Positions 1 to 64,000 of a stretch of 64,000 bases of DNA are shown here, in pieces. The DNA lies in the NCBI RefSeq assembly GCF_900086705.1, contig NZ_LT575483.1:2919516-2983515 (forward strand), read 5' to 3'. The number at the start of each line of letters is the position of its first letter. The stretch's first letter is position 1. Source of the DNA: Massilibacillus massiliensis (GTDB taxonomy: Bacteria; Bacillota; Negativicutes; FLKF01). The notes below the pieces were generated by a model. It was not told the origin of the DNA and ran no database searches. It worked only from the letters and a program-made list of their open reading frames with translations. A program made the position numbers and the translations under genes.

Positions 1-59
1 TTATTTGTATAATAATAAGTAATCGAAGTTTAGCGTTCGCTCAATACGGAGGTGTTTTG

Positions 60-245
60 GTGGATATAGCAGCATTATCAGTTGCGATGAGTCAAACGAG
101 GTTTCAACAGGATCTAGGAATTTCAGTGATGAAAATGGCGATGGATCAAGCTAGCAGTCAGGGCAATGCTTTAGCAGAACTGATGGAGGATGCCTCAGCC
201 GCAGTAGATCCGAATCTTGGCGCGAATGTAGATATCAGTATATAA
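60..245 (+). CDS. YjfB family protein (putative motility-associated)
   Basis: A 61-residue protein with the N-terminal pattern of the YjfB family (DIAALSVAMSQ..., then a VMKMAMD segment and a short acidic/alanine-rich tail). The family is small, soluble and occurs in flagellated Firmicutes; its biochemical role is not established. GTG at 60 is preferred over the TTG at 57 because GGAGG at 48-52 is then 7 bases away. A TATAAT at 8-13 may be its -10 element, with the -35 outside the window. It is followed directly by its own terminator, so it is probably monocistronic. Family assignment is from overall pattern and length only. Confidence 0.75.
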   Translation: MDIAALSVAMSQTRFQQDLGISVMKMAMDQASSQGNALAELMEDASAAVDPNLGANVDISI

Positions 246-277
246 AGAGCTTAATTATGTTAAGCTCTATTTTTTCT
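246..277 (+). terminator. Rho-independent terminator of the yjfB-like gene
   Basis: AGAGCTTAA and TTAAGCTCT pair across a 5-base loop at 246-268 and are followed by ATTTTTTCT. The hairpin starts at the base after the stop codon. Confidence 0.85.
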
Positions 278-309
278 GCCCCAAAGATGTAATATTGATA
301 AAATTTTCT

Positions 310-337
310 TGCTTTTTTGGCTGTGGAAATTTATACT
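310..337 (+). promoter_or_regulatory. Predicted sigma-A promoter of the 344-605 RNA
   Basis: TTGCTT at 310-315 and TATACT at 332-337 are separated by 16 bases. Transcription would start near 344, just where the proposed RNA closing helix begins. Confidence 0.5.
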
Positions 338-343
338 TAGAGT

Positions 344-605
344 TAAGAACTTATTGCTTAGGTCCGTGGTTGGAAGTCGATGCCAGTTGCAGGCAAAACG
401 ATCCACGTAAGGAATTCAAAAGTAATTCTGATCATGGTGCAGCTTAGAGGTAAGTCCTGCCGGAGTCTTGTACATAATTGATGTTGACATCCGAGAGAGG
501 TAGTAGTGAGGGAATAGTTTCTATTAGCGAAACTTCCAGCAGGCGAGTGTGGGGTCAAAAACCAGGTCGGCTGAGCAGAGTCTTAAAACTCAAAAGGTGA
601 GGGGA
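344..605 (+). ncRNA. Probable structured RNA or long 5' leader, unassigned
   Basis: About 260 bases between a promoter and the zinc-ribbon gene hold no convincing ORF and look more G+C-rich than the usual spacers here. The ends can pair: GAGTTAAGA at 340-348 with TCTTAAAACTC at about 582-592, leaving two bulged A. Internal hairpins include CGTGG/CCACG, GGAATT/AATTCT around 401-421, and AGTTTC/GAAACT around 516-533. No T-rich terminator hairpin lies between it and the gene at 614, so it may be a cis-acting leader or an RNA processed from one. It does not match the cores of cobalamin, SAM, glycine, lysine, T-box, tmRNA, RNase P or SRP RNAs that I can recall. 6S and raiA RNAs were considered but cannot be confirmed by eye. 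Confidence 0.45.
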
Positions 606-613
606 TTTTTTTA

Positions 614-901
614 ATGGCTTTCGAAGACAAAACTCTTCAATGTAAAGATTGTGGGAAAGATTTTATTTTTAGTGCAGGAGAACAAGAATTCTACGCTGAG
701 AAAGGTTTCGAAAACGAACCTGTACGTTGCCGCGATTGTCGCGATTCTAGACGTCGTAACCGTGATGGTGGCGAAGCTAGACCACAACGTGAAATGTTCG
801 AAGTTGTTTGCGCTAGCTGTGGCGTAACTACACAAGTACCTTTCCAACCACGTAACGATCGTCCGGTATATTGCCGCGATTGTTTCAACGCTAATAAATA
901 A
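614..901 (+). CDS. Zinc-ribbon domain protein, two CxxC pairs per module
   Basis: A 95-residue basic protein with two treble-clef-like zinc-ribbon modules. The first has CKDC near residues 10-13 and CRDC near 38-41; the second has CASC near 66-69 and CRDC near 87-90. This is the CxxC-x(n)-CxxC small zinc-ribbon family (probable zinc-ribbon, zf-trcl type), whose function is unknown; nucleic-acid or protein binding is plausible from the Arg-rich linker. The start is supported by a GGTGAGGGG ribosome site 8-10 bases upstream. It follows a long structured leader and has its own terminator, so its expression may be controlled through that RNA. Confidence 0.8.
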   Translation: MAFEDKTLQCKDCGKDFIFSAGEQEFYAEKGFENEPVRCRDCRDSRRRNRDGGEARPQREMFEVVCASCGVTTQVPFQPRNDRPVYCRDCFNANK

Positions 902-929
902 TTATATACGATAGTGTATATATTTGCCG

Positions 930-952
930 GCCCGGATTTATCCGGGCTTTAG
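930..952 (+). terminator. Rho-independent terminator after the zinc-ribbon gene
   Basis: GCCCGGA and TCCGGGC form a perfect 7-bp G+C-rich stem at 930-947 with a TTTA loop and a short T run. Confidence 0.8.
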
Positions 953-1014
953 TGTTTACTGTATAAAATAAGCATGGTTTCATTTATATAAATTTATCTT
1001 TTGGAGGTTTTTCT

Positions 1015-1803
1015 ATGTCTAAAAAGATTATGAGTTTGCTAGTGGCAGGTATATTTATTTTATCTGCTTTTGTTGTAGGTTGCGGCGGACAAAAAGAACA
1101 GGCGAAAGAAGGCCAGGGGGCTGCGGAAAAAGTATTACGCGTTGGTTGTAATGCTGATTTTGCGCCATTTGAGTTTCAAGATGTAAATGGTAAAGAATAT
1201 GTTGGTTTTGATATGGATTTAATCAGAGCTGTTGGTAAGGAAATGGGTTATGAAGTAAAAATTCAAAATATTAATTTTGATGGCTTAATTCCAGCAATGG
1301 AAGCAGGCAATATTGATGTGATTATCAGTGGGATGACGATTACAGAGGAACGTGCGAATAAAGTTCAATTTTCTAAACCATATTACCAATCTGGTTTGAC
1401 AATCGCAGTTAAAACAGATAATCAAGATATTCAATCATTTAAAGATTTGGAAGGCAAATCTATCGCGGTACAAATCGGTACAACTGGTGCGATGGAAGCG
1501 AAAAAAATAAAAGATGCAAAAGTAAAAGAATTTAATAGCTCTGCGGATACTTTTATGGAATTGAAAATCGGTGGGGTAGAAGCAGTCGTAAACGATAGAC
1601 CAGTTAATGACTATTATTTAGCGCAAGGCGGTAGTAAAGAAGCGAAAGTACTTAGCGAAATCTTGACTGCTGAAGATTATGGGATTGCTGTAAGTAAAAA
1701 AAATCAAGAACTTGCGAAACAAATTGATGCGGCACTTGATAAATTAAAAGAAAACGGTGAATACGATAAAATTTATACAAAATGGTTTGGGGCAAAAAAA
1801 TAG
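1015..1803 (+). CDS. Polar amino acid ABC transporter, substrate-binding lipoprotein
   Basis: A 262-residue periplasmic-binding protein class 3 (SBP_bac_3) with a lipoprotein signal: lysines at 3-4, a hydrophobic stretch and a VVGC lipobox with Cys23 as the predicted acylation site. Family features include LRVGCNADFAPFEF after the linker, GFDMDLIRAVGKEMGY, and an SGMTITEERA segment for ligand contact. It would deliver a polar amino acid (glutamine, arginine or similar; the ligand cannot be read from sequence) to the permease at 3423 and the ATPase at 4075. TTTTGGAGG lies just upstream of the ATG. The gene and its permease are now separated by an ISL3 element inserted in the intervening terminator hairpin. 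Confidence 0.9.
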   Translation: MSKKIMSLLVAGIFILSAFVVGCGGQKEQAKEGQGAAEKVLRVGCNADFAPFEFQDVNGKEYVGFDMDLIRAVGKEMGYEVKIQNINFDGLIPAMEAGNIDVIISGMTITEERANKVQFSKPYYQSGLTIAVKTDNQDIQSFKDLEGKSIAVQIGTTGAMEAKKIKDAKVKEFNSSADTFMELKIGGVEAVVNDRPVNDYYLAQGGSKEAKVLSEILTAEDYGIAVSKKNQELAKQIDAALDKLKENGEYDKIYTKWFGAKK

Positions 1804-1826
1804 GATAGTTTATTTTTAAAAGGTAT

Positions 1827-1846
1827 ACTGCCCCCTTATAAGTTTG
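1827..1846 (+). terminator. Left arm of a terminator hairpin split by the IS
   Basis: These 20 bases (ACTGCCCCCTTATAAGTTTG) are the exact reverse complement of 3273-3292. Before the insertion they formed a 20-bp stem with an 8-base loop followed by seven T, a very strong terminator between the binding-protein gene and the permease gene. The IS now separates the arms by more than 1.4 kb. Confidence 0.9.
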
Positions 1847-1857
1847 GGCTCTATAAT

Positions 1858-1904
1858 AAATGTTGTGGTTTTGATGAAAATCAAAACTACAACATTTATT
1901 TTTT
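1858..1904 (+). terminator. Inward-facing terminator at the IS left end
   Basis: AAATGTTGTGGTTTTGAT at 1858-1875 pairs with ATCAAAACTACAACATTT at 1880-1897 with one wobble, followed by ATTTTTTTG. Part of the stem overlaps the terminal inverted repeat. It would stop read-through from outside from reaching the transposase gene, a known way for IS elements to limit impinging transcription. Confidence 0.7.
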
Positions 1905-1977
1905 TGCATACAAAAAGACATGGGAGATTTCTAGTAAAATATTAATTGACCAAAACTAACATCTAGGAGAAATCGCC

Positions 1978-3201
1978 ATGTCCAATATGAATTTTATCAC
2001 ATCTATTATGCATTTACCAGAAAACAGTTTAAAACTCATCGATGATCATACTTTTTTACTCACCTTACCTGTAAAATCCCATGCCTGCCCTCATTGTCAG
2101 ACACAAACTTTAAAAATTCATGACTATAGACATCAGCCTGTTAAAACTTTGTTGCTCTCAAATACAGAGTTCCTCCTTGTCTATCGCAGACGCAGGTACA
2201 GATGTTCCTCTTGCGGGAAAGCTTTTTCTGAACAGAATTCTCTTCTTTCCAAATACCAGCGAATGTCTCGTGAACTTATTGCTAAAATACTTCAAGAACA
2301 TGGGTTTTTGGTTACTTCTACCGATATTGCTCACCGATATAAACTTTCAATCTCTACGGTACAGCGTTTGTTTAAATCGGTTTCTCCCGCTTCATCTAAT
2401 CTTTCCTCATCTATCTCGATTGATGAGTTTAAAGGCAATGCTGGCGCAAAATTTCAGGTCGTCATAAACGATCTGAATAACTACACTTGCTTAAATATTA
2501 TTGAAGATCGTTCTCCGGATATCCTTTATGCAAAGATCCTTGCCTATCCTTTAGCCGAGCGCTTAAAAGTTAAGCATGTGAGTATAGATTTAAGTTCATC
2601 CTTTAGAAAAATGGCCAAAGAATGCTTTCCGAATGCCAAAATTGCAGCAGATAAATTTCATGCGGTACGAATGGCAAATGACGCTTTAAATACCATTCGA
2701 AAGCAGGTGCAAAGCAACCTTCCAGAAAATCAGCGAAGGTATTTTAAACGTGCTAGATATCTTATGCTCACTAGAGAAAAGAATCTTTCTAACGATGAAG
2801 ACCGTGCAGCTTTGCAAGTCATGCTGAATTACTCAGAGGATTTATCTGCTGCCTACGCAATGAAAGAAGTTTATTTTGATCTTCTTGACAGCAAAGACAG
2901 CAAGCAATTTATACAAAAGCTGAAAGGATTTCAAGCAGCCGTAGAAAAGCAAAATTTGAAACCCTTTCAAACTTTATGGAATACAACGATTCAGTGGAAA
3001 ACGGAAATCCTACATGCAATAGCAACCGGCTATAACAATGGCTTTACAGAAGGATGCAATACGACAATAAAGAACCTAAAAAGAATATGTTACAGCTACA
3101 GAAATTTTGATAACTTTAAACGGCGCATTATCTATTTATTAAACAATCCGGAAAGAAGAAAAGTGCGAAAGAAACGAATTTTTACAGAAATCTGCATATA
3201 A
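1978..3201 (+). CDS. ISL3-family transposase (copy 1)
   Basis: A 407-residue DDE transposase of the ISL3 family. It has an N-terminal zinc finger (CPHC near residues 38-41, CSSC near 76-79), a helix-turn-helix segment around 105-135 (TSTDIAHRYKLSISTVQRLF), and the DDE_Tnp_ISL3 core with SIDEFKG, SIDLSSSFR and, near the C-terminus, GFTEGCNTTIKNLKR with the expected Glu. CTAGGAGAAATCGCC precedes the ATG. A GACAGGATGGA/TCCATCCTGTC hairpin follows the stop at 3204-3231. The protein is identical to the one encoded at 26869-28092, so it is probably intact and mobile. Confidence 0.97.
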   Translation: MSNMNFITSIMHLPENSLKLIDDHTFLLTLPVKSHACPHCQTQTLKIHDYRHQPVKTLLLSNTEFLLVYRRRRYRCSSCGKAFSEQNSLLSKYQRMSRELIAKILQEHGFLVTSTDIAHRYKLSISTVQRLFKSVSPASSNLSSSISIDEFKGNAGAKFQVVINDLNNYTCLNIIEDRSPDILYAKILAYPLAERLKVKHVSIDLSSSFRKMAKECFPNAKIAADKFHAVRMANDALNTIRKQVQSNLPENQRRYFKRARYLMLTREKNLSNDEDRAALQVMLNYSEDLSAAYAMKEVYFDLLDSKDSKQFIQKLKGFQAAVEKQNLKPFQTLWNTTIQWKTEILHAIATGYNNGFTEGCNTTIKNLKRICYSYRNFDNFKRRIIYLLNNPERRKVRKKRIFTEICI

Positions 3202-3272
3202 AAAGACAGGATGGATTTTTCCATCCTGTCTAAACCACAACATTTGACAAAGAGCCTAAGTTTGACCTAAAT

Positions 3273-3298
3273 CAAACTTATAAGGGGGCAGTTTTTTT
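3273..3298 (+). terminator. Right arm and T-tract of the IS-split terminator
   Basis: CAAACTTATAAGGGGGCAGT at 3273-3292 followed by a run of T is the partner of 1827-1846. Without its left arm this piece can no longer fold as the original terminator. Confidence 0.88.
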
Positions 3299-3422
3299 CA
3301 TGGAAAAGCATAAAAAGGACAGTAAAAGTGGCATTGACGAATATTTATAAGTGAAATATAATTAATATAGTATGTTTATACGGAAAGTGTAATTAATTAT
3401 AAATGGTTAGGATGAGCTTTTT

Positions 3423-4088
3423 ATGGATTTTGATGTTTCTTTAGTAGCCAATGCACTGCCACTATTGTTAGAGGGTGCTCTGGTTACGATTCAGATTACT
3501 GCTTTGAGTGTTGGTTCGGGTTTAGTGATTGGTTTATTTGCGGGGATTGCGCGGCTTGCCACGCTTTGGCCAATCAGAGTTTTAGCAGCAATCTATGTGG
3601 ATTTTATACGTGGAACTCCGCTTTTAGTGCAAATCTTTATTATCTATTTTGCGCTGCCGATGTTAACGGGAATGCGGGTGGATCCGTTTATTGCCGCGAT
3701 TACTGCATGTAGTATTAATAGCGGCGCTTATATTGCGGAAATTTTTCGGGCGGGAATCGAATCAATTGATCAAGGGCAAATGGAAGCAGGACGGTCGCTT
3801 GGCATGAGCTGGTCACAAACAATGCGATATATTATTGTACCACAAGCCTTCAAACGGATTATTCCGCCGCTAGGAAATGAATTTATTGCGATGCTGAAGG
3901 ATTCATCTTTGGTTTCAGTCATCGGATTTGAGGAACTTACGCGGCGTGGACAGTTGATTATTGCACGTACTTATGGTTCCCTTGAAATTTGGATTACCGT
4001 AGCATTTATCTATCTTTTAATGACTCTTACGATTTCTCGTTTTGTCGCTTATTTGGAGCGGAGGTATAAAATTGATGATCGATATTAA
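3423..4088 (+). CDS. Polar amino acid ABC transporter permease (HisMQ/GlnP family)
   Basis: A 221-residue integral membrane protein of the His/Glu/Gln/Arg permease family, about five transmembrane segments. Visible features are the N-terminal [16 protein letters not shown] motif, [19 protein letters not shown], and the EAA loop ([20 protein letters not shown], near residues 121-140) that docks on the ATPase. It forms the channel for the lipoprotein at 1015. Its stop overlaps the ATPase start by 14 bases, so the two are translationally coupled. The binding-protein gene would have been about 200 bp upstream before the IS insertion; transcription must now start in 3265-3422 or in the IS. Confidence 0.92.
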
Positions 4089-4794
4089 GAACTTATATAA
4101 ATCTTTTGGAAAAATAAATGTATTAAAGGGCATTGATGTAACGATTCAGGAAAAAGAAGTTGTCGTTATTATTGGTCCGAGCGGCTCTGGAAAATCTACG
4201 CTGCTTCGTTGCATAAATTATCTTGAAAAACCTACTTCGGGTGAAATTGTTGTGGATCAGATTCCGTTAAGTGGTGAAGCAAATATTAATAAAGTACGTG
4301 AAGAAGTCGGTATGGTATTTCAACGCTTTAATTTGTTTGGTCACATGACGGTGCTTGAAAATATCACACTTGCACCGATGAAAGTTCGTAAAATGAGTAA
4401 AGAGGAAGCCGTTAAAACGGCAATGGAGCTGCTTCGTAAAGTTGGATTGTCAGATAAAGCAAACGCATATCCGGCGCAGTTATCCGGTGGTCAGCAGCAA
4501 CGGGTGGCGATTGCGCGCGCCCTGGCAATGAAACCGAAGATTATGCTGTTTGATGAACCGACCTCTGCATTAGACCCTGAAATGGTCAATGAAGTGCTGG
4601 AAGTAATGAAAACTTTAGCTAAAGAAGGCATGACCATGGTTGTTGTTACACATGAGATGGGATTTGCGCGTGAAGTTGGGGATCGTGTTCTATTTGTGGA
4701 TGAAGGAAAAATTGTTGAACAGGGATCACCAAAGGCAATTTTTGAAGAAGCAAAAGAAGAACGTACAAAAGTATTTTTATCTAAAATATTATAA
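4075..4794 (+). CDS. Polar amino acid ABC transporter ATP-binding protein
   Basis: A 239-residue GlnQ-type ATPase. Walker A is GPSGSGKST (near 33-41), the Q-loop is in [12 protein letters not shown], the signature is LSGGQQQR and Walker B is IMLFDEP, followed by the D-loop SALDPE and the H-loop VVTHE. It powers uptake through the permease at 3423. ATG at 4075 (or TTG at 4072) is chosen because GGAGG at about 4060-4064 is correctly spaced and translation would otherwise start deep inside the permease gene. No clear terminator follows; an A+T-rich near-palindrome at about 4876-4908 may serve. Confidence 0.93.
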
Positions 4795-4930
4795 GCAATC
4801 TAGCTTCAGCGTAGCTTATAAGCGGAATAATTTAGTTTTTCGACAAGTTAGATGTTTATTTGACAATAAATACGAGTAATATTTTTATAAAATTTTTTTA
4901 TAAAAATAACGATAAAACTTGCTTTTTATG

Positions 4931-4959
4931 TTGACAAATATAACCAACAACTATATAAT
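4931..4959 (+). promoter_or_regulatory. Consensus sigma-A promoter of the cold-shock gene
   Basis: TTGACA at 4931-4936 and TATAAT at 4954-4959 with exactly 17 bases between. Transcription would start near 4966, giving a leader of about 48 bases. Confidence 0.9.
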
Positions 4960-5013
4960 AAAAAGCGTGGTCGCCAAAGTGGTGTCCAGTTTATTTCTAG
5001 GAGGAATTTCAGA

Positions 5014-5214
5014 ATGATTGGTAAAGTTAAATGGTTTAGCGCGGAAAAAGGTTACGGATTTATTGAAAGAGAAGACGGTGGAGATGTATTCGTACATTTT
5101 TCAGCTATCCAAGATGAAGGCTTTAAGACTTTAGCTGAGGGTCAAGGCGTTGAATTTGAAATCGTTGAAGGCGCTCGTGGTCCACAAGCTTCTAACGTTA
5201 CAAAAACAGCTTAA
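5014..5214 (+). CDS. Cold-shock protein, CspA family
   Basis: A 66-residue single cold-shock domain. Both RNA-binding motifs are present: RNP1 as KGYGFIER near residues 12-19 and RNP2 as VFVHFSAI near 26-33; the start [17 protein letters not shown] is canonical. These proteins bind single-stranded RNA and DNA and act as RNA chaperones in the cytoplasm. The gene has its own consensus promoter, an AGGAGG site and a terminator, so it is monocistronic and probably highly expressed. Confidence 0.97.
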
Positions 5215-5234
5215 TAAAGATAAAGACGTTAATG

Positions 5235-5260
5235 CCCGACTTCTTTGAAGTCGGGTTTTT
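5235..5260 (+). terminator. Rho-independent terminator of the cold-shock gene
   Basis: CCCGACTTC/GAAGTCGGG, a 9-bp perfect stem with a TTT loop, followed by five T. Confidence 0.92.
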
Positions 5261-5394
5261 ATATTTTATACATAAAATTCGACAATTTAGTAGATTATCT
5301 GTAAAGTTTCTGAAAATTTGTTCTTCCAAGTAGGAGTTTTTCCTTAAGTGGAGAATATATATAAATATAGGATACAGAAAGGGGATGATGCATT

Positions 5395-5949
5395 ATGGCA
5401 ACATTCACTATTAGAGGTAAAAATATTGAAATAACTCCAGCACTGAAGGAATATGTGGAAAAAAGAGTAGGTAAAGTTACAAAATACTTTGATTCCGTTG
5501 GTGAAATTACTGTGCTGCTTACGGTCACAAAAGTTCGTCATAGCGTAGAAGTTACATTACCTGTTAATGGTATCTTACTGAGGGGCGAGGAGTCTACAAA
5601 AGATATGTATGCTTCGATCGATCTCGTTGTTGAAAAACTAGAGAAACAAATAGAAAAACATAAAACGAAGATCGCAAAAAGACTTCGTGCAGGAAGCTTT
5701 AAGTTTGAAGCAGTAAACGCGAATCATTCAGCGCAAGAAAAAAATAATAGCATTGATGATTTGGAAGAATATCCGGTCGTGAAAACAAAACGATTTGCAG
5801 TAAAGCCAATGGATATTCAAGAAGCAATCATGCAAATGAACTTGATTAATCATGATTTCTTTGTATTCAGAGATTCTGATACAGAAGAGGTAAACGTAGT
5901 ATATCGTCGTAAGGATGGTCATTACGGTTTGATTGAACCCGGTCTATAA
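5395..5949 (+). CDS. hpf: Ribosome hibernation promoting factor, long form
   Basis: A 184-residue long HPF (YvyD/RaiA type). The N-terminal S30AE domain (residues about 1-100) begins FTIRGKNIEITPALKEYVEK and includes the basic stretch that lies in the ribosomal decoding centre. A linker follows, then a C-terminal dimerisation domain (about 125-184) with VVKTKRFAVKPMDIQEAIMQ, NHDFFVFRDSDTEEVNVVYR and DGHYGLIEP. Long HPF makes 100S ribosome dimers in stationary phase or stress. It sits between a cold-shock gene and an MFS gene with its own terminator. The AAAGGGG site lies about 10 bases before the ATG. Confidence 0.96.
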   Translation: MATFTIRGKNIEITPALKEYVEKRVGKVTKYFDSVGEITVLLTVTKVRHSVEVTLPVNGILLRGEESTKDMYASIDLVVEKLEKQIEKHKTKIAKRLRAGSFKFEAVNANHSAQEKNNSIDDLEEYPVVKTKRFAVKPMDIQEAIMQMNLINHDFFVFRDSDTEEVNVVYRRKDGHYGLIEPGL

Positions 5950-5960
5950 TTGAGACGATA

Positions 5961-6003
5961 TCTCCTCATTCATAAATTTTTATGGATGAGGAGATTGTTT
6001 TAT
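5961..6003 (+). terminator. Rho-independent terminator of hpf
   Basis: CTCCTCAT and ATGAGGAG close a stem that continues through CATAAA/TTTATG, followed by a T-rich tail (TTGTTTT). Confidence 0.85.
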
Positions 6004-6024
6004 AAAATAATACTTTGAAATCTG

Positions 6025-6053
6025 TTGCGTTTTCTTCGTCCGGATTGTATAAT
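6025..6053 (+). promoter_or_regulatory. Predicted sigma-A promoter of the MFS gene
   Basis: TTGCGT at 6025-6030 and TATAAT at 6048-6053 with a 17-base spacer. The predicted start, near 6060, coincides with the first base of a stable hairpin. Confidence 0.75.
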
Positions 6054-6060
6054 ACTAAAA

Positions 6061-6108
6061 AGTCTTCTCGTCGGTTAGGGACTGTTGGAAATCGGAGACA
6101 AGATGACT
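6061..6108 (+). promoter_or_regulatory. Structured 5' leader of the MFS gene, unassigned
   Basis: AGTCTTCTCGTC at 6061-6072 pairs with GACAAGATGACT at 6097-6108 (one mismatch and one wobble in 12). A second small hairpin, AAAGC/GCTTT, lies near 6129-6144. The leader runs about 155 bases from the predicted start to the ATG. I do not recognise a known riboswitch core, so this is either a new element or a simple 5' stabilising hairpin. Confidence 0.4.
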
Positions 6109-6216
6109 GTTTATAATTTTATAGTAAAAAGCAAAGATGCTTTAGTATGGTTCTATGAATTGATTGCATAGAGGTGTATTAAGGCATTTTTTATTTGAGT
6201 TATGGGGGAAAATGTG

Positions 6217-7464
6217 ATGGAAAGTGTAGTGAAAACGGGAGAAAAATATTGGTGGAAAGAAATTAATCGGAATCAGTGGATGACATTGGCAGCTGGAATG
6301 GCGGGGTGGGGACTAGATGGATTTGACGTCATGTTGTATGTTTTCGCATTAACTACAATTTTGAATGAATGGGGGCTTACAACAACTTCCGCAGGATTTT
6401 TGACATCGGTTACATTATTTTCTTCTGCAATTGGCGGTATCTTATTTGGAATTATTGCCGATAAGATTGGTCGTAAAAAATCACTGATGCTTACAATTTT
6501 TATCTTTTCTATTTGTTCTGGTCTTAGTGGATTGGCACAAAATATGGTACAGCTAGCAATCGCGAGAATACTTCTAGGTATCGGGATGGGCGGTGAATGG
6601 GGCACCGGTGCATTGATCGTAGCTGAGTCATGGCCGCCTGAACACAGGGGAAAAGCGATTGGGTTTATGCAATCAGGCTGGGCGATTGGCTATATTCTAG
6701 CTGCGCTTGCTGCTACCTTTATTTTACCTATATGGGGTTGGCGTGTATTGTTTTTTATCGGCATTTTACCAGCGCTGGCTACGGTTTGGATTCGTTCTTA
6801 TGTAAAAGAACCGGAAATTTGGGTTGAAGAACAAAAGAAGGATGAGAAAAAACAAAATAGCTTGATTCAGATCTTTAAACCGGATTTAATCAAATATACG
6901 ATATTGGTTTCGCTTGTTGGATCTTGTGTTTTATTCGCTTATTGGGGCTTATTCTCATGGCTGCCTGGATTTTTAAGTACACCGATTGAAAAAGGTGGTG
7001 CCGGATTAAGTGTTGCAAAATCTTCTGCATGGATGATTCCGACAATGTTAGGTGCTTTTTTTGGTTATATAAGTTTCGGATTTATTTCCGATAAATTTGG
7101 AAGAAGACCTACGTTTGCTGCTTATTTGGTTTTATCAGCAATTCTTGTATATGTGTATGGAAATACACGGGATGCCGCGATGCTTATTTTATTAGGCCCG
7201 TTTGTTGGATTTTTTGGCTCAGGCTACTTTAGTGCTTTTGGTGCAATGATTTCCGAACTTTATCCAACTAGAGCGCGCGGTGCGGGCGTAGGATTCACGT
7301 ATAATGTTGGACGAATGGCCAGTGCACTGGCGCCTACGGTGATCGGTTATGCAGCGACAATTCATGGATTGGGCGGTTCTTTGACGATTACAGCGTTATT
7401 CTTTTTATTAGGCGCTATGGCAATCTTCTTATTACCGGAAACAAAGGCAAAAGAGTTAGTGTAA
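6217..7464 (+). CDS. Major facilitator superfamily transporter
   Basis: A 415-residue, 12-helix MFS protein. The loop 2-3 signature is ADKIGRKKS, repeated in the second half as SDKFGRRPT, and the GWGLDGFDVMLY motif in helix 1 resembles sialate:H+ and aromatic-acid:H+ symporter groups. It probably imports a small organic anion or sugar acid with protons, but the substrate is not readable. ATG at 6217 is preferred to ATG at 6202 because GGGGG at 6204-6208 is correctly placed only for the former. The gene is alone, with its own promoter, structured leader and downstream hairpin. Confidence 0.88.
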   Translation: MESVVKTGEKYWWKEINRNQWMTLAAGMAGWGLDGFDVMLYVFALTTILNEWGLTTTSAGFLTSVTLFSSAIGGILFGIIADKIGRKKSLMLTIFIFSICSGLSGLAQNMVQLAIARILLGIGMGGEWGTGALIVAESWPPEHRGKAIGFMQSGWAIGYILAALAATFILPIWGWRVLFFIGILPALATVWIRSYVKEPEIWVEEQKKDEKKQNSLIQIFKPDLIKYTILVSLVGSCVLFAYWGLFSWLPGFLSTPIEKGGAGLSVAKSSAWMIPTMLGAFFGYISFGFISDKFGRRPTFAAYLVLSAILVYVYGNTRDAAMLILLGPFVGFFGSGYFSAFGAMISELYPTRARGAGVGFTYNVGRMASALAPTVIGYAATIHGLGGSLTITALFFLLGAMAIFLLPETKAKELV

Positions 7465-7502
7465 TAAGCGTAAAAAATTTGCATAAATAAAATATTTTAT
7501 AT

Positions 7503-7539
7503 GATAAGCCTCAGTATATGATAAATACTGAGGCTTATC
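7503..7539 (+). terminator. Hairpin after the MFS gene
   Basis: GATAAGCCTCAGTAT/ATACTGAGGCTTATC, a perfect 15-bp stem with a 7-base loop. The downstream T run is weak (GTATAAAAAG), so termination may be partial. Confidence 0.65.
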
Positions 7540-7605
7540 GTATAAAAAGTGGTATATAATATAAATAATAATTTATAAAATATGAGATAAATTTACTGCT
7601 ATCTT

Positions 7606-7634
7606 TTGACTTATTTCGGATACTTTGATAAAAT
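7606..7634 (+). promoter_or_regulatory. Predicted sigma-A promoter of secA
   Basis: TTGACT at 7606-7611 and TAAAAT at 7629-7634 with 17 bases between and a TG at 7627-7628 region that strengthens the -10. Confidence 0.6.
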
Positions 7635-7693
7635 TTTAAGATAGCCCTAAAAATGCACGTGTATATATGTGCCAACTCGAGGAGTGATACTGT

Positions 7694-10225
7694 TTGTTCG
7701 GTTTTATAAAGAAATTTTTTGGCGATGATAATGAAAAAGAAATAAAGCGTATGCGTCAGATTGTTGAAAAGATCAATAGTTTGGAAGCAGATTTGCAAGG
7801 CTTGAGTGATGCTTCATTATGTGGAAAAACAAATCAATTTAAACGCAGAGTGGAAGAAGGGGAAACTCTAGATGCTATTCTACCGGAAGCTTTTGCTGTA
7901 GTCCGTGAGGCTTCAAAACGTGTGCTTGGCATGCGTCATTTTGATGTGCAAATGATTGGTGGTATCTGCCTGCATGAAGGTAAGATTGCGGAGATGCGTA
8001 CTGGTGAAGGTAAAACTTTAGTTGGTACATTGCCTACATATTTAAACGCTTTGACAGGCAAAGGCGTACATGTGATCACAGTGAATGATTATCTGGCAAA
8101 GCGTGATAGTGAATGGATGGGGAAATTATATCGCTTTTTAGGCCTATCTGTTGGCCTTATCGCGCATGGCTTGGATTTTCCGGATCGTAAACAGGCATAT
8201 GCTTGTGATATTACGTTTGGTACGAATAATGAGTATGGGTTTGACTACCTGCGTGATAATATGGTTATTTATCAAGATCAAATGGTACAGCGTGAGCTGA
8301 ATTTTGCGATTGTCGATGAAGTAGATAGTATTTTGGTCGATGAAGCGCGGACGCCGCTTATTATTTCTGGACCTGGTGATAAATCTACCGACATGTATAA
8401 AATTATGGCTGAGGCTGTAAAAGGGTTAGTAGAAGAAGTCGACTACACAATTGATGAAAAAGCAAAGGCTGTTTCACCAAAAGAGGAAGCGGTCGCAAAA
8501 GTAGAAAAAGCATTGCATGTGGCAAATTTATATGATAGTGAAAATATTGAGATGTCGCATTGCTTTACGCAGGCACTTCGGGCCAAAGCGTTGATGAAGC
8601 GAGATCGCGATTATGTGGTGCGCGACGGTGAAGTTGTCATCGTTGATGAATTTACTGGACGTTTAATGTTTGGACGTCGTTATTCCGATGGTCTTCATCA
8701 AGCGATTGAAGCAAAAGAAGGCGTAAAGATTGAGCGTGAGAGTCAGACCTTAGCATCCATTACCTTCCAAAATTATTTTAGAATGTATGATAAGTTATGC
8801 GGAATGACTGGTACTGCAAAAACGGAAGAAGATGAATTTATAAAAATTTATAGTCTGCCGGTCATTGTGGTTCCGACCAATCGGGATATTGCACGGACGG
8901 ATTACCCCGATGTCATTTACAAGACAAAAAAAGCGAAATATAAAGCGGTAGTCAATGCAATCATAGAGGCACATCGTAAGGGACAGCCCGTTTTGGTTGG
9001 TACGACCTCGATTGCACAATCCGAGGAATTAAGTAAGGTACTTAAGAAAAGCAGCATACCGCACAATGTATTGAATGCGAAATATCACGAAATGGAAGCA
9101 CAGATTATTTCCGGTGCTGGTCAGCTTGGTGCAGTTACGATTGCTACGAATATGGCCGGTCGTGGTACAGATATCGTACTTGGCGAAGGTGTGACCGAAA
9201 TCGGTGGACTCCATATCATCGGTACGGAACGTCACGAAAGCCGTCGAATTGATAATCAGCTGCGTGGTCGTGCTGGTCGTCAAGGTGATCCGGGATCTTC
9301 ACGCTTTTATTTGTCTTTGGAAGATGAATTGATGCGTTTATTTGGTTCTGATAATATTGCAGCCATCATGGATAAACTTGGTATGGAAGAAGATGAACCG
9401 ATTGAGCATAAATTAATTACACGCTCGATTGAACAGGCACAAAAGAAAGTCGAAGCGCGTAACTTTGATATTCGTAAACATGTTCTTGAATACGATGATG
9501 TAATGAATCAACAGCGTGAGGTTATCTATGGACAACGCCGTCAAATTTTGATGGGTGAGAACTTAAAAGAAAACATTATGCATATGATTTATAAGATTAT
9601 TGAATTGGATATGGATGCGTATGCCAATGAAAAACTATATCCGGAAGAATGGGATTTAGACAGCTTAATTACAGCTTGCAATGAGATTTTCGCACCGGAA
9701 GGTCGCTTGGTGAAAGAGCAGCTGGAAGAAATGAGCCGTGATGAATTAAAAGCAGAACTTCGGAAAGTAGCAGAAGATGCGTATAGCGATCGTGAAACTG
9801 TCTTTGGTGAAGACAGTATGCGCGAATTGGAAAAAGTCGTTATGCTGAAAGTCGTAGACAGTAAATGGATGGAACATTTGGATCATATGGATATGCTGCG
9901 TGAAGGTATTAATTTACGGGCATATGGTCAGCGCAACCCATTGGTTGAGTATAAAGTGGAAGCCTATGATATGTTCCAGGCTATGATAGAAACGATTCAA
10001 GAAGACATTGCAAAATTAATGTTTAGGGTGAATATCGTGACCGAGCAGCAACGCCCGGAAGATCATCTTGCACATGCGAAAGAAACACGTGGTGAAGTGG
10101 AAGCGGATGCTGAAGAAGAAGTAAAGCAGCAGCCGCATGTAAATCACGATACAACAGGACGAAATGATCTATGTCCATGTGGTTCAGGTAAGAAATATAA
10201 AAAATGTTGTGGCAGAGAAAAATAA
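7694..10225 (+). CDS. secA: Protein translocase subunit SecA
   Basis: An 843-residue SecA ATPase that drives proteins through SecYEG at the inner face of the cytoplasmic membrane. Visible features: Walker A region MRTGEGKT near residues 101-108, [14 protein letters not shown] (Walker B/DEAD) near 208-221, [10 protein letters not shown] and [11 protein letters not shown] helicase motifs in the second nucleotide-binding fold, and a C-terminal zinc finger [14 protein letters not shown] near 826-839 that binds SecB or phospholipid. The start is TTG at 7694, preceded by CGAGGAGTGAT; no ATG fits. It is directly upstream of prfB, a common Firmicute order. Confidence 0.98.
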
Positions 10226-10267
10226 AGTTGATCCTTTATTTTTAAATAGCCTTTAGGAGTTGAGAAC

Positions 10268-11369
10268 ATGCTTTTGGAAGATTTAAAAGTACCGATTGTT
10301 GAGATTAAAAAGAAGCTGGACGAAATGGGGACTTCACTTTGACATTGCTGGCAAAGAGGAGAAAATAGCGGAACTTGAATATAAAATGGGAGAACCAAGT
10401 TTTTGGGACGATCCGGAAAAAGCACAGCTTACGATGCAAGAATTAGCTGCGGTAAAAGATGGTGTTGTCAAATACAATGCATTGAATGCAGTGTATGAAG
10501 ATATGGAGATCCTTTGGGAAATGGGAACAGAAGATCAAGATGAGAGTGTCTATGACGATGTAAATGAAGCTTTACAATCGATGCAGAAACAAATTGAGGA
10601 ACTTGAACTTGAACTCATGTTGTCGGGTGAATACGATACAAATAATGCAATTTTAACCTTGCATGCAGGTGCCGGTGGAACGGAAGCACAGGATTGGACG
10701 CAAATGTTGCTGCGTATGTATGTACGTTGGGCGGAGCGGAAGAATTTTAAAGTGGAAACGATGGATTTGCTGCCTGGCGATGAAGCTGGAGTAAAAAGTG
10801 CTACGATCATGATTTCTGGGCATCATGCATATGGTTATTTAAAAGCGGAAAAAGGTGTGCATCGTCTTGTACGTATTTCACCTTTCGATGCGAATGCACG
10901 TCGGCATACGTCTTTTTCTGCCTGCGATGTCATGCCGGAAATTGATGATAATGTTGAAATCGATATTAACCCGGTAGATTTACGTGTGGATACATATCGT
11001 GCCAGCGGTGCGGGCGGTCAGCATATTAATAAAACCGATTCTGCAGTTCGTATGACGCATATTCCAACGGGAATTGTCGTGCAATGTCAGAATCAACGGT
11101 CACAAATCCAAAATCGTGAACAGTGTATGAAATTGCTTAGAGCTAAATTATTTGAGCTTGAGCAGCAAAAGAAAGCGGATGCCAAAGCTGAAATTGCCGG
11201 TGAATATCAAGCGATTGAATGGGGAAGTCAGATTCGTTCTTATGTATTTCATCCTTACAATATGGTTAAGGATCACCGGACCAATGCGGAAACTGGTAAT
11301 ACGCAGGCGGTTATGGATGGTGAACTTGATATGTTCATTGAAGCTTACTTGAGATTGATTACGAATTAA
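10268..11369 (+). CDS. prfB: Peptide chain release factor 2, with programmed +1 frameshift
   Basis: RF2 recognises UGA/UAA stop codons and triggers peptide release. Translation starts at ATG 10268, reaches an in-frame TGA at 10340-10342 after 24 codons and must shift +1 at CTT TGA to continue into the main frame (366 residues in all). The GGQ motif lies in [15 protein letters not shown], and the codon-recognition region follows [19 protein letters not shown] in domain 2. The shift is the usual autoregulation: low RF2 slows termination at the internal TGA and favours the shift. An annotation that starts inside the second frame (for example at 10296) would miss the real N-terminus. Confidence 0.96.
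10325..10343 (+). other. prfB programmed +1 frameshift site
   Basis: The site reads ATGGGGACTTCACTTTGAC. The slippery CTT and the TGA followed by C match the conserved element. The Shine-Dalgarno-like GGGG ends six bases before CTT, farther than the three bases usual in AGGGGG-type prfB sites. Confidence 0.9.
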
Positions 11370-11376
11370 AGTTCAT

Positions 11377-11406
11377 AGGTACACGTTTTCCTTTTTACGT
11401 GTGCCT
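11377..11406 (+). terminator. Weak terminator hairpin after prfB
   Basis: AGGTACACGT/ACGTGTGCCT form a 10-bp stem with one wobble. The following GTTCCTTTATT is only moderately T-rich. Confidence 0.55.
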
Positions 11407-11465
11407 GTTCCTTTATTTGGTATTCGTATCATGACGATTATAACGATGTTATTGGAGGCGGAAGT

Positions 11466-12155
11466 ATGGCAAAACGCTTTATCATGATTGGCGGGGCCCT
11501 CATATTGTTACTGGTTTTCAGTGAGTTTTTGCTGCCATCGGCAATCTCAGATGTAGTTGCCACGGCAATGAAAAATGTGACAAGTGCTGATCAAGTAAAT
11601 GCTAAAGTGGAAAAGTCTCCAGCCCTCATGATGTTAGCTGGTAATTTTGATGCGATTACGGTGAAAGTTAAGAATGCGAAAACAGATCAAGTCGTATTTG
11701 ATGAATTTGATGTAACTTTGCAGAATGCGCAAGTTGATATGGCAAAGTTAATACAGAATCGTAATCTTACGATGAAATCAGTAGAGGATGTTACAATAAA
11801 AGCAATTGTTTTAGAGGATGAACTGGCAAGGGCGATGAACCAATCCGTAAAGGGGATAAAAAATGCGAAAGTAAGCATTACACCGGGAAAAGTAACTGCG
11901 ACGGGAGCTTTTTCAATGGGTGGTTTCATTAATGCAAAAATTATTTTAGAGGGTAATATCATTACGACAGATCAAAAAATTGTATTCCATGCAGAGCATT
12001 TTCAGATAGACAATAGTATGGTGGGGAAATTTGGCGGAACATTAGTTACCGATCTTACGCTGGTAGACTTGAAAAAATTACCGTTTGATGTAACCGTAAA
12101 AAATGTTACTTTAGAAGAAGGTAAAGCGGTCGTTTATGCCGATTCACATCGTTAA
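11466..12155 (+). CDS. DUF2993 (LmeA-like) membrane-anchored lipid-binding protein
   Basis: A 229-residue protein with an N-terminal transmembrane or signal segment (about 5-27) and a soluble domain of beta strands typical of DUF2993, which is related to LmeA-type phospholipid-binding proteins. The FDAITVKVKNAK segment and the ITPGKVTATGAF segment fit this family. It would act on the outer face of the cytoplasmic membrane or in the periplasm. TTGGAGGCGGAAGT precedes the ATG. It lies between prfB and the DUF5693/csaB envelope genes, which suggests an envelope role; the ligand and mechanism are unknown. Confidence 0.75.
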   Translation: MAKRFIMIGGALILLLVFSEFLLPSAISDVVATAMKNVTSADQVNAKVEKSPALMMLAGNFDAITVKVKNAKTDQVVFDEFDVTLQNAQVDMAKLIQNRNLTMKSVEDVTIKAIVLEDELARAMNQSVKGIKNAKVSITPGKVTATGAFSMGGFINAKIILEGNIITTDQKIVFHAEHFQIDNSMVGKFGGTLVTDLTLVDLKKLPFDVTVKNVTLEEGKAVVYADSHR

Positions 12156-12197
12156 AATAATAGTCAAATTAATTTCGGTTGTAAGGTGGAGAAGATA

Positions 12198-14246
12198 TTG
12201 AAGAAATTCAAATATAACCAATGGCTGCTTGGATTTATTGCAATTGGTCTGGTAGCTGCTTTGTCAGTGGGGATTTATCGGCATAGAGTAGAAGAAAATA
12301 ATACGACAGTAGAAATGGCCATCGATTATGAAGGCCTGATAGAACTCGCGCAAATTGAAGGCGTGCCAGCGCAGACGGTATTAGAGCAGGCTAAAAAAGC
12401 AGGGATTACATCTCTTGCGGTGTATGAAACTACGTTGAAAAAGTTAACGGAAAACGGAAAAGTTACAACAACCGCTGGGGCAGACCTTATTAAGAGTTAT
12501 AACAATGGTATGTTAAGCAATCCTGACTGGCGCAGTTATGTCGAAAATGGTACGGTGAGTGCAGATCAGATCTATATCGGGAGCATTCAGCCGCAGGTTT
12601 TTGCCGAAGTGAAAGAGGATTTGATTCGCAGACTTGGGGCTGCGCGTGTTGTTTCTTTGCAGGTGGGGACGCATGAGGTTTTGGCGGTAAAGGCCAATTA
12701 TGAAAAAGCGTTGAAATGGAATTTAGGCATGCCGACGGATGAAATGAAGGCAGTAAACGAAGCTGGTTTTTATGTTGTAGCCAGACCAAGTAATTATACG
12801 AAGGTCAGGGAAGATGATATCCAAGCGGTGTTTGCTCGGATCGAAGGGTTTGATGTGTCCGATGTTATCTTTTCTGGAGAAGAAATTCTTGGTGCACCGA
12901 AGAAAGTGGCTGTTACAGCAGAGCTTTTTAAAGACCGTGGCTATACGCTTGGCATGATTGAACATCCATTACAGTTGCAGTTTTTTAAACAAGAGGGTTT
13001 AATGGAATTGGCGAAGCGTACGGAGTATAAAGCCGCGCGTGTTTATTCTATACCTAAGGATGAGCAGCCGAAAATGAAAGTTGCAGAGGCTGTTGAACGT
13101 TGGGTGATGACTGACCAAGAACGGAACATTCGGATTAATTTGTTGCGGACGTATGAAAAGCCAGAAGGTACAATGAATCTTTTAGAAACCAACTTAACCT
13201 ATTTTTCTGATACAAAAAAAGCGTTGGAGGAGAAAGGGTTCACGATAGGAAAAGCAGGTACGTATGAGCAATATTATCCGAGTAGATTTTTACTCGTTCT
13301 AATTACACTTGGTGCAGTTGCAGCCGGTGTATTATATATGTCCTTGGTATATCCATTTAAGGAACGTTATCAATATATGCTCATGGCAGGGATGTCATTG
13401 ATTTTGGTAACACCTATTATCATGGGACATGGAAATTTTGTACGAAGCATGGTTGCACTTGCCAGCGCAAATCTGTTCCCGGCACTGGCGATGATTTGGC
13501 AGTTGGATCGTTGGCGTAACAGTACGTTTAATGAAAATGCATCGATGCTGCGCATCATGTTTACCGGAGCGGGACTATTGTTGACGACTGGAGCTTTAGC
13601 TTTTATCGGCGCAGCGTATGTCGGATCGGTACTTGCTGATGTCGAATATCTATTGGAAGTCAATATTTTCCGCGGTGTAAAATTAACATTTATATTGCCA
13701 ATTATTTTAGTGAGCATTGCTTTTTTAGCACGGTTTAATTTGTTTGAAGGTAAAGAATACGCAGGGAGTTTTTATTTGCAGCTCAAAAAGATTTTAAATA
13801 CCCCGATTTATATAAAATCTTTGATAGGTTTCGGTTGCGCTGCACTTGCTTTGCTGATTTTCATCGGACGATCTGGTCACACGGCGGGGGTACCGGTATC
13901 AGGAGCAGAATTAAAGTTTAGAGCTTTTTTAGAACAAGCCTTGTATGCAAGACCTCGTTCTAAAGAATTGTTGATTGGGCATCCGGCATTTATGCTTGCG
14001 GTAATGTCGCTGTATAAAAAATGGCCGAGGGTCTTATTTTTCATTTTAGTAATTGTAGCAACCATCGGGCAGGGCTCCCTAGTTGAGACTTTTTGTCATT
14101 TACGTACACCAATCTTTATGTCATTTATGCGCGGTGTGGGTGGTTTAGTCCTTGGCGCCGGTGTTGGAATGATTGCTATGGTTGCAGCACATTTGCTCTA
14201 CAATCTGTCTTCCTATATAGGGAGGGATACAGCAAAAAATGAGTAA
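12198..14246 (+). CDS. DUF5693 family membrane protein
   Basis: A 682-residue protein with one N-terminal transmembrane helix (about 8-25), an extracytoplasmic domain to about residue 360 and then a C-terminal block of about eight or nine hydrophobic helices. This matches DUF5693, which commonly precedes csaB. Its role is unknown; the company of csaB suggests surface polysaccharide or S-layer anchoring. TTG at 12198 is preferred because GGTGGAG at 12185-12191 is six bases upstream; the GTG at 12186 lies inside that site. Its stop overlaps the csaB start by 8 bases. Confidence 0.78.
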   Translation: MKKFKYNQWLLGFIAIGLVAALSVGIYRHRVEENNTTVEMAIDYEGLIELAQIEGVPAQTVLEQAKKAGITSLAVYETTLKKLTENGKVTTTAGADLIKSYNNGMLSNPDWRSYVENGTVSADQIYIGSIQPQVFAEVKEDLIRRLGAARVVSLQVGTHEVLAVKANYEKALKWNLGMPTDEMKAVNEAGFYVVARPSNYTKVREDDIQAVFARIEGFDVSDVIFSGEEILGAPKKVAVTAELFKDRGYTLGMIEHPLQLQFFKQEGLMELAKRTEYKAARVYSIPKDEQPKMKVAEAVERWVMTDQERNIRINLLRTYEKPEGTMNLLETNLTYFSDTKKALEEKGFTIGKAGTYEQYYPSRFLLVLITLGAVAAGVLYMSLVYPFKERYQYMLMAGMSLILVTPIIMGHGNFVRSMVALASANLFPALAMIWQLDRWRNSTFNENASMLRIMFTGAGLLLTTGALAFIGAAYVGSVLADVEYLLEVNIFRGVKLTFILPIILVSIAFLARFNLFEGKEYAGSFYLQLKKILNTPIYIKSLIGFGCAALALLIFIGRSGHTAGVPVSGAELKFRAFLEQALYARPRSKELLIGHPAFMLAVMSLYKKWPRVLFFILVIVATIGQGSLVETFCHLRTPIFMSFMRGVGGLVLGAGVGMIAMVAAHLLYNLSSYIGRDTAKNE

Positions 14247-15345
14247 TATTGTAGTTTCGGGTTACTATGGCTTCAAAAATGCTGGAGATGAAGCCATGCT
14301 AGCCGCTATGATAGAAGTATTATCGGATTTAGATTCAAGTGTAAATATTACGGTTATTTCTGCAAATCCTGAAGATACTAAGCATAGACATGGCGTAAAT
14401 TCGGTTTATTGGTTAAATTATTATGAAATTGGTAAAGCTTTAAAAAACAGTGATGTATTGATTAGCGGCGGTGGCAGTCTATTGCAGGATGTCACGAGCG
14501 GCAGAAGCCTATATTATTATATGAGTATATTATTTTTGGCGAAGAAAATGGGAACGCCAGTGATGCTCTATGCACAAGGCATTGGCCCGATTTGCGGACG
14601 TTTCGCGCGGAAAGCAATGCAGTATATTGGAAATCGGGTGGATTTAATCACGGTTCGTGACCATGGTTCTTTGCGGGAACTGGTAGATCTTTCGATTGAT
14701 AAACCGAAAATTCATGTAACTGCCGACCCCGTTTTGGCAATTCATCCAGTGGACAAACAAATTGGCAGAAGCATTTTGCGACAGCATCAACTTGAAGGGG
14801 CCAAGCCTTTGGTAGGTATCTCAGTTCGTGAATGGCGTGAATGGGAACACTACAAAGATATATTGGCCGCGGTTACGGACAATATAACAAATGAGCTTGA
14901 TGCACGTGTTGTCTTTATTCCGATGCAATATCCAGAAGATGTGATGACAGCGAAAAAGATTGTGAGCCGAACGAAATTTTCAGCAGCGGTACTCGATGAT
15001 GAATATACAACGAGCGAATTATTATCTATCGTTGGAAATTTGGATTTATTAATTGGAGTTCGTTTACATGCACTTATATTTGCCGGCGTAATGGGTGTAC
15101 CGATGCTTGGAATGTCTTATGATCCTAAAATTGATCGTTTTTTAACGTCAATTGGACAAGATGTCGTTGGAAATTTAGAGAATATTACTGTTGATAAACT
15201 CATGGATCGTGTCCGGGAAAAATGGCAGGAGAAAAATAATTCGCCAGAAAAGCAGGGATTGTTTATCGGTGAATTGCGTAATGCGGCATTTCAGAATGCA
15301 GAGCTTGCAATTGCACTGATTTCTAAGTGTAAATCTACGAGGTGA
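14239..15345 (+). CDS. csaB: Polysaccharide pyruvyl transferase CsaB
   Basis: A 368-residue polysaccharide pyruvyl transferase. It begins with the family's SGYYGFKNAGDEAMLAAMI segment, followed by LISGGGSLLQDVTSGRSLYYY and, later, DLLIGVRLHALIFA and GMSYDPKIDRFL. CsaB uses phosphoenolpyruvate to pyruvylate cell-wall glycan so that SLH-domain S-layer and outer-envelope proteins can attach. It is translationally coupled to the DUF5693 gene and followed within a few bases by the YitT gene, forming a three-gene unit. Confidence 0.93.
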   Translation: MSNIVVSGYYGFKNAGDEAMLAAMIEVLSDLDSSVNITVISANPEDTKHRHGVNSVYWLNYYEIGKALKNSDVLISGGGSLLQDVTSGRSLYYYMSILFLAKKMGTPVMLYAQGIGPICGRFARKAMQYIGNRVDLITVRDHGSLRELVDLSIDKPKIHVTADPVLAIHPVDKQIGRSILRQHQLEGAKPLVGISVREWREWEHYKDILAAVTDNITNELDARVVFIPMQYPEDVMTAKKIVSRTKFSAAVLDDEYTTSELLSIVGNLDLLIGVRLHALIFAGVMGVPMLGMSYDPKIDRFLTSIGQDVVGNLENITVDKLMDRVREKWQEKNNSPEKQGLFIGELRNAAFQNAELAIALISKCKSTR

Positions 15346-15350
15346 AATGT

Positions 15351-16199
15351 GTGAAGAAGATCAGACAGTATGTGGGCATGACTTTGGGGATCTTGATTGC
15401 TGCGGTAGCAATGAATTTATTCTTGATTCCGCATAAGATTGCTGCCGGCGGCGTAAGTGGATTAGCGACTGTTCTGCATTATTTATTTGATTTTCCCGTT
15501 GGAATGATTATGTTGGTAATCAACATACCGATTTTCATATTCGGATTAAAAATTTTGGGCGCGCGTTATGGCATGAATACATTGTATGGCGCGGCTATGT
15601 TATCTGTTTTTATTGATCTTACGCAGCCTTTTACGCCAGTTGTTACCGATGATATTTTGCTCAATTGTCTTTATGGCGGGGTGATGTCTGGCGTCGGTAT
15701 GGGCTTGGTATTTCGGTTTAAAGGCAATACCGCGGGGACTGCTTTGCTTGCGGCAATTTTAAATAAACTTTTCCGCATTAGTGTAGGGCAGGCATTGCTT
15801 GTAGCAGATGCTTGTGTAGTTGCTTTCGCAGGCATTGTTTTTCATAGTCCTGAACTGGCGCTTTATGCGACGATTTCAATTTTTGTGACTTCGCAGATTG
15901 TTGACTTGGTACAGGAAGGTCCGGCGACGAGCAAATCATTTTTGATTATGGCGGAGCAGCCGGAAGAATTGGCAGATAAAATTTTTCAAGAGATTGATCG
16001 CGGTGTTACTTATTTACAAGGCCGTGGCGGCTATACGGGACAAAGTCGCGAAATGCTCCTTTGTGTTGTGGATACGAGTCAAGTAACGACGTTAAAAGAA
16101 CTGATTATGCACCATGATAAAAAAGCCTTTATCATTGTAAACGATGCACATGAGGTTTTTGGTGAAGGTTTTAGTAGTTATGAGAAGAAAAAAGTATAG
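15351..16199 (+). CDS. YitT family membrane protein (DUF161 + DUF2179)
   Basis: A 282-residue protein with about five or six transmembrane helices (residues about 5-175; PHKIAAGGVSGLATVLHY is typical of YitT) and a C-terminal cytoplasmic DUF2179 domain (about 200-280; GVTYLQGRGGYTGQSREMLL). The biochemical function is not known. GTG at 15351 is chosen because GAGGTGA at 15339-15345 is five bases upstream. It ends the csaB operon before a terminator. Confidence 0.88.
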   Translation: MKKIRQYVGMTLGILIAAVAMNLFLIPHKIAAGGVSGLATVLHYLFDFPVGMIMLVINIPIFIFGLKILGARYGMNTLYGAAMLSVFIDLTQPFTPVVTDDILLNCLYGGVMSGVGMGLVFRFKGNTAGTALLAAILNKLFRISVGQALLVADACVVAFAGIVFHSPELALYATISIFVTSQIVDLVQEGPATSKSFLIMAEQPEELADKIFQEIDRGVTYLQGRGGYTGQSREMLLCVVDTSQVTTLKELIMHHDKKAFIIVNDAHEVFGEGFSSYEKKKV

Positions 16200-16214
16200 A
16201 CGCTTTGGACGGAT

Positions 16215-16258
16215 AAAGTGGTTCCTAGATGCATAGGCATGTAGTGAACCACTTTTTT
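16215..16258 (+). terminator. Rho-independent terminator of the csaB operon
   Basis: AAAGTGGTTC/GAACCACTTT form a 10-bp stem around a 21-base loop, followed by a T run. Confidence 0.8.
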
Positions 16259-16289
16259 GTTGTAAAATTTTCGTTAAAAGGAGATTCTT

Positions 16290-17015
16290 ATGATTTTTTT
16301 TGCGAAAAATTTTTGTAAGCGCCTTATGGTTTTGTGCATGGCAGCAGTCGCATTGCTAAAATTGCATACGACAGTGACCATGTTTATTTCCATTTTTATT
16401 TCTGTTTTGTGCTATGCACTGCCGTTTGATGTGTACTTTGCTATCGGATTTGTTTTATTGCTCTTTGCGCATGAGTTCGGACATATCATTGCGGCAAAAG
16501 TCGTGGGGCTTCGTACGTCTCCGCCTATTTTCATCCCGTTTTTGGGTGCAATGGTGCATTTAAAAAGGCAGCCGGTCAATGCGAAAATGACTGCAAATAT
16601 TGCGATCGGAGGTCCGGCAATGGGAGCACTCAGCGCGCTGGTTTGCATTGCTTGTTATTTTTGGACGGATCAAAAACTGTGGCTGACTTTGGCTTATATT
16701 GCCTGCATTTTAAATTTGTTTAATTTGATTCCAAGTGAGCCTTTAGACGGAGGGAAAATCGTCGTTGCCATTTCACCGCATTTTTGGTGGCTGGGTACGA
16801 TGATGATTGGTTTATTATTTTTTTATACCTATAATATGTTAATTTTCATCATATTTCTTTTTTCTTTATCGAGGGTATGGAAGATCAATCGTACAAACTA
16901 TACGGAAACTTATTATCAGATCAGCCGAAAAAAAAGATGGATGGTCTTTAGCTGGTATATAGGATTAATTGCAGTTTTAGGGATTGCGACTTTGTATATA
17001 TGGGAATTACTATGA
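16290..17015 (+). CDS. Site-2 protease family (M50) membrane metalloprotease
   Basis: A 241-residue intramembrane zinc protease. HEFGH at residues 61-65 supplies two zinc ligands and the catalytic Glu; NLIPSEPLDGGK near 145-156 supplies the third ligand Asp. About six hydrophobic segments fit the SpoIVFB/S2P fold without PDZ or CBS domains. Such enzymes cleave membrane-spanning regulators or signal-peptide remnants; the substrate cannot be named here. It stands alone between the csaB operon and ftsEX. Confidence 0.88.
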   Translation: MIFFAKNFCKRLMVLCMAAVALLKLHTTVTMFISIFISVLCYALPFDVYFAIGFVLLLFAHEFGHIIAAKVVGLRTSPPIFIPFLGAMVHLKRQPVNAKMTANIAIGGPAMGALSALVCIACYFWTDQKLWLTLAYIACILNLFNLIPSEPLDGGKIVVAISPHFWWLGTMMIGLLFFYTYNMLIFIIFLFSLSRVWKINRTNYTETYYQISRKKRWMVFSWYIGLIAVLGIATLYIWELL

Positions 17016-17134
17016 TAGAATGGTTTTTCTGTAAATTTTATGATTGCAAAAAAAGGTTTTTTAATAAAAATGTCTAAAGATATAACGTTATGAGGGATTT
17101 TGTATTTTTTTGAGTTAAGGGGGTCTTGTCACCG

Positions 17135-17821
17135 TTGATACATATGAGTGAAATTTCGAAAGTATACGAAAATGGTTCACTGGCACTGAACAATATTAAT
17201 ATTGATATTGAAAAAGGAGAGTTTGTTTTTCTTGTTGGTTCGAGTGGTGCTGGTAAATCTACTTTTATAAAAATGTTGTTTCGTGAGGTATTACCATCGA
17301 AAGGGCAGTTGATCGTAAACGGTCGTAATGTGATGACCATGAAAGAGGAAGAAGTACCGTATTTAAGACGTGGATTGGGAATCGTGTTTCAGGATTATCG
17401 TCTTTTGCCGGATAAAACGGTATATGAAAATGTTGCGTTTGCAATGCAGGTAATTGAAGCACCGCGTCGTGAGATGCAAAAACGTGTAAACAGTGTGCTC
17501 GATCTTGTTGGTTTACGTGATAAACTTAAAAGTTTACCGTCTCAGTTATCGGGTGGTGAGCAGCAGCGGGTAGCGATCGCGCGGGCGATTGTGAATAATC
17601 CGATGGTTGTAATTGCCGATGAACCGACTGGTAACTTAGATCCGGAGACGTCTTGGGACATCATGAAAATTTTTGAACGGGTAAATAAATCAGGTACGAC
17701 AATCGTTATGGCAACGCATGATAAAACGATCGTCGATACAATGCAAAAAAGGGTAATTGCGATTGAAGATGGCTGTATTGTTCGCGACGAAGTGAAGGGA
17801 GCATACGGCTATGAAGATTAG
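17135..17821 (+). CDS. ftsE: Cell division ATP-binding protein FtsE
   Basis: A 228-residue ABC ATPase. Walker A GSSGAGKST near residues 36-44, Q-loop GIVFQDYRLL, signature [14 protein letters not shown] and Walker B VVIADEPTGNLDPE mark it as FtsE/LolD class; the N-terminal IHMSEISKVYENG matches FtsE starts. With FtsX it controls periplasmic peptidoglycan hydrolase activity during division. TTG at 17135 is selected by alignment with FtsE N-termini; TTG at 17126 sits too close to the AAGGGGG site and ATG at 17144 would remove the first strand. It overlaps ftsX by 11 bases. Confidence 0.95.
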   Translation: MIHMSEISKVYENGSLALNNINIDIEKGEFVFLVGSSGAGKSTFIKMLFREVLPSKGQLIVNGRNVMTMKEEEVPYLRRGLGIVFQDYRLLPDKTVYENVAFAMQVIEAPRREMQKRVNSVLDLVGLRDKLKSLPSQLSGGEQQRVAIARAIVNNPMVVIADEPTGNLDPETSWDIMKIFERVNKSGTTIVMATHDKTIVDTMQKRVIAIEDGCIVRDEVKGAYGYED

Positions 17822-18698
17822 AACTTGGGAATATTTTATTCGGGAAGTATTTATTTCTTTAAAACGCAACAATTGGATGACCTTTGCATCGATTAGTACA
17901 GTTGCAGTGTCTTTACTGATTTTAGGATTGTTTTTAATCATGGTATTGAACCTGAATAATATGGCGACAGCGCTTGAATCGCAGGTGCAAATTAATGTAT
18001 ATTTGCATGATGATTTAAGTGATGAGAAAATGGAAGCCATTGGTGAGAAGATTCAAAAGATTTCCGGTGTGGAAGAAGTTCAATTTGTTACGAAGAAAGA
18101 AGCCATGGAAAGGTTTAAACAGCGTCTAGGTGATCAGCAGGGATTGCTGACTGCATTGGGTGAGGTAAATCCACTGCCAAATGCCTTTGAAGTTAAATTA
18201 AACTCTCCTGAGCATGTAAAAGCTGCGGCAGATGCAATCAATACATATGAGGGTGTCGAGAATGCAAAATTTGGACAAGAAGTGATTGATCAATTGTTTG
18301 AATTAACAAAGATGATTCGAATTTTTGGGTTCGTGATTATTGTGTTTTTAGCCTTCGCGACAATATTTATTATTTCCAATACGATTCGTTTAACCGTATT
18401 TGCGAGACGGAAAGAGATTGGCATTATGAAATATGTGGGGGCGACGGATTGGTTTATTCGCTGGCCTTTCCTTATGGAAGGCATGGTGTTGGGATTTGTT
18501 GGTTCAATTGTAGCGACAATGGTACTGCGTAATTCTTATGGCGCGGTTGTAGCTAGAATCTACGAAACACTGACATTTTTGCCTTTAATTCCGGAACAGC
18601 CGTTTTTGGATCGGATCAGTATTTTGATGATTGTTGTTGGTACTGCAATTGGTGCCTTGGGAAGTACGATTTCGTTGAAACGGTTTATGAAAGTATAA
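17811..18698 (+). CDS. ftsX: Cell division protein FtsX
   Basis: A 295-residue FtsX with four transmembrane helices: one at about 22-45, then a large extracellular domain, and three near 165-190, 220-245 and 265-290. IKRNNWMTFASIS-type N-terminus, the FVTKKEAMERFKQRLG segment and the VFARRKEIGIMKYVGATDWF motif are characteristic. The extracytoplasmic domain activates the murein hydrolase system, most likely the M23 coiled-coil protein encoded 12 bases downstream. Confidence 0.95.
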   Translation: MKIRTWEYFIREVFISLKRNNWMTFASISTVAVSLLILGLFLIMVLNLNNMATALESQVQINVYLHDDLSDEKMEAIGEKIQKISGVEEVQFVTKKEAMERFKQRLGDQQGLLTALGEVNPLPNAFEVKLNSPEHVKAAADAINTYEGVENAKFGQEVIDQLFELTKMIRIFGFVIIVFLAFATIFIISNTIRLTVFARRKEIGIMKYVGATDWFIRWPFLMEGMVLGFVGSIVATMVLRNSYGAVVARIYETLTFLPLIPEQPFLDRISILMIVVGTAIGALGSTISLKRFMKV

Positions 18699-18710
18699 GG
18701 AGAGGTTTTA

Positions 18711-19844
18711 ATGAAAAATTTAAAACGTTATTGTACTACTTTAACCCTGCTATGTTTCGTTGGTTCTTTTTCCTTAACCGTTTTTGCGAATTCTCTTGAC
18801 AATAAATTGAATGAAATACAAACACAGATGTCAGACCAAAAAGGTAAAGTCGACGATGCAAAAAAGCAAGTGGACAGCGTGTCTGAACAACTTAGAGTCT
18901 TGCAGCAGGATTTACAAACTGCAACCGATGAATATAAGGCAGTGAAGAAGCAACTCAATGATACAGAAGAAAAAATTGAGGAAAATAAAGAAATTTTAGC
19001 AAAAGCAGAAAAAGATTTGGCGAAGCGGATGAAGATTTTAAATAAACGAATTCGTGACATTTATGAAAATGGTCAAATCAGCTATGTCGATGTATTATTT
19101 GGGGCAAAAGATTTCAATGACTTTATGACGCGGATGGATTTATTAAAGCGTGTCATTAAACATGATTATGACTTGATTACAAAGATTCAAAGTGAACGTG
19201 CTTTGATTTTAGATAAAAAAGCCGAACTGGAACGCGATCAAGCGACTTTGAAAGAACTTGAGAAAGCCGCAGAAGAAAAAAGAAAACTAGTTGAAGCCAG
19301 TAAAGAGAAAAAAGAAAAAGTCCTAGATCAAGCGGTCAATGATCGTGATACGGCTGAACGTGCTTATCAAGAATTATTAGAGGCTTCAAAGCAGGTAGAG
19401 CAAATGATTCGTCAGAGTCGTTATCCGATCAGTGGTGGACAAGGCAGTGGTAAATCGACCGGCTCTATGATTTGGCCGATTGATGGGCCGATTACGTCTG
19501 AATATGGTTGGCGCACACATCCGATTTTTGGAACGTCTAAATATCATAGTGGAATTGATATCGGCGGAGATTATGGGATGCCAGTTCATGCAGCGGATGG
19601 TGGAGTGGTTATTTATGCTGGATGGATTAGTGGATATGGAAATGCAGTGATTATTGATCATGGAAATAGTGTATCTTCATTGTATGGGCATAATGAAAGC
19701 TTAGCTGTTAGTGAAGGACAAAGTGTTTCACAAGGCCAGGTAATTGCCTATTGTGGATCGACTGGCTATTCAACAGGGCCACATGTTCATTTTGAAGTAC
19801 GGGAAAATGGTTCTCCGGTGAGCCCGTATAATTATTTACGTTAG
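18711..19844 (+). CDS. EnvC-like murein hydrolase activator, coiled coil + M23 domain
   Basis: A 377-residue secreted protein. A signal peptide (about 1-26, ending VFA) precedes a long coiled coil (about 27-235) rich in E/K/Q heptads and a C-terminal M23 peptidase domain (about 260-377). The M23 metal-site motifs look intact: HSGIDIGG and HVHFE, so it may be an active endopeptidase rather than a pure activator like E. coli EnvC. Position right after ftsEX supports FtsX-controlled peptidoglycan cleavage at division. The linker holds a short Gly/Ser-rich segment near 243-252. Confidence 0.92.
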   Translation: MKNLKRYCTTLTLLCFVGSFSLTVFANSLDNKLNEIQTQMSDQKGKVDDAKKQVDSVSEQLRVLQQDLQTATDEYKAVKKQLNDTEEKIEENKEILAKAEKDLAKRMKILNKRIRDIYENGQISYVDVLFGAKDFNDFMTRMDLLKRVIKHDYDLITKIQSERALILDKKAELERDQATLKELEKAAEEKRKLVEASKEKKEKVLDQAVNDRDTAERAYQELLEASKQVEQMIRQSRYPISGGQGSGKSTGSMIWPIDGPITSEYGWRTHPIFGTSKYHSGIDIGGDYGMPVHAADGGVVIYAGWISGYGNAVIIDHGNSVSSLYGHNESLAVSEGQSVSQGQVIAYCGSTGYSTGPHVHFEVRENGSPVSPYNYLR

Positions 19845-19912
19845 TATAAATATGGCGTTTTTCGCATACGTTATAGCAATGTAGACGATAAGCGGAAAAT
19901 AAAATTATAGAA

Positions 19913-19956
19913 AGCAACAGGATGTTAAGGGGAAAAATAACATTCTGTTGCTTTTT
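19913..19956 (+). terminator. Rho-independent terminator of the ftsEX operon
   Basis: AGCAACAGGATGTTA and TAACATTCTGTTGCT form a 15-bp stem with one wobble, followed by TTTTT. It ends 25 bases before the ctpA start. Confidence 0.88.
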
Positions 19957-19980
19957 ATAGCAGTGAATAGAGGTGGGGAA

Positions 19981-21120
19981 ATGAGTAAAAAAAAGCTGAT
20001 ATTAGGATCTATATTCCTAGTCTTATTGACGATGTTTGCGACACTTTCAGGTGTTTATTACGTATTGGGGCTGAATCAATTTAAAGTTTCCAATACCGTT
20101 CGCTTTTTACATGCGTTAAGATTTATTGACAGCCAGTTTGTAAATGAAGTAAGTGAAAATAAATTAATTACAGGTGCGATTTCCGGAATGATGGCTTCCC
20201 TAGAGGATCCACATTCGATTTACTTAGATCCGCAAATGTATAAAGAATTAATGAGTCATACGGAAGGATCATTTGGCGGTGTCGGAATTGTAATGGGGGT
20301 AAAAGACAAAGTGCTTACCGTTGTTGCTCCAATTGAAGGCACACCGAGTTTTACAGCTGGTATTAAGAGTGGCGATAAAATTGTAAAAATTAATGGGGAA
20401 GATACGAAAGAGCTTGCCGTGGATCAAGCTGCAAATAAAATTCGCGGTGAAATTGGCACAGAAATCACGTTAACAATTCAACGTGAGGGCGAAGAAGAAA
20501 AAGATTATGTGTTAACGCGTTCGAATATTGAAATTAAGACAGTCGCAAGTAAAATGCTAGATGGTGGAGTTGGCTACATTCGAATTTCTACCTTTAGTGA
20601 ACATACCGGCAAGGACGTCGATAAAGCATATAAAGAATTAGAAGAACAAGGGATGAAAGCAATCGTTTTAGATTTACGTGACAATCCAGGGGGATTGCTC
20701 AATACGAGTGTAGAGGTTGCTAATTATTTCATTCCAAAAGGGACAGTTGTTTCTACGATAAAACGTGATGGAACAAGAGAAGTTCTGAGTGCAACAAAAT
20801 TGGATGCAGTTAAGTATCCGGCAGCAGTTTTGGTAAATGGCGGTAGTGCAAGTGCTTCTGAAATTGTATCCGGTGCAATTCAAGATACACAGTCCGGTAC
20901 GATTGTTGGCACAAAATCCTACGGTAAAGGATCGGTGCAAATCGTAATGCCAATGTATGGCGGCGATGCATTAAAATTGACCATTGCTAAATATTATACG
21001 CCAAATGATCGCTCAATTGATGGGATTGGTATCGAACCCGATGTTGTTGTGGAACCAAATGGTACAACGGATAATCAGTTGGAAAAGGCGATAGAGATTG
21101 TGAAGGGCAAGCTGCAATAA
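19981..21120 (+). CDS. ctpA: Carboxy-terminal processing protease, S41 family
   Basis: A 379-residue S41 peptidase: N-terminal membrane anchor (about 5-27), PDZ domain (about 85-175; GGVGIVMGV and the ligand loop TAGIKSGDKIVKING) and a catalytic domain with the nucleophile in NGGSASASEIVSGAI and the general base Lys in GTKSYGKGSVQ. It trims proteins from their C-terminus outside the cytoplasmic membrane. ATG at 19981 follows AGGTGGGG; the in-frame ATG at 19948 lies inside the upstream terminator. It follows the EnvC-like gene, a common Firmicute order. Confidence 0.93.
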   Translation: MSKKKLILGSIFLVLLTMFATLSGVYYVLGLNQFKVSNTVRFLHALRFIDSQFVNEVSENKLITGAISGMMASLEDPHSIYLDPQMYKELMSHTEGSFGGVGIVMGVKDKVLTVVAPIEGTPSFTAGIKSGDKIVKINGEDTKELAVDQAANKIRGEIGTEITLTIQREGEEEKDYVLTRSNIEIKTVASKMLDGGVGYIRISTFSEHTGKDVDKAYKELEEQGMKAIVLDLRDNPGGLLNTSVEVANYFIPKGTVVSTIKRDGTREVLSATKLDAVKYPAAVLVNGGSASASEIVSGAIQDTQSGTIVGTKSYGKGSVQIVMPMYGGDALKLTIAKYYTPNDRSIDGIGIEPDVVVEPNGTTDNQLEKAIEIVKGKLQ

Positions 21121-21133
21121 AATTACTAGGGAC

Positions 21134-21276
21134 AGATAGGCTGCGGGCTGGCGATAAGAACTCATCTGCGTCGTTACAGTAAGGGGCTGCTCGTCGACGT
21201 ACGGTAAGTACGACTCCTTCGCAACCCCTTACTGTGCCTAGCATCTGAGTACTTCTTGCCAACCGGCAGCCTATCT
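21134..21276 (+). repeat. 143-bp imperfect palindrome (MITE-like or REP-like element)
   Basis: AGATAGGCTGC at 21134-21144 pairs with GCAGCCTATCT at 21266-21276; ACAGTAAGGGG at 21176-21186 pairs with CCCCTTACTGT at 21225-21235; the apex holds CGTAC/GTACG. The intervening arms (TGGC/GCCA, ACTCA/TGAGT) also pair, so nearly the whole unit folds as one long interrupted hairpin. It is G+C-richer than its surroundings and codes for nothing convincing. Confidence 0.8.
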
Positions 21277-21306
21277 TCGTGCTAGTTTATAAGTGGCACG
21301 GATTTT

Positions 21307-21342
21307 AGCACATCCTATTCACTTCGGTGAATAGGATGTGCT
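21307..21342 (+). terminator. 16-bp hairpin with TTCG loop after ctpA
   Basis: AGCACATCCTATTCAC/GTGAATAGGATGTGCT form a perfect 16-bp stem around a TTCG tetraloop, then TTGTTG. It is an exceptionally stable hairpin with a poor T run. Confidence 0.7.
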
Positions 21343-21357
21343 TTGTTGTGTCAGAAG

Positions 21358-21385
21358 ACTGTCGCACTTTGGTGCGGCAGTTTTT
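21358..21385 (+). terminator. Rho-independent terminator downstream of ctpA
   Basis: CTGTCGCAC pairs with GTGCGGCAG (one wobble) and is followed by TTTTT. This is the most terminator-like of the hairpins in this gap. Confidence 0.75.
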
Positions 21386-21406
21386 GCTTTGTTTTCGTTC
21401 TCCCGG

Positions 21407-21516
21407 CCTTTTCCGGAAAAATACGTTCCGAAGGATGAAAAAATAGTGGTTTGCGTAAAAAAATCCGTTTGTCTGAGCGAAGCGAGTTAAGGATTTTAGC
21501 AAGCCACTATTTTTTC
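21407..21516 (+). repeat. Dispersed repeat, copy 1, with covarying hairpin
   Basis: It begins CCTTTTCCGGAAAAATACGT and shares this left part almost exactly with the copy at 59227-59340. The right part folds: GAAAAAATAGTGGTTTGC pairs with GCAAGCCACTATTTTTTC, and inside AAATCC pairs with GGATTT. The stem sequence differs between the two copies but pairing is kept in both. Confidence 0.8.
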
Positions 21517-21550
21517 AAGTATTTTGGAGGCTTAGGGCCTAGCCTTTTTG

Positions 21551-21577
21551 GTCCTTTTGCGGCTATGGCAAAAGGAC
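21551..21577 (+). repeat. 10-bp hairpin in the ctpA-uvrB gap
   Basis: GTCCTTTTGC/GCAAAAGGAC with a 7-base loop, no T tract. The gap 21121-21780 as a whole contains only such palindromes, no gene, and the uvrB promoter. Confidence 0.6.
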
Positions 21578-21676
21578 ATCTATTCTCATCCTATACGAAG
21601 AATATAAGTAAAGTCTTAGTGCGGTAGCCATGTTTAGTTATTTATAGATTTTGGATATGATAATAAAATAATCCAT

Positions 21677-21705
21677 TTGTTTCGTACATATGTTTGTGCT
21701 ATAAT
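21677..21705 (+). promoter_or_regulatory. Predicted sigma-A promoter of uvrB
   Basis: TTGTTT at 21677-21682 and TATAAT at 21700-21705 with 17 bases between, plus an extended -10 TGC. I see no clear LexA box next to it. Confidence 0.75.
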
Positions 21706-21780
21706 TTTAAGAATAATGATTCTTTATAATTAAGTTTAAATAGAGATGTGAAAAGTCTTTTTGCTTGGTGAGGTGTTTTT

Positions 21781-23838
21781 ATGGCGAATGTCCCAAAATT
21801 ACAGACTGTGTATCAAGATGGCGGTGTACCGTTTAAAGTCGTATCGGAATTTGAACCGACTGGTGATCAGCCGAAGGCGATTGAAGCGCTTGTAGGTGGT
21901 ATAGAAAATGGACAAGAAGCACAGGTTTTACTCGGTGCCACGGGAACCGGTAAAACTTTTACGATTGCAAAAACAATTGAACGTGTACAGAAACCTACTT
22001 TGGTTATTGCACATAATAAAACGCTTGCAGCACAGCTTGCCAGTGAGTTTAAAGAATTTTTTCCGAATAATGCAGTGGAATATTTTGTGAGTTATTATGA
22101 TTATTATCAACCGGAAGCGTATATTGCGCATACGGATACGTATATTGAGAAAGATGCATCCATTAATGATGAAATCGATAAATTACGCCACTCGGCGACT
22201 TGTTCTTTATTTGAACGTCGCGATGTAATTATTGTTGCGAGTGTTTCTTGTATTTACGGGTTAGGATCACCGGAGGATTATCATGGATTGGTCTTATCAA
22301 TCAGACAGGGACAGATTTATGATCGTGATGCGATTTTACGTAAGTTGGTCAGCATTCAATATGAACGAAATGATATAAATTTTACGCGCGGAAAATTTCG
22401 TGTACGTGGTGATGTTGTCGAAATTTTTCCGGCCGGTTATAATGAACGGGCAATTCGTGTGGAGTTGTTTGGTGATGAGATTGAACGCATCTTGGAAATT
22501 GATGTATTAACGGGAGAAATCTATGGTGAGCGCAAGCACATTACGGTCTATCCGGCATCTCACTATGTAACATCAAGAGAAAAAATGCTGGAAGCAGTAA
22601 CTGCGATCGAGGCGGAATTAGAAGAAAGACTCCAGTATTTAAAAGCAAATCAAAAATTGGTAGAAGCACAGCGACTAGAACAGCGAACGCGCTATGATAT
22701 TGAAATGATGCTGGAGATGGGATATTGCTCAGGTATTGAAAACTATTCAAAACATTTGACAAAAAGAGAGACAGGAGAAGCACCATTTACCTTGGTGAAT
22801 TATTTTCCCGATGATTTTCTGATTGTGATCGATGAATCGCATGTAACTTTACCACAGATCAGGGCAATGTATGCAGGGGATCGCTCACGGAAGGAATCTC
22901 TAGTGGCGAATGGGTTTCGTTTGCCGTCTGCTTTTGATAACAGACCGTTTAAATTTGAGGAATTTGTAAAATGTATCAACCAGATTATTTACGTTTCGGC
23001 AACGCCGGCTAAATATGAGATGGAACAGGCAAATCAAGTTGTAGAACAGATCATCAGACCAACAGGGCTCTTGGATCCGGAAATCGATATACGTCCCTTG
23101 AAAGGGCAGATGGATGATCTATTAAGTGAAATAAAAAAACGAATTTTGTTAAAAGAACGCGTGTTAGTTACGACCTTGACTAAAAAAATGGCGGAGAATT
23201 TAACAGAGTATTTAAAAGAAATGGGGATTAAAGTTCGTTATCTGCATTCCGATATTGTTACGATGGAACGGGCAGAAATTATTCGTGATTTGCGTGCAGG
23301 GGTATTTGATGTACTGATTGGAATTAATTTATTGCGTGAAGGATTGGATTTGCCGGAAGTTTCTTTGGTGGCGATTTTGGATGCTGATAAAGAGGGCTTT
23401 CTGCGTTCGGATACTTCCCTGATTCAGACGATTGGACGGGCGGCACGTAATGTACAAGGCAGAGTTATCATGTACGCCGATCATATGACAGATTCGATGA
23501 AGCGGGCGATAGGGGAAACGGATCGTCGCCGTGAAGTGCAAAGAGCGTATAATGAAGCACATGGAATTACACCGCGTACTGTGCAAAAACGTATCAAGGA
23601 TTTGATTCAAACAACGAAAGTTGCAGAAGGCGCAGTCGAGTATAAAACAAAATCGAATATCAATATGTCTGATCAGGAAAAGCAAGAATTGATGACTACG
23701 CTGGAAAAAGAAATGCGCGAGGCTTCACGCAAGTTAGAATTTGAACGTGCCGCTAATTTGCGGGATATGATTGTCGAATTAAAAATGAGTTTACCAGCAA
23801 AAATGACAACGAAAAAATCAAACCGCAAGAAGAAATGA
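21781..23838 (+). CDS. uvrB: Excinuclease ABC subunit UvrB
   Basis: A 685-residue UvrB of full length. Walker A GATGTGKT near residues 52-59, the beta-hairpin [11 protein letters not shown] near 102-112 that locks on damaged [12 protein letters not shown] and helicase motifs [15 protein letters not shown] and QTIGRAARN are all present; the C-terminal UVR motif (about 640-675, [22 protein letters not shown]) binds UvrC. It verifies damage delivered by UvrA and recruits UvrC. It is the first gene of a uvrB-uvrA pair; uvrC is separate at 44141. Confidence 0.98.
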
Positions 23839-23890
23839 TTTTAAATAATAGATAAAATCGTTATATGAGATGCAGGGAAAGGAATTTGCA

Positions 23891-26725
23891 GTGAAAGATA
23901 AAATTGTCGTAAAAGGTGCCAGAGAGCACAACTTAAAAAATATTGATATAGAAATTCCGCGTGATCAATTGGTGGTTGTAACGGGTTTAAGTGGTTCAGG
24001 AAAATCTTCTTTGGCGTTTGATACGATTTATGCTGAAGGGCAGAGACGGTATGTGGAGTCACTTTCTGCATATGCGCGGCAGTTTTTGGGGCAAATGGAT
24101 AAACCTGATGTAGATTATATCGAAGGCTTATCTCCCGCGATTTCTATTGACCAAAAGACAACGAGCCGCAACCCTCGTTCTACAGTAGGAACTGTTACGG
24201 AAATTTATGATTATCTTCGTCTGATGTTTGCGCGTGCTGGTCGTCCGCATTGTCCAAAATGTGGTAAAATGATTTCACAGCAAACCGTTGATCAGATGGT
24301 CGATCAATTGTTATTGCAGCCAGAATCGACAAAGATTATGGTAATGGCACAAGTGGTGCGTGGAAAGAAAGGTGAGCACCAAAAAATATTGGATTCTATC
24401 CGTAAAAATGGCTATGTCAGAGTACGAATTGATGGGCAAATACAAGATGTAAATGATGAAATTAAATTAGAAAAAAATAAAAAACATACAATTGAAGTCG
24501 TGATAGATCGGCTGGTACTTCGTGAAGGGATTGGTCAACGGTTGGCAGATTCATTAGAAACTGCTTTGACGTTAGGCGAAGGTGTAGTGTTAGTGCAAAT
24601 TATTGATGGCGAGGAATTGATGTTTAGTCAAAACTTTGCTTGCGTAGATTGCGGGATTAGTCTGCCTGAAATTGCACCGCGCATGTTTTCTTTTAACAGT
24701 CCGTTCGGAGCTTGTCCGGCTTGCAGCGGGCTGGGGAATAATATGGAGTTTGATCTTGATCTGGTGATGCCGGATACAAATAAAAGTTTTATAGATGGAT
24801 TATTTGCACCGTTATCAAAAAACATAAATTCTTATGCAATGTGTCAGCTTGATGCTGTTCTTGTAAAATATGGTTATTCTTTAGACAGCTCTTGGGATGA
24901 TCTAGATGAGCCAGTGAAAGAAATTATTTTATATGGTTCTGGTGAGGAAAAATTTAAATACCATTATGAAAATATGTATGGCGAATACAAGGAATATAAT
25001 TCGCAATTTGAAGGCGTGATGCCAATGCTCAATCGGCGTTATAGCGAATCTCACTCAGATATGCAAAAAGAAGAATATGAGAGTTATATGAGCAGTAAGA
25101 CATGTCCGGTTTGTAATGGCGCACGTTTAAAACCAGAAACGCTGGCGATTCAAATTGGCGGGAAAAATATTCATGAAGTTACTTGTTTAACGATCGCTGC
25201 ATGTAAAGATTTTTTTGCGAATTTAGAATTGAATGCAAGAGAAACAATGATTGCAGCACAAATTTTGAAAGAAATTCATGCTAGACTTGGCTTTTTATTG
25301 GATGTTGGATTAGACTATCTGACTTTGGATCGGGCTGCAGGAACCTTATCCGGTGGGGAAGCGCAGCGAATTCGACTTGCTACTCAAATTGGATCAGGCC
25401 TTGTGGGAGTGCTTTATATTCTGGATGAGCCGAGCATTGGGCTGCACCAACGCGATAACAATCGTTTATTAGCGACTTTAAAACATTTACGTGATGTTGG
25501 CAATACGTTGATTGTGGTAGAACATGATGAAGATACCATGTATGCTGCGGATCATATTATTGACATAGGTCCGGTTGCAGGTGCAGGTGGGGGACATGTT
25601 GTCGCACAAGGTACGGTAGAGGAAATTAAAGCAAATTCTTGTTCTATTACCGGGCAATATTTAAGTCGAAAGAAATATATTCCTGTGCCGAAAGAGCGTA
25701 AAAAGACGAATGGTAAGTGGCTTGAAGTCATTGGCGCTAAGGAAAATAATTTAAAAAATATCAATGTGAAATTTCCCATTGGATTATTTACTGCGGTAAC
25801 AGGGGTCTCCGGTTCAGGAAAATCTACTTTGGTCAATGAAATTTTATATAAAGGGCTGGCGAGCAAACTTTATCAAGGACGTGGTAAAGCAGGATCGTAT
25901 AAAGAAATTCGCGGCATAGAATATATTGATAAAATTATTGATATTGATCAGTCCCCGATTGGCAGAACACCACGTTCGAATCCTGCCACCTATACAGGGT
26001 TATTTGATCATATTCGTGAAGTGTTCAGTCAAACCAATGAAGCGAAAATGCGTGGATATAAGCCTGGGCGTTTTAGCTTCAATGTAAAGGGTGGGCGGTG
26101 TGAAGCTTGTCATGGAGACGGTATTATCAAAATTGAAATGCACTTTTTGCCGGATGTTTACGTTCCCTGTGAAGTTTGTAAAAGTGCCCGCTATAATCGT
26201 GAAACGTTAGAAGTACATTATAAAGGAAAGTCAATTTCCGATGTACTCAATATGGTAATTGATGATGCAGCAGAATTCTTTAAAAATATTCCGAGATTAC
26301 AGCGTAAATTACAAATCTTACAAGATGTTGGACTTGGCTATATAAAATTAGGACAACCAGCTACGACGCTTTCCGGCGGTGAAGCACAGCGCGTCAAACT
26401 TGCAACGGAACTAGCACGGCGCAGCACTGGTAAAACGCTGTATATTCTTGATGAACCGACAACGGGTTTGCATACGGCAGATATTCATAAATTATTGGAA
26501 GTGTTGAAACGTCTTGTTGAATGTGGGGATACAGTCGTTGTGATCGAGCATAATTTAGACGTAATCAAGACTGCAGATTATGTGATTGATCTTGGCCCAG
26601 AGGGTGGATTCAGAGGTGGTACCATTGTTGCAAAAGGGACACCAGAAGATATCGCTGCTGTGCCAGAATCTTATACAGGTCAGTTTTTGAAGCCATTGCT
26701 TGAAGAAAAATTGGATGTAGAATAA
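23891..26725 (+). CDS. uvrA: Excinuclease ABC subunit UvrA
   Basis: A 944-residue UvrA with two ABC ATPase halves. The first P-loop is GLSGSGKSS near 31-39 and the second GVSGSGKST near 637-645; signatures [13 protein letters not shown] and [13 protein letters not shown] are both intact. Zinc modules include CPKCGK near 121-126, CVDCG/CPACSG in the insertion and CEACHGDG later. It scans DNA for bulky lesions and loads UvrB. GTG at 23891 is chosen because it gives the usual UvrA N-terminus and AAAGGA precedes it; ATG at 23870 would add seven non-conserved residues. Confidence 0.97.
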
Positions 26726-26766
26726 GATAAATTAACCCTATCAGCTGGCAGATGGGGTCAAATATT

Positions 26767-26813
26767 AAAGTGGTATAAACGGCTATTTATAGCTGTTTAT
26801 ACCACTTTATTTT
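26767..26813 (+). terminator. Rho-independent terminator of uvrBA, abutted by the second IS
   Basis: AAAGTGGTATAAAC at 26767-26780 pairs with GTTTATACCACTTT at 26795-26808 and the stem continues through GCTAT/ATAGC. The T-rich tail is the target duplication of IS copy 2. Confidence 0.9.
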
Positions 26814-28223
26814 GGCTCTTTGTCAAATGTTGTGGTTTAGACAGGATGGAAAAATCCATCCTGTCTTTTTATATGCAGATTTCTGTAAAAATTCGTTTCT
26901 TTCGCACTTTTCTTCTTTCCGGATTGTTTAATAAATAGATAATGCGCCGTTTAAAGTTATCAAAATTTCTGTAGCTGTAACATATTCTTTTTAGGTTCTT
27001 TATTGTCGTATTGCATCCTTCTGTAAAGCCATTGTTATAGCCGGTTGCTATTGCATGTAGGATTTCCGTTTTCCACTGAATCGTTGTATTCCATAAAGTT
27101 TGAAAGGGTTTCAAATTTTGCTTTTCTACGGCTGCTTGAAATCCTTTCAGCTTTTGTATAAATTGCTTGCTGTCTTTGCTGTCAAGAAGATCAAAATAAA
27201 CTTCTTTCATTGCGTAGGCAGCAGATAAATCCTCTGAGTAATTCAGCATGACTTGCAAAGCTGCACGGTCTTCATCGTTAGAAAGATTCTTTTCTCTAGT
27301 GAGCATAAGATATCTAGCACGTTTAAAATACCTTCGCTGATTTTCTGGAAGGTTGCTTTGCACCTGCTTTCGAATGGTATTTAAAGCGTCATTTGCCATT
27401 CGTACCGCATGAAATTTATCTGCTGCAATTTTGGCATTCGGAAAGCATTCTTTGGCCATTTTTCTAAAGGATGAACTTAAATCTATACTCACATGCTTAA
27501 CTTTTAAGCGCTCGGCTAAAGGATAGGCAAGGATCTTTGCATAAAGGATATCCGGAGAACGATCTTCAATAATATTTAAGCAAGTGTAGTTATTCAGATC
27601 GTTTATGACGACCTGAAATTTTGCGCCAGCATTGCCTTTAAACTCATCAATCGAGATAGATGAGGAAAGATTAGATGAAGCGGGAGAAACCGATTTAAAC
27701 AAACGCTGTACCGTAGAGATTGAAAGTTTATATCGGTGAGCAATATCGGTAGAAGTAACCAAAAACCCATGTTCTTGAAGTATTTTAGCAATAAGTTCAC
27801 GAGACATTCGCTGGTATTTGGAAAGAAGAGAATTCTGTTCAGAAAAAGCTTTCCCGCAAGAGGAACATCTGTACCTGCGTCTGCGATAGACAAGGAGGAA
27901 CTCTGTATTTGAGAGCAACAAAGTTTTAACAGGCTGATGTCTATAGTCATGAATTTTTAAAGTTTGTGTCTGACAATGAGGGCAGGCATGGGATTTTACA
28001 GGTAAGGTGAGTAAAAAAGTATGATCATCGATGAGTTTTAAACTGTTTTCTGGTAAATGCATAATAGATGTGATAAAATTCATATTGGACATGGCGATTT
28101 CTCCTAGATGTTAGTTTTGGTCAATTAATATTTTACTAGAAATCTCCCATGTCTTTTTGTATGCAAAAAAATAAATGTTGTAGTTTTGATTTTCATCAAA
28201 ACCACAACATTTATTATAGAGCC
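26814..28223 (-). mobile_element. ISL3-family insertion sequence, copy 2, with 8-bp target duplication
   Basis: A complete 1410-bp element with the same ends as copy 1 but in reverse orientation. TTTATTTT occurs at 26806-26813 and again at 28224-28231, the target duplication. It lies in the tail of the uvrA terminator and 61 bp from the 3' end of the minus-strand gene at 28285, so it disrupts no gene. Confidence 0.95.
26869..28092 (-). CDS. ISL3-family transposase (copy 2)
   Basis: A 407-residue transposase with the same amino-acid sequence as the one at 1978-3201, including the N-terminal zinc finger, helix-turn-helix and DDE core. The internal left-end terminator hairpin is also present (about 28166-28212), so transcription from the nif side is unlikely to run into it. 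Confidence 0.97.
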   Translation of the reverse strand: MSNMNFITSIMHLPENSLKLIDDHTFLLTLPVKSHACPHCQTQTLKIHDYRHQPVKTLLLSNTEFLLVYRRRRYRCSSCGKAFSEQNSLLSKYQRMSRELIAKILQEHGFLVTSTDIAHRYKLSISTVQRLFKSVSPASSNLSSSISIDEFKGNAGAKFQVVINDLNNYTCLNIIEDRSPDILYAKILAYPLAERLKVKHVSIDLSSSFRKMAKECFPNAKIAADKFHAVRMANDALNTIRKQVQSNLPENQRRYFKRARYLMLTREKNLSNDEDRAALQVMLNYSEDLSAAYAMKEVYFDLLDSKDSKQFIQKLKGFQAAVEKQNLKPFQTLWNTTIQWKTEILHAIATGYNNGFTEGCNTTIKNLKRICYSYRNFDNFKRRIIYLLNNPERRKVRKKRIFTEICI

Positions 28224-28284
28224 TTTATTTTACTTATTTCAGTTAACATTTGCATAATCGTTGTTTGGTATTGTTGCTGTTTTT

Positions 28285-29214
28285 TTATGTGCATTGTCCA
28301 CAACTATCGCAATTACTGGAAGTGCACTTCGTTGGCATGATCGTAACTTTGCTATCAGAGAGCGGATAACGATGCTCTGTAGAGTTCGTAATCATAACAT
28401 CAGTATCCGTAAAAGTTAAGGTAAGGGGCAAGCGGATGGTATCATGATCATCTAGAGGTTTGATTTTTTCAATAGGTTTGATAAAATCAATGGTTTCTTT
28501 TGTTGTAATGGTAAATTGATCGATGGTTTTTATGGATGCGATATCTCCAGTTTCATTAAATTGGAGAGAATTGCGATCCGCGTGGATGCCAATGCTTTGT
28601 GGATCGAAAGCATGGACTTTGCCAATGGGCGTTGCAATTGGTGTTGGGCTAGCAGGTTCCACGGAAGTTAGATTGCCGTGCTGATCCAAAGAAAAACCGG
28701 TTTTTACAGCGATCGTACCAACGGGCGTAGTAAGGTCTATTACCTCGCTTGGATGTAAGGTTAAACTACATAGCTTCCCTGTTTCATAAAAATATAAGCT
28801 GATAATCTTGGCAGTGAATTTTGCAAATTTAAAATCGAAATCAAAGGGCATTGTCAGCTCATTTTCTTGGTTTTCCGACCAGTAACCACTGAGTTTGCCA
28901 TTGAGGGGAAACAATCTCTTGATTGCACCGGTGGGATAAAAGGTGAGGAATTCAGCGGGAAATTTACCAATTGGCGTTTGGATTTGAGTGCTCACTTCGA
29001 GGGAAATGCTTTTTAAATCCCCCGATTCATAAAAGGTTAGGGAATTGATATATTTACGTCGTAAGTCATCATAATGATATTGCGGCACCAAATCGCCAAC
29101 CGTTGTTTTCACAATGTTTTTTTCTTGGAGGATGCAGCCTGCTAAGATCCCATTGGGGTGATATTCTTCACGGGTGCAATCCAGAAGTGTACCATAATTT
29201 GTTGCAATGTCCAT
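28285..29214 (-). CDS. MORN-like repeat protein with C-terminal cysteine cluster, nif-linked
   Basis: A 309-residue protein of unknown function, no signal peptide. It is built of about six or seven repeats of a beta-hairpin of the type [LF]-x-[FY]-x-x-[TSN]-G-x-[LI], for example EYHPNGIL, LTFYESGDL, LTFYPTGAI, LYFYETGKL and LQFNETGDI, resembling MORN_2 repeats. Between them recurs a T-P-[IV]-G segment. It ends CTSSNCDSCGQC, a C-x4-C-x2-C-x2-C cluster suited to zinc, Fe-S or molybdenum-sulfur chemistry. It is the second gene after the AnfO-family gene (15-base gap), divergent from nifH. GAGGATGA precedes the ATG. A nitrogenase accessory or metal-related role is inferred from position only. Confidence 0.7.
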   Translation of the reverse strand: MDIATNYGTLLDCTREEYHPNGILAGCILQEKNIVKTTVGDLVPQYHYDDLRRKYINSLTFYESGDLKSISLEVSTQIQTPIGKFPAEFLTFYPTGAIKRLFPLNGKLSGYWSENQENELTMPFDFDFKFAKFTAKIISLYFYETGKLCSLTLHPSEVIDLTTPVGTIAVKTGFSLDQHGNLTSVEPASPTPIATPIGKVHAFDPQSIGIHADRNSLQFNETGDIASIKTIDQFTITTKETIDFIKPIEKIKPLDDHDTIRLPLTLTFTDTDVMITNSTEHRYPLSDSKVTIMPTKCTSSNCDSCGQCT

Positions 29215-29229
29215 CGTTGATCATCCTCA

Positions 29230-29850
29230 CTATTTACAGATTTTTTTTGTAATTGTTACAAGTATCGCTGCGCCACGCTTTTTTCTGATAATATCAAATT
29301 GGTTTGTGTATTCAAACGTTTCTAGCCAAGGGGGAAGGTGTGAACAGAGTACGTCTAATTTTACAAATGGAATATTGTGTAAAAATGATTGTAAAGCTTT
29401 TTTGGATGAAATATCAGGGCGATTTTCTTGCAATTGAATGAGATCTAAAAAATAAATACCATCAACAGTCTCAATAGGCGTGGTTGGTATCGCTTCATCT
29501 CGCTTGATATTCTCTGTATTGTTATTGATATCCATAAGAATTTCATTTAAAATGGTTGTTTGAAAACTAGGTATTTCAAATATATGAAAGCCCATACGAT
29601 CAAAAACATTGTATGCAAGGCCAGTAATAGACTGGCTGACAATGATCTTACAATCATCTAATTTAGTAATTAAATTGCGTACTTGATTTCTGATGTCTTG
29701 CAGATTGGTTGATAAATCAATTTGATAAGGTATTTGTTTTCTCGCGATCCAATCATTCTTTCGTTTTTCAAAGACGATAAGCGTATTTGCTTCGCTTAAC
29801 TTAGCAAGGTCCGTTTGTCCTTTGAAGGTTACAGCAATTTTCTCTGCCAT
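29230..29850 (-). CDS. AnfO-family nitrogenase accessory protein
   Basis: A 206-residue protein resembling the Fe-only nitrogenase accessory protein AnfO family: MAEKIAVTFKGQTDL at the start, ITGLAYNVFDRMGFHIFEI near 95-113, and a C-terminal SKKALQSFLHNIPFVKLDVL then CSHLPPWLE block and an ITKKICK tail. AnfO is associated with Fe-only nitrogenase operons; its reaction is unknown. Here it sits upstream of a MORN-like protein and divergent from a molybdenum nif cluster, with no anfHDGK genes in the window. ATG at 29850 fits the AAAGGG site better than the GTG at 29859. Confidence 0.72.
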   Translation of the reverse strand: MAEKIAVTFKGQTDLAKLSEANTLIVFEKRKNDWIARKQIPYQIDLSTNLQDIRNQVRNLITKLDDCKIIVSQSITGLAYNVFDRMGFHIFEIPSFQTTILNEILMDINNNTENIKRDEAIPTTPIETVDGIYFLDLIQLQENRPDISSKKALQSFLHNIPFVKLDVLCSHLPPWLETFEYTNQFDIIRKKRGAAILVTITKKICK

Positions 29851-29897
29851 ATCGATCACGCCCTTTCTTTGTAAATTAAAGTTTATATAATTTAAAT

Positions 29898-29926
29898 ACT
29901 ATAACGATGTGTATATAAAAAGTCAA
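29898..29926 (-). promoter_or_regulatory. Predicted sigma-A promoter of the anfO-like operon
   Basis: On the minus strand TTGACT (29926-29921) and TATAGT (29903-29898) are 17 bases apart. The -10 is the same as that of the divergent nifH promoter about 210 bp away. Confidence 0.75.
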
Positions 29927-30111
29927 TAATTAAAAATGTATACAAAATTTTTATGAAAGTGCAAGATGTATATTTTTGTCGAAAACAAAAGTGTTTTAAT
30001 AAGAAACAAAAAATTTTAAAGCCAAAAATAAAATCGCTTAAATTTAAAAATCAAATCGTTTTCAGGTCAGAATATTGCGATAATTAAAAAAAAATTACAT
30101 GAAAATGGCTG

Positions 30112-30140
30112 TTGACAGAGAGAAAGTTTTAAATTATAGT
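30112..30140 (+). promoter_or_regulatory. Predicted sigma-A promoter of the nif operon
   Basis: TTGACA at 30112-30117 and TATAGT at 30135-30140 with 17 bases between. Transcription would start near 30147, leaving a leader of about 220 bases before nifH. No sigma-54 element or obvious NifA box is seen. Confidence 0.8.
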
Positions 30141-30215
30141 TACCGTATAAACAATTTAAACAAAAATATTTTAAGTTTTTTAAAAATATTATTTAAAAAA
30201 TTAATAAGGTAGTAC

Positions 30216-30269
30216 TAAGACAGAGACAGTCTTAATTATGAGCGTTTGCTATAATTAAGACTGTTTTTT
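30216..30269 (+). terminator. Putative attenuator in the nifH leader: terminator plus competing hairpin
   Basis: CAGTCTTAATTAT at 30227-30239 pairs perfectly with ATAATTAAGACTG at 30251-30263 and is followed by six T, a strong terminator between the promoter and nifH. TAAGAC at 30216-30221 can instead pair with GTCTTA at 30229-30234, using the left arm of the terminator, around the loop AGAGACA. The two folds exclude each other, which is the usual layout of antitermination control. The factor that would choose between them is unknown. Confidence 0.75.
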
Positions 30270-30283
30270 GATTTCTAGGGGAT

Positions 30284-30328
30284 AAAGTATAAATCATTTC
30301 CAAGGCAAGTTGGTGATGATCATACTTT
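30284..30328 (+). promoter_or_regulatory. Long hairpin just upstream of the nifH ribosome site
   Basis: AAAGTAT at 30284-30290 pairs with ATACTTT at 30322-30328, and the interior (ATCAT.. CCAA / TTGG..ATGAT) continues the stem. It has no T run, so it is more likely a 5' stabilising hairpin for nifH mRNA than a terminator. Confidence 0.55.
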
Positions 30329-30345
30329 AAATAAAAATTAAGTGA

Positions 30346-31188
<843 letters not shown>

Positions 31189-31240
31189 AGCTAAATAGCA
31201 AATGTAAGCAAAAGAGCAATGTTGAGAGGAGTTTACTATC

Positions 31241-31564
31241 ATGATCATGATTAGAGCAATTGTTAGACCGGAGAAATCTAACCTTGTATTATCGGAGCTT
31301 TCTGATGCTGGATATTCGGGGGTAACCAAAGAAGAAGTGTATGGCCGTGGTCGTCAAAAAGGGATTGTTGTCGGCGAGGTACATTATGATGAATTGCCGA
31401 AAGAGCTATTAATTATCTTTGCCGATGATGAAGATAAAGACGATATCATCAAAATTATTTTGAAAAACGCGAAGACCGGTGAAGGTAATTTCGGTGATGG
31501 ACGTATTTTCGTGAGTCCAGTACTGGAGGCATATACGATCAGTTCAGGCAAAGCGGGCTTATAA
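31241..31564 (+). CDS. nifI1: Nitrogen regulatory PII-like protein NifI1
   Basis: A 107-residue PII family protein of the NifI1 class, beginning MIRAIVRPEK and with the T-loop region EEVYGRGRQKGIVVGEVHYDELPK. The C-terminal VSPVLEAYTISSGK matches the end of the domain. With NifI2 it senses ATP/ADP and 2-oxoglutarate and blocks dinitrogenase after ammonium addition. Position between nifH and nifD is diagnostic. AGAGGAG precedes the ATG. Confidence 0.95.
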   Translation: MIMIRAIVRPEKSNLVLSELSDAGYSGVTKEEVYGRGRQKGIVVGEVHYDELPKELLIIFADDEDKDDIIKIILKNAKTGEGNFGDGRIFVSPVLEAYTISSGKAGL

Positions 31565-31583
31565 GGGAAGGGGTGGCTATAAA

Positions 31584-31988
31584 ATGAGAGAAATTATGGC
31601 TTTTATACGGATGAATATGGTAAACCCGACCAAGCAGGCGCTTGCAAAAGCTGGTTATCCGGCGTTTAACTTTTCAAAAGCTGTGGGCCGTGGCAAAAAA
31701 CCACTTGCGACAGAAGCAATTGAAGTCATCATGGAGAATGCTGGTTCTGTACCTGCCGATTCGATTGGTGAACATTTATCGGAAGGTACACGGCTTGTGC
31801 CGAAACGTGCTTTTACGCTCATTGTAGATGATCAGCAAGTAGATTTGGCAGTGAAAACGATTATAAAAGTAAATCAGACAGGCAAGCCTGGTGATGGTAG
31901 AATTTTCGTTATGCCAGTGATAGAAGGCTATAATATTAGAACAGGAGAATGTCGCCTAAGAGAAAGCGATTTGACAGATAGGAGGTAA
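31584..31988 (+). CDS. nifI2: Nitrogen regulatory PII-like protein NifI2
   Basis: A 134-residue partner of NifI1. It starts MREIMAFIRMNMVNPTK and has the extended, basic T-loop SKAVGRGKKPLA typical of NifI2, ending with VMPVIEGYNIRTGE. The NifI1-NifI2 hetero-oligomer binds NifDK and competes with NifH. It lies 19 bases after nifI1, and its stop overlaps the possible ATG of nifD, so the three are coupled. Confidence 0.95.
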   Translation: MREIMAFIRMNMVNPTKQALAKAGYPAFNFSKAVGRGKKPLATEAIEVIMENAGSVPADSIGEHLSEGTRLVPKRAFTLIVDDQQVDLAVKTIIKVNQTGKPGDGRIFVMPVIEGYNIRTGECRLRESDLTDRR

Positions 31989-31993
31989 TGGCT

Positions 31994-33586
31994 GTGGATA
32001 AAAGGACGAAAATTTTAGATAAGTATTCTGCGCGGGTTTTTAAAAACCGCAAAGATCATATCGTTGAGCTGGATGATGCTGTGAATCCTCAAAGCATCGC
32101 AGCCAATAGCCGAGCAATACCAGGGGTTATGACGAATCGCGGTTGTTGTTATGCTGGCTGTAAAGGTGTTGTTTTGGGCCCCTTAAAAGATGTTGTGACG
32201 ATCACGCATGGCCCAATTGGTTGTGGTTTTTATACTTGGGGAACGCGTCGTAGTAAAGCAAAAGCTGACGATGATGGTAGAAACTTTATTGAATATAGTT
32301 TTTCCACTGATATGCAAGAGCCAGATATTGTATTTGGTGGTGAAAAAAAATTAAAACAGGCAATTACTGAAGCAATTGCGCTTTTCAAACCATCGTGTAT
32401 TATGATTTGCTCCACTTGCCCAGTTGGCTTAATCGGTGATGATATTAATGCGGTAGCGACTTGGACAGAAGAAACATATAAAATACAATGCGTTGCTTAC
32501 AGCTGTGAAGGTTATAAAGGGGTCAGTCAATCCGGTGGTCATCATATCGCCAATAATAGCTTAATGAAATATGTAATTGGTACTGGAGATGCAGTGCCAA
32601 CGAAAAAGTTTTCCGTGAATGTTTTAGGAGAATATAATATTGGTGGCGATGGTTGGGAAACTTCTCGTATTTTGAAAAGAATTGGCTACGAAGTGATTTC
32701 GGTATTTACCGGTGATGGCAGTTATGAAGAAATAAAAAATGCGCATACAGCAAACTTAAATTTAGTGCAATGCCATCGTTCCATCAACTATATTGCAGAA
32801 ATGATGAAAACGAAGTATGGCATTGATTGGATCAAGGTTAACTTTATCGGCGTCGATGAAACCGTTCGTTCCTTACGTGAAATGGCAGCGTATTTTGATG
32901 ATGCGGATTTGACCGCGCGGACAGAAGCTGTGATCGCCGATGAACTTGCAAATATTGCGGATGATATGGCCTATTATAAATCAAGATTACAAGGGAAAAA
33001 AGCTGGTTTATTCTGCGGGGGATCGCGTTCTCATCACTATCAAAACTTACTTGCTGACCTAGGCGTAGAGACGGTGGTAGCCGGTTACGAATTTGCCCAT
33101 CGCGATGATTATGAAGGGCGGGAAGTGATTCCAACCATCAAAACAGATGCGGATAGTAAAAATATCGAGGAAATGACGGTTACACCAGATGAAAAACATT
33201 TCCGTTTACTACTCAGCAAGGAAAAATTCGAGCAATTGTCTAAGACCATTGATTTAGAAGCGTATGCTGGGATGATTAAAGATATGGGCAATGGTACAGT
33301 GGTAGTCGATGACTTTAATCATTATGAAACTGAGCAGTTAATCGAATTATTCAGACCTGATATTTTTTATTCAGGCATTAAAGATAAATACGTGATTCAA
33401 AAAATAGGCGTTGTATCCAGGCAATTGCATTCTTATGATTATAGCGGCCCTTATGCCGGTTTTAAAGGAGCAGTTAATTTCGCTAGAGATACGACGATGG
33501 GCGTTTCCACACCAGTGTGGAATTATGTAACTCCACCATGGCGCACAGTTCCAACACTAGAAGGAAAGATCGGGGGTGAGGAGTAA
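31994..33586 (+). CDS. nifD: Nitrogenase molybdenum-iron protein alpha chain NifD
   Basis: About 530 residues, longer than the Azotobacter protein because of the clostridial-type insertion around residues 375-430. Ligands look intact: P-cluster Cys in GCCYAGCKG, GPIGCGFYTW and CSTCPVGLIGDD; the FeMo-co Cys in NLVQCHRSINYI and His in LHSYDYSGPY; SQSGGHHIANN keeps the Gln and His near the cofactor. These mark a Mo enzyme active site. GTG at 31994 has GGAGG eight bases upstream; ATG at 31988 is in frame but only two bases from it. The stop overlaps the nifK ATG. Confidence 0.97.
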   Translation: MDKRTKILDKYSARVFKNRKDHIVELDDAVNPQSIAANSRAIPGVMTNRGCCYAGCKGVVLGPLKDVVTITHGPIGCGFYTWGTRRSKAKADDDGRNFIEYSFSTDMQEPDIVFGGEKKLKQAITEAIALFKPSCIMICSTCPVGLIGDDINAVATWTEETYKIQCVAYSCEGYKGVSQSGGHHIANNSLMKYVIGTGDAVPTKKFSVNVLGEYNIGGDGWETSRILKRIGYEVISVFTGDGSYEEIKNAHTANLNLVQCHRSINYIAEMMKTKYGIDWIKVNFIGVDETVRSLREMAAYFDDADLTARTEAVIADELANIADDMAYYKSRLQGKKAGLFCGGSRSHHYQNLLADLGVETVVAGYEFAHRDDYEGREVIPTIKTDADSKNIEEMTVTPDEKHFRLLLSKEKFEQLSKTIDLEAYAGMIKDMGNGTVVVDDFNHYETEQLIELFRPDIFYSGIKDKYVIQKIGVVSRQLHSYDYSGPYAGFKGAVNFARDTTMGVSTPVWNYVTPPWRTVPTLEGKIGGEE

Positions 33587-34950
33587 TGCTAGACTTGACG
33601 CCAAAAGAAATCATTGAACGTAAAGGGCTTAGAATTAATCCTTGCAAAACTTGTCAACCGGTTGGTGCAGTCTATGCGGCACTTGGTGTGCATAAATGTA
33701 TGCCGCATAGCCATGGGTCACAAGGTTGTGTATCCTTTCATCGCATGTTTTTGTCCAGACATTTTAAAGAGCCGGCAATTGCTTCCTCGAGTTCTTTCAC
33801 CGAAGGAACTTCAGTATTTGGCGGTGGCAGTAATGTAAAAACAGCGGTTAAAAATGTTTTCGATATTTATAATCCTGATATTATTGCGATTCACACCACT
33901 TGTCTGAGTGAAACGATTGGTGATGACCTTAACACCTATATTCAACAGATGGAAATACCAGAAGGAAAAATCGTACTGCATAGCAATACACCAAGTTATG
34001 CCGGGTCACATATCAGTGGTTATTTCAATATGATGTGTGGTTTCATCAAATATTTAGCAAAAAATACAGGTGAAGACAATGGTAAGATTGGTATTTTCCC
34101 TGGTTTCACCAATCCTGGCGATATGCGTGAAATGAAAAAAATTGCGAAATTAATGGGGGCTGATTTCATAATGTTCCCTGACACCAGTGGCGTTATGGAT
34201 GCACCGATGACAGGCAACTATGAAATGTATCCGAAAGGTGGTACAACGATTCCTGAAATCATTGGCCTAGGTGATTGTAAAAAAATATTGGCACTCGGTG
34301 AACTTACCAGTATGGAACCAGCAATGGAGTTAAAACGCAAATGCGAAGTTGATTTTTCGTGTTTACCACTTCCGATTGGGATTGAAGCAACCGATGCTTA
34401 TGTAACTGCATTGTCACATTTCGCTAAGACCGAAGTACCATACGCCTTAGAAGAGGAACGGGGGCAACTGGTTGATATTATGTTGGATTCCCATGCACAT
34501 TATGATAAGAAAACCGTAGCAATCTATGGTGATCCTGATACTGTACTTGGTATTACAACTTTGGTATTGGAAATGGGTATGATTCCTAAATATGTGCTTA
34601 CAGGTACGCCATTTGAAAGTTTCACGAAAAAAGCCAATGCTTTATTTGAGAAATTTGGTGTGACGGATTGTAAAGCAAAAGCGGCGGGAGATTTATTTGA
34701 ACTTCATCAATGGATCAAAAATGAGCCGGTAGATTTATTGATTGGCAGTTCCTATGGAAAACAGATTGCAAAAGCGGAGGATATTCCTTTTGTTCGGGCT
34801 GGTTTTCCAATCCTTGACCGTTATGTCCATTCTTATATGCCGATTGTCGGTTATAAAGGAGCGATTCGTTTGGTTGAATTGATTAGCAATGCGTTAATGG
34901 ATCGCCAAGATCGTGATTGTGCAGATGAAGATCTGGAACTTGTAATGTAA
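33586..34950 (+). CDS. nifK: Nitrogenase molybdenum-iron protein beta chain NifK
   Basis: A 454-residue NifK, short at the N-terminus as in clostridia. P-cluster ligands appear in NPCKTCQPVG, GSQGCVSFHR and HTTCLSETIGDD. SSSFTEGTSVFGGGSN is conserved with NifN. It forms the alpha2-beta2 dinitrogenase with NifD. It shares one base with the nifD stop codon and is followed by a strong hairpin before nifE, which probably lowers expression of the assembly genes relative to the structural genes. Confidence 0.97.
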   Translation: MLDLTPKEIIERKGLRINPCKTCQPVGAVYAALGVHKCMPHSHGSQGCVSFHRMFLSRHFKEPAIASSSSFTEGTSVFGGGSNVKTAVKNVFDIYNPDIIAIHTTCLSETIGDDLNTYIQQMEIPEGKIVLHSNTPSYAGSHISGYFNMMCGFIKYLAKNTGEDNGKIGIFPGFTNPGDMREMKKIAKLMGADFIMFPDTSGVMDAPMTGNYEMYPKGGTTIPEIIGLGDCKKILALGELTSMEPAMELKRKCEVDFSCLPLPIGIEATDAYVTALSHFAKTEVPYALEEERGQLVDIMLDSHAHYDKKTVAIYGDPDTVLGITTLVLEMGMIPKYVLTGTPFESFTKKANALFEKFGVTDCKAKAAGDLFELHQWIKNEPVDLLIGSSYGKQIAKAEDIPFVRAGFPILDRYVHSYMPIVGYKGAIRLVELISNALMDRQDRDCADEDLELVM

Positions 34951-34977
34951 AAAAATGTGAGGTACAATAAGTAAAGA

Positions 34978-35040
34978 AAGCAAAATAGACTCTTGATACA
35001 AAGATGTATTTCATTTGTTCAAGGGTCTATTTTGCTTATT
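34978..35040 (+). terminator. 19-bp hairpin between nifK and nifE
   Basis: AAGCAAAATAGACTCTTGA at 34978-34996 pairs with 35019-35037 along its whole length with one wobble, then ATTTTGTTTTT follows. It resembles a leaky terminator or an RNA-stabilising structure for nifHDK mRNA. Confidence 0.75.
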
Positions 35041-35063
35041 TTGTTTTTAAAGGAGGGCTAGCT

Positions 35064-36404
35064 ATGGAAGCAAGGATACTTGAGGAGAGAAAACAATCCA
35101 TTATGGTAAAAGATTTTTGTTGTAATGGAGATGGAAAAAGTATTACCTGTGAAAAAGAAAGTGTATCGGGGGCTGTGAGTCAACGTGCTTGTGTATATTG
35201 TGGTGCGCGCGTAGTGTTGAATCCGATTACCGATGCCTACCATATTGTTCATGGGCCAATTGGCTGTGCAAGTTATACTTGGGATATTCGCGGCAGCCTT
35301 TCTAGTGGCAGCGATTTGTATCGCAATAGTTTTTCAACGGATTTAAGAGAAAGAGATGTTATTTTTGGCGGTGAAAAAAGATTAACCGCTGCCATTGATG
35401 AAATCGTAACCAAGCATTCACCTAAATTAATGTTCGTCTATGCGACCTGTATTGTGGGCGTTATTGGTGATGATATCGAAGCTGTCTGTAAGCAGGCTTC
35501 GCAAAAGTACAATATTTGTGTGGTTCCTGTCAAAGCACCCGGCTTTTCCGGCACCAAAACACTTGGATATAAAATGGCTTGTGATGCTTTAATGCAAGTG
35601 ATAAAGCCACATGCCAAACCAGAACAACCTAAAAAAGGAATTAATATTTTAGGGGACTTTAACCTAGCCGGAGAAATGTGGATTATTAAAAATTATTTTA
35701 AAAAAATCGGTGTCGATGTTATTTCAACGATCACTGGGGATGCTTCTTATGATACCTTGATCAAAGCCTCCACTGCGGAGTTAAATATTGTGCAATGTGC
35801 AGGGTCAAGTACCTATTTAGCCAATCGCATGGAAGAAGAACTAGCCATACCTTTTTTAAAGGTAAGCTTTTTCGGCGTAGAGGATACGACCAATTCCCTA
35901 ATGCGGGTTGCCTATGCCATTGGTGATGCAGAGGTCATTCGTAAGGCCCAAGCCTTTACTGAAGTAGAAGCGGCAAAACTGCAAGACTTTTTAACAAAAT
36001 ATCGCCGTAATCTTCTCGGTAAAAAAGCAGCGATTTATGTTGGCGGTGGGGTTAAAGCCATTTCACTGATTCGGCAGTTTAATGAAATGGGCATTGAAAC
36101 CGTCGTCGTTGGAACACAGACCGGTAAAAAAGAAGAGTATGCGGTTATTCAAAGTTTAGTGAATGAACATACCGTAATTTTAGATGATGCCAATCCGGCT
36201 GAACTAGAAACTTTCATGAAAGAAAAAGGTGCAAATATTTTAGTTGGCGGAGTCAAAGAGCGGCCGCTTGCTTATAAACTAGGCATTGCCTTTTGCGATC
36301 ACAATCATGAACGCAAACACGCTTTAGCCGGTTATGAAGGGGTAATCAATTTTACCAAAGAAATTAATCTAACCATCAACAGTCCGGTTTGGCAGTTATT
36401 ATAA
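35064..36404 (+). CDS. nifE: Nitrogenase MoFe cofactor biosynthesis protein NifE
   Basis: A 446-residue NifE, paralogue of NifD. It contains RACVYCGARVVLNPI, HGPIGCASYTWDIRG, and ATCIVGVIGDDIEA, matching the cluster ligands, and ends with GYEGVINFTKEI. With NifN it forms the scaffold on which the NifB product matures into FeMo-co. ATG at 35064 follows AGGAGGG; the in-frame ATG at 35004 lies inside the nifK hairpin and is rejected. Confidence 0.96.
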   Translation: MEARILEERKQSIMVKDFCCNGDGKSITCEKESVSGAVSQRACVYCGARVVLNPITDAYHIVHGPIGCASYTWDIRGSLSSGSDLYRNSFSTDLRERDVIFGGEKRLTAAIDEIVTKHSPKLMFVYATCIVGVIGDDIEAVCKQASQKYNICVVPVKAPGFSGTKTLGYKMACDALMQVIKPHAKPEQPKKGINILGDFNLAGEMWIIKNYFKKIGVDVISTITGDASYDTLIKASTAELNIVQCAGSSTYLANRMEEELAIPFLKVSFFGVEDTTNSLMRVAYAIGDAEVIRKAQAFTEVEAAKLQDFLTKYRRNLLGKKAAIYVGGGVKAISLIRQFNEMGIETVVVGTQTGKKEEYAVIQSLVNEHTVILDDANPAELETFMKEKGANILVGGVKERPLAYKLGIAFCDHNHERKHALAGYEGVINFTKEINLTINSPVWQLL

Positions 36405-36433
36405 GAAAGAGGGAAAAGAGGAGGCTGGTTTCA

Positions 36434-39061
36434 ATGGGAGTGAATTTTACAAATTTGAATGTAAATCCTTGCAAAATGTGTACGCCGATGGGAGCGGTTA
36501 CTGCGTTATATGGCATAAAAAAATGTATGTCGATTTTACACGGATCACAAGGCTGTAGTACCTATATACGTCGCCACATGGCAACGCATTATAATGAACC
36601 AGTTGATATCGCTTCCTCCTCATTAACGGAAGAAGGTACTGTATTTGGCGGCGCAAGCAATCTGATGAAAGGGTTAGAAAATCTCATCCGTTTATATAAT
36701 CCCGAGGTGATCGGCGTATCTACCACGTGTTTGGCAGAAACCACCGGTGAAGATATCAAGGCGATTATTAAAAATTTTTATACGGCACATCCTGACTGTA
36801 AGGTAAAGATTATTCCAGTTTCAACAGCCGGCTATGCTGGTACACAATATGAAGGGTTTTTTAAAGCCTTACAAGCAATTGTTGCAAATGTAGAAATGGA
36901 TACGAAAAAAAATAATAAAATTAACATCATTACGGGGCTGATTTCACCAGCGGATACGCGCTATCTAAAACAACTACTAGACGGCTTAGGTGTTTCGTAT
37001 ATTCTACTGCCGGATTTATCAGAAAATCTAGACGGCGTCCATGTTGATGTATATCATAGATTGCCAAGTGAAGGCACCTCGCTAGAAGAAATTAGCCAAA
37101 TGGCCGGAGCTAAATTTACAATAGAATTATCTACCTTTGTCAGCGATGATATTTCTCCGGCAAAATATCTAGCGGATCACTATGGTGTCCCTTATAAAAG
37201 AATGGATTTGCCGGTAGGATTACAGGCGACCGATACTTTTATTAAGCAAATTGTGGAATTGGGTGGGGTCATTTCCACAGAGTTAGCCAAGGAACGTGGT
37301 CGTTATCTTGATGCGATGGTAGATTCTCATAAATACAATGCGCTTGGCAGAGCAACGGTGTTTGGTGAACCTGATTTCGTCAAAGCGATCATCAATCTGT
37401 GCTGTGAAAATGGTATTGTCCCAGTGGTGAGTGCGACTGGTGCTGCTTGCACAAAATTTCAAGAAAAAATTGAAGCACAGATCAAGAAAGTTGCCGATGG
37501 GTTATTTGTCGAAAACTATGCAATGGTTGACGATGCCGATTTTGAAACGATTGAGCAATTAACATTAAATTTAAAAGCAAATGTGATGATTGGTAATTCC
37601 GATGCACGGAGAATTTCAGAGAAACATTCGATTGACCTTGTACGTTGTGCATTTCCGATCCATGATCGCGTGGGCGGGCAACGCATACAAATGATTGGGT
37701 ATGCCGGATCGTTAAGTTTACTGGATCGTGTTGCAAATACTCTATTGGGAGCAAAAGAGCGCTCTTTTCGTGAAGAACTTTATGAGAAATATTATATGGG
37801 CAGTGATAAAAAACAGAAAGCATCTACTGGTGCGGTAGTTTCCCTCCCATCTTCGCAAACGATTGCGGAAAAGACGGCAACACATCCTTGTTATAATTGC
37901 GGCGCTGGTCAATATGCGAGAATTCATTTACCGATTGCACCAAAATGCAATGTGCAATGTAATTATTGTGTAAGAAAATATGATTGCCCAAATGAAAGCC
38001 GTCCCGGTGTAACGACGGAAATTCTTACACCGGAGGAAGCCTTCCAAAAATATGTGATGGTAAAAGAAAAAATGCCGAATTTAAAAGTTGTTGGCATTGC
38101 CGGTCCCGGAGATTCTTTGGCAAATTTTACAGAGACGAAAGAAACGTTAAAACTGATTAAAGCATACGATCCGGAAGTAACTTTTTGTTTATCGACGAAT
38201 GGTTTGATGCTGCCGCTTTATGCACAAGATTTGATTGATTTAGGTGTGACACATGTTACTGTCACGCTAAATGCAATTGATCCAAAAGTTGGAGCACAGA
38301 TCTATCGGTATGTGGAATATATGGGGATTCGCTATACAGGTGAAAGTGCAGCGGGGATTTTAATTGGCAATCAATTGAGCGGATTGCAGTATTTAACGAA
38401 GCGCGGCATTATTTGTAAGGTAAATACAGTGATGTTAAAGGGGGTCAATGAAGCACACATTGAAGATGTCATAAAAAAAGTAAAAGAAATTGGCTGTGAA
38501 ATCAGTAATATTATGCAGCTAATTCCTGTGCAGGGCAGTGCCTTTGAAACGATGCCGCTTGTGAGTAATAAAGAAATCATGGCGATGCGCAAGCGCTGTG
38601 AAGTACATCTTAAGCAGATGTATCATTGCAAGCAATGTCGTGCCGATGCAATCGGGATACTTGGTAATGATGTTTCTATCGAATATCGCAGTTGTACGGA
38701 TTCTAGTAAGAACGGAGTTAAAGATTTAGCCTTAAAACGGTTTGCCGTTGCGACGAAAAGCGGGATGCTAGTAGATCAGCATTTTGGGCAGGTAAATGAG
38801 TTCTATATCTATGAAAGTGATGGAAGTACTGCGCAGTTTGTCGAACGGCGCAACGTTGAAAAATATTGTACCGGTGTAGAAAATTGTGAGGAGAAGTCAA
38901 GTAAAATGGAAAGCATTTTAACGGCTGTGAAGGATTGTCATAGTGTTCTTACGCTGCGTATTGGTGATTCACCGTCTAAACGGTTAAAAGAAATGGGAAT
39001 CGGAATTGTTGTTACGTACGATCGTATTGAAGATGCAGTGAAAAAGGCAGCCAATCAATAA
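36434..39061 (+). CDS. nifN-B: NifN-NifB fusion protein
   Basis: An 875-residue fusion. Residues about 1-440 are NifN (NVNPCKMCTPMGAVTALYG, HGSQGCSTYIRRH, STTCLAETTGED). After a short linker, residues about 475-760 are a radical SAM NifB domain: CNVQCNYC with Cys505, Cys509 and Cys512, then VGIAGPGDSLAN. The last 100 residues (KRFAVATKSGMLVDQHFGQ) are the NifX/NafY-type cofactor-binding domain. The fusion joins NifB-co synthesis to the NifEN scaffold and is known from clostridia such as C. pasteurianum. ATG at 36434 follows GAGGAGG; the in-frame start at 36389 overlaps nifE and lacks a site. Confidence 0.96.
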   Translation: MGVNFTNLNVNPCKMCTPMGAVTALYGIKKCMSILHGSQGCSTYIRRHMATHYNEPVDIASSSLTEEGTVFGGASNLMKGLENLIRLYNPEVIGVSTTCLAETTGEDIKAIIKNFYTAHPDCKVKIIPVSTAGYAGTQYEGFFKALQAIVANVEMDTKKNNKINIITGLISPADTRYLKQLLDGLGVSYILLPDLSENLDGVHVDVYHRLPSEGTSLEEISQMAGAKFTIELSTFVSDDISPAKYLADHYGVPYKRMDLPVGLQATDTFIKQIVELGGVISTELAKERGRYLDAMVDSHKYNALGRATVFGEPDFVKAIINLCCENGIVPVVSATGAACTKFQEKIEAQIKKVADGLFVENYAMVDDADFETIEQLTLNLKANVMIGNSDARRISEKHSIDLVRCAFPIHDRVGGQRIQMIGYAGSLSLLDRVANTLLGAKERSFREELYEKYYMGSDKKQKASTGAVVSLPSSQTIAEKTATHPCYNCGAGQYARIHLPIAPKCNVQCNYCVRKYDCPNESRPGVTTEILTPEEAFQKYVMVKEKMPNLKVVGIAGPGDSLANFTETKETLKLIKAYDPEVTFCLSTNGLMLPLYAQDLIDLGVTHVTVTLNAIDPKVGAQIYRYVEYMGIRYTGESAAGILIGNQLSGLQYLTKRGIICKVNTVMLKGVNEAHIEDVIKKVKEIGCEISNIMQLIPVQGSAFETMPLVSNKEIMAMRKRCEVHLKQMYHCKQCRADAIGILGNDVSIEYRSCTDSSKNGVKDLALKRFAVATKSGMLVDQHFGQVNEFYIYESDGSTAQFVERRNVEKYCTGVENCEEKSSKMESILTAVKDCHSVLTLRIGDSPSKRLKEMGIGIVVTYDRIEDAVKKAANQ

Positions 39062-39085
39062 AAAGCATGTAGCGAGGTGGGGGAA

Positions 39086-40045
39086 ATGATCTGTATTACA
39101 GATAATACATTGGCTTGTCTTGATGCATACGAGGCAACGTCAGAGGATTTACACGAATTGTTAGAGCTGTTATTAATTTTACCGACAACTTATATTGAAA
39201 TGTCTATACAGGTCTATGAAAAACTTGTTGCATTGTCACCACTGCCGCACTTTGAAAATTATTTATTAAAGGTAGATCATCTATGTGACTTAAAAAAATA
39301 TCAAGGGTTTGCCGGGTATATTTTTCCAGCACCTTGCTTTGGGAAGATTGGAAATGTCTCCTATGCAATTCATTTTAAACATGATCAGGAGATTGGATAT
39401 AATGACGACTGTATTCGAAGCATGCGCATGATCGGTTTTGCAGATCGACTCTGGAAAGATGTTGCCACTGAGTTTAAGGGGATTTTGGAAACAAAGGCGA
39501 ATTTTGAAGTCTGCCCGCAAAATGATTTCTTCTGCGCAACGGCTTTGGCGGTAGAATGGTGCCGGCTAGGCGGTAAACACCTCGTTGCGAGCTTTACTGG
39601 GATTGGCAATCAAGCAAGTTTGGAGGAAGTTCTCATTGCCTTGCATCTGGAGCAACAGAAAGAACTTAAAAGCAATATTGACTGCTTTAAACGATTGAGA
39701 AATTTATTTGAACGGATTACGGGAGAAAAGGTCGCGAAAAACAAAGCGATTATTGGTGAAGAAATTTTTTACGTAGAAGCCGGTATTCATGTTGACGGCA
39801 TTGTGAAAAATCCTGAGATTTATGAACCTTATCCGCCGGAACTTGTCGGTAATCGCCGGAAAGTTATCATGGGAAAACATTCGGGGAAAAAAGCTGTTTT
39901 AGCAAAACTGAAAGAATTGCAGATGAATGAACGAACGATGGACCCGGAGATGTTACTGCTGGCGATCAAACAAAAGAGTATTGAAAAGCAAAACAGTTTA
40001 ACAGACGAAGAATTTGTTGAATTGGTGAAGGCGGTGCAATTGTGA
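39086..40045 (+). CDS. nifV-omega: Homocitrate synthase, omega subunit
   Basis: A 319-residue protein matching the omega part of the two-gene homocitrate synthase. Its C-terminal part has EAGIHVDGIVKNPEIYEPYP and RKVIMGKHSGKKAV, the communication/regulatory region of the LeuA/NifV family; the N-terminal half looks like a degenerate barrel. Homocitrate is the organic ligand of FeMo-co. GTG at 39077 lies inside the GAGGTGGGGG site, so ATG 39086 is chosen. Its stop overlaps the alpha gene (GTGA), so the two are translated together. Confidence 0.9.
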   Translation: MICITDNTLACLDAYEATSEDLHELLELLLILPTTYIEMSIQVYEKLVALSPLPHFENYLLKVDHLCDLKKYQGFAGYIFPAPCFGKIGNVSYAIHFKHDQEIGYNDDCIRSMRMIGFADRLWKDVATEFKGILETKANFEVCPQNDFFCATALAVEWCRLGGKHLVASFTGIGNQASLEEVLIALHLEQQKELKSNIDCFKRLRNLFERITGEKVAKNKAIIGEEIFYVEAGIHVDGIVKNPEIYEPYPPELVGNRRKVIMGKHSGKKAVLAKLKELQMNERTMDPEMLLLAIKQKSIEKQNSLTDEEFVELVKAVQL

Positions 40046-40854
40046 AAGAGTCTCGTTATATCGTGGATACCACCTTGCGAGATGGTGAACAAAGCCCCGG
40101 CGTAGCGTTTTCGAAACAGGATAAAATAGAAATTGCAAAGCTTTTAGATGCAGCACAGGTTTATCAGATTGAAGCGGGAATTCCAGCAATGGGCGGTATA
40201 GAGAAAGAAACGATTATAGAAATAAAAGCACTTTGTAAAAATTCATTGATTTCCACTTGGAATCGAATCAATAAGCAGGATATAAGACATTCCTTTGATT
40301 GTCAGCCTGACATCATTCATATTAGTGTTCCGGTATCAGATGCACAAATTTATGAAAAACTTCAAAAAGATAAAATTTGGTTGAAAGAAAATATGCGTGC
40401 ATGCGTTGATTTCGCCAGGGCGCATGGTTATCAGGTAACAGTTGGCTTTGAAGATGCTTCGAGAGCTGATCTGAATTTTTTGTTAGAGCTTGCAGGCTGC
40501 TTAAAAAGCTACGAAGTTCTTTATCTTCGTTTTGCGGATACCGTTGGGATATTGACGCCGTTTCGCACTGCAGAAAAAGTAAAAGCAATCATTGAAACTA
40601 CGGGGATAAATATCGAATTTCATGCGCATAATGATTTGGGAATGGCGGTTGCAAATTCAATTGCAGCGGCCAAAGCCGGTGCAAAATTTATTGATACTAC
40701 ACTTGGCGGGATTGGTGAACGAACCGGTAATTGTGATTTCGTAAAGTTTATCTATACGGCACAACAACTGTATGATCTTTCCATGGATTTAGCAAGTGCG
40801 AGTGTCGCCGCTGAATCAGTAACAAATAAACTGAAAGTGCAGAATGATATGTAA
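40042..40854 (+). CDS. nifV-alpha: Homocitrate synthase, alpha subunit
   Basis: A 270-residue catalytic half: DTTLRDGEQSPGVAFSKQDK near the N-terminus, FEDASRADLNFL, LRFADTVGILTP and FHAHNDLGMA with the metal-binding HxH. It condenses acetyl-CoA with 2-oxoglutarate to homocitrate. It needs the omega protein for full activity in the clostridial system. The start is GTG, overlapping the preceding stop by four bases. Confidence 0.93.
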   Translation: MKESRYIVDTTLRDGEQSPGVAFSKQDKIEIAKLLDAAQVYQIEAGIPAMGGIEKETIIEIKALCKNSLISTWNRINKQDIRHSFDCQPDIIHISVPVSDAQIYEKLQKDKIWLKENMRACVDFARAHGYQVTVGFEDASRADLNFLLELAGCLKSYEVLYLRFADTVGILTPFRTAEKVKAIIETTGINIEFHAHNDLGMAVANSIAAAKAGAKFIDTTLGGIGERTGNCDFVKFIYTAQQLYDLSMDLASASVAAESVTNKLKVQNDM

Positions 40855-40893
40855 TAATATGAACAAAGATATAATAATTGCAAAAAAATATAT

Positions 40894-40964
40894 TATAATG
40901 TAGAATGATACGTAACAATACAAAATATGTATTATTCTACATTGTATGTATTATTGTACATTAT
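40894..40964 (+). promoter_or_regulatory. Three copies of a 19-bp motif upstream of modA
   Basis: ATGTATTATTCTACATTGT at 40927-40945 is followed directly by ATGTATTATTGTACATTAT at 40946-40964 (17 of 19 identical). A third, inverted copy lies at about 40894-40914 (TATAATGTAGAATGATACGT). The inverted and first direct copies form an interrupted palindrome. Such an array just upstream of the modA ribosome site suggests an operator, possibly for a molybdate or oxyanion sensor, but the sequence is not the classical ModE box. Confidence 0.55.
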
Positions 40965-40977
40965 AAGGAGTGGTTTG

Positions 40978-41784
40978 ATGAGCAAACAAAAATTAATGAT
41001 GGGGTTATGTTCACTCGTGTTGATGTTTACAGTATTCGTGGCTGGATGCGGCAACACGCCAGAAAAGAAAGAAACAGCACAAGCACCTGAACAGGTGGAG
41101 ATTTTTGTTTCGGCAGCGGCTAGCTTGACTGATGTAATGAAAGAAATCGCACAAATGTATGAAAAAGAAAATCCTAATGTCAAATTAACGTTTAGTTTTG
41201 GTGCGAGTGGCGCATTGCAGACTGCAATTGAACAAGGCGCGCCATCCGATATATTTCTCTCAGCAGCGCAAAAGCAGATGAATGCTTTAGAAAAAGGCGG
41301 ATTGCTAGCAGATGGTACGAAAAAAGATTTATTGATTAACAAAGTTGTTTTAATTACACCGAAAGATAATAAAGCTGGCGTAGCGAATTTTGACGATGTT
41401 GCTACGGATAAGGTAAAACGTATTGCGCTTGGTGAGCCAAAAGGTGTACCCGTTGGACAATATTCTGAAGAAGTATTTACTTCTCTAAAGACCTTAGATC
41501 AAGTAAAGGCGAAGGCGGCATACGGTTCTGATGTACGTCAGGTTTTGACTTGGGTAGAATCAGGAGAAGTGGATTGTGGGATTGTTTATGCAACAGATGC
41601 TGCTACTTCGCAAAACGTCACAGTTGTAGCTGAAGCACCGGAAGGAAGTCACAAACCGGTAATTTATCCGGCTGCTGCAATAAAATCCAGCAAGAATATC
41701 GAACAAGCAAAGGCGTTTTTAGCATATTTGTCAAAACCTGAAGTTGGTAAGGTTTTCGAAAAATATGGTTTCAAATTGCAATAA
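40978..41784 (+). CDS. modA: Molybdate ABC transporter substrate-binding lipoprotein ModA
   Basis: A 268-residue ModA. The lipobox is FVAGC with Cys24 as acylation site. Family motifs include VSAAASLTDVMKEIA, FSFGASGALQTAIEQGAPSDIF and CGIVYATDA. It captures molybdate (or tungstate) outside the membrane. The gene follows nifV-alpha by 123 bp and has its own upstream repeats. No modB or modC lies in the window, so the membrane parts must be encoded elsewhere. AAGGAG precedes ATG 40978; the earlier ATG 40927 is inside the repeat array. Confidence 0.94.
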   Translation: MSKQKLMMGLCSLVLMFTVFVAGCGNTPEKKETAQAPEQVEIFVSAAASLTDVMKEIAQMYEKENPNVKLTFSFGASGALQTAIEQGAPSDIFLSAAQKQMNALEKGGLLADGTKKDLLINKVVLITPKDNKAGVANFDDVATDKVKRIALGEPKGVPVGQYSEEVFTSLKTLDQVKAKAAYGSDVRQVLTWVESGEVDCGIVYATDAATSQNVTVVAEAPEGSHKPVIYPAAAIKSSKNIEQAKAFLAYLSKPEVGKVFEKYGFKLQ

Positions 41785-41895
41785 TCACTTTTTAACCGAA
41801 GCATTTGATTACGCATACATATTTTTATTTTGGTGCTGCAGTTGTGAAGAATAGTTATAAAGATAAATTACAATACTATGATTTACGCGATTTCA

Positions 41896-41933
41896 TTACT
41901 TCGCTAAATTTATGATGGAATGATACGAAGTAA
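41896..41933 (+). promoter_or_regulatory. Inverted repeat upstream of the molbindin gene
   Basis: TTACTTCG at 41896-41903 and CGAAGTAA at 41926-41933 are perfect inverted repeats. The loop contains GAATGATAC, which also occurs in the inverted motif before modA, so the two genes may share a regulator. Confidence 0.35.
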
Positions 41934-41960
41934 AAATTTATAAAGAAATGAGGCAAAAAA

Positions 41961-42170
41961 ATGAAAATCAGTGCAAGAAATCAGTTGAAAGGCACCGTGG
42001 TCTCCATTCAAGAAGGTGCAGTCAATGCAATTGTTGGGATTAAAATTGCCAGTGGCGATGTAGTCACGGCAACTGTATCTATGAATGCGGTAAAAGATTT
42101 GGATTTAAAAGTTGGTAAAGAAGCCTATGCAATTATTAAGGCGACTTCTGTTATGATTGGTATAGAATAA
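41961..42170 (+). CDS. mop: Molbindin (Mop, single TOBE domain)
   Basis: A 69-residue protein starting MKISARNQLKGTVVSIQEG and ending KATSVMIGIE, a complete single molybdate-binding TOBE/Mop domain. Mop proteins form hexamers that store or buffer molybdate in the cytoplasm. The link with modA and nif genes makes molybdenum homeostasis for nitrogenase the likely task. A 24-bp hairpin follows. Confidence 0.95.
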   Translation: MKISARNQLKGTVVSIQEGAVNAIVGIKIASGDVVTATVSMNAVKDLDLKVGKEAYAIIKATSVMIGIE

Positions 42171-42180
42171 AATATAAAGA

Positions 42181-42236
42181 GACGCAATAAATATAGGGGT
42201 AAGCATTGATTTTGCTTACCCCTAATTTATTGCGTC
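42181..42236 (+). terminator. Long hairpin after mop
   Basis: GACGCAATAAAT...TAGGGGTAAGCA pairs with TGCTTACCCCTA...TTTATTGCGTC, about 24 bp with one A/A mismatch. The T run is weak (CGTTGTTCTTG), so it may block RNA decay as well as end transcription. Confidence 0.7.
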
Positions 42237-42237
42237 G

Positions 42238-42266
42238 TTGTTCTTGGCTATTATTTAAGCTATAAT
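42238..42266 (+). promoter_or_regulatory. Predicted sigma-A promoter of the 28-codon gene
   Basis: TTGTTC at 42238-42243 and TATAAT at 42261-42266 with 17 bases between. Start near 42273 places a perfect 10-bp hairpin (AAGGACGCAG/CTGCGTCCTT, 42271-42296) at the 5' end of the RNA. Confidence 0.7.
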
Positions 42267-42319
42267 AATTAAGGACGCAGCGTTGACTGCGTCCTTAAAA
42301 CAGAATAGGAGGTGATACC

Positions 42320-42406
42320 ATGCAGATGGAAACTAAATGGTTTAGACTCATAGTTTCTGCTAAATTCATGTTAGCGATTGCCGCGCTAATTGAACTTTGC
42401 AGGTAA
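42320..42406 (+). CDS. Small 28-residue protein, unknown, own promoter and terminator
   Basis: A 28-codon ORF whose product starts MQMETKWFRLIVSAK and ends AALIELCR. It has one short hydrophobic segment (about 10-26) flanked by basic residues, so it could be membrane-associated. AGGAGGTGATACC directly before the ATG is almost a perfect complement of the 16S rRNA 3' end. The gene is flanked by its own promoter, a 5' hairpin and a terminator, giving an RNA of about 180 bases. Small membrane peptide, type I toxin or regulatory peptide are all possible; I recognise no family. Confidence 0.55.
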   Translation: MQMETKWFRLIVSAKFMLAIAALIELCR

Positions 42407-42425
42407 TCAACACCTACTCGACCGG

Positions 42426-42452
42426 AACGATCTGTTTGCGCAGATCGTTTTT
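42426..42452 (+). terminator. Rho-independent terminator of the 28-codon gene
   Basis: AACGATCTG/CAGATCGTT with a 6-base loop, then TTT. Nothing else in 42171-42505 is coding. Confidence 0.8.
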
Positions 42453-42505
42453 GGTTTATTTAGTATATGTCCATTATATTCGATTTTATGCATTCTGTAA
42501 ATGAC

Positions 42506-43912
42506 TCAAGCGTAATAGAGACAATTATTAATATAATCAGCGAGCGCTTTTTGATTTTTAAGTTTTGGTTTCAATGGTGTTTGTTCATACGCCGGTAAGC
42601 GTTTTTTGATAAACTGCGTATCAATGTTACCGGTGCGGAAACAAGGGTCTTCTAAAATTCTCTGATGAAGTGCGATCGTCGTTTTTACGCCTTCCACTTT
42701 GAATTCATTTAGCGCTCTTTGCATGATTTTAATGGCGTCGCCGCGTGTACGACCATGCGCAATTACTTTCGCCATAAGCGAATCGTAATATGGCTCGATT
42801 GCAAGACCAGCAGAAGCACCACTGTCAACGCGGATTCTTGGACCACCTGGTTCATGATAAAACTCAATTAATCCAGGGGAAGGCAGAAAATTATTTTCAG
42901 GATCTTCCGCGTTAATGCGGCACTCAATGGCATGACCAATAAATTGAATGTCTTCTTGGCTTTTATTTAAGGGTTCACCAGCAGCAATTCGAATTTGACG
43001 GCGTACTAAGTCAATTCCAGTGATTGCTTCGGTAATTCCGTGTTCAACCTGAATGCGCGGATTGATTTCCATAAAGAAAAAGCGACCAGTTTTTACATCC
43101 ATCAAAAATTCTACTGTACCAATATTGGTATAGTGGATACTTTTCGCAGCTTTAATTGCAAGGGCGCCAACTTTGTTGCGCATGTCGGTGGTTAAAGCTG
43201 TAGATGGCGCTTCTTCTAAGATTTTTTGATTGCGACGTTGCAGCGAACATTCGCGTTCGCCCAGATGGATGATTGTACCGTAGTTGTCGGCCATGATTTG
43301 CACTTCAATATGACGAGCGCTTTCAACATAATGCTCAAAGTAAAAAGATGTTTTCGTCACATCGACAATTTGTAAAACGTTATTTAACTCTTCTTCATTA
43401 CAAATGACAAACATGGATTTTCCGCCGCCGCCGGATACGGGTTTTATAATGACCGGATAACCGATTTCTTTTGCAATTCCTGCAGCTTCTTCATTTGTTT
43501 TTAAAGGTTTACTGCCTTTCGTCATGGGGATGCCAGCTGCGAGCATAGCTTCACGTGCCGCATCTTTATCACCTACTTGGCGGATTGTCTCGGCAAGCGG
43601 ACCAACCCAGACTAAACCAGCGTTCGTTACTTTTGCAGCAAAGTCTGCATTTTCTGACAAAAATCCATAACCTGGATGGATTGCCTCTGCTTTTGTGGCT
43701 CTTGCTGCTTCAATGATAGCATCCATATTTAGATAACTTTGCATTGCATCCGCAGGACCGATGTTATAAGATAGATCTGCTAGTTGTACATGAATTGCAT
43801 GTGCGTCAACATCGGAATAAACGGCAACTGTTTCAATCCCCAATTCTTGACAAGCGCGGATAATACGCACTGCAATTTCGCCACGGTTTGCGATAAGAAG
43901 GCGTTTGAACAT
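42506..43912 (-). CDS. accC: Biotin carboxylase (AccC/PycA-like)
   Basis: A 468-residue biotin carboxylase with N-domain RLLIANRGEIAVRIIRA, ATP-grasp domain and a C-domain to the end. The glycine loop reads GGGGKSM where AccC usually has GGGGRGM, and the active-site stretch is NPRIQVEHGITEAITG rather than NTRIQVEHPVTEMITG; the catalytic N, R, Q, V, E and H positions remain. It carboxylates biotin with bicarbonate and ATP for acetyl-CoA or another acyl-CoA/pyruvate carboxylase. No BCCP or carboxyltransferase gene is adjacent, so the partner is unclear. GGGGGTAA precedes the ATG. Confidence 0.88.
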   Translation of the reverse strand: MFKRLLIANRGEIAVRIIRACQELGIETVAVYSDVDAHAIHVQLADLSYNIGPADAMQSYLNMDAIIEAARATKAEAIHPGYGFLSENADFAAKVTNAGLVWVGPLAETIRQVGDKDAAREAMLAAGIPMTKGSKPLKTNEEAAGIAKEIGYPVIIKPVSGGGGKSMFVICNEEELNNVLQIVDVTKTSFYFEHYVESARHIEVQIMADNYGTIIHLGERECSLQRRNQKILEEAPSTALTTDMRNKVGALAIKAAKSIHYTNIGTVEFLMDVKTGRFFFMEINPRIQVEHGITEAITGIDLVRRQIRIAAGEPLNKSQEDIQFIGHAIECRINAEDPENNFLPSPGLIEFYHEPGGPRIRVDSGASAGLAIEPYYDSLMAKVIAHGRTRGDAIKIMQRALNEFKVEGVKTTIALHQRILEDPCFRTGNIDTQFIKKRLPAYEQTPLKPKLKNQKALADYINNCLYYA

Positions 43913-43997
43913 CGTAAATTACCCCCAAATGTATGAAAGATTTTTAATCCTTTTGTAATATATTATTTTATGTTACATTATAATATATTATGAGATT

Positions 43998-44026
43998 ATT
44001 ATAGTAGATTATATTATAGAAAACAA
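43998..44026 (-). promoter_or_regulatory. Predicted sigma-A promoter of the biotin carboxylase gene
   Basis: On the minus strand TTGTTT (44026-44021) and TATAAT (44003-43998) are 17 bases apart, about 85 bp before the ATG. Confidence 0.6.
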
Positions 44027-44140
44027 TATAATTTGTGAATGTATACACAATCTTAAATATATAAAATAATTCTGAAATTTATTGGGTTAAATTTAGGTAT
44101 AATAGTTAGTTATATTAAATATTTATTGTAGGTGAAAAAG

Positions 44141-45952
44141 TTGACAGAAAAAACAACAGAAAAATTACAACTTTTGCCAGACAAGCCCGGTGTGTATTTG
44201 ATGAAAAATGCACAGGGAAAAATAATTTACGTCGGTAAAGCAATTATTTTAAAAAATCGGGTACGTTCCTATTTTCAAAGTAGTCGCAACCATTCAGCAA
44301 AAGTACAAGCAATGGTCGCTAGAATTGAAGATTTTGAATATATTATTACGGGGTCTGAAATTGAAGCGCTTATTTTAGAATGTAATTTGATAAAAAAATA
44401 TCGTCCGAAATATAATATCAGTTTGCGCGATGACAAAACATATCCTTATGTAAAAGTTACAACCAACGAAAAGTTTCCGCGTGTATTTGTAACGCGGCGT
44501 GTGCAAAAAGATGGTGCAAAATATTTCGGTCCGTATACCAATGTGAGTGCGGTGCATGAAAGTATAAAGCTATTAAGAAAATTGTTTCCGCTCCGCAGCT
44601 GCAGGCATTTAGATGCAAAACGTCCTTGCCTTGAATATCATATTAAACGCTGTTTGGCACCCTGTGCTGGTAAAGTCGATGAAAAAGAATATGATGCAAT
44701 GATTCAAAGTGTTTGTTTATTTTTAGAAGGACGCAGTGAAGCTGTGGAAAAGGATTTAACAAAACGGATGGAAATTGCTGCTGAAAATTTTGAATTTGAA
44801 CGTGCAGCAAAATTGCGCGATCAATTGTTAGCAGTAAAAAAAATTACGGAAAAACAAAATATCGTAACAGGTTCAGGAGATCAAGATGCAATCGGTATGG
44901 CGCGCTCAGGGCTTGGTGTATGCATGCAGGTATTCTTTATTCGCAGTGGGAAAATGGTAGGCAGAGATCATTTCTTACTTACCGGTAGTGAGGGAGAAAG
45001 TGATGAAGCTGTATTAACGGCATTTTTAAAGCAATACTATAACCAAACGACTTTCATACCTAGAGAAATCTTATTACCAATGGAGTTGGGGGAACAAGAC
45101 CTTCTTAGTGCATGGTTGAGTGAAATTAAGACCGCAAAAGTTGCGGTGGAAACACCGAAACGCGGAACAAAACACGATATCGTGCAGATGGCAGTTGGGA
45201 ATGCTGCGATTGTTTTAGAAGAACAAGCCGCCAAGTTAAAAGCTGCAAATGCACAAACCGAAGGCGCAGTTATAGAATTAGGCAAATATCTGCAGTTAGG
45301 TAAACCGCCAACGCGGATGGAGTGCTTTGATATTTCGCATACGCAGGGATCAGAAACCGTCGCCTCTATGGTTGTCTTTGAGGGCGGTATTCCAAAAAAA
45401 GAAGACTATCGACGCTATAAAATTCAATCTGCGGAAGGAAAACCCGATGATTTTAAATCTATGCGTGAAGTGGTTGGACGTCGTTATGGTGATATAACAG
45501 CAGATGATTTACCGGATTTGATTATTATCGACGGTGGTAAGGGGCAGCTAAGCTCGGCGCTGGAAATTATTCGCGGTGTGGGGCACAGCAAGGTGCCAGT
45601 TGTCGGACTGGCAAAACAGTTTGAGTATATTTTTACAGAAGGTGAAAGTGAGCCAGTGATTTTACCACGGCATAGTCAAGCCTTATATTTGATTCAACGC
45701 ATCCGTGATGAGGCGCATCGTTTTGCAATTACATATCATCGCAAACTACGGAGTAAAAGAAATATGGTCTCTGTACTTGATCATGTTGTAGGAATTGGGC
45801 CAAAACGCCGTAAAGCACTTTGGGATCATTTCGGTACATTAGATAAAATAAAAACAGCCAGTGTCGAAGAGCTGGCCGCTATAGCAGGCATGAATGTACC
45901 ATCCGCACAAGCTGTTTATAATTTCTTTCAAACAAAAGTTAAGTTGAATTAA
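44141..45952 (+). CDS. uvrC: Excinuclease ABC subunit UvrC
   Basis: A 603-residue UvrC. The N-terminal GIY-YIG nuclease (GVYLMKNAQGKIIYVGKA, residues about 15-35), a Cys-rich segment (SCRHLDAKRPCLEYHIKRCLAPC), a UVR motif near 205-235 that meets UvrB, the RNase H-like second nuclease (MECFDISHTQGSE, LPDLIIIDGGKGQ) and C-terminal helix-hairpin-helix motifs (VVGIGPKRRKALWDHFG) are all present. It makes both incisions around the lesion. TTG at 44141 is chosen because AGGTGA at 44130-44135 is five bases upstream. Confidence 0.96.
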   Translation: MTEKTTEKLQLLPDKPGVYLMKNAQGKIIYVGKAIILKNRVRSYFQSSRNHSAKVQAMVARIEDFEYIITGSEIEALILECNLIKKYRPKYNISLRDDKTYPYVKVTTNEKFPRVFVTRRVQKDGAKYFGPYTNVSAVHESIKLLRKLFPLRSCRHLDAKRPCLEYHIKRCLAPCAGKVDEKEYDAMIQSVCLFLEGRSEAVEKDLTKRMEIAAENFEFERAAKLRDQLLAVKKITEKQNIVTGSGDQDAIGMARSGLGVCMQVFFIRSGKMVGRDHFLLTGSEGESDEAVLTAFLKQYYNQTTFIPREILLPMELGEQDLLSAWLSEIKTAKVAVETPKRGTKHDIVQMAVGNAAIVLEEQAAKLKAANAQTEGAVIELGKYLQLGKPPTRMECFDISHTQGSETVASMVVFEGGIPKKEDYRRYKIQSAEGKPDDFKSMREVVGRRYGDITADDLPDLIIIDGGKGQLSSALEIIRGVGHSKVPVVGLAKQFEYIFTEGESEPVILPRHSQALYLIQRIRDEAHRFAITYHRKLRSKRNMVSVLDHVVGIGPKRRKALWDHFGTLDKIKTASVEELAAIAGMNVPSAQAVYNFFQTKVKLN

Positions 45953-45965
45953 TTTTCCGATAAAT

Positions 45966-45994
45966 TTGTAATTTATTTATAAAGAATTTATAAT
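45966..45994 (+). promoter_or_regulatory. Predicted sigma-A promoter of the PHP gene
   Basis: TTGTAA at 45966-45971 and TATAAT at 45989-45994 with 17 bases between. Confidence 0.65.
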
Positions 45995-46153
45995 AAGAAT
46001 TAATTAGAATTTTTTATCCATGATTTTCTGTAGAAAAACTGTGTAGTTTATAAAAACGAGCGTACTTGATTTTTGCAAATCTTGAACAAAGATTTAGAGA
46101 GCAATAACTCTGGACGAATGAAGTTTATATTTATTTAGCAAGGTGGATGTTTG

Positions 46154-47017
46154 ATGAAAATAATTGATTTGCATACACATTCTAATATATCCGATGGCAG
46201 CTGTACGCCACGAGAATTGATTCAATTGGCACATGAGACTGGGATTGCTGCAATCGCATTGACGGATCATGATACAATTGCAGGTATTCAAGCGGCGGAA
46301 GAAGCAGCGAAAGAAGTCGAAATTGATTTTTTGCCGGGGATGGAAATGAGCGTTCAATATAAAGGACGCAAGCTGCATATTGTCGCATTGGGATTTGATT
46401 GCACACATTGGGAATTTCAAAGAATTTATAAGAAGATTCGTATGCTGAAGGAGACGGGCATTGCTGAAGCGGTAGAAAGAATTCGTAAAGAGGGCATTGA
46501 TATCGACATGGAAATGCTCAAAAAGAATTTTACAACCAGTGATCAACTGGATCGGTATGCGATTATGCGTTATTTTGTTTCGCTCAATCTATTTGAAGAT
46601 GTACAAAAAATTTGGGATAATTATATCAATCAAGCTTTTTCAGGCTTGGATTTAAATATCACTGCTGAGGAAGGCATTGCCGCGATTAAAGTTGCCGGTG
46701 GTGTGACTTCCCTTGCACATTATCACAAAAGAATTGGATTAAGCGGACTGACGAGAGACGAACAGGAAACAGCGATGCAGGAGCTGCTTGCTCTCGGTTT
46801 AGATGGAATGGAAGGCTGTTACCCGAACTACAGTCTGGAAGATCAGGAGTTTGCAGCATATTTAATTCGTAAATATACTATGCTGCCAACGGGAGGAACT
46901 GATTTTCACGGAAAAAACCGCTCAGATGTAGCCCTTGGTACTGGAATAAACAACAATATCTCTGCACCCTATGCGTGGTATGAAAATATTATAAAACACT
47001 GTGAAAAAAGAAAATGA
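46154..47017 (+). CDS. PHP domain phosphoesterase (RNase AM/YciV-like)
   Basis: A 287-residue PHP protein. Metal-binding motifs: DLHTHSNISDG near residues 5-15, ALTDHDTIAG near 36-45, SLAHYHK later and GGTDFHG near the C-terminus. This architecture fits the RNase AM/TrpH group, which dephosphorylates 3',5'-bisnucleotides or trims RNA 5' ends. The exact substrate here is inferred. ATG at 46154 follows AAGGTGGA by seven bases. It overlaps nothing but is closely followed by a 91-residue hypothetical gene. Confidence 0.87.
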   Translation: MKIIDLHTHSNISDGSCTPRELIQLAHETGIAAIALTDHDTIAGIQAAEEAAKEVEIDFLPGMEMSVQYKGRKLHIVALGFDCTHWEFQRIYKKIRMLKETGIAEAVERIRKEGIDIDMEMLKKNFTTSDQLDRYAIMRYFVSLNLFEDVQKIWDNYINQAFSGLDLNITAEEGIAAIKVAGGVTSLAHYHKRIGLSGLTRDEQETAMQELLALGLDGMEGCYPNYSLEDQEFAAYLIRKYTMLPTGGTDFHGKNRSDVALGTGINNNISAPYAWYENIIKHCEKRK

Positions 47018-47034
47018 ACTTGAGGAGAAAAGGA

Positions 47035-47310
47035 ATGAAACAAGGAAAATTAATTACGCAATATAAAGCGGTTTTTTCTATTTCGGATGATAGAGTCAAA
47101 GATCATATTACATGGAAATTTGTTCATAAGCCCCATGTTAGCATCAAAAATGAGATGCGTAATAAAAATGGACAAGATGAAATTTTTGCATCCAGTGATG
47201 AATATTTTGAAGTACATATTATGAAAGATGACAGAACCATTGGCAAGGTAGAGGCCGTGATGTGCCAACATATTGAATACTACGAAATTGAAAGAGAACA
47301 TTTGGATTAA
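47035..47310 (+). CDS. Hypothetical protein, 91 residues
   Basis: I do not recognise this family. The 91-residue product is hydrophilic, with no signal peptide or membrane helix, and looks like an alpha/beta domain (KQGKLITQYKAVFSISDDRV, DEYFEVHIMKDD, IGKVEAVMCQHIEYYE). GAGGAG lies seven bases before ATG 47035; an in-frame ATG at 47014 overlaps the PHP stop and lacks a site. It is probably co-transcribed with the PHP gene and ends at a bidirectional terminator. Confidence 0.7.
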   Translation: MKQGKLITQYKAVFSISDDRVKDHITWKFVHKPHVSIKNEMRNKNGQDEIFASSDEYFEVHIMKDDRTIGKVEAVMCQHIEYYEIEREHLD

Positions 47311-47319
47311 AAATGAATT

Positions 47320-47360
47320 AAAAAGCGCGATAGGGGAATTTCCCCTATCGCGCTTTTTTT
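47320..47360. terminator. Bidirectional terminator between convergent genes
   Basis: AAAAAGCGCGATAGGGG/CCCCTATCGCGCTTTTT is a perfect 17-bp stem with an AATTT-type loop, T-rich on both strands. It serves the 47035 gene and the minus-strand chemoreceptor. Confidence 0.92.
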
Positions 47361-47383
47361 ATGTCTGACTATGATACGATTCT

Positions 47384-49384
47384 TTAAATACGAAATTTAC
47401 CTAGGCTTGATTGTAATTCATTTGCCAAACGTGCCAAATCATCACTTGATGCGGCGATTTGTTGCATCGCTGCGGATTGTTCTTCTGTTGCAGCAGACAC
47501 GGTTTGCGTATGGGCGACAGTCTCATCCATAACATGATGAATTTCGCTTGAGGAAGATTCTATCGTATGGCCATTTGCAAAGAGTGTATCAACGTTTGCT
47601 AATACTTGTGCAGTTTTTTGTTGTACTTTTTGAATTAACTGTGCGATGTTCAAGAATTGGTCTTCAGCTTCATTTACATGCTGCATCCCAAACGTGACTT
47701 CGCTGGAAGCCTGATCAACTGCGGAAACAGCACCTGATACGGATTGGTTTATTTCCTCAATTAGCGTAGTGATCTGACTTGTTGAATTTTGAGATTGCTC
47801 TGCCAATTTACGTACTTCTTCGGCAACAACCGCAAAGCCTTTTCCTTGTTCACCCGCACGCGCTGCTTCAATTGCAGCATTCAATGCTAAAAGATTGGTT
47901 TGTGCGGCAATTCCAGCTATCATATTCACAATTTCACTAATTTTAGTTGTTTGTTCAGATAACTTTGTAACAGTATCACTTACATTTTTTGCACTGCTTG
48001 TGATATTTTCCATCTGAATTCTAGCTGCTTGCGCTTTTTCTGTACCTTTTGTCGTACTTTCTACCGCAAGATTGGCTGATTCGCTGGCTTCTTCTGTATT
48101 GTTCTTCATTGCGCCGATTTCCTGCATGAAAACATTTACTGCAGAGTTGACATTGCGAATCGTTGTTTGTCCGCGCATCGTTTCATCAGCAACTTTGGTA
48201 ACTGCTTCGGCAACTTGTGTTGCTGTCTGGGCGGATTGGTTAGCACTTTCTTTTAACTGTAATGAAGATGTTGCCGTATGATCAGCAGATTCGCTGACTT
48301 GTCCAATAAGAGACCAAAGCTTTTCTCGCATTTGAATCATTGCCAGCCGTAAAATACCGACTTCATCCTTCGATTGATAGCGAGAGCTGTCAATTCTTTC
48401 TAAGGTTGCCTTGGTCAAATCGCCGTCGGCAATTGCACTGGCATATTGTGACATTTCTTTGATTGGCTGTACAATACGTTTAGAAATCAAATTGACGACA
48501 AAGGCCGCAATGCCTAAACCAATCAAAAATAAGACGACAAACATCCAAGTAAGCTGTGTCACAGGTGCGAATTCTTGAGAAGTTGGTGCGATCGTGAAAA
48601 CGCCCCATTTATCATGTGTCGGAACAAAAGCTACAATTGATTCGACACCATCGATTGTAGTAATCGTATAACCTTTATTTCCTTGTTTGATGCTTTCTAA
48701 AGCCTGTAATAACTCCTGATTTCCCAAATCTTTAATACTACTTTTCATAATGAGATCTGCTTTAGGATGACTTACGATCATTCCATCAGGTGCAATTAAC
48801 ATGCAATAGCCAGCTTCACCGATTTTTGTATCACTAAAACCTTCGGTGAATTTTTCTAGTGGAATACCGCCAACAACTGCACCGACTACGCGATTATCTA
48901 TGGAGATTGGCGCAGCACCCACTACAATTGTTTTTCCTGTTGTTACGGAGGTAATTGGATTGTCTAAAAATGTCTTTCCTTCAGGTATGCGCTTTACATA
49001 ACTTAAAGAAGAAGCATCTACCAATTTTCCGGCATTGGTAGCAACGTTCTTGCCGGTTAAATCAGGCAAAAAGCTTACCGGATTCCATTGGGTATAATTA
49101 TCATGCTGATGCTTGGTAAAAGCGAATTGTTGCTGCTGATCCGCTAATAAGTTAGCAAATTGTGCAGTGCCTTGCTTACCTAAAGAATCCATAATCGTTT
49201 TTTCGCGCTGCATTCTAATATCGAAAGCATTTGCTAATTCTTGCGCTTGGATTTGAAAACGTTCTTCTAAATTTGTTTTGAGTATTTTCGATGTATTCCA
49301 GTATGATATTGCCATAATACAAAGCAATATCACTGCAATAGTGCTGATGATTGGTACCAATAGTTGCATGCGCAAACTTTTCAT
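47384..49384 (-). CDS. Methyl-accepting chemotaxis protein with dCache sensor
   Basis: A 666-residue chemoreceptor. An N-terminal helix (about 8-30) and a second near 280-303 flank a periplasmic double-Cache domain (about 35-275; for example [18 protein letters not shown]). A HAMP domain follows ([20 protein letters not shown]), then the long signalling coiled coil with the hairpin tip [20 protein letters not shown]. Cache domains bind amino acids or carboxylates; the ligand is unknown. AGGAGG lies before the ATG. It is next to a secreted acetolactate decarboxylase gene, 26 bases upstream. Confidence 0.94.
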
Positions 49385-49409
49385 CCCGAAACCTCCTGGA
49401 TCGTTACGA

Positions 49410-50198
49410 TTATTTAGATTGTTCTACTTTTGCTAGTTCTTCGCTATAATCATTGTTTAGAGAAGCTTGCTGGAATGCATCGCTGCTAGGCAATACCATT
49501 CTAAAGTCGGTAATACGGGCAATTTGCACTTTACCATTGATTACACCGCCATTTAAAATGTGACCACCTGATTTATGATCAGCAGCTAAAAAGTGTAAAT
49601 GATATCCTGGTACGTTAATACCATTTACATACTGAGGACACAAGAAACCAACGATTGTCCCTTGTGTATTTTGAATATCAAAAACGGATTGTGTTTTTGC
49701 TGCATCCGTTAATGTAGGATATGGTTTTGTTTTTCCCGGAATACTGCGTGTTTTACCAGTAAAAGTTCCGTCAATACGAATTGCATAAATATAGTTTTTA
49801 TCTTTAATAATGGAATCTAAAGCCTGTTCCAATTCAGCAAACGTTTTTACATTACTGATTTCACCAAATTGTTCAGGTTGAAAGTCCATAACGGTTGCAA
49901 AAGGTATTTTTACTTGATCTGCTACCTCAATGACTTCACCTGTTGATTTTACCTGATAGTATTTACCATCTAAAGCGACCATTTCACCATCTAGTCTTTC
50001 AAAGGTACCAATTCCAAATCCACCATGTTTTTTGACATCTTTGACGGTAGCTTCTCCGTCATAAACACCTTGCAGTAAAGCATTTATTGTGGATACTTGG
50101 TATAAAGAATTCTGAGGCTGGGCATTTACAATAAGCGTAGAAAATAATAAACAAACAACTAAAATAGATACTCGACAAACTGATTTTACTTGATTCAT
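49410..50198 (-). CDS. budA: Alpha-acetolactate decarboxylase with signal peptide
   Basis: A 262-residue acetolactate decarboxylase (converts 2-acetolactate to acetoin). Core motifs: [30 protein letters not shown] is represented around residues 45-75, and the zinc site [14 protein letters not shown] near the C-terminus has the expected three His. Residues 1-26 form a typical signal peptide ending VNA, so the enzyme is probably exported, as in Brevibacillus brevis. ATG at 50198 follows GGAGATG; the longer start at 50231 adds 11 residues without a good site. No acetolactate synthase is nearby. Confidence 0.92.
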
Positions 50199-50514
50199 AA
50201 TAACATCTCCTGACAAATAATTTTTGTGCATTTACTTTCTATGTCTCTTCATAAACTCCCTCTGTTTGTTAGAAAAAGACACAAAAAGCAAAGTACGACT
50301 TTTGTTTAAATTCTGCCCATTTTTTCATAGTTCTGCATTCTATGATAGAATCCTCCCTCTTTTTCCTTCTTATTACAGAAAAAAGGACAAAATTACTAAT
50401 TATTTTACATAAAATGAAAATATATTTAAAAATATAGCAAATTTATATTGAGATGTTACATGAAAAATTAAATATTTGACGATTTGTGATATTTAATTCC
50501 CATTTTTATTATCT
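50199..50514. other. Gene-free stretch between budA and the LevR-type gene
   Basis: About 316 A+T-rich bases between two minus-strand genes. It must contain the budA promoter and the end of the regulator transcript, but I see no promoter close to consensus, no clear terminator hairpin and no credible ORF. Confidence 0.5.
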
Positions 50515-53310
50515 TTAGACTTTGCGTTGTATACTTTTGATGATATAGCATACTTCATCATCATTGATATGAATATCGTATTCTTGTGCCATTACATCAA
50601 TTGCTCTGCGGATGCAATCGAAATCCTGCCGGTGATCTTTTTTAAATGCATGCATATTTTCAAATACAATGGCATCTTTATGAATGCAGCGATCCAGCAT
50701 ACAACCCATATGAACGATTAGATCAAGAACTAAATCTTCATTGGCGGGGGTATAATCAATCTGCGTAATAAATTTTTTTATATGCATAACTGCAAATTTA
50801 GGGTTGATATATTTTACATATTGCTCAAGCATAGTTTTAGCTGTTTCATAGATGTCTTTTGCTGGTTGAAAAGTCGAATCGACAGAGCTTTGATTACTAT
50901 CAATTAGGTGTAAGAACTTTTTTTGCAGTGTTTTATCAAGTAATTGGCTAATTGGGAAATAAGGCAAACCGAGATCGGGATTGATATTGCCGACCACAGC
51001 GATGACATGATATTGCTGATTGATTTGCTGCAGCTTTTTCTTTGCTTCGAGATAATTTACGGTGACAATTTCTACGAGGTCTCGTTGATTGGCTTTTAAA
51101 ACATTTTCGAGAATATTTTTCGCCATCAAGCTAGAACCCTGACCGGTGACGCAAACGGATAAAATAGCACTGGTCTTATTTTTTACAGGCGGTGGGCTGA
51201 TGATAGTTTGAACGGTTAATGTTTGATACAGCGTGTCCAGATCATCTGCTTTATATAAGACATTGCGAAGCACTTCAAGAACAAGTGGTGTGGAGACTGC
51301 TTCCAGCGTCTTTGTTTTTATGCCTGTATCTTCCATAAGCTTTTCGCCGAAGGTTAGCAGTGAGCCCATGTCTGCGAGCAGAAGAATGCCATTGCCACGA
51401 TGAATTGCAAGAGCTGCACTGCGCACTTTGAGATAAGTTTCATTGATGGTTGCTGTAAGCGGCATATCAATTGCTTTCACCCAGTTTGTATTCAAGAGTT
51501 CGTTGGCAACATTTGCAATACTAGATGCAGTTGTATCGCCATGACAAATGACGAGTATTCCAATTTTAACGTCACTGGGAGATTCGAGTTTGTTATGTGC
51601 CAGTAGAAGGGCAAGGAATCCTTTTTCATCTTCTGGAATGCATACCTTGAAATGATCGCTGATCTTTTTGACAAGCTCTTTCGCAACTTGAAATTCCTTA
51701 GGATTTTCGCGTTTAATCTTGGCTAGATGTTGATTTTGTATCAAATTTTCTTCGGCAACGCGTTTCAACAGGGCCTGGATATGAAATGATAACCCGAAAA
51801 TGAAATTAGGATGAAATTTTGTTGCTAAATGATGCTGTGCAAATTCGATAAGTTGGGTGGTGTGATCGACGATTTCTTTTGGTACTAATTTGTAAAGCAA
51901 CGTAATATTAGCGCGGGTCGTATGGAAATGCTTCATGATGGTGCTGAAATAATGATTAATATCATTTTTTAATGCTTCATGGATGGCTGCGCTGTTAAGT
52001 CCCTGTGTTTTTAAAACGTCCAACTGATTGACGATAAATTCATAAATATCATTTTTTATTTCAAATGGATAATACGCATGTTCTTTGTTTGGCGAGATCA
52101 GCACAGGCTCTGAAAACATAGTTAGATAATTTTTTATGCTATTATCTAACTTTGCATAATCAAATAAACCCTCACGAATTTCTTTTGCGAGCATAGGAAA
52201 TTCAATCAGGAGCGCCTGATTATTCTGGATATGCTGTAAAAAAGCTTTTGCACATAATAGTTTTATCTCAGATCGCAACTGACCGATATTTCCTACTTTA
52301 AAATTATAAATAGCCAAAGCTTTTAGCACTTCCGGCGCAAGGGTAATTTGCTTATTTAGATTGATTGCTTCGCAATAGAAAAAATGGTCAATAATTTCAA
52401 TTTTTTCACTGATCGGCCGCTCCGTAAAAGTTGGCAAAGTAATGGTAACAGGAATGCGGCGAATAAATGTAGACAGTAAGGTGTCATTTGGTTTTTCAGT
52501 AGTTGCTGCAATGATGAGCAGATGACTGGTTCGTTTTGCACCGATTTCTCCCAGTCGATTGTATTCACCTTTATCCATGAGATAAAACAACATTTCCTGC
52601 CCATCGGGCGGCAGGCGATGGATTTCATCCAAAAATAAAATGCCGCCATTTGCCTTTTCTACCAGACCAACTTTATCTTGCTCTGCACCTGTAAAAGCAT
52701 GTTTGATGTGCCCGAATAATTGGGACAACAAGAGATGCGGATTGTTGAAATAGTCTGCACAATTAAAAGTGACAAAAGGATAGTCTGCTGCTGTTTTATG
52801 CTGTGTTGCAAGACCATAAGCATGCATGGCTGCCGCGAAGGTTGTTTTACCAACGCCGCTTTCACCTAAAATCAGCGTATGTAATCCTTTTGGGGGATAG
52901 ACGATGGCGGCTTTTGCCTGTGCAATTTGATTCAGCAAACTGCTATGATTTCCTAATAGTTGTAGAAATGGATCTAGGGCAGTTTCTTTTTGTTTTGCAG
53001 TGTCTAAAATTTCTTTTAGCTCGGAAAGCGTAAACGTGGATTTTAATTCATCTAACGAAGGTTGTTGCATGATCTTTTTTATACATGCCGGTGTAAGAAA
53101 AGTAACAGGACGGCTGTTAATCTTGATCAAACGCTTTTCTTTCCAAAGCTGGTTTAAAATTGTACTGGCGTTATTTCGTACGATGCCTAAATCCTTTTGA
53201 ATGTGTGCTGCATGGATGCCCGGAGTTTCATGCTGTTCAATCGACTGACGGATCATTTCGCTAGAAAGGGTATTTTCAATAAATTGCATAACAAGATCTG
53301 GCTTTTTCAA
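50515..53310 (-). CDS. LevR-type sigma-54 transcriptional activator with PRD and PTS domains
   Basis: A 931-residue regulator. An N-terminal winged helix (about 1-70) precedes an AAA+ sigma-54 activation domain (about 105-345) with Walker A GESGVGKTT, the sigma-54 loop as HAFTGA (usual GAFTGA) and GGILFLDEIHRLP. It continues with a PRD (about 440-560), a mannose EIIA-like domain (about 570-690, IGILVICHGDTTAS), an EIIB-like segment (LSVCVTGQGSSLMAKNI) and a second PRD (about 825-931). Phosphorylation of PRD histidines by the PTS tunes activity. The start is TTG after AGGAGTG. It is divergent from the PTS operon whose promoter is sigma-54 dependent. Confidence 0.92.
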   Translation of the reverse strand: MKKPDLVMQFIENTLSSEMIRQSIEQHETPGIHAAHIQKDLGIVRNNASTILNQLWKEKRLIKINSRPVTFLTPACIKKIMQQPSLDELKSTFTLSELKEILDTAKQKETALDPFLQLLGNHSSLLNQIAQAKAAIVYPPKGLHTLILGESGVGKTTFAAAMHAYGLATQHKTAADYPFVTFNCADYFNNPHLLLSQLFGHIKHAFTGAEQDKVGLVEKANGGILFLDEIHRLPPDGQEMLFYLMDKGEYNRLGEIGAKRTSHLLIIAATTEKPNDTLLSTFIRRIPVTITLPTFTERPISEKIEIIDHFFYCEAINLNKQITLAPEVLKALAIYNFKVGNIGQLRSEIKLLCAKAFLQHIQNNQALLIEFPMLAKEIREGLFDYAKLDNSIKNYLTMFSEPVLISPNKEHAYYPFEIKNDIYEFIVNQLDVLKTQGLNSAAIHEALKNDINHYFSTIMKHFHTTRANITLLYKLVPKEIVDHTTQLIEFAQHHLATKFHPNFIFGLSFHIQALLKRVAEENLIQNQHLAKIKRENPKEFQVAKELVKKISDHFKVCIPEDEKGFLALLLAHNKLESPSDVKIGILVICHGDTTASSIANVANELLNTNWVKAIDMPLTATINETYLKVRSAALAIHRGNGILLLADMGSLLTFGEKLMEDTGIKTKTLEAVSTPLVLEVLRNVLYKADDLDTLYQTLTVQTIISPPPVKNKTSAILSVCVTGQGSSLMAKNILENVLKANQRDLVEIVTVNYLEAKKKLQQINQQYHVIAVVGNINPDLGLPYFPISQLLDKTLQKKFLHLIDSNQSSVDSTFQPAKDIYETAKTMLEQYVKYINPKFAVMHIKKFITQIDYTPANEDLVLDLIVHMGCMLDRCIHKDAIVFENMHAFKKDHRQDFDCIRRAIDVMAQEYDIHINDDEVCYIIKSIQRKV

Positions 53311-53488
53311 TACAAATCACTCCTAAAGGTGCATTGTAATTCGTTTATGACAGATTTAGACACGATTCATTTGTAATACTAACATAATATAAAAGGATAT
53401 AAATTGCAATGAAGAAAAATCTTTGCAATCGATACAATGCAAGTCGAGGATTAGGCTAAACTGGTTAGCGGAAATATTGTATGTAAAC

Positions 53489-53570
53489 TATGCACTGATA
53501 AAATTTTATCTGGTAGTGCATAATGAACTTTTTAATTATCAGAAAATTCGCGATATTAAATTTATGCACT
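53489..53570 (+). promoter_or_regulatory. TATGCACT boxes: likely enhancer sites for the LevR-type activator
   Basis: TATGCACT at 53489-53496 and its reverse complement AGTGCATA at 53515-53522 form an inverted repeat whose interior (ATAAAATTTTAT) is itself palindromic. A third TATGCACT lies at 53563-53570, five bases before the -24 element. The pair is about 70 bp upstream of the promoter, the expected place for a sigma-54 activator. Confidence 0.65.
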
Positions 53571-53574
53571 ATAC

Positions 53575-53590
53575 TGGCACGAGTTTTGCA
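53575..53590 (+). promoter_or_regulatory. Sigma-54 (-24/-12) promoter of the PTS operon
   Basis: TGGCAC at 53575-53580, five bases, then TTGCA at 53586-53590: a full match to the TGGCAC-N5-TTGCW consensus. Start near 53602, about 57 bases before the first gene. Confidence 0.92.
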
Positions 53591-53658
53591 TAAGAAGAAA
53601 GTAGAGCATTTTAGTAAGTATAAATAACTGAGAAATAAAGACAAAGGAGGAAATGTGG

Positions 53659-54120
53659 ATGTGTAAATTGCTTTTACAGGATGATTTGGTTTTGCTTGAT
53701 TATGCCGCTAAAGATAGTGAAGCATTGCTATTTAACTTAGCGATGCTGTTAAAAGAAAAAGGCTATGTGAAAGATAGTTACCCACAGGCAATTATTGAGC
53801 GTGAGAAAGCTTTTCCGACGGGACTGAATACGCCGGGGGTAAAGGTCGTCATGCCGCATACAGATCCAGTACATGTAAACAAAGCGGCAATTTTATTTGC
53901 AAAACTGCAAAAACCTGTAGATTTTAAAGAAATGGGCAACAGCGGCAATTTAGTGAAAGCAAATTTGGTTTTTATGCTCGCGGTTTCTGACCCTAAAGAA
54001 CATTTAGCAGCATTGAGTAAACTAATGTCGATTTTCTCGAATGGAGAAAAATTACTTGAAATCTATCAGTCTAAAACAGGCGGTGAAGTGGTTCGCCAAT
54101 TGAATGAAATTTTAGCGTGA
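53659..54120 (+). CDS. PTS sugar transporter subunit IIA (fructose/galactitol type)
   Basis: A 153-residue EIIA of the PTS EIIA type 2 fold. The phosphorylated His is predicted to be His67 in VVMPHTDPVHV, a typical site. It passes phosphate from HPr to the IIB protein encoded next. ATG at 53659 is eight bases from AAGGAGG, better than ATG at 53653, which is only two bases away. It is the first gene of the sigma-54 controlled operon. Confidence 0.92.
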   Translation: MCKLLLQDDLVLLDYAAKDSEALLFNLAMLLKEKGYVKDSYPQAIIEREKAFPTGLNTPGVKVVMPHTDPVHVNKAAILFAKLQKPVDFKEMGNSGNLVKANLVFMLAVSDPKEHLAALSKLMSIFSNGEKLLEIYQSKTGGEVVRQLNEILA

Positions 54121-54175
54121 TCTTTGGTTATCAAACCGAAATGATAATAATTTAAAGGAAAAGGAAGTGTTCAGT

Positions 54176-54460
54176 ATGAAAAAAATTTTTGTGGCATGTG
54201 GCTCCGGCGTTGCAACTTCGCAGACTGTAGCCTCTAAGATCAGTATGATGTGTGAAGACGAGGGGCTCAATGTATCCGTAGAAGCAGTCGACATTAAATC
54301 ATTGGAAAGTATTATTGATCAGTGCGATATTTATGTATCGATCGTATCAAGTGGTGCAAATCATTGGAATGTTCCAACGATCAGCGGAATACCTTTTTTA
54401 ACGGGAATTGGAATGGAGGAAGAATTTGAAAAGTTAAAAGAATTTATTCATCAAGGATAA
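54176..54460 (+). CDS. PTS galactitol-type subunit IIB
   Basis: A 94-residue EIIB. The phosphocysteine is Cys8 in IFVACGSGVATSQT, as in GatB. It accepts phosphate from IIA and donates it to the incoming sugar or polyol. ATG at 54176 follows GGAAGTG; the in-frame GTG at 54167 is part of that site. A small hairpin (GCTTCC/GGAAGC, 54495-54523) lies between this gene and IIC and may tune the ratio of the subunits. Confidence 0.92.
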   Translation: MKKIFVACGSGVATSQTVASKISMMCEDEGLNVSVEAVDIKSLESIIDQCDIYVSIVSSGANHWNVPTISGIPFLTGIGMEEEFEKLKEFIHQG

Positions 54461-54616
54461 GGAATGAGATACGTGCAATTCGCATAAAAAAAGAGCTTCC
54501 AAGCTCGCTAAAGCAAAGGAAGCCAAAAATAAATCATACAAACTCATTATATCATATAGAGACAAAATTTCTGAAATTTTGCTGGGATACATCATGATAG
54601 ATAGGAGATGGGGAAA

Positions 54617-55966
54617 GTGGAATCAATATTGAATTATATCCTGGGCCTAGGCGCAGCGATCTTCTTGCCAATGATTATGATTGTTTTAGGGTTGGCAATG
54701 AAAATGAAGATAAAAAGAGCTATCATTGCCGGATTAACTTTGGGTGTGGCTTTTACGGGAATGAACGTTGTTTTAGGTTTTATGTTTGAAGCCATTAGTC
54801 CGGCGGCGACTGCTTTGGTAGAAAGAACTGGTCTACAGCTAACTGCAATTGACGTTGGCTGGTCACCTATGGCCGCAATCGCGTGGGCCTGGCCATATGC
54901 ACTTGTTTTATTTCCAATACAAATTGCGATTAATCTTGTTATGATCGGGTTTAAGTGGACCAATTGCTTAAATGTGGATTTATGGAATGTCTGGGGGAAA
55001 ATTTTTATAGCTTCTATGGTGCATGCGCTTACAGGAAGTCTTCTCTTAGGTTTTGTTGCGGCCGCGGTACAGATCATATTGGAATTAATCAATGCCGATT
55101 TGACACAAAAGCAATTGCAAGATATCACGAAAATCCCTGGTGTTACTTGCACCCATCCAATGATGTTGCAATGTGCATTGCTTGGCTTAATCAATCGTAT
55201 TTTAGATTTTATTCCGGGAATAAATAAAATCAATATGAACGCAGCGCAGTTAAAAGAAAAGCTGGGGATCTTTGGTGAAAATAGTGTGATGGGCTTCATC
55301 GTCGGCGGACTCATTGCCTTTATGGGCGGCTATGGTCTGAAACAAATTCTTGCAACTTCGATTCAGGTATCTACGGCGCTTGTATTATTTCCAATGGTGG
55401 CAAAACTATTTATGCAGGCGCTTGCGCCAATCGCTGATGCAACAAGTGCTTTTATGAAGCGTAAATTTAAGGGCAGAGATTTCTATGTGGGACTCGACTG
55501 GCCGTTTTTAGCCGGTCAATCGGAAATTTGGGTGACTGCGATTATTTTAGTACCGATTGAATTGATTTTGGCCTTAGTCATGAGCCAAATGGGCATGAAT
55601 AATGTAATTCCGTTGGCTTCTATTATTAACGTTGTTGTTACAGTGCCGGCACTGATTGTAACAGGTGGTAATTTATTTCGTATGATTCTTATATCAACGA
55701 TTGCTACACCGATTTATTTGGCAGTGGCAACTAGTTTTGCACCGATGATTACAAATTTAGCGGCTGCAACGGGAACTCTGCAAGTGAATGCTGGACAATT
55801 TATTACGTGGATTCAGCTGGAAACACCAGAATTCCGTTGGGCAATTGCACATGCATTTAATGGTGAAGTATCAGGGATTCTAGCATTGATCGCATTTGCA
55901 GCAGCCTTTGTTTGGTACTACCGAAATATGAAAAAAATCAATGCGAACTTGGAACAAAAATCATAA
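54617..55966 (+). CDS. PTS galactitol-type permease subunit IIC
   Basis: A 449-residue membrane protein of the EIIC-GAT family, about ten to twelve hydrophobic segments, starting ESILNYILGLGAAIFLPMI. It contains GFMFEAISPAATALVERTG and the loop GLDWPFLAGQSEIWVTA that fits this family. It binds and transports the substrate. GTG at 54617 matches GatC starts and follows AGGAG by nine bases. The family takes galactitol, arabitol, other polyols and some ketoses, so the substrate is open. Confidence 0.92.
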   Translation: MESILNYILGLGAAIFLPMIMIVLGLAMKMKIKRAIIAGLTLGVAFTGMNVVLGFMFEAISPAATALVERTGLQLTAIDVGWSPMAAIAWAWPYALVLFPIQIAINLVMIGFKWTNCLNVDLWNVWGKIFIASMVHALTGSLLLGFVAAAVQIILELINADLTQKQLQDITKIPGVTCTHPMMLQCALLGLINRILDFIPGINKINMNAAQLKEKLGIFGENSVMGFIVGGLIAFMGGYGLKQILATSIQVSTALVLFPMVAKLFMQALAPIADATSAFMKRKFKGRDFYVGLDWPFLAGQSEIWVTAIILVPIELILALVMSQMGMNNVIPLASIINVVVTVPALIVTGGNLFRMILISTIATPIYLAVATSFAPMITNLAAATGTLQVNAGQFITWIQLETPEFRWAIAHAFNGEVSGILALIAFAAAFVWYYRNMKKINANLEQKS

Positions 55967-55992
55967 AATTTAATTGAAATGGAGATGTTGAA

Positions 55993-56658
55993 ATGTTAGA
56001 AATGTTGAAACAACAAGTTGTAAAATATGCTTTAAGTGCGGATCGATCTGGTCTATGTAAACATAGAGCGGGAAATTTTAGTGCTAGAGATCCTGAGAGC
56101 GGACTTGTCTGCATTACCCCGACGGGTGTAGACCGGGAGGAGTTAAGTTACCATGACATCTGTGTCATGGATTTAGATGCAAAGGTCATTGAAGCAGAGA
56201 CGGGGCTGAGACCTACGAGTGAAACTTTGATGCATTTGGCGGTGTATAAATCCAGAAGTGACATTCATGCGGTTGCGCATACACATTCAAGGTTTGCGAC
56301 ATCCTTTGCTGTATTGAAAAAGACCATTCCTGCGATCGTATACGAAGTCGCTGCGCTCAAGTGTAAAAAAGGCTATATTCCCTTAGCACCATATGGGCGG
56401 CCTGGGACACCTGAGCTTGCAGACAGTATTGTGGAACCTTTAAAAATTGCGGATGTTGCATTAATGGAAAGTCATGGTGTGATTGCGGTTGATCAAGATT
56501 TAAAGGAAGCATTATTAAAAGCACATTATGTAGAAGAACTGGCAGAGATCTATTATCGGACATTGATGATTAATAGGGGCAATGAGCCACCTACGGTACC
56601 ATTGGAAGAATTACAGCAATGGGAGTATCCGAAAGAAATTATTCTATTGAAGAAATAA
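55993..56658 (+). CDS. Class II aldolase (FucA/AraD family)
   Basis: A 221-residue class II aldolase. Zinc ligands His96 and His98 in AVAHTHSRFA and His161 in ESHGVIAV, and the catalytic Glu77 in RPTSETLMH, are present. The family cleaves ketose phosphates such as fuculose-1-phosphate to DHAP and an aldehyde. Between the PTS and DhaKL genes it most likely cleaves the imported phosphorylated sugar. A long hairpin (56708-56795) follows. GGAGATG precedes the ATG. Confidence 0.9.
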   Translation: MLEMLKQQVVKYALSADRSGLCKHRAGNFSARDPESGLVCITPTGVDREELSYHDICVMDLDAKVIEAETGLRPTSETLMHLAVYKSRSDIHAVAHTHSRFATSFAVLKKTIPAIVYEVAALKCKKGYIPLAPYGRPGTPELADSIVEPLKIADVALMESHGVIAVDQDLKEALLKAHYVEELAEIYYRTLMINRGNEPPTVPLEELQQWEYPKEIILLKK

Positions 56659-56707
56659 TTGACTGTGATAAATACGACAGACCAGTTTCAAGGAAAATAA
56701 AAAGTCA

Positions 56708-56797
56708 GCAGGAAGCGAATTAAAAAAATTAGACTACATGTGAGGCATTTGGTGAATGTTTACAGCTAAACAATCGTTATGATTCGCTTTCCTGCGT
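56708..56797 (+). terminator. Hairpin between the aldolase and dhaK-like genes
   Basis: GCAGGAAGCGAAT at 56708-56720 pairs with ATTCGCTTTCCTGC at 56782-56795 (one bulge), enclosing about 60 bases with a second hairpin TGTTTA/TAAACA. The following GTTTATTTAAAA is T-poor, so it may be partial. Confidence 0.5.
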
Positions 56798-56886
56798 TTA
56801 TTTAAAAATTTCCTTATGAAATTTATTTTCCAATGAGATACATAAGTAGAGATTGTGAATCAGTAAACAAGAAGGAGCTGGTAGAA

Positions 56887-57891
56887 ATGAAAAAGTTAAT
56901 GAATAAAGCGGAGGATTTTGCACGGGAGACGGTGGAAGGGATCGTGCTTGCGCATCCGGAAAGTTTGAAGATGTTAAATGGGAGCTACCATTGTTTGGTG
57001 CGGGCGGATGAGAAGAAAGCGGGAAAAGTAGCAATTGCGACGGGGGGCGGATCAGGTCATTTGCCGGTATTTTTAGGGTATGTCGGTTATGGCCTCGCTG
57101 ATGGAGTAACCGTTGGTAACGTATTTGCTTCACCGAGTGCTGAATCCATGCATGAAGTTGATAAAGCGATCGATGCAGGAGCCGGGGTATTGCATCTTTA
57201 CGGTAGATATGGCGGTGATATCATGAATTTTGGTATGGCGGCAGATCTTGATGAAATGGAAGATATTAAAGTGACGGAAGTACTAGTAACCGATGACGTT
57301 GCTTCGGCACCAAAAGGTAAAGAAGATAAACGGCGTGGTGTAGCAGGGCTTGTTTTTGCTTATAAAATCGCAGGTGCCGCGGCGGAAAAAATGCTGTCTT
57401 TGTCAGAGGTTACGCGAATTGCTCAAAAAACAGTAGATTGGACACGGACGATGGGCGTGGCATTGACGCCTTGTATTGTACCCGAAGCTGGTAAAGCGAC
57501 CTTTCGTATTGCTGAGGATGAAATGGAAATTGGCATGGGGATTCATGGTGAACCGGGAATTCACAGAACGAAGTTAAAACCAATCGATGCGGTAGTAGAA
57601 GATATTTTAATGAAGATTATAGAAGATCTGCCCTATGCCGCAGGGGATGAGGTCGCTGTGCTAATCAATGGACTAGGCGGAACTCCAAAAGAAGAACTCT
57701 ATATTGCGTATCGTAAAACGCATGAAATTTTGACGGGTAAAGGGATGAAAATTCATCGCAAATATATCGGCGAATATGCGACGTCTCTTGAAATGGCAGG
57801 GATGTCAATCAGTTTATTAAAATTAGATGACGAATTAAAAACGCTCTTGGATGCACCTTGTTATTCTCCGTTTTTTGAGCAAACACGTTAA
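56887..57891 (+). CDS. Dihydroxyacetone kinase-like subunit DhaK
   Basis: A 334-residue DhaK domain protein. His220 in GMGIHGEPGIH corresponds to the His that binds the ketone covalently as hemiaminal. The substrate loop is GGGSGHLP where most DhaK have GGGSGHEP, a possible sign of another ketose. It works with the DhaL protein encoded 14 bases downstream. Candidate substrates are dihydroxyacetone, erythrulose or a related ketone made by the aldolase. ATG at 56887 follows AAGGAG; the start at 56833 is too early for the family. Confidence 0.88.
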   Translation: MKKLMNKAEDFARETVEGIVLAHPESLKMLNGSYHCLVRADEKKAGKVAIATGGGSGHLPVFLGYVGYGLADGVTVGNVFASPSAESMHEVDKAIDAGAGVLHLYGRYGGDIMNFGMAADLDEMEDIKVTEVLVTDDVASAPKGKEDKRRGVAGLVFAYKIAGAAAEKMLSLSEVTRIAQKTVDWTRTMGVALTPCIVPEAGKATFRIAEDEMEIGMGIHGEPGIHRTKLKPIDAVVEDILMKIIEDLPYAAGDEVAVLINGLGGTPKEELYIAYRKTHEILTGKGMKIHRKYIGEYATSLEMAGMSISLLKLDDELKTLLDAPCYSPFFEQTR

Positions 57892-57905
57892 GAGAGGGGA
57901 TCAGC

Positions 57906-58538
57906 ATGGAAAAAATCACAAAAGAATGTTTACGAGAGATTCTGGGTAATATTTCAAAAGTTATGGAAGAAGAAAAAGCATATTTGATTGAACTGGACGG
58001 TAAAATGGGGGATGGCGATTTAGGACTGACGATGAGTACGGGATTTAGAGCTGTATATGAAGAGATACAGAATCTAGACGAAACGGACATGGGAAAGATT
58101 TTTATGAAACTTGGTATGAAAATGAACGCGGTCGTTCCATCTACCATGGGAACGCTCATTTCTACTTGCTTTGTAAAGGCGGCAGCCAAAGCCAAAGGGA
58201 AAACAGAACTTGTGCTTGCTGATATTGTAGAAATGGGATTTTCGGCGGTACAGGGGGTGATGGATCGAGGCAAAAGTAAAGTTGGTGACAAAACAATGTT
58301 GGATGCACTTGTTCCGGCTGTAGAGGCATTGCAAGAAGCACACCAGAATGGAATGTCATTAGCAAAAGCAAATGAATTGGCTTATCGAGCCGCGAAAGAA
58401 GGTGCAGTTTGTACAAAATGTATGCAGTCTGTTCACGGCAGAGCCGCTTATTATAACGAAAAATCCATTGGACACCCGGATTCCGGGGCGATTGCAGTGA
58501 TGTTTATATGGAAGGGAATCTGGCAAAGTTTTAAATAA
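57906..58538 (+). CDS. Dihydroxyacetone kinase-like subunit DhaL
   Basis: A 210-residue DhaL domain, the ADP/ATP-binding helical barrel. Asp31, Asp36 and Asp38 in ELDGKMGDGDLG are the metal-binding triad. VPSTMGTLIST and GDKTMLDALVPA are characteristic. With separate DhaK and DhaL and no DhaM in the operon, phosphate may come from ATP directly or from a DhaM encoded elsewhere. AGAGAGGGG lies before the ATG. It is the last gene of the operon. Confidence 0.9.
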   Translation: MEKITKECLREILGNISKVMEEEKAYLIELDGKMGDGDLGLTMSTGFRAVYEEIQNLDETDMGKIFMKLGMKMNAVVPSTMGTLISTCFVKAAAKAKGKTELVLADIVEMGFSAVQGVMDRGKSKVGDKTMLDALVPAVEALQEAHQNGMSLAKANELAYRAAKEGAVCTKCMQSVHGRAAYYNEKSIGHPDSGAIAVMFIWKGIWQSFK

Positions 58539-58674
58539 AATATCTAGATTTACGCAGGTGGATTTGTAGACTGAAATTGGAATAACTTGCTTTAAAAAGG
58601 ATTTTTTCGCATCACAGCGAATTAAAATTAATGATAAGAAAAATTTTCTTTGATTTTAGAGGGAGATGATGTGA

Positions 58675-59166
58675 ATGAAGTTAAAAAAATGGAGTTTAGT
58701 TGTAGTGTGGATGATTACATTTGCTTTTATTGGCAGCATCGGCACGGCAACTGCTTTCGCTGGAGCAAAACAATCTAATGCAGACAGTCATGATCAAGGA
58801 AAAACTGCAGTGGAGTGGTATAATGAAGGCGTCGATTATCATGATCGCTATCTGTATGACAAGGCAATTGAAGCTTATACCAAGGCTATAGAATTAGATA
58901 ATCAAGAAATAGATGCATACTATAATATAGGTGTTGCCTACGATGATCAAAAATTGTATGATCAAGCTTTGGTCTATTATAATAAAACGATTGCAATGGA
59001 TGTGCGATATTATGATGCTTATTATAATAAGGCGATTGTGCTTGAACATTTGGGACGTCCTGCCGAAGCTAAGGCGGCTTATGCAGCTTTTATTCAATAT
59101 GCGCCTGCTAACGATGTAGATCTACCCATAGCAAAAGAACGGCTGCAATTATTAAGACGATATTAA
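58675..59166 (+). CDS. Secreted TPR repeat protein
   Basis: A 163-residue protein with an N-terminal signal peptide (about 1-29, ending AFA) and about three TPR repeats between residues 45 and 150 (for example AVEWYNEGVDYHDRYLYDKA, DAYYNIGVAYDDQKLYDQAL, DAYYNKAIVLEHLGRPAEAK). TPRs mediate protein contacts; the partner, probably in the envelope, is unknown. GAGGGAGATGATGTG precedes the ATG. It stands alone between dhaL and tkt. Confidence 0.85.
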   Translation: MKLKKWSLVVVWMITFAFIGSIGTATAFAGAKQSNADSHDQGKTAVEWYNEGVDYHDRYLYDKAIEAYTKAIELDNQEIDAYYNIGVAYDDQKLYDQALVYYNKTIAMDVRYYDAYYNKAIVLEHLGRPAEAKAAYAAFIQYAPANDVDLPIAKERLQLLRRY

Positions 59167-59226
59167 ATCAGGTTAAAAACGATATAGCGTACTTAAATAT
59201 GGCATACCCTTTATTTTCGTACTTGA

Positions 59227-59340
59227 CCTTTTCCGGAAAAATATGTTCCGAAGGATGAAAAAATACCGACTTGCGTGAAGAAATCTGTTTGTTTGAACGA
59301 AGTGAGTTTACAGATTTTTAGTAAGTTGGTATTTTTTTAG
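59227..59340 (+). repeat. Dispersed repeat, copy 2, with covarying hairpin
   Basis: It starts CCTTTTCCGGAAAAATATGT like the copy at 21407. Its outer stem is AAAAAATACCGACTT/AAGTTGGTATTTTTT and inner stem AAATCT/AGATTT, both different in sequence from copy 1 but still paired. It follows the TPR gene at 60 bp and ends in a T run, so it can also act as its terminator. Confidence 0.8.
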
Positions 59341-59404
59341 TTTTTTGGATAAAACAATCATGATGCGTCTGTATAAAAGACAAAAATTTGAATAAAATAA
59401 ATAT

Positions 59405-59427
59405 TATATGCCATCAATTGGCATATA
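59405..59427 (+). promoter_or_regulatory. 9-bp inverted repeat upstream of transketolase
   Basis: TATATGCCA and TGGCATATA are perfect inverted repeats separated by five bases, about 130 bp before tkt. It looks like an operator; the regulator is unknown. A TATAAT at 59484-59489 may be the -10 element. Confidence 0.4.
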
Positions 59428-59558
59428 GTTAAATCTTATGACGTTATATAAAAAATATAGTAGGCAATATAAATACAATATATTATAATATAACATAGAG
59501 TAAATATTCACAATGTAATATTGTGCGTATTGTACAAAACTATTAGGAGGGGTATCAC

Positions 59559-61547
59559 TTGAGTAAAATAGACACAATGTCAGTCAACGCAATTAGAATT
59601 TTAGCTGCTGATGCAGTACAAAAAGCAAATTCAGGACATCCTGGTTTGCCATTAGGTAGTGCTGCAATGGCTTATGAATTATGGGCAAAGCATATGAAAC
59701 ACAACCCTAAAAATCCAAATTGGGAAAATCGTGATCGTTTTGTTCTTTCTGGCGGACATGGATCCACATTGTTATATTCATTATTGCATTTATTTGGGTA
59801 TGGCAATTTATCCGTAGAAGATTTAGCACAATTCAGACAAGATGGCTCTTTAACACCTGGACATCCAGAGTATGGTCACACTGTAGGCGTAGAAGCAACG
59901 ACTGGCCCGCTTGGCGCTGGTATGGCAACTGCAGTAGGTATGGCAATGGCAGAAGCACATTTAGCTGCTGTATTTAATAAACCAGAATATCCAGTCGTAG
60001 ATCATTATACATACGCATTGGGTGGAGATGGCTGTATGATGGAAGGTATCTCATCAGAAGCATTCTCCTTAGCTGGAACTTTAGGTTTGGACAAACTGAT
60101 CGTATTATATGATTGCAATAAAATTTCTATTGAAGGCAGCACTGATATCGCTTTCACTGAAGATGTAGGCAAGAGAATGGAAGCTTTTGGTTTCCAAATA
60201 TTAGATGTAAAAGATGGCAATAGCTTAGAAGAAATAGGTAAAGCGATCGAAGCTGCAAAAGCTGAAAAAACAAAACCATCCTTTATTACAATCCACACTG
60301 AAATTGGTTATGGCTGTCCTGCAAAACAAGGGAAAGCGAGTGCACATGGGGAACCACTAGGTGCTGACAATGTAACAGCACTTAAAGAAAATCTCTGTTG
60401 GCCAAAACAAGACCCATTCTATGTACCGGATGAAGTCTACAAAAATTATAAAGAGATTGCTGATAAAAATGCACAGACAGAAGAAGCATGGAATCAATTA
60501 TTTGCAAACTATGCAAAAGCATATCCAGAGCAAAAAGCATTGTGGGATCAATATTACGCAGAAAATCCTGCCAAAGATCTAATCAATGATGAAGCTTTCT
60601 GGGCATTCCCTGATAAAGCAGATGCAACAAGAAACTTGTCAGGTATGGTAATCAATCGCTTGAAAGAAATCCTGCCAAACTTAATTGGTGGTAGTGCGGA
60701 TCTTGCTCCATCTAATAAAACAGACATGAAAGGTGCAGGCGACTTTGCAAAAGGAAACTACCAAGGCAGAAATCTTCACTTTGGTGTAAGAGAATTGGCT
60801 ATGGCAGGTATCGGCAACGGACTTGCATTACATGGTGGGTTAAAAGCTTTTGTAGCTACATTCTTCGTGTTTAGTGACTACGTAAAACCAATGGCAAGAT
60901 TGAGTGCGCTTATGGGCTTACCATTGACTTATGTATTAACACATGACAGTATCGGTGTAGGCGAAGATGGTCCAACGCATGAACCAATCGAACAATTGGC
61001 AATGCTTAGAGCAATGCCTAACTTCACAGTGTTTAGACCAGCAGATGCAACGGAAACAATTGCCGGCTGGTACTATGCAATTACAAGCCAGAATACACCT
61101 ACAGCAATGGTATTGACCAGACAAAATTTACCGCAATTAGAAGGCTCCAGCAAAGAAGCTTTAAAAGGCGGCTATGTAATTGCTGATGCAAGCAAAGCAC
61201 AAGCTGACGCAATTATTATTGCCAGCGGTTCTGAAGTAGAACTTGCAGTCAATGCAAAAGCAGAACTTGCTAAAGAAAACATTGATGTACGAGTCGTAAG
61301 TATGCCTTCCGTTGATTTATTCGAACAACAAACAGAAGCATATAAAGAAAGTGTATTGCCAAAAGCAATCAGAGCCAGAGTGGCAGTAGAAGCAGCATCT
61401 GATTTTGGTTGGGGCAAATACATCGGCTTAGATGGTAAAACAGTAACAATGCCAGGCTTCGGCGCATCCGCACCGGCAGCAGTATTGTTCAAAAAATTCG
61501 GCTTCACAACTGAAAACGTTGTAAAAACAGTAAAAGAAGTATTATAA
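59559..61547 (+). CDS. tkt: Transketolase
   Basis: A 662-residue thiamine diphosphate-dependent transketolase of the pentose phosphate pathway. The N-terminal domain has ANSGHPGLPLGSA, the ThDP/Mg motif GDGCMMEGISSEA near residues 154-166, and KISIEGSTDIAF; the second domain has EDGPTHEPIEQLA, and the C-terminal domain is complete. Start is TTG at 59559 after AGGAGGGG. Arginine codons are mostly AGA, unlike neighbours, which suggests high expression or different codon selection. It is monocistronic and ends in a very strong terminator. Confidence 0.97.
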   Translation: MSKIDTMSVNAIRILAADAVQKANSGHPGLPLGSAAMAYELWAKHMKHNPKNPNWENRDRFVLSGGHGSTLLYSLLHLFGYGNLSVEDLAQFRQDGSLTPGHPEYGHTVGVEATTGPLGAGMATAVGMAMAEAHLAAVFNKPEYPVVDHYTYALGGDGCMMEGISSEAFSLAGTLGLDKLIVLYDCNKISIEGSTDIAFTEDVGKRMEAFGFQILDVKDGNSLEEIGKAIEAAKAEKTKPSFITIHTEIGYGCPAKQGKASAHGEPLGADNVTALKENLCWPKQDPFYVPDEVYKNYKEIADKNAQTEEAWNQLFANYAKAYPEQKALWDQYYAENPAKDLINDEAFWAFPDKADATRNLSGMVINRLKEILPNLIGGSADLAPSNKTDMKGAGDFAKGNYQGRNLHFGVRELAMAGIGNGLALHGGLKAFVATFFVFSDYVKPMARLSALMGLPLTYVLTHDSIGVGEDGPTHEPIEQLAMLRAMPNFTVFRPADATETIAGWYYAITSQNTPTAMVLTRQNLPQLEGSSKEALKGGYVIADASKAQADAIIIASGSEVELAVNAKAELAKENIDVRVVSMPSVDLFEQQTEAYKESVLPKAIRARVAVEAASDFGWGKYIGLDGKTVTMPGFGASAPAAVLFKKFGFTTENVVKTVKEVL

Positions 61548-61571
61548 GAATAAAGACCAATAGAAACAATA

Positions 61572-61617
61572 AAAAACTGCTCTCGTTTTTAAAGACGAGA
61601 GCAGTTTTTTTTTTTTT
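61572..61617. terminator. Bidirectional terminator between tkt and the SDR gene
   Basis: AAACTGCTCTCGT/ACGAGAGCAGTTT with a loop of about nine bases, followed by 14 T on the plus strand and an A run on the other side that gives T on the minus strand. Confidence 0.92.
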
Positions 61618-61668
61618 GAATTTTTAACTAAGACTATTCTACCAACTTAGGAGTAACAAGGGGAAAAG

Positions 61669-62424
61669 CTAGATAAAACCACCATTAATGCGAATCGTCT
61701 GACCTGTTATCCATTGAGACTCTTCACTTGCTAAAAACAATGCCACCCTAGCGATATCCGCAGTCTCACCTAGGCGACCAAATGCGTTCAATTTACTGAG
61801 GGCTTCAATTTGTTCCTTTGTTTTCCCCACAGTAAACAACTCGGTATTAACCGGTCCGGGAGCAACTGCGTTTATCGTAATTCCTTTAGGTCCGAATTCC
61901 TTTGCCAGTTGGCGGGTAAATTGATCGACGGCTCCCTTGGTGCCGGCATATAGGCTGTAGGTTGGGAACATTACGCCAGTCACCGAAGTAGAAAAATTGA
62001 TAATCCGTCCGCCATTAGCCATACGGCTGGCCGCTTGCTGACAAGCAAAGTAGGTTCCTTTTACATTGATAGCAAAACTTTTATCGAAATCTTCTTCGGT
62101 TATAGCCGCGATCGGTTTTCCAATCATAATTCCGGCATTATTGACTAGGATGTCGATCTTCCCATAAGTTTCCACCACTGTTTGAAATAGACGTTCTAGT
62201 TCAGTAACCCGGCTGATGTCCGCCTGGACTGCTATTGCTTCACCACCTTGCTTTTTAATTCCAGCCACAACTTCGGCTGCTTTTTCCGAATTTCCGGCAT
62301 AATTGATTACAACTTTTGCGCCATTAACCGCCAGTTCTTCTGCGATTGTTTTACCAATACCACGGGAAGATCCTGTGACCAAAGCCACTTTTCCCGTAAG
62401 TTGTTTCTCTTGAATTTGAGTCAT
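61669..62424 (-). CDS. Short-chain dehydrogenase/reductase
   Basis: A 251-residue classical SDR. The cofactor motif TGSSRGIG near residues 17-24, NNAGI, the catalytic Ser in NFSTSVTG and YAGTK (Tyr-x3-Lys) are present, and it ends with ITGQTIRINGGF. The family is FabG-like; the substrate is unknown. NADP preference is suggested by the Arg in the first motif but not proven. AGGAGG is 11 bases from ATG 62424. It is in an operon with the tetR gene upstream. Confidence 0.9.
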   Translation of the reverse strand: MTQIQEKQLTGKVALVTGSSRGIGKTIAEELAVNGAKVVINYAGNSEKAAEVVAGIKKQGGEAIAVQADISRVTELERLFQTVVETYGKIDILVNNAGIMIGKPIAAITEEDFDKSFAINVKGTYFACQQAASRMANGGRIINFSTSVTGVMFPTYSLYAGTKGAVDQFTRQLAKEFGPKGITINAVAPGPVNTELFTVGKTKEQIEALSKLNAFGRLGETADIARVALFLASEESQWITGQTIRINGGFI

Positions 62425-62485
62425 TTGTTCATCATCCTCCTAACTATTCAATTATAAAAAATCATTTGACGTACGTGGAAGTTTA

Positions 62486-63091
62486 TTATTTCCTTTCAAT
62501 GTCACGCAAACCTTTAAGTATTACCTCAACTATTTTTTTTAGCAACTCATCCCTCCGTTCATCTTTATGATCCAGCACCATCCGTGGATGGTGAAAGGAT
62601 ACAGTGGATTCAAATAAGAGATGAACCAAATCTTCTGGTGACTCCGCATGGATTTCTCCAGTTGCGATTGCTTTCTGTACAAGTATTAAAAGTTGTTGAT
62701 TAAGATTCGTTAAGTGTTGTATAACAAATGGCTTTAATTGCTCTACCGCCATGTTAAACGATTTATAGATTTCTGGGTCTTTTAGAACTTTTTCTTTTTT
62801 GAGTTCGTGATATTTCAAAAACCATTTTACAATCAACTCGCACGGGGGTAATTTCTGTTTCGTAACAAGCTTTAATTTATTGTCCATTTGCACAAGCCAT
62901 CGTTCAGATACGGCATCAAGTAATGCTGCTTTGTCAGGAAAATGATTATAAAGCGCAGCCTGACTTATTTTAAGCTCCCTTGCAATATCTGTTAAGCGGA
63001 ACTTTTCAAAGCCATGGTATCGTATTTTTTCTTCGGCGATTTGCAACGCTTTTTCTTTAATTTCTTCAGAAGTTAGGCCGGTTTTCGGCAT
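62486..63091 (-). CDS. TetR family transcriptional regulator
   Basis: A 201-residue TetR-family repressor. The N-terminal helix-turn-helix (about 22-50) is LTDIARELKISQAALYNHFPDK and the rest is a helical ligand-binding domain. It is 61 bp upstream of the SDR gene in the same direction and likely controls itself and the SDR, possibly in response to a toxic carbonyl or lipophilic compound. GAGGT precedes the ATG. Confidence 0.9.
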   Translation of the reverse strand: MPKTGLTSEEIKEKALQIAEEKIRYHGFEKFRLTDIARELKISQAALYNHFPDKAALLDAVSERWLVQMDNKLKLVTKQKLPPCELIVKWFLKYHELKKEKVLKDPEIYKSFNMAVEQLKPFVIQHLTNLNQQLLILVQKAIATGEIHAESPEDLVHLLFESTVSFHHPRMVLDHKDERRDELLKKIVEVILKGLRDIERK

Positions 63092-63211
63092 AGTATAATT
63101 ACCTCACATTTCATTGCACTTTAGATAAGATACCCCAAATAGTGTTATTTTTTACGTAACGCTGGCATCGCTACACATACAACATATAATTGATTAAATT
63201 GCATATGTTAT

Positions 63212-63236
63212 ATGTTATATAAATTATAATTTATAA
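63212..63236. promoter_or_regulatory. Palindromic candidate operator of the tetR-SDR operon
   Basis: The region reads GTTATATAAATTATAATTTA and continues to AAC, a near palindrome, with further GTTATATG repeats before it. On the minus strand a TTGACA (63295-63290) and TAACTA (63272-63267) lie just upstream, so a repressor here would block tetR transcription. Confidence 0.45.
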
Positions 63237-63420
63237 CATGTAACTTAGTCAATGAATGATTTTCTTTAGTTATCTGCAAAAATTCATACTGTCAAGTATT
63301 TTACTGCTTGATCTATATCGGTCGATGAGATGTTTATAGTGAATGATCATCATAACGTTTACATTGAACGTGCTTTTCGCCAACTCTCGCCCTATCTGTC
63401 CATAGTTTGTCTATAAGTTG

Positions 63421-63454
63421 CTGGCTATCGTAATATGCGATAGCTAGTTTTTTT
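63421..63454 (+). terminator. Rho-independent terminator with no known gene upstream
   Basis: CTGGCTATCG/CGATAGCTAG (one wobble) with a 7-base loop, then seven T. No plus-strand gene lies between 61547 and here, so it may end a small RNA from 63250-63420, or protect araD from antisense read-through. The rest of 63092-63687 has only the tetR operator and the araD promoter. Confidence 0.65.
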
Positions 63455-63613
63455 GCATAAAAGAAAATTATATATATGTGTGATTCCAGCGGGATTAGGT
63501 AATAAGTAAAAAACATGCAAGTGATAGCCTTGATGAAAGTTCGCATACTTCATAGTATTTACGGGAGACTGTAACAAAAGATTTTTTTAGTAGACATTTC
63601 AGCAATATACAGG

Positions 63614-63642
63614 TTAACAAAATATAGTAAATAGTATATAAT
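63614..63642 (+). promoter_or_regulatory. Predicted sigma-A promoter of araD
   Basis: TTAACA at 63614-63619 and TATAAT at 63637-63642 with 17 bases between. Confidence 0.65.
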
Positions 63643-63687
63643 GTATAACAAGTAAAATAAAATGTCATACATTTAGGAGGACGTAAA

Positions 63688-64000
63688 ATGCTGGAAGATT
63701 TAAAGAAAATCGTTTTCGAGGCCAATGAGTTGCTGCCGAAATACAAGATGGTAACATTTACGTGGGGGAATGTATCGGGAATTGATCGAGAAAGAAAACT
63801 TATGGTGATAAAGCCCTCTGGAATAGACTATGAAAAGATGAAAGTAGACGATATGGTCGTCGTGGACATGGAAGGAAATGTGATCGAAGGTGCGTATAAT
63901 CCATCGTCTGATACGGACACGCATATTGCGCTGTATAAAGCATGTCCGGAAATAGGCGGAATTGTACATACGCATTCGCGTTATGCAACGGCATGGGCGC
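63688..64000 (+). CDS. araD: L-ribulose-5-phosphate 4-epimerase (partial, cut by window end)
   Basis: The first 104 codons of a class II aldolase-family protein of the AraD group. It starts [18 protein letters not shown] and has [38 protein letters not shown] and [12 protein letters not shown], all diagnostic for AraD/UlaF/SgbE epimerases. It interconverts L-ribulose-5-phosphate and D-xylulose-5-phosphate, feeding the transketolase encoded nearby. AGGAGG lies before the ATG. The C-terminal half is outside the window. Confidence 0.93.

Follow-up and report, generated by a model that had tools for sequence, protein, structure and literature searches.

Known relatives of the two gene products

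AnfO was characterized between 2022 and 2025 as a protein that guards the Fe-only nitrogenase (PMC9310841, PMC11938142). In A. vinelandii, the N-terminal domain of AnfO binds the apo-FeFe protein and the C-terminal domain binds FeMo- or FeV-cofactor, with His203 being essential in vivo and Cys201 dispensable (PMC11938142). The comparison in the 2022 paper covered only diazotrophs that encode Fe-only nitrogenase (PMC9310841). Here, we describe an AnfO-family gene and its neighbor in a 64,000-nucleotide stretch of DNA from a Negativicutes genome (referred to as the window). The window AnfO shares with A. vinelandii AnfO the Pfam family AnfO_nitrog, a two-domain layout with a NifX/NafY-like N-domain, a C-x-H motif with the essential histidine, and a nitrogenase gene neighborhood. 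It differs in lying in a Mo-nif locus of a genome without AnfG, in scoring below the cutoff of the Fe-only AnfO model TIGR02940, in belonging to a clade separate from anf-linked AnfO, and in being paired with a repeat protein, which is not described for A. vinelandii in PMC9310841 or PMC11938142.

The cofactor carriers NafY and NifX share the N-domain fold with the window AnfO and probably also the job of holding FeMo-cofactor or its precursors near apo-dinitrogenase. However, identity to them is only ∼10 to 12%, the window AnfO has an extra C-terminal domain, and domain roles differ, since AnfO binds the cofactor via this C-domain. The partner protein resembles MORN_2 (PF07661) repeat proteins, of which the YwqK type is an example, in its repeated [LF]xFYxxGxLxS hairpins. 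Unlike these, it has interspersed TPxG hairpins, a conserved YWSExxE block, and, in many members, a Cys tail, it stays below the Pfam cutoff, it occurs in our survey only in nitrogenase genomes, and its model found no PDB match at an E value of ≤0.001 with Foldseek.

A two-gene operon divergent from nifH

The host genome (4.0 Mb, 98% complete), which at this locus is closest to a Massilibacillus metagenome-assembled genome (MAG) among named relatives (82% identity), holds one Mo-nif cluster. A PF03139 search of this genome found neither AnfG nor VnfG, indicating that the host has no alternative nitrogenase. The original prediction, made from the DNA letters, had described an AnfO-family gene followed after 15 bases by a repeat-protein gene, both reading away from nifH behind a matching promoter. 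The open reading frames agree with this arrangement, including the C terminus of the repeat protein, MPTKCTSSNCDSCGQCT, which has the spacing C-x4-C-x2-C-x2-C, and the two promoters are indeed alike (Table 1). The ATG is the likely start of anfO because a GGG lies 10 nucleotides upstream of it, compared to 1 nucleotide for the alternative GTG. The anfO-side promoter recurs only in the Massilibacillus relative (L004), as TTGACT-N17-TATATT. An Rfam scan of the locus gave nothing above the cutoff. Immediately downstream of the operon lies an ISL3-family transposase gene (26869-28092, minus strand).

Table 1. Positions of the operon and its signals within the window
Feature	Position	Strand	Remarks
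Intrinsic terminator closing the two-gene operon	28170..28215	-	20-bp stem and T run
C-terminal Cys tail, C-x4-C-x2-C-x2-C	28285..28333	-	residues ~295-309; from sequence
Repeat gene	28285..29214	-	ATG start, 309 aa; beta-repeat (MORN_2-like) protein
AnfO-family gene	29230..29850	-	206 aa from ATG (209 aa from GTG 29859); PF09582
Promoter of anfO-repeat operon, sigma-70 type	29898..29926	-	TTGACT-N17-TATAGT
Promoter of nifH	30112..30140	+	TTGACA-N17-TATAGT
nifH	30367..31188	+	first gene of Mo-nif operon nifH-I1-I2-D-K-E-NB-V-modA

The window AnfO belongs to a clade of its own

The window AnfO matches PF09582 with an E value of 1.5e-49 (168.4 bits; cutoff, 30.3) and reaches 104.9 bits against the equivalog model TIGR02940, whose cutoff is 129.15. 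In its structural model (pLDDT 89, pTM 0.54), the N-terminal domain was matched by Foldseek to NifX (9ian_F) and to the NafY core (1p90) with a probability of 1.00; a PDB sequence search with AnfO gave no match. The C-terminal domain carries a C-S-H motif within the stretch LCSHLPPWL, whose His aligns with His203, the residue that is essential in A. vinelandii AnfO. This CSH is kept throughout the clade of the window AnfO except for VSH in one member (L060), in agreement with Cys201 being dispensable and His203 essential in A. vinelandii. The AnfO proteins of Negativicutes that are linked to the repeat protein form a single clade with a support of 100/97, separate both from anf-linked copies and from Negativicutes copies flanked by nifB and nifV. 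The latter arrangement, with AnfO inside the Mo-nif operon, is found in many other Negativicutes (L059, L063, L064, L081-L100), which have no repeat protein and often no AnfG. The presence of AnfO in Mo-nif clusters of many Bacillota, even where an alternative nitrogenase is lacking, implies a wider role of AnfO than the one established for the Fe-only enzyme.

The partner is an uncharacterized beta-repeat protein

The repeat protein alternates ∼5 to 6 hairpins of the [LF]xFYxxGxLxS type with TPxG hairpins and contains the conserved block FPLNGKxSGYWSExxE. Repeats of these two kinds had been read from the sequence before, and their numbers bear this out: the protein has five units of the MORN-like type and four of the form T-x-[IVL]-G, compared to 0.33 and 0.12 expected from composition shuffles, and none of 5,000 shuffles equaled either count. 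The MORN_2 model of Pfam scores 27.2 bits, below its gathering cutoff of 29.6. The predicted structure (pLDDT 86, pTM 0.81) is nearly all beta, as befits tandem short beta-hairpin repeats, with a single short helix (residues 114 to 120) located in the YWSExxE block. A PDB sequence search with the repeat profile and a tblastn search against plasmids gave no match, and among the matches listed in a literature search for MORN repeats and nif clusters, none carried a MORN term. The original statement that neither protein has a known reaction thus stands for the repeat protein, which is uncharacterized, but not for AnfO, given the published work (PMC9310841, PMC11938142).

The cysteine tail is present in half of the family

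Tails of the CxxC type occur in 11 of the 22 family members, always after the folded core: in all nine members from outside the Negativicutes (e.g., SCSGCAGCTGC and NSCSSCADCSAC), in the window protein, and in that of its Massilibacillus relative. In the model of the window protein the tail is disordered (pLDDT of <50 for residues 297 to 309). The other 11 Negativicutes members have no such tail, even though nine of these adjoin AnfO and nif, and the core contains no invariant Cys or His and no conserved metal ligand across the 22 members, so that Cys ligands are not conserved family-wide as would be expected of an Fe-S or metal protein. A tree of the repeat protein built without the tail requires at least two tail changes, which is compatible with, rather than proof of, an ancient tail that can be lost. 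We rejected the tail as a chance trait of the window strain, given its recurrence in distant members, and also as the core function, given that half of the family does without it. Since so many members have no tail, the core role of the protein is probably something other than metal binding.

These data bear on the proposal, part of the original prediction, that the repeat protein handles metal or Fe-S clusters. In the version that we considered, the Cys tail would bind a small cluster, Fe, or Mo, which would then be passed to AnfO or NifB/NifEN. The consistent placement of the tail in distant members speaks for this idea, whereas its absence from tailless proteins beside AnfO and nif speaks against it, and we consider it unlikely as an account of the family. 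The tail may handle metal, but this would not be a property shared by the whole family. For a role in protection against oxygen or carbon monoxide, also raised at the outset, we found nothing.

Within the survey, the repeat family is restricted to nitrogenase genomes

To what extent the repeat protein follows nitrogen fixation was assessed in sampled Bacillota genomes. It was found in 22 genomes, and all 19 that were checked for nitrogenase genes are nif positive, as judged from Oxidored_nitro matches and gene neighborhoods; the remaining three carriers, from the class of G714, include G797, whose contig holds an anf cluster. Within the Negativicutes, 13 of 380 genomes carry the repeat protein and 62 carry AnfO; all 13 also hold AnfO and a Mo-nif cluster (hypergeometric P value of 1.8e-11 for co-occurrence with AnfO, uncorrected for kinship). 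Of 398 Bacillota genomes sampled evenly across the phylum, eight contained the repeat protein, each from a different family. These eight were among the 62 genomes with strong nitrogenase matches (best Oxidored_nitro E value of 1e-100 or lower), while none of the other 336 genomes had it (hypergeometric P value of 2.3e-7, uncorrected for kinship). In these samples, the repeat protein is therefore not widespread in nondiazotrophs, where a wide spread would have spoken against the original prediction, and, given its absence from those 336 genomes, we rejected the view that it is a general MORN or antitoxin-like protein unrelated to nitrogen.

Gene neighborhoods and alternative explanations

The repeat gene has an AnfO gene as its neighbor at 14 of 22 loci, of which 11 are Mo-nif loci, two lie within Fe-only anf clusters, and one is near a contig end. 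In the Negativicutes it directly follows anfO in 11 of 13 genomes, and 10 of these 11 pairs are divergent from nifH, in line with the suspected link to Mo nitrogenase; the pair of G337 is placed after nifV-modA instead. In the remaining two genomes, both Propionispira, anfO is divergent from nifH and the repeat gene is located elsewhere, flanked by genes for a PdxK-like kinase and a Met transporter. In G714 and G797 (L125 and L164), the repeat gene sits between the anfK-side genes and anfO in anfH-I1-I2-D-K clusters, with the order of the two genes reversed (repeat-AnfO), and in G792 (L163) AnfO follows ∼480 bases after the repeat gene, near the contig end. Given that both gene orders and nitrogenase contexts differ, the two genes seem to have been juxtaposed repeatedly. 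Five genomes (G467, G577, G711, G730, and G796) have the repeat gene without a nitrogenase neighbor. A search for AnfO in the nif-positive carriers G723 and G730 found none, showing that AnfO is not absolutely required.

In G723, the repeat gene adjoins glnK-amtB. Together with the nitrogen fixation-specific distribution, this could suggest that the repeat protein is a protein-binding adaptor that serves the switch-off or regulation of nitrogenase by nitrogen status instead of its assembly. However, this context occurs in one genome only and the recurrent neighbor, AnfO, is a maturation protein, which makes such a role rather improbable.

Of the 13 Negativicutes carriers of the repeat gene, seven encode AnfG (G038, G159, G160, G161, the two Propionispira genomes, and G337), as might be expected if AnfO still excluded the wrong cofactor from Fe-only nitrogenase and the pair were a leftover of an anf-bearing ancestor. 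Against this, three of them (G038, G159, and G161) hold two AnfO types, a separate copy beside anf in addition to the nif-linked one, and the other six genomes (that of the window, G001, G162, G293, G294, and G097) lack AnfG but keep both genes intact. We regard this scenario as very unlikely. The suggested choice of cofactor, in the sense of a choice between isozymes, was rejected, since the host has no AnfG or VnfG. Equally hard to credit is that the two genes have no joint function and are merely coregulated by nitrogen starvation: eight of 22 repeat genes lie away from AnfO and two genomes lack it, but adjacency has arisen in both gene orders and in both Mo-nif and anf contexts, which, like the strong restriction to nif genomes, argues otherwise.

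A possible role in maturation of Mo nitrogenase

The reading that we favor, tentatively and at somewhat short of even confidence, is that the AnfO-repeat operon helps to mature Mo nitrogenase, with AnfO acting as a NafY-like chaperone for the cofactor and the apo-protein and the beta-repeat protein as its partner. In the mechanism that we envisage, the NifX/NafY-like N-domain of AnfO would dock onto the cofactor-less dinitrogenase, here apo-NifDK, while the C-domain with its conserved His, in the window's clade as in A. vinelandii, would hold FeMo-cofactor or a precursor, so that either the right cofactor is delivered or immature ones are kept out. The repeat protein would probably serve as an adaptor for AnfO and/or an assembly protein (NifDK or NifEN-B), with the conserved YWSExxE face as its binding surface; the flexible Cys tail would be an optional add-on for metal or cluster binding. 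Several observations count against the chaperone pair: the two nif-positive genomes without AnfO, the eight in which the pair is not adjacent, the absence of a known fold partner and of a core metal ligand, and the score of AnfO under the TIGR02940 cutoff.

A broader proposal, which we put forward with more reserve, is that the repeat family, with its beta-repeats and a Cys tail that members may lose, comprises undescribed nitrogenase accessory proteins that are specific to diazotrophic Bacillota, are dedicated partners of AnfO-type proteins, and are needed for insertion or proofreading of FeMo-cofactor in Mo-only organisms. Its nitrogenase-only distribution in the survey and recurrent AnfO neighbor make the repeat gene a concrete new candidate in cofactor insertion, and its product a possible missing part for nitrogenase transfer into new hosts.

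Other features of the locus and the host

A second cluster of the host, ∼250 kb away (L015, C6:3188000-3207900), encodes six nitrogenase D/K-like proteins, a NifH-like protein, a NifB-like radical SAM protein, and two NifX-like small proteins. It also holds sulfonate-type ABC transporter genes and adjoins an O-acetylhomoserine sulfhydrylase-like gene. None of its D/K-like and NifB-like proteins reaches an NCBIfam cutoff, and the cluster may be a methylthio-alkane-reductase-like system.

The nifH leader of the window (30141-30351) contains a terminator-like hairpin with a 14-bp stem and a T run at 30226-30270, between promoter and gene. Six related nifH leaders (L049, L051, L052, L054, L055, and L060) carry a hexaloop of the type GGAC-AAAGNN-GUCC, with A1 and G4 as in ANTAR targets; a search for it in the window's own leader found none. 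In the six leaders the hexaloop overlaps the 5′ arm of the terminator, suggesting antitermination control of nif. Finally, the window encodes a NifN-NifB fusion of 890 amino acids with a NifX-like C-terminal domain (36389-39061), and this fusion is common to the repeat-linked loci.
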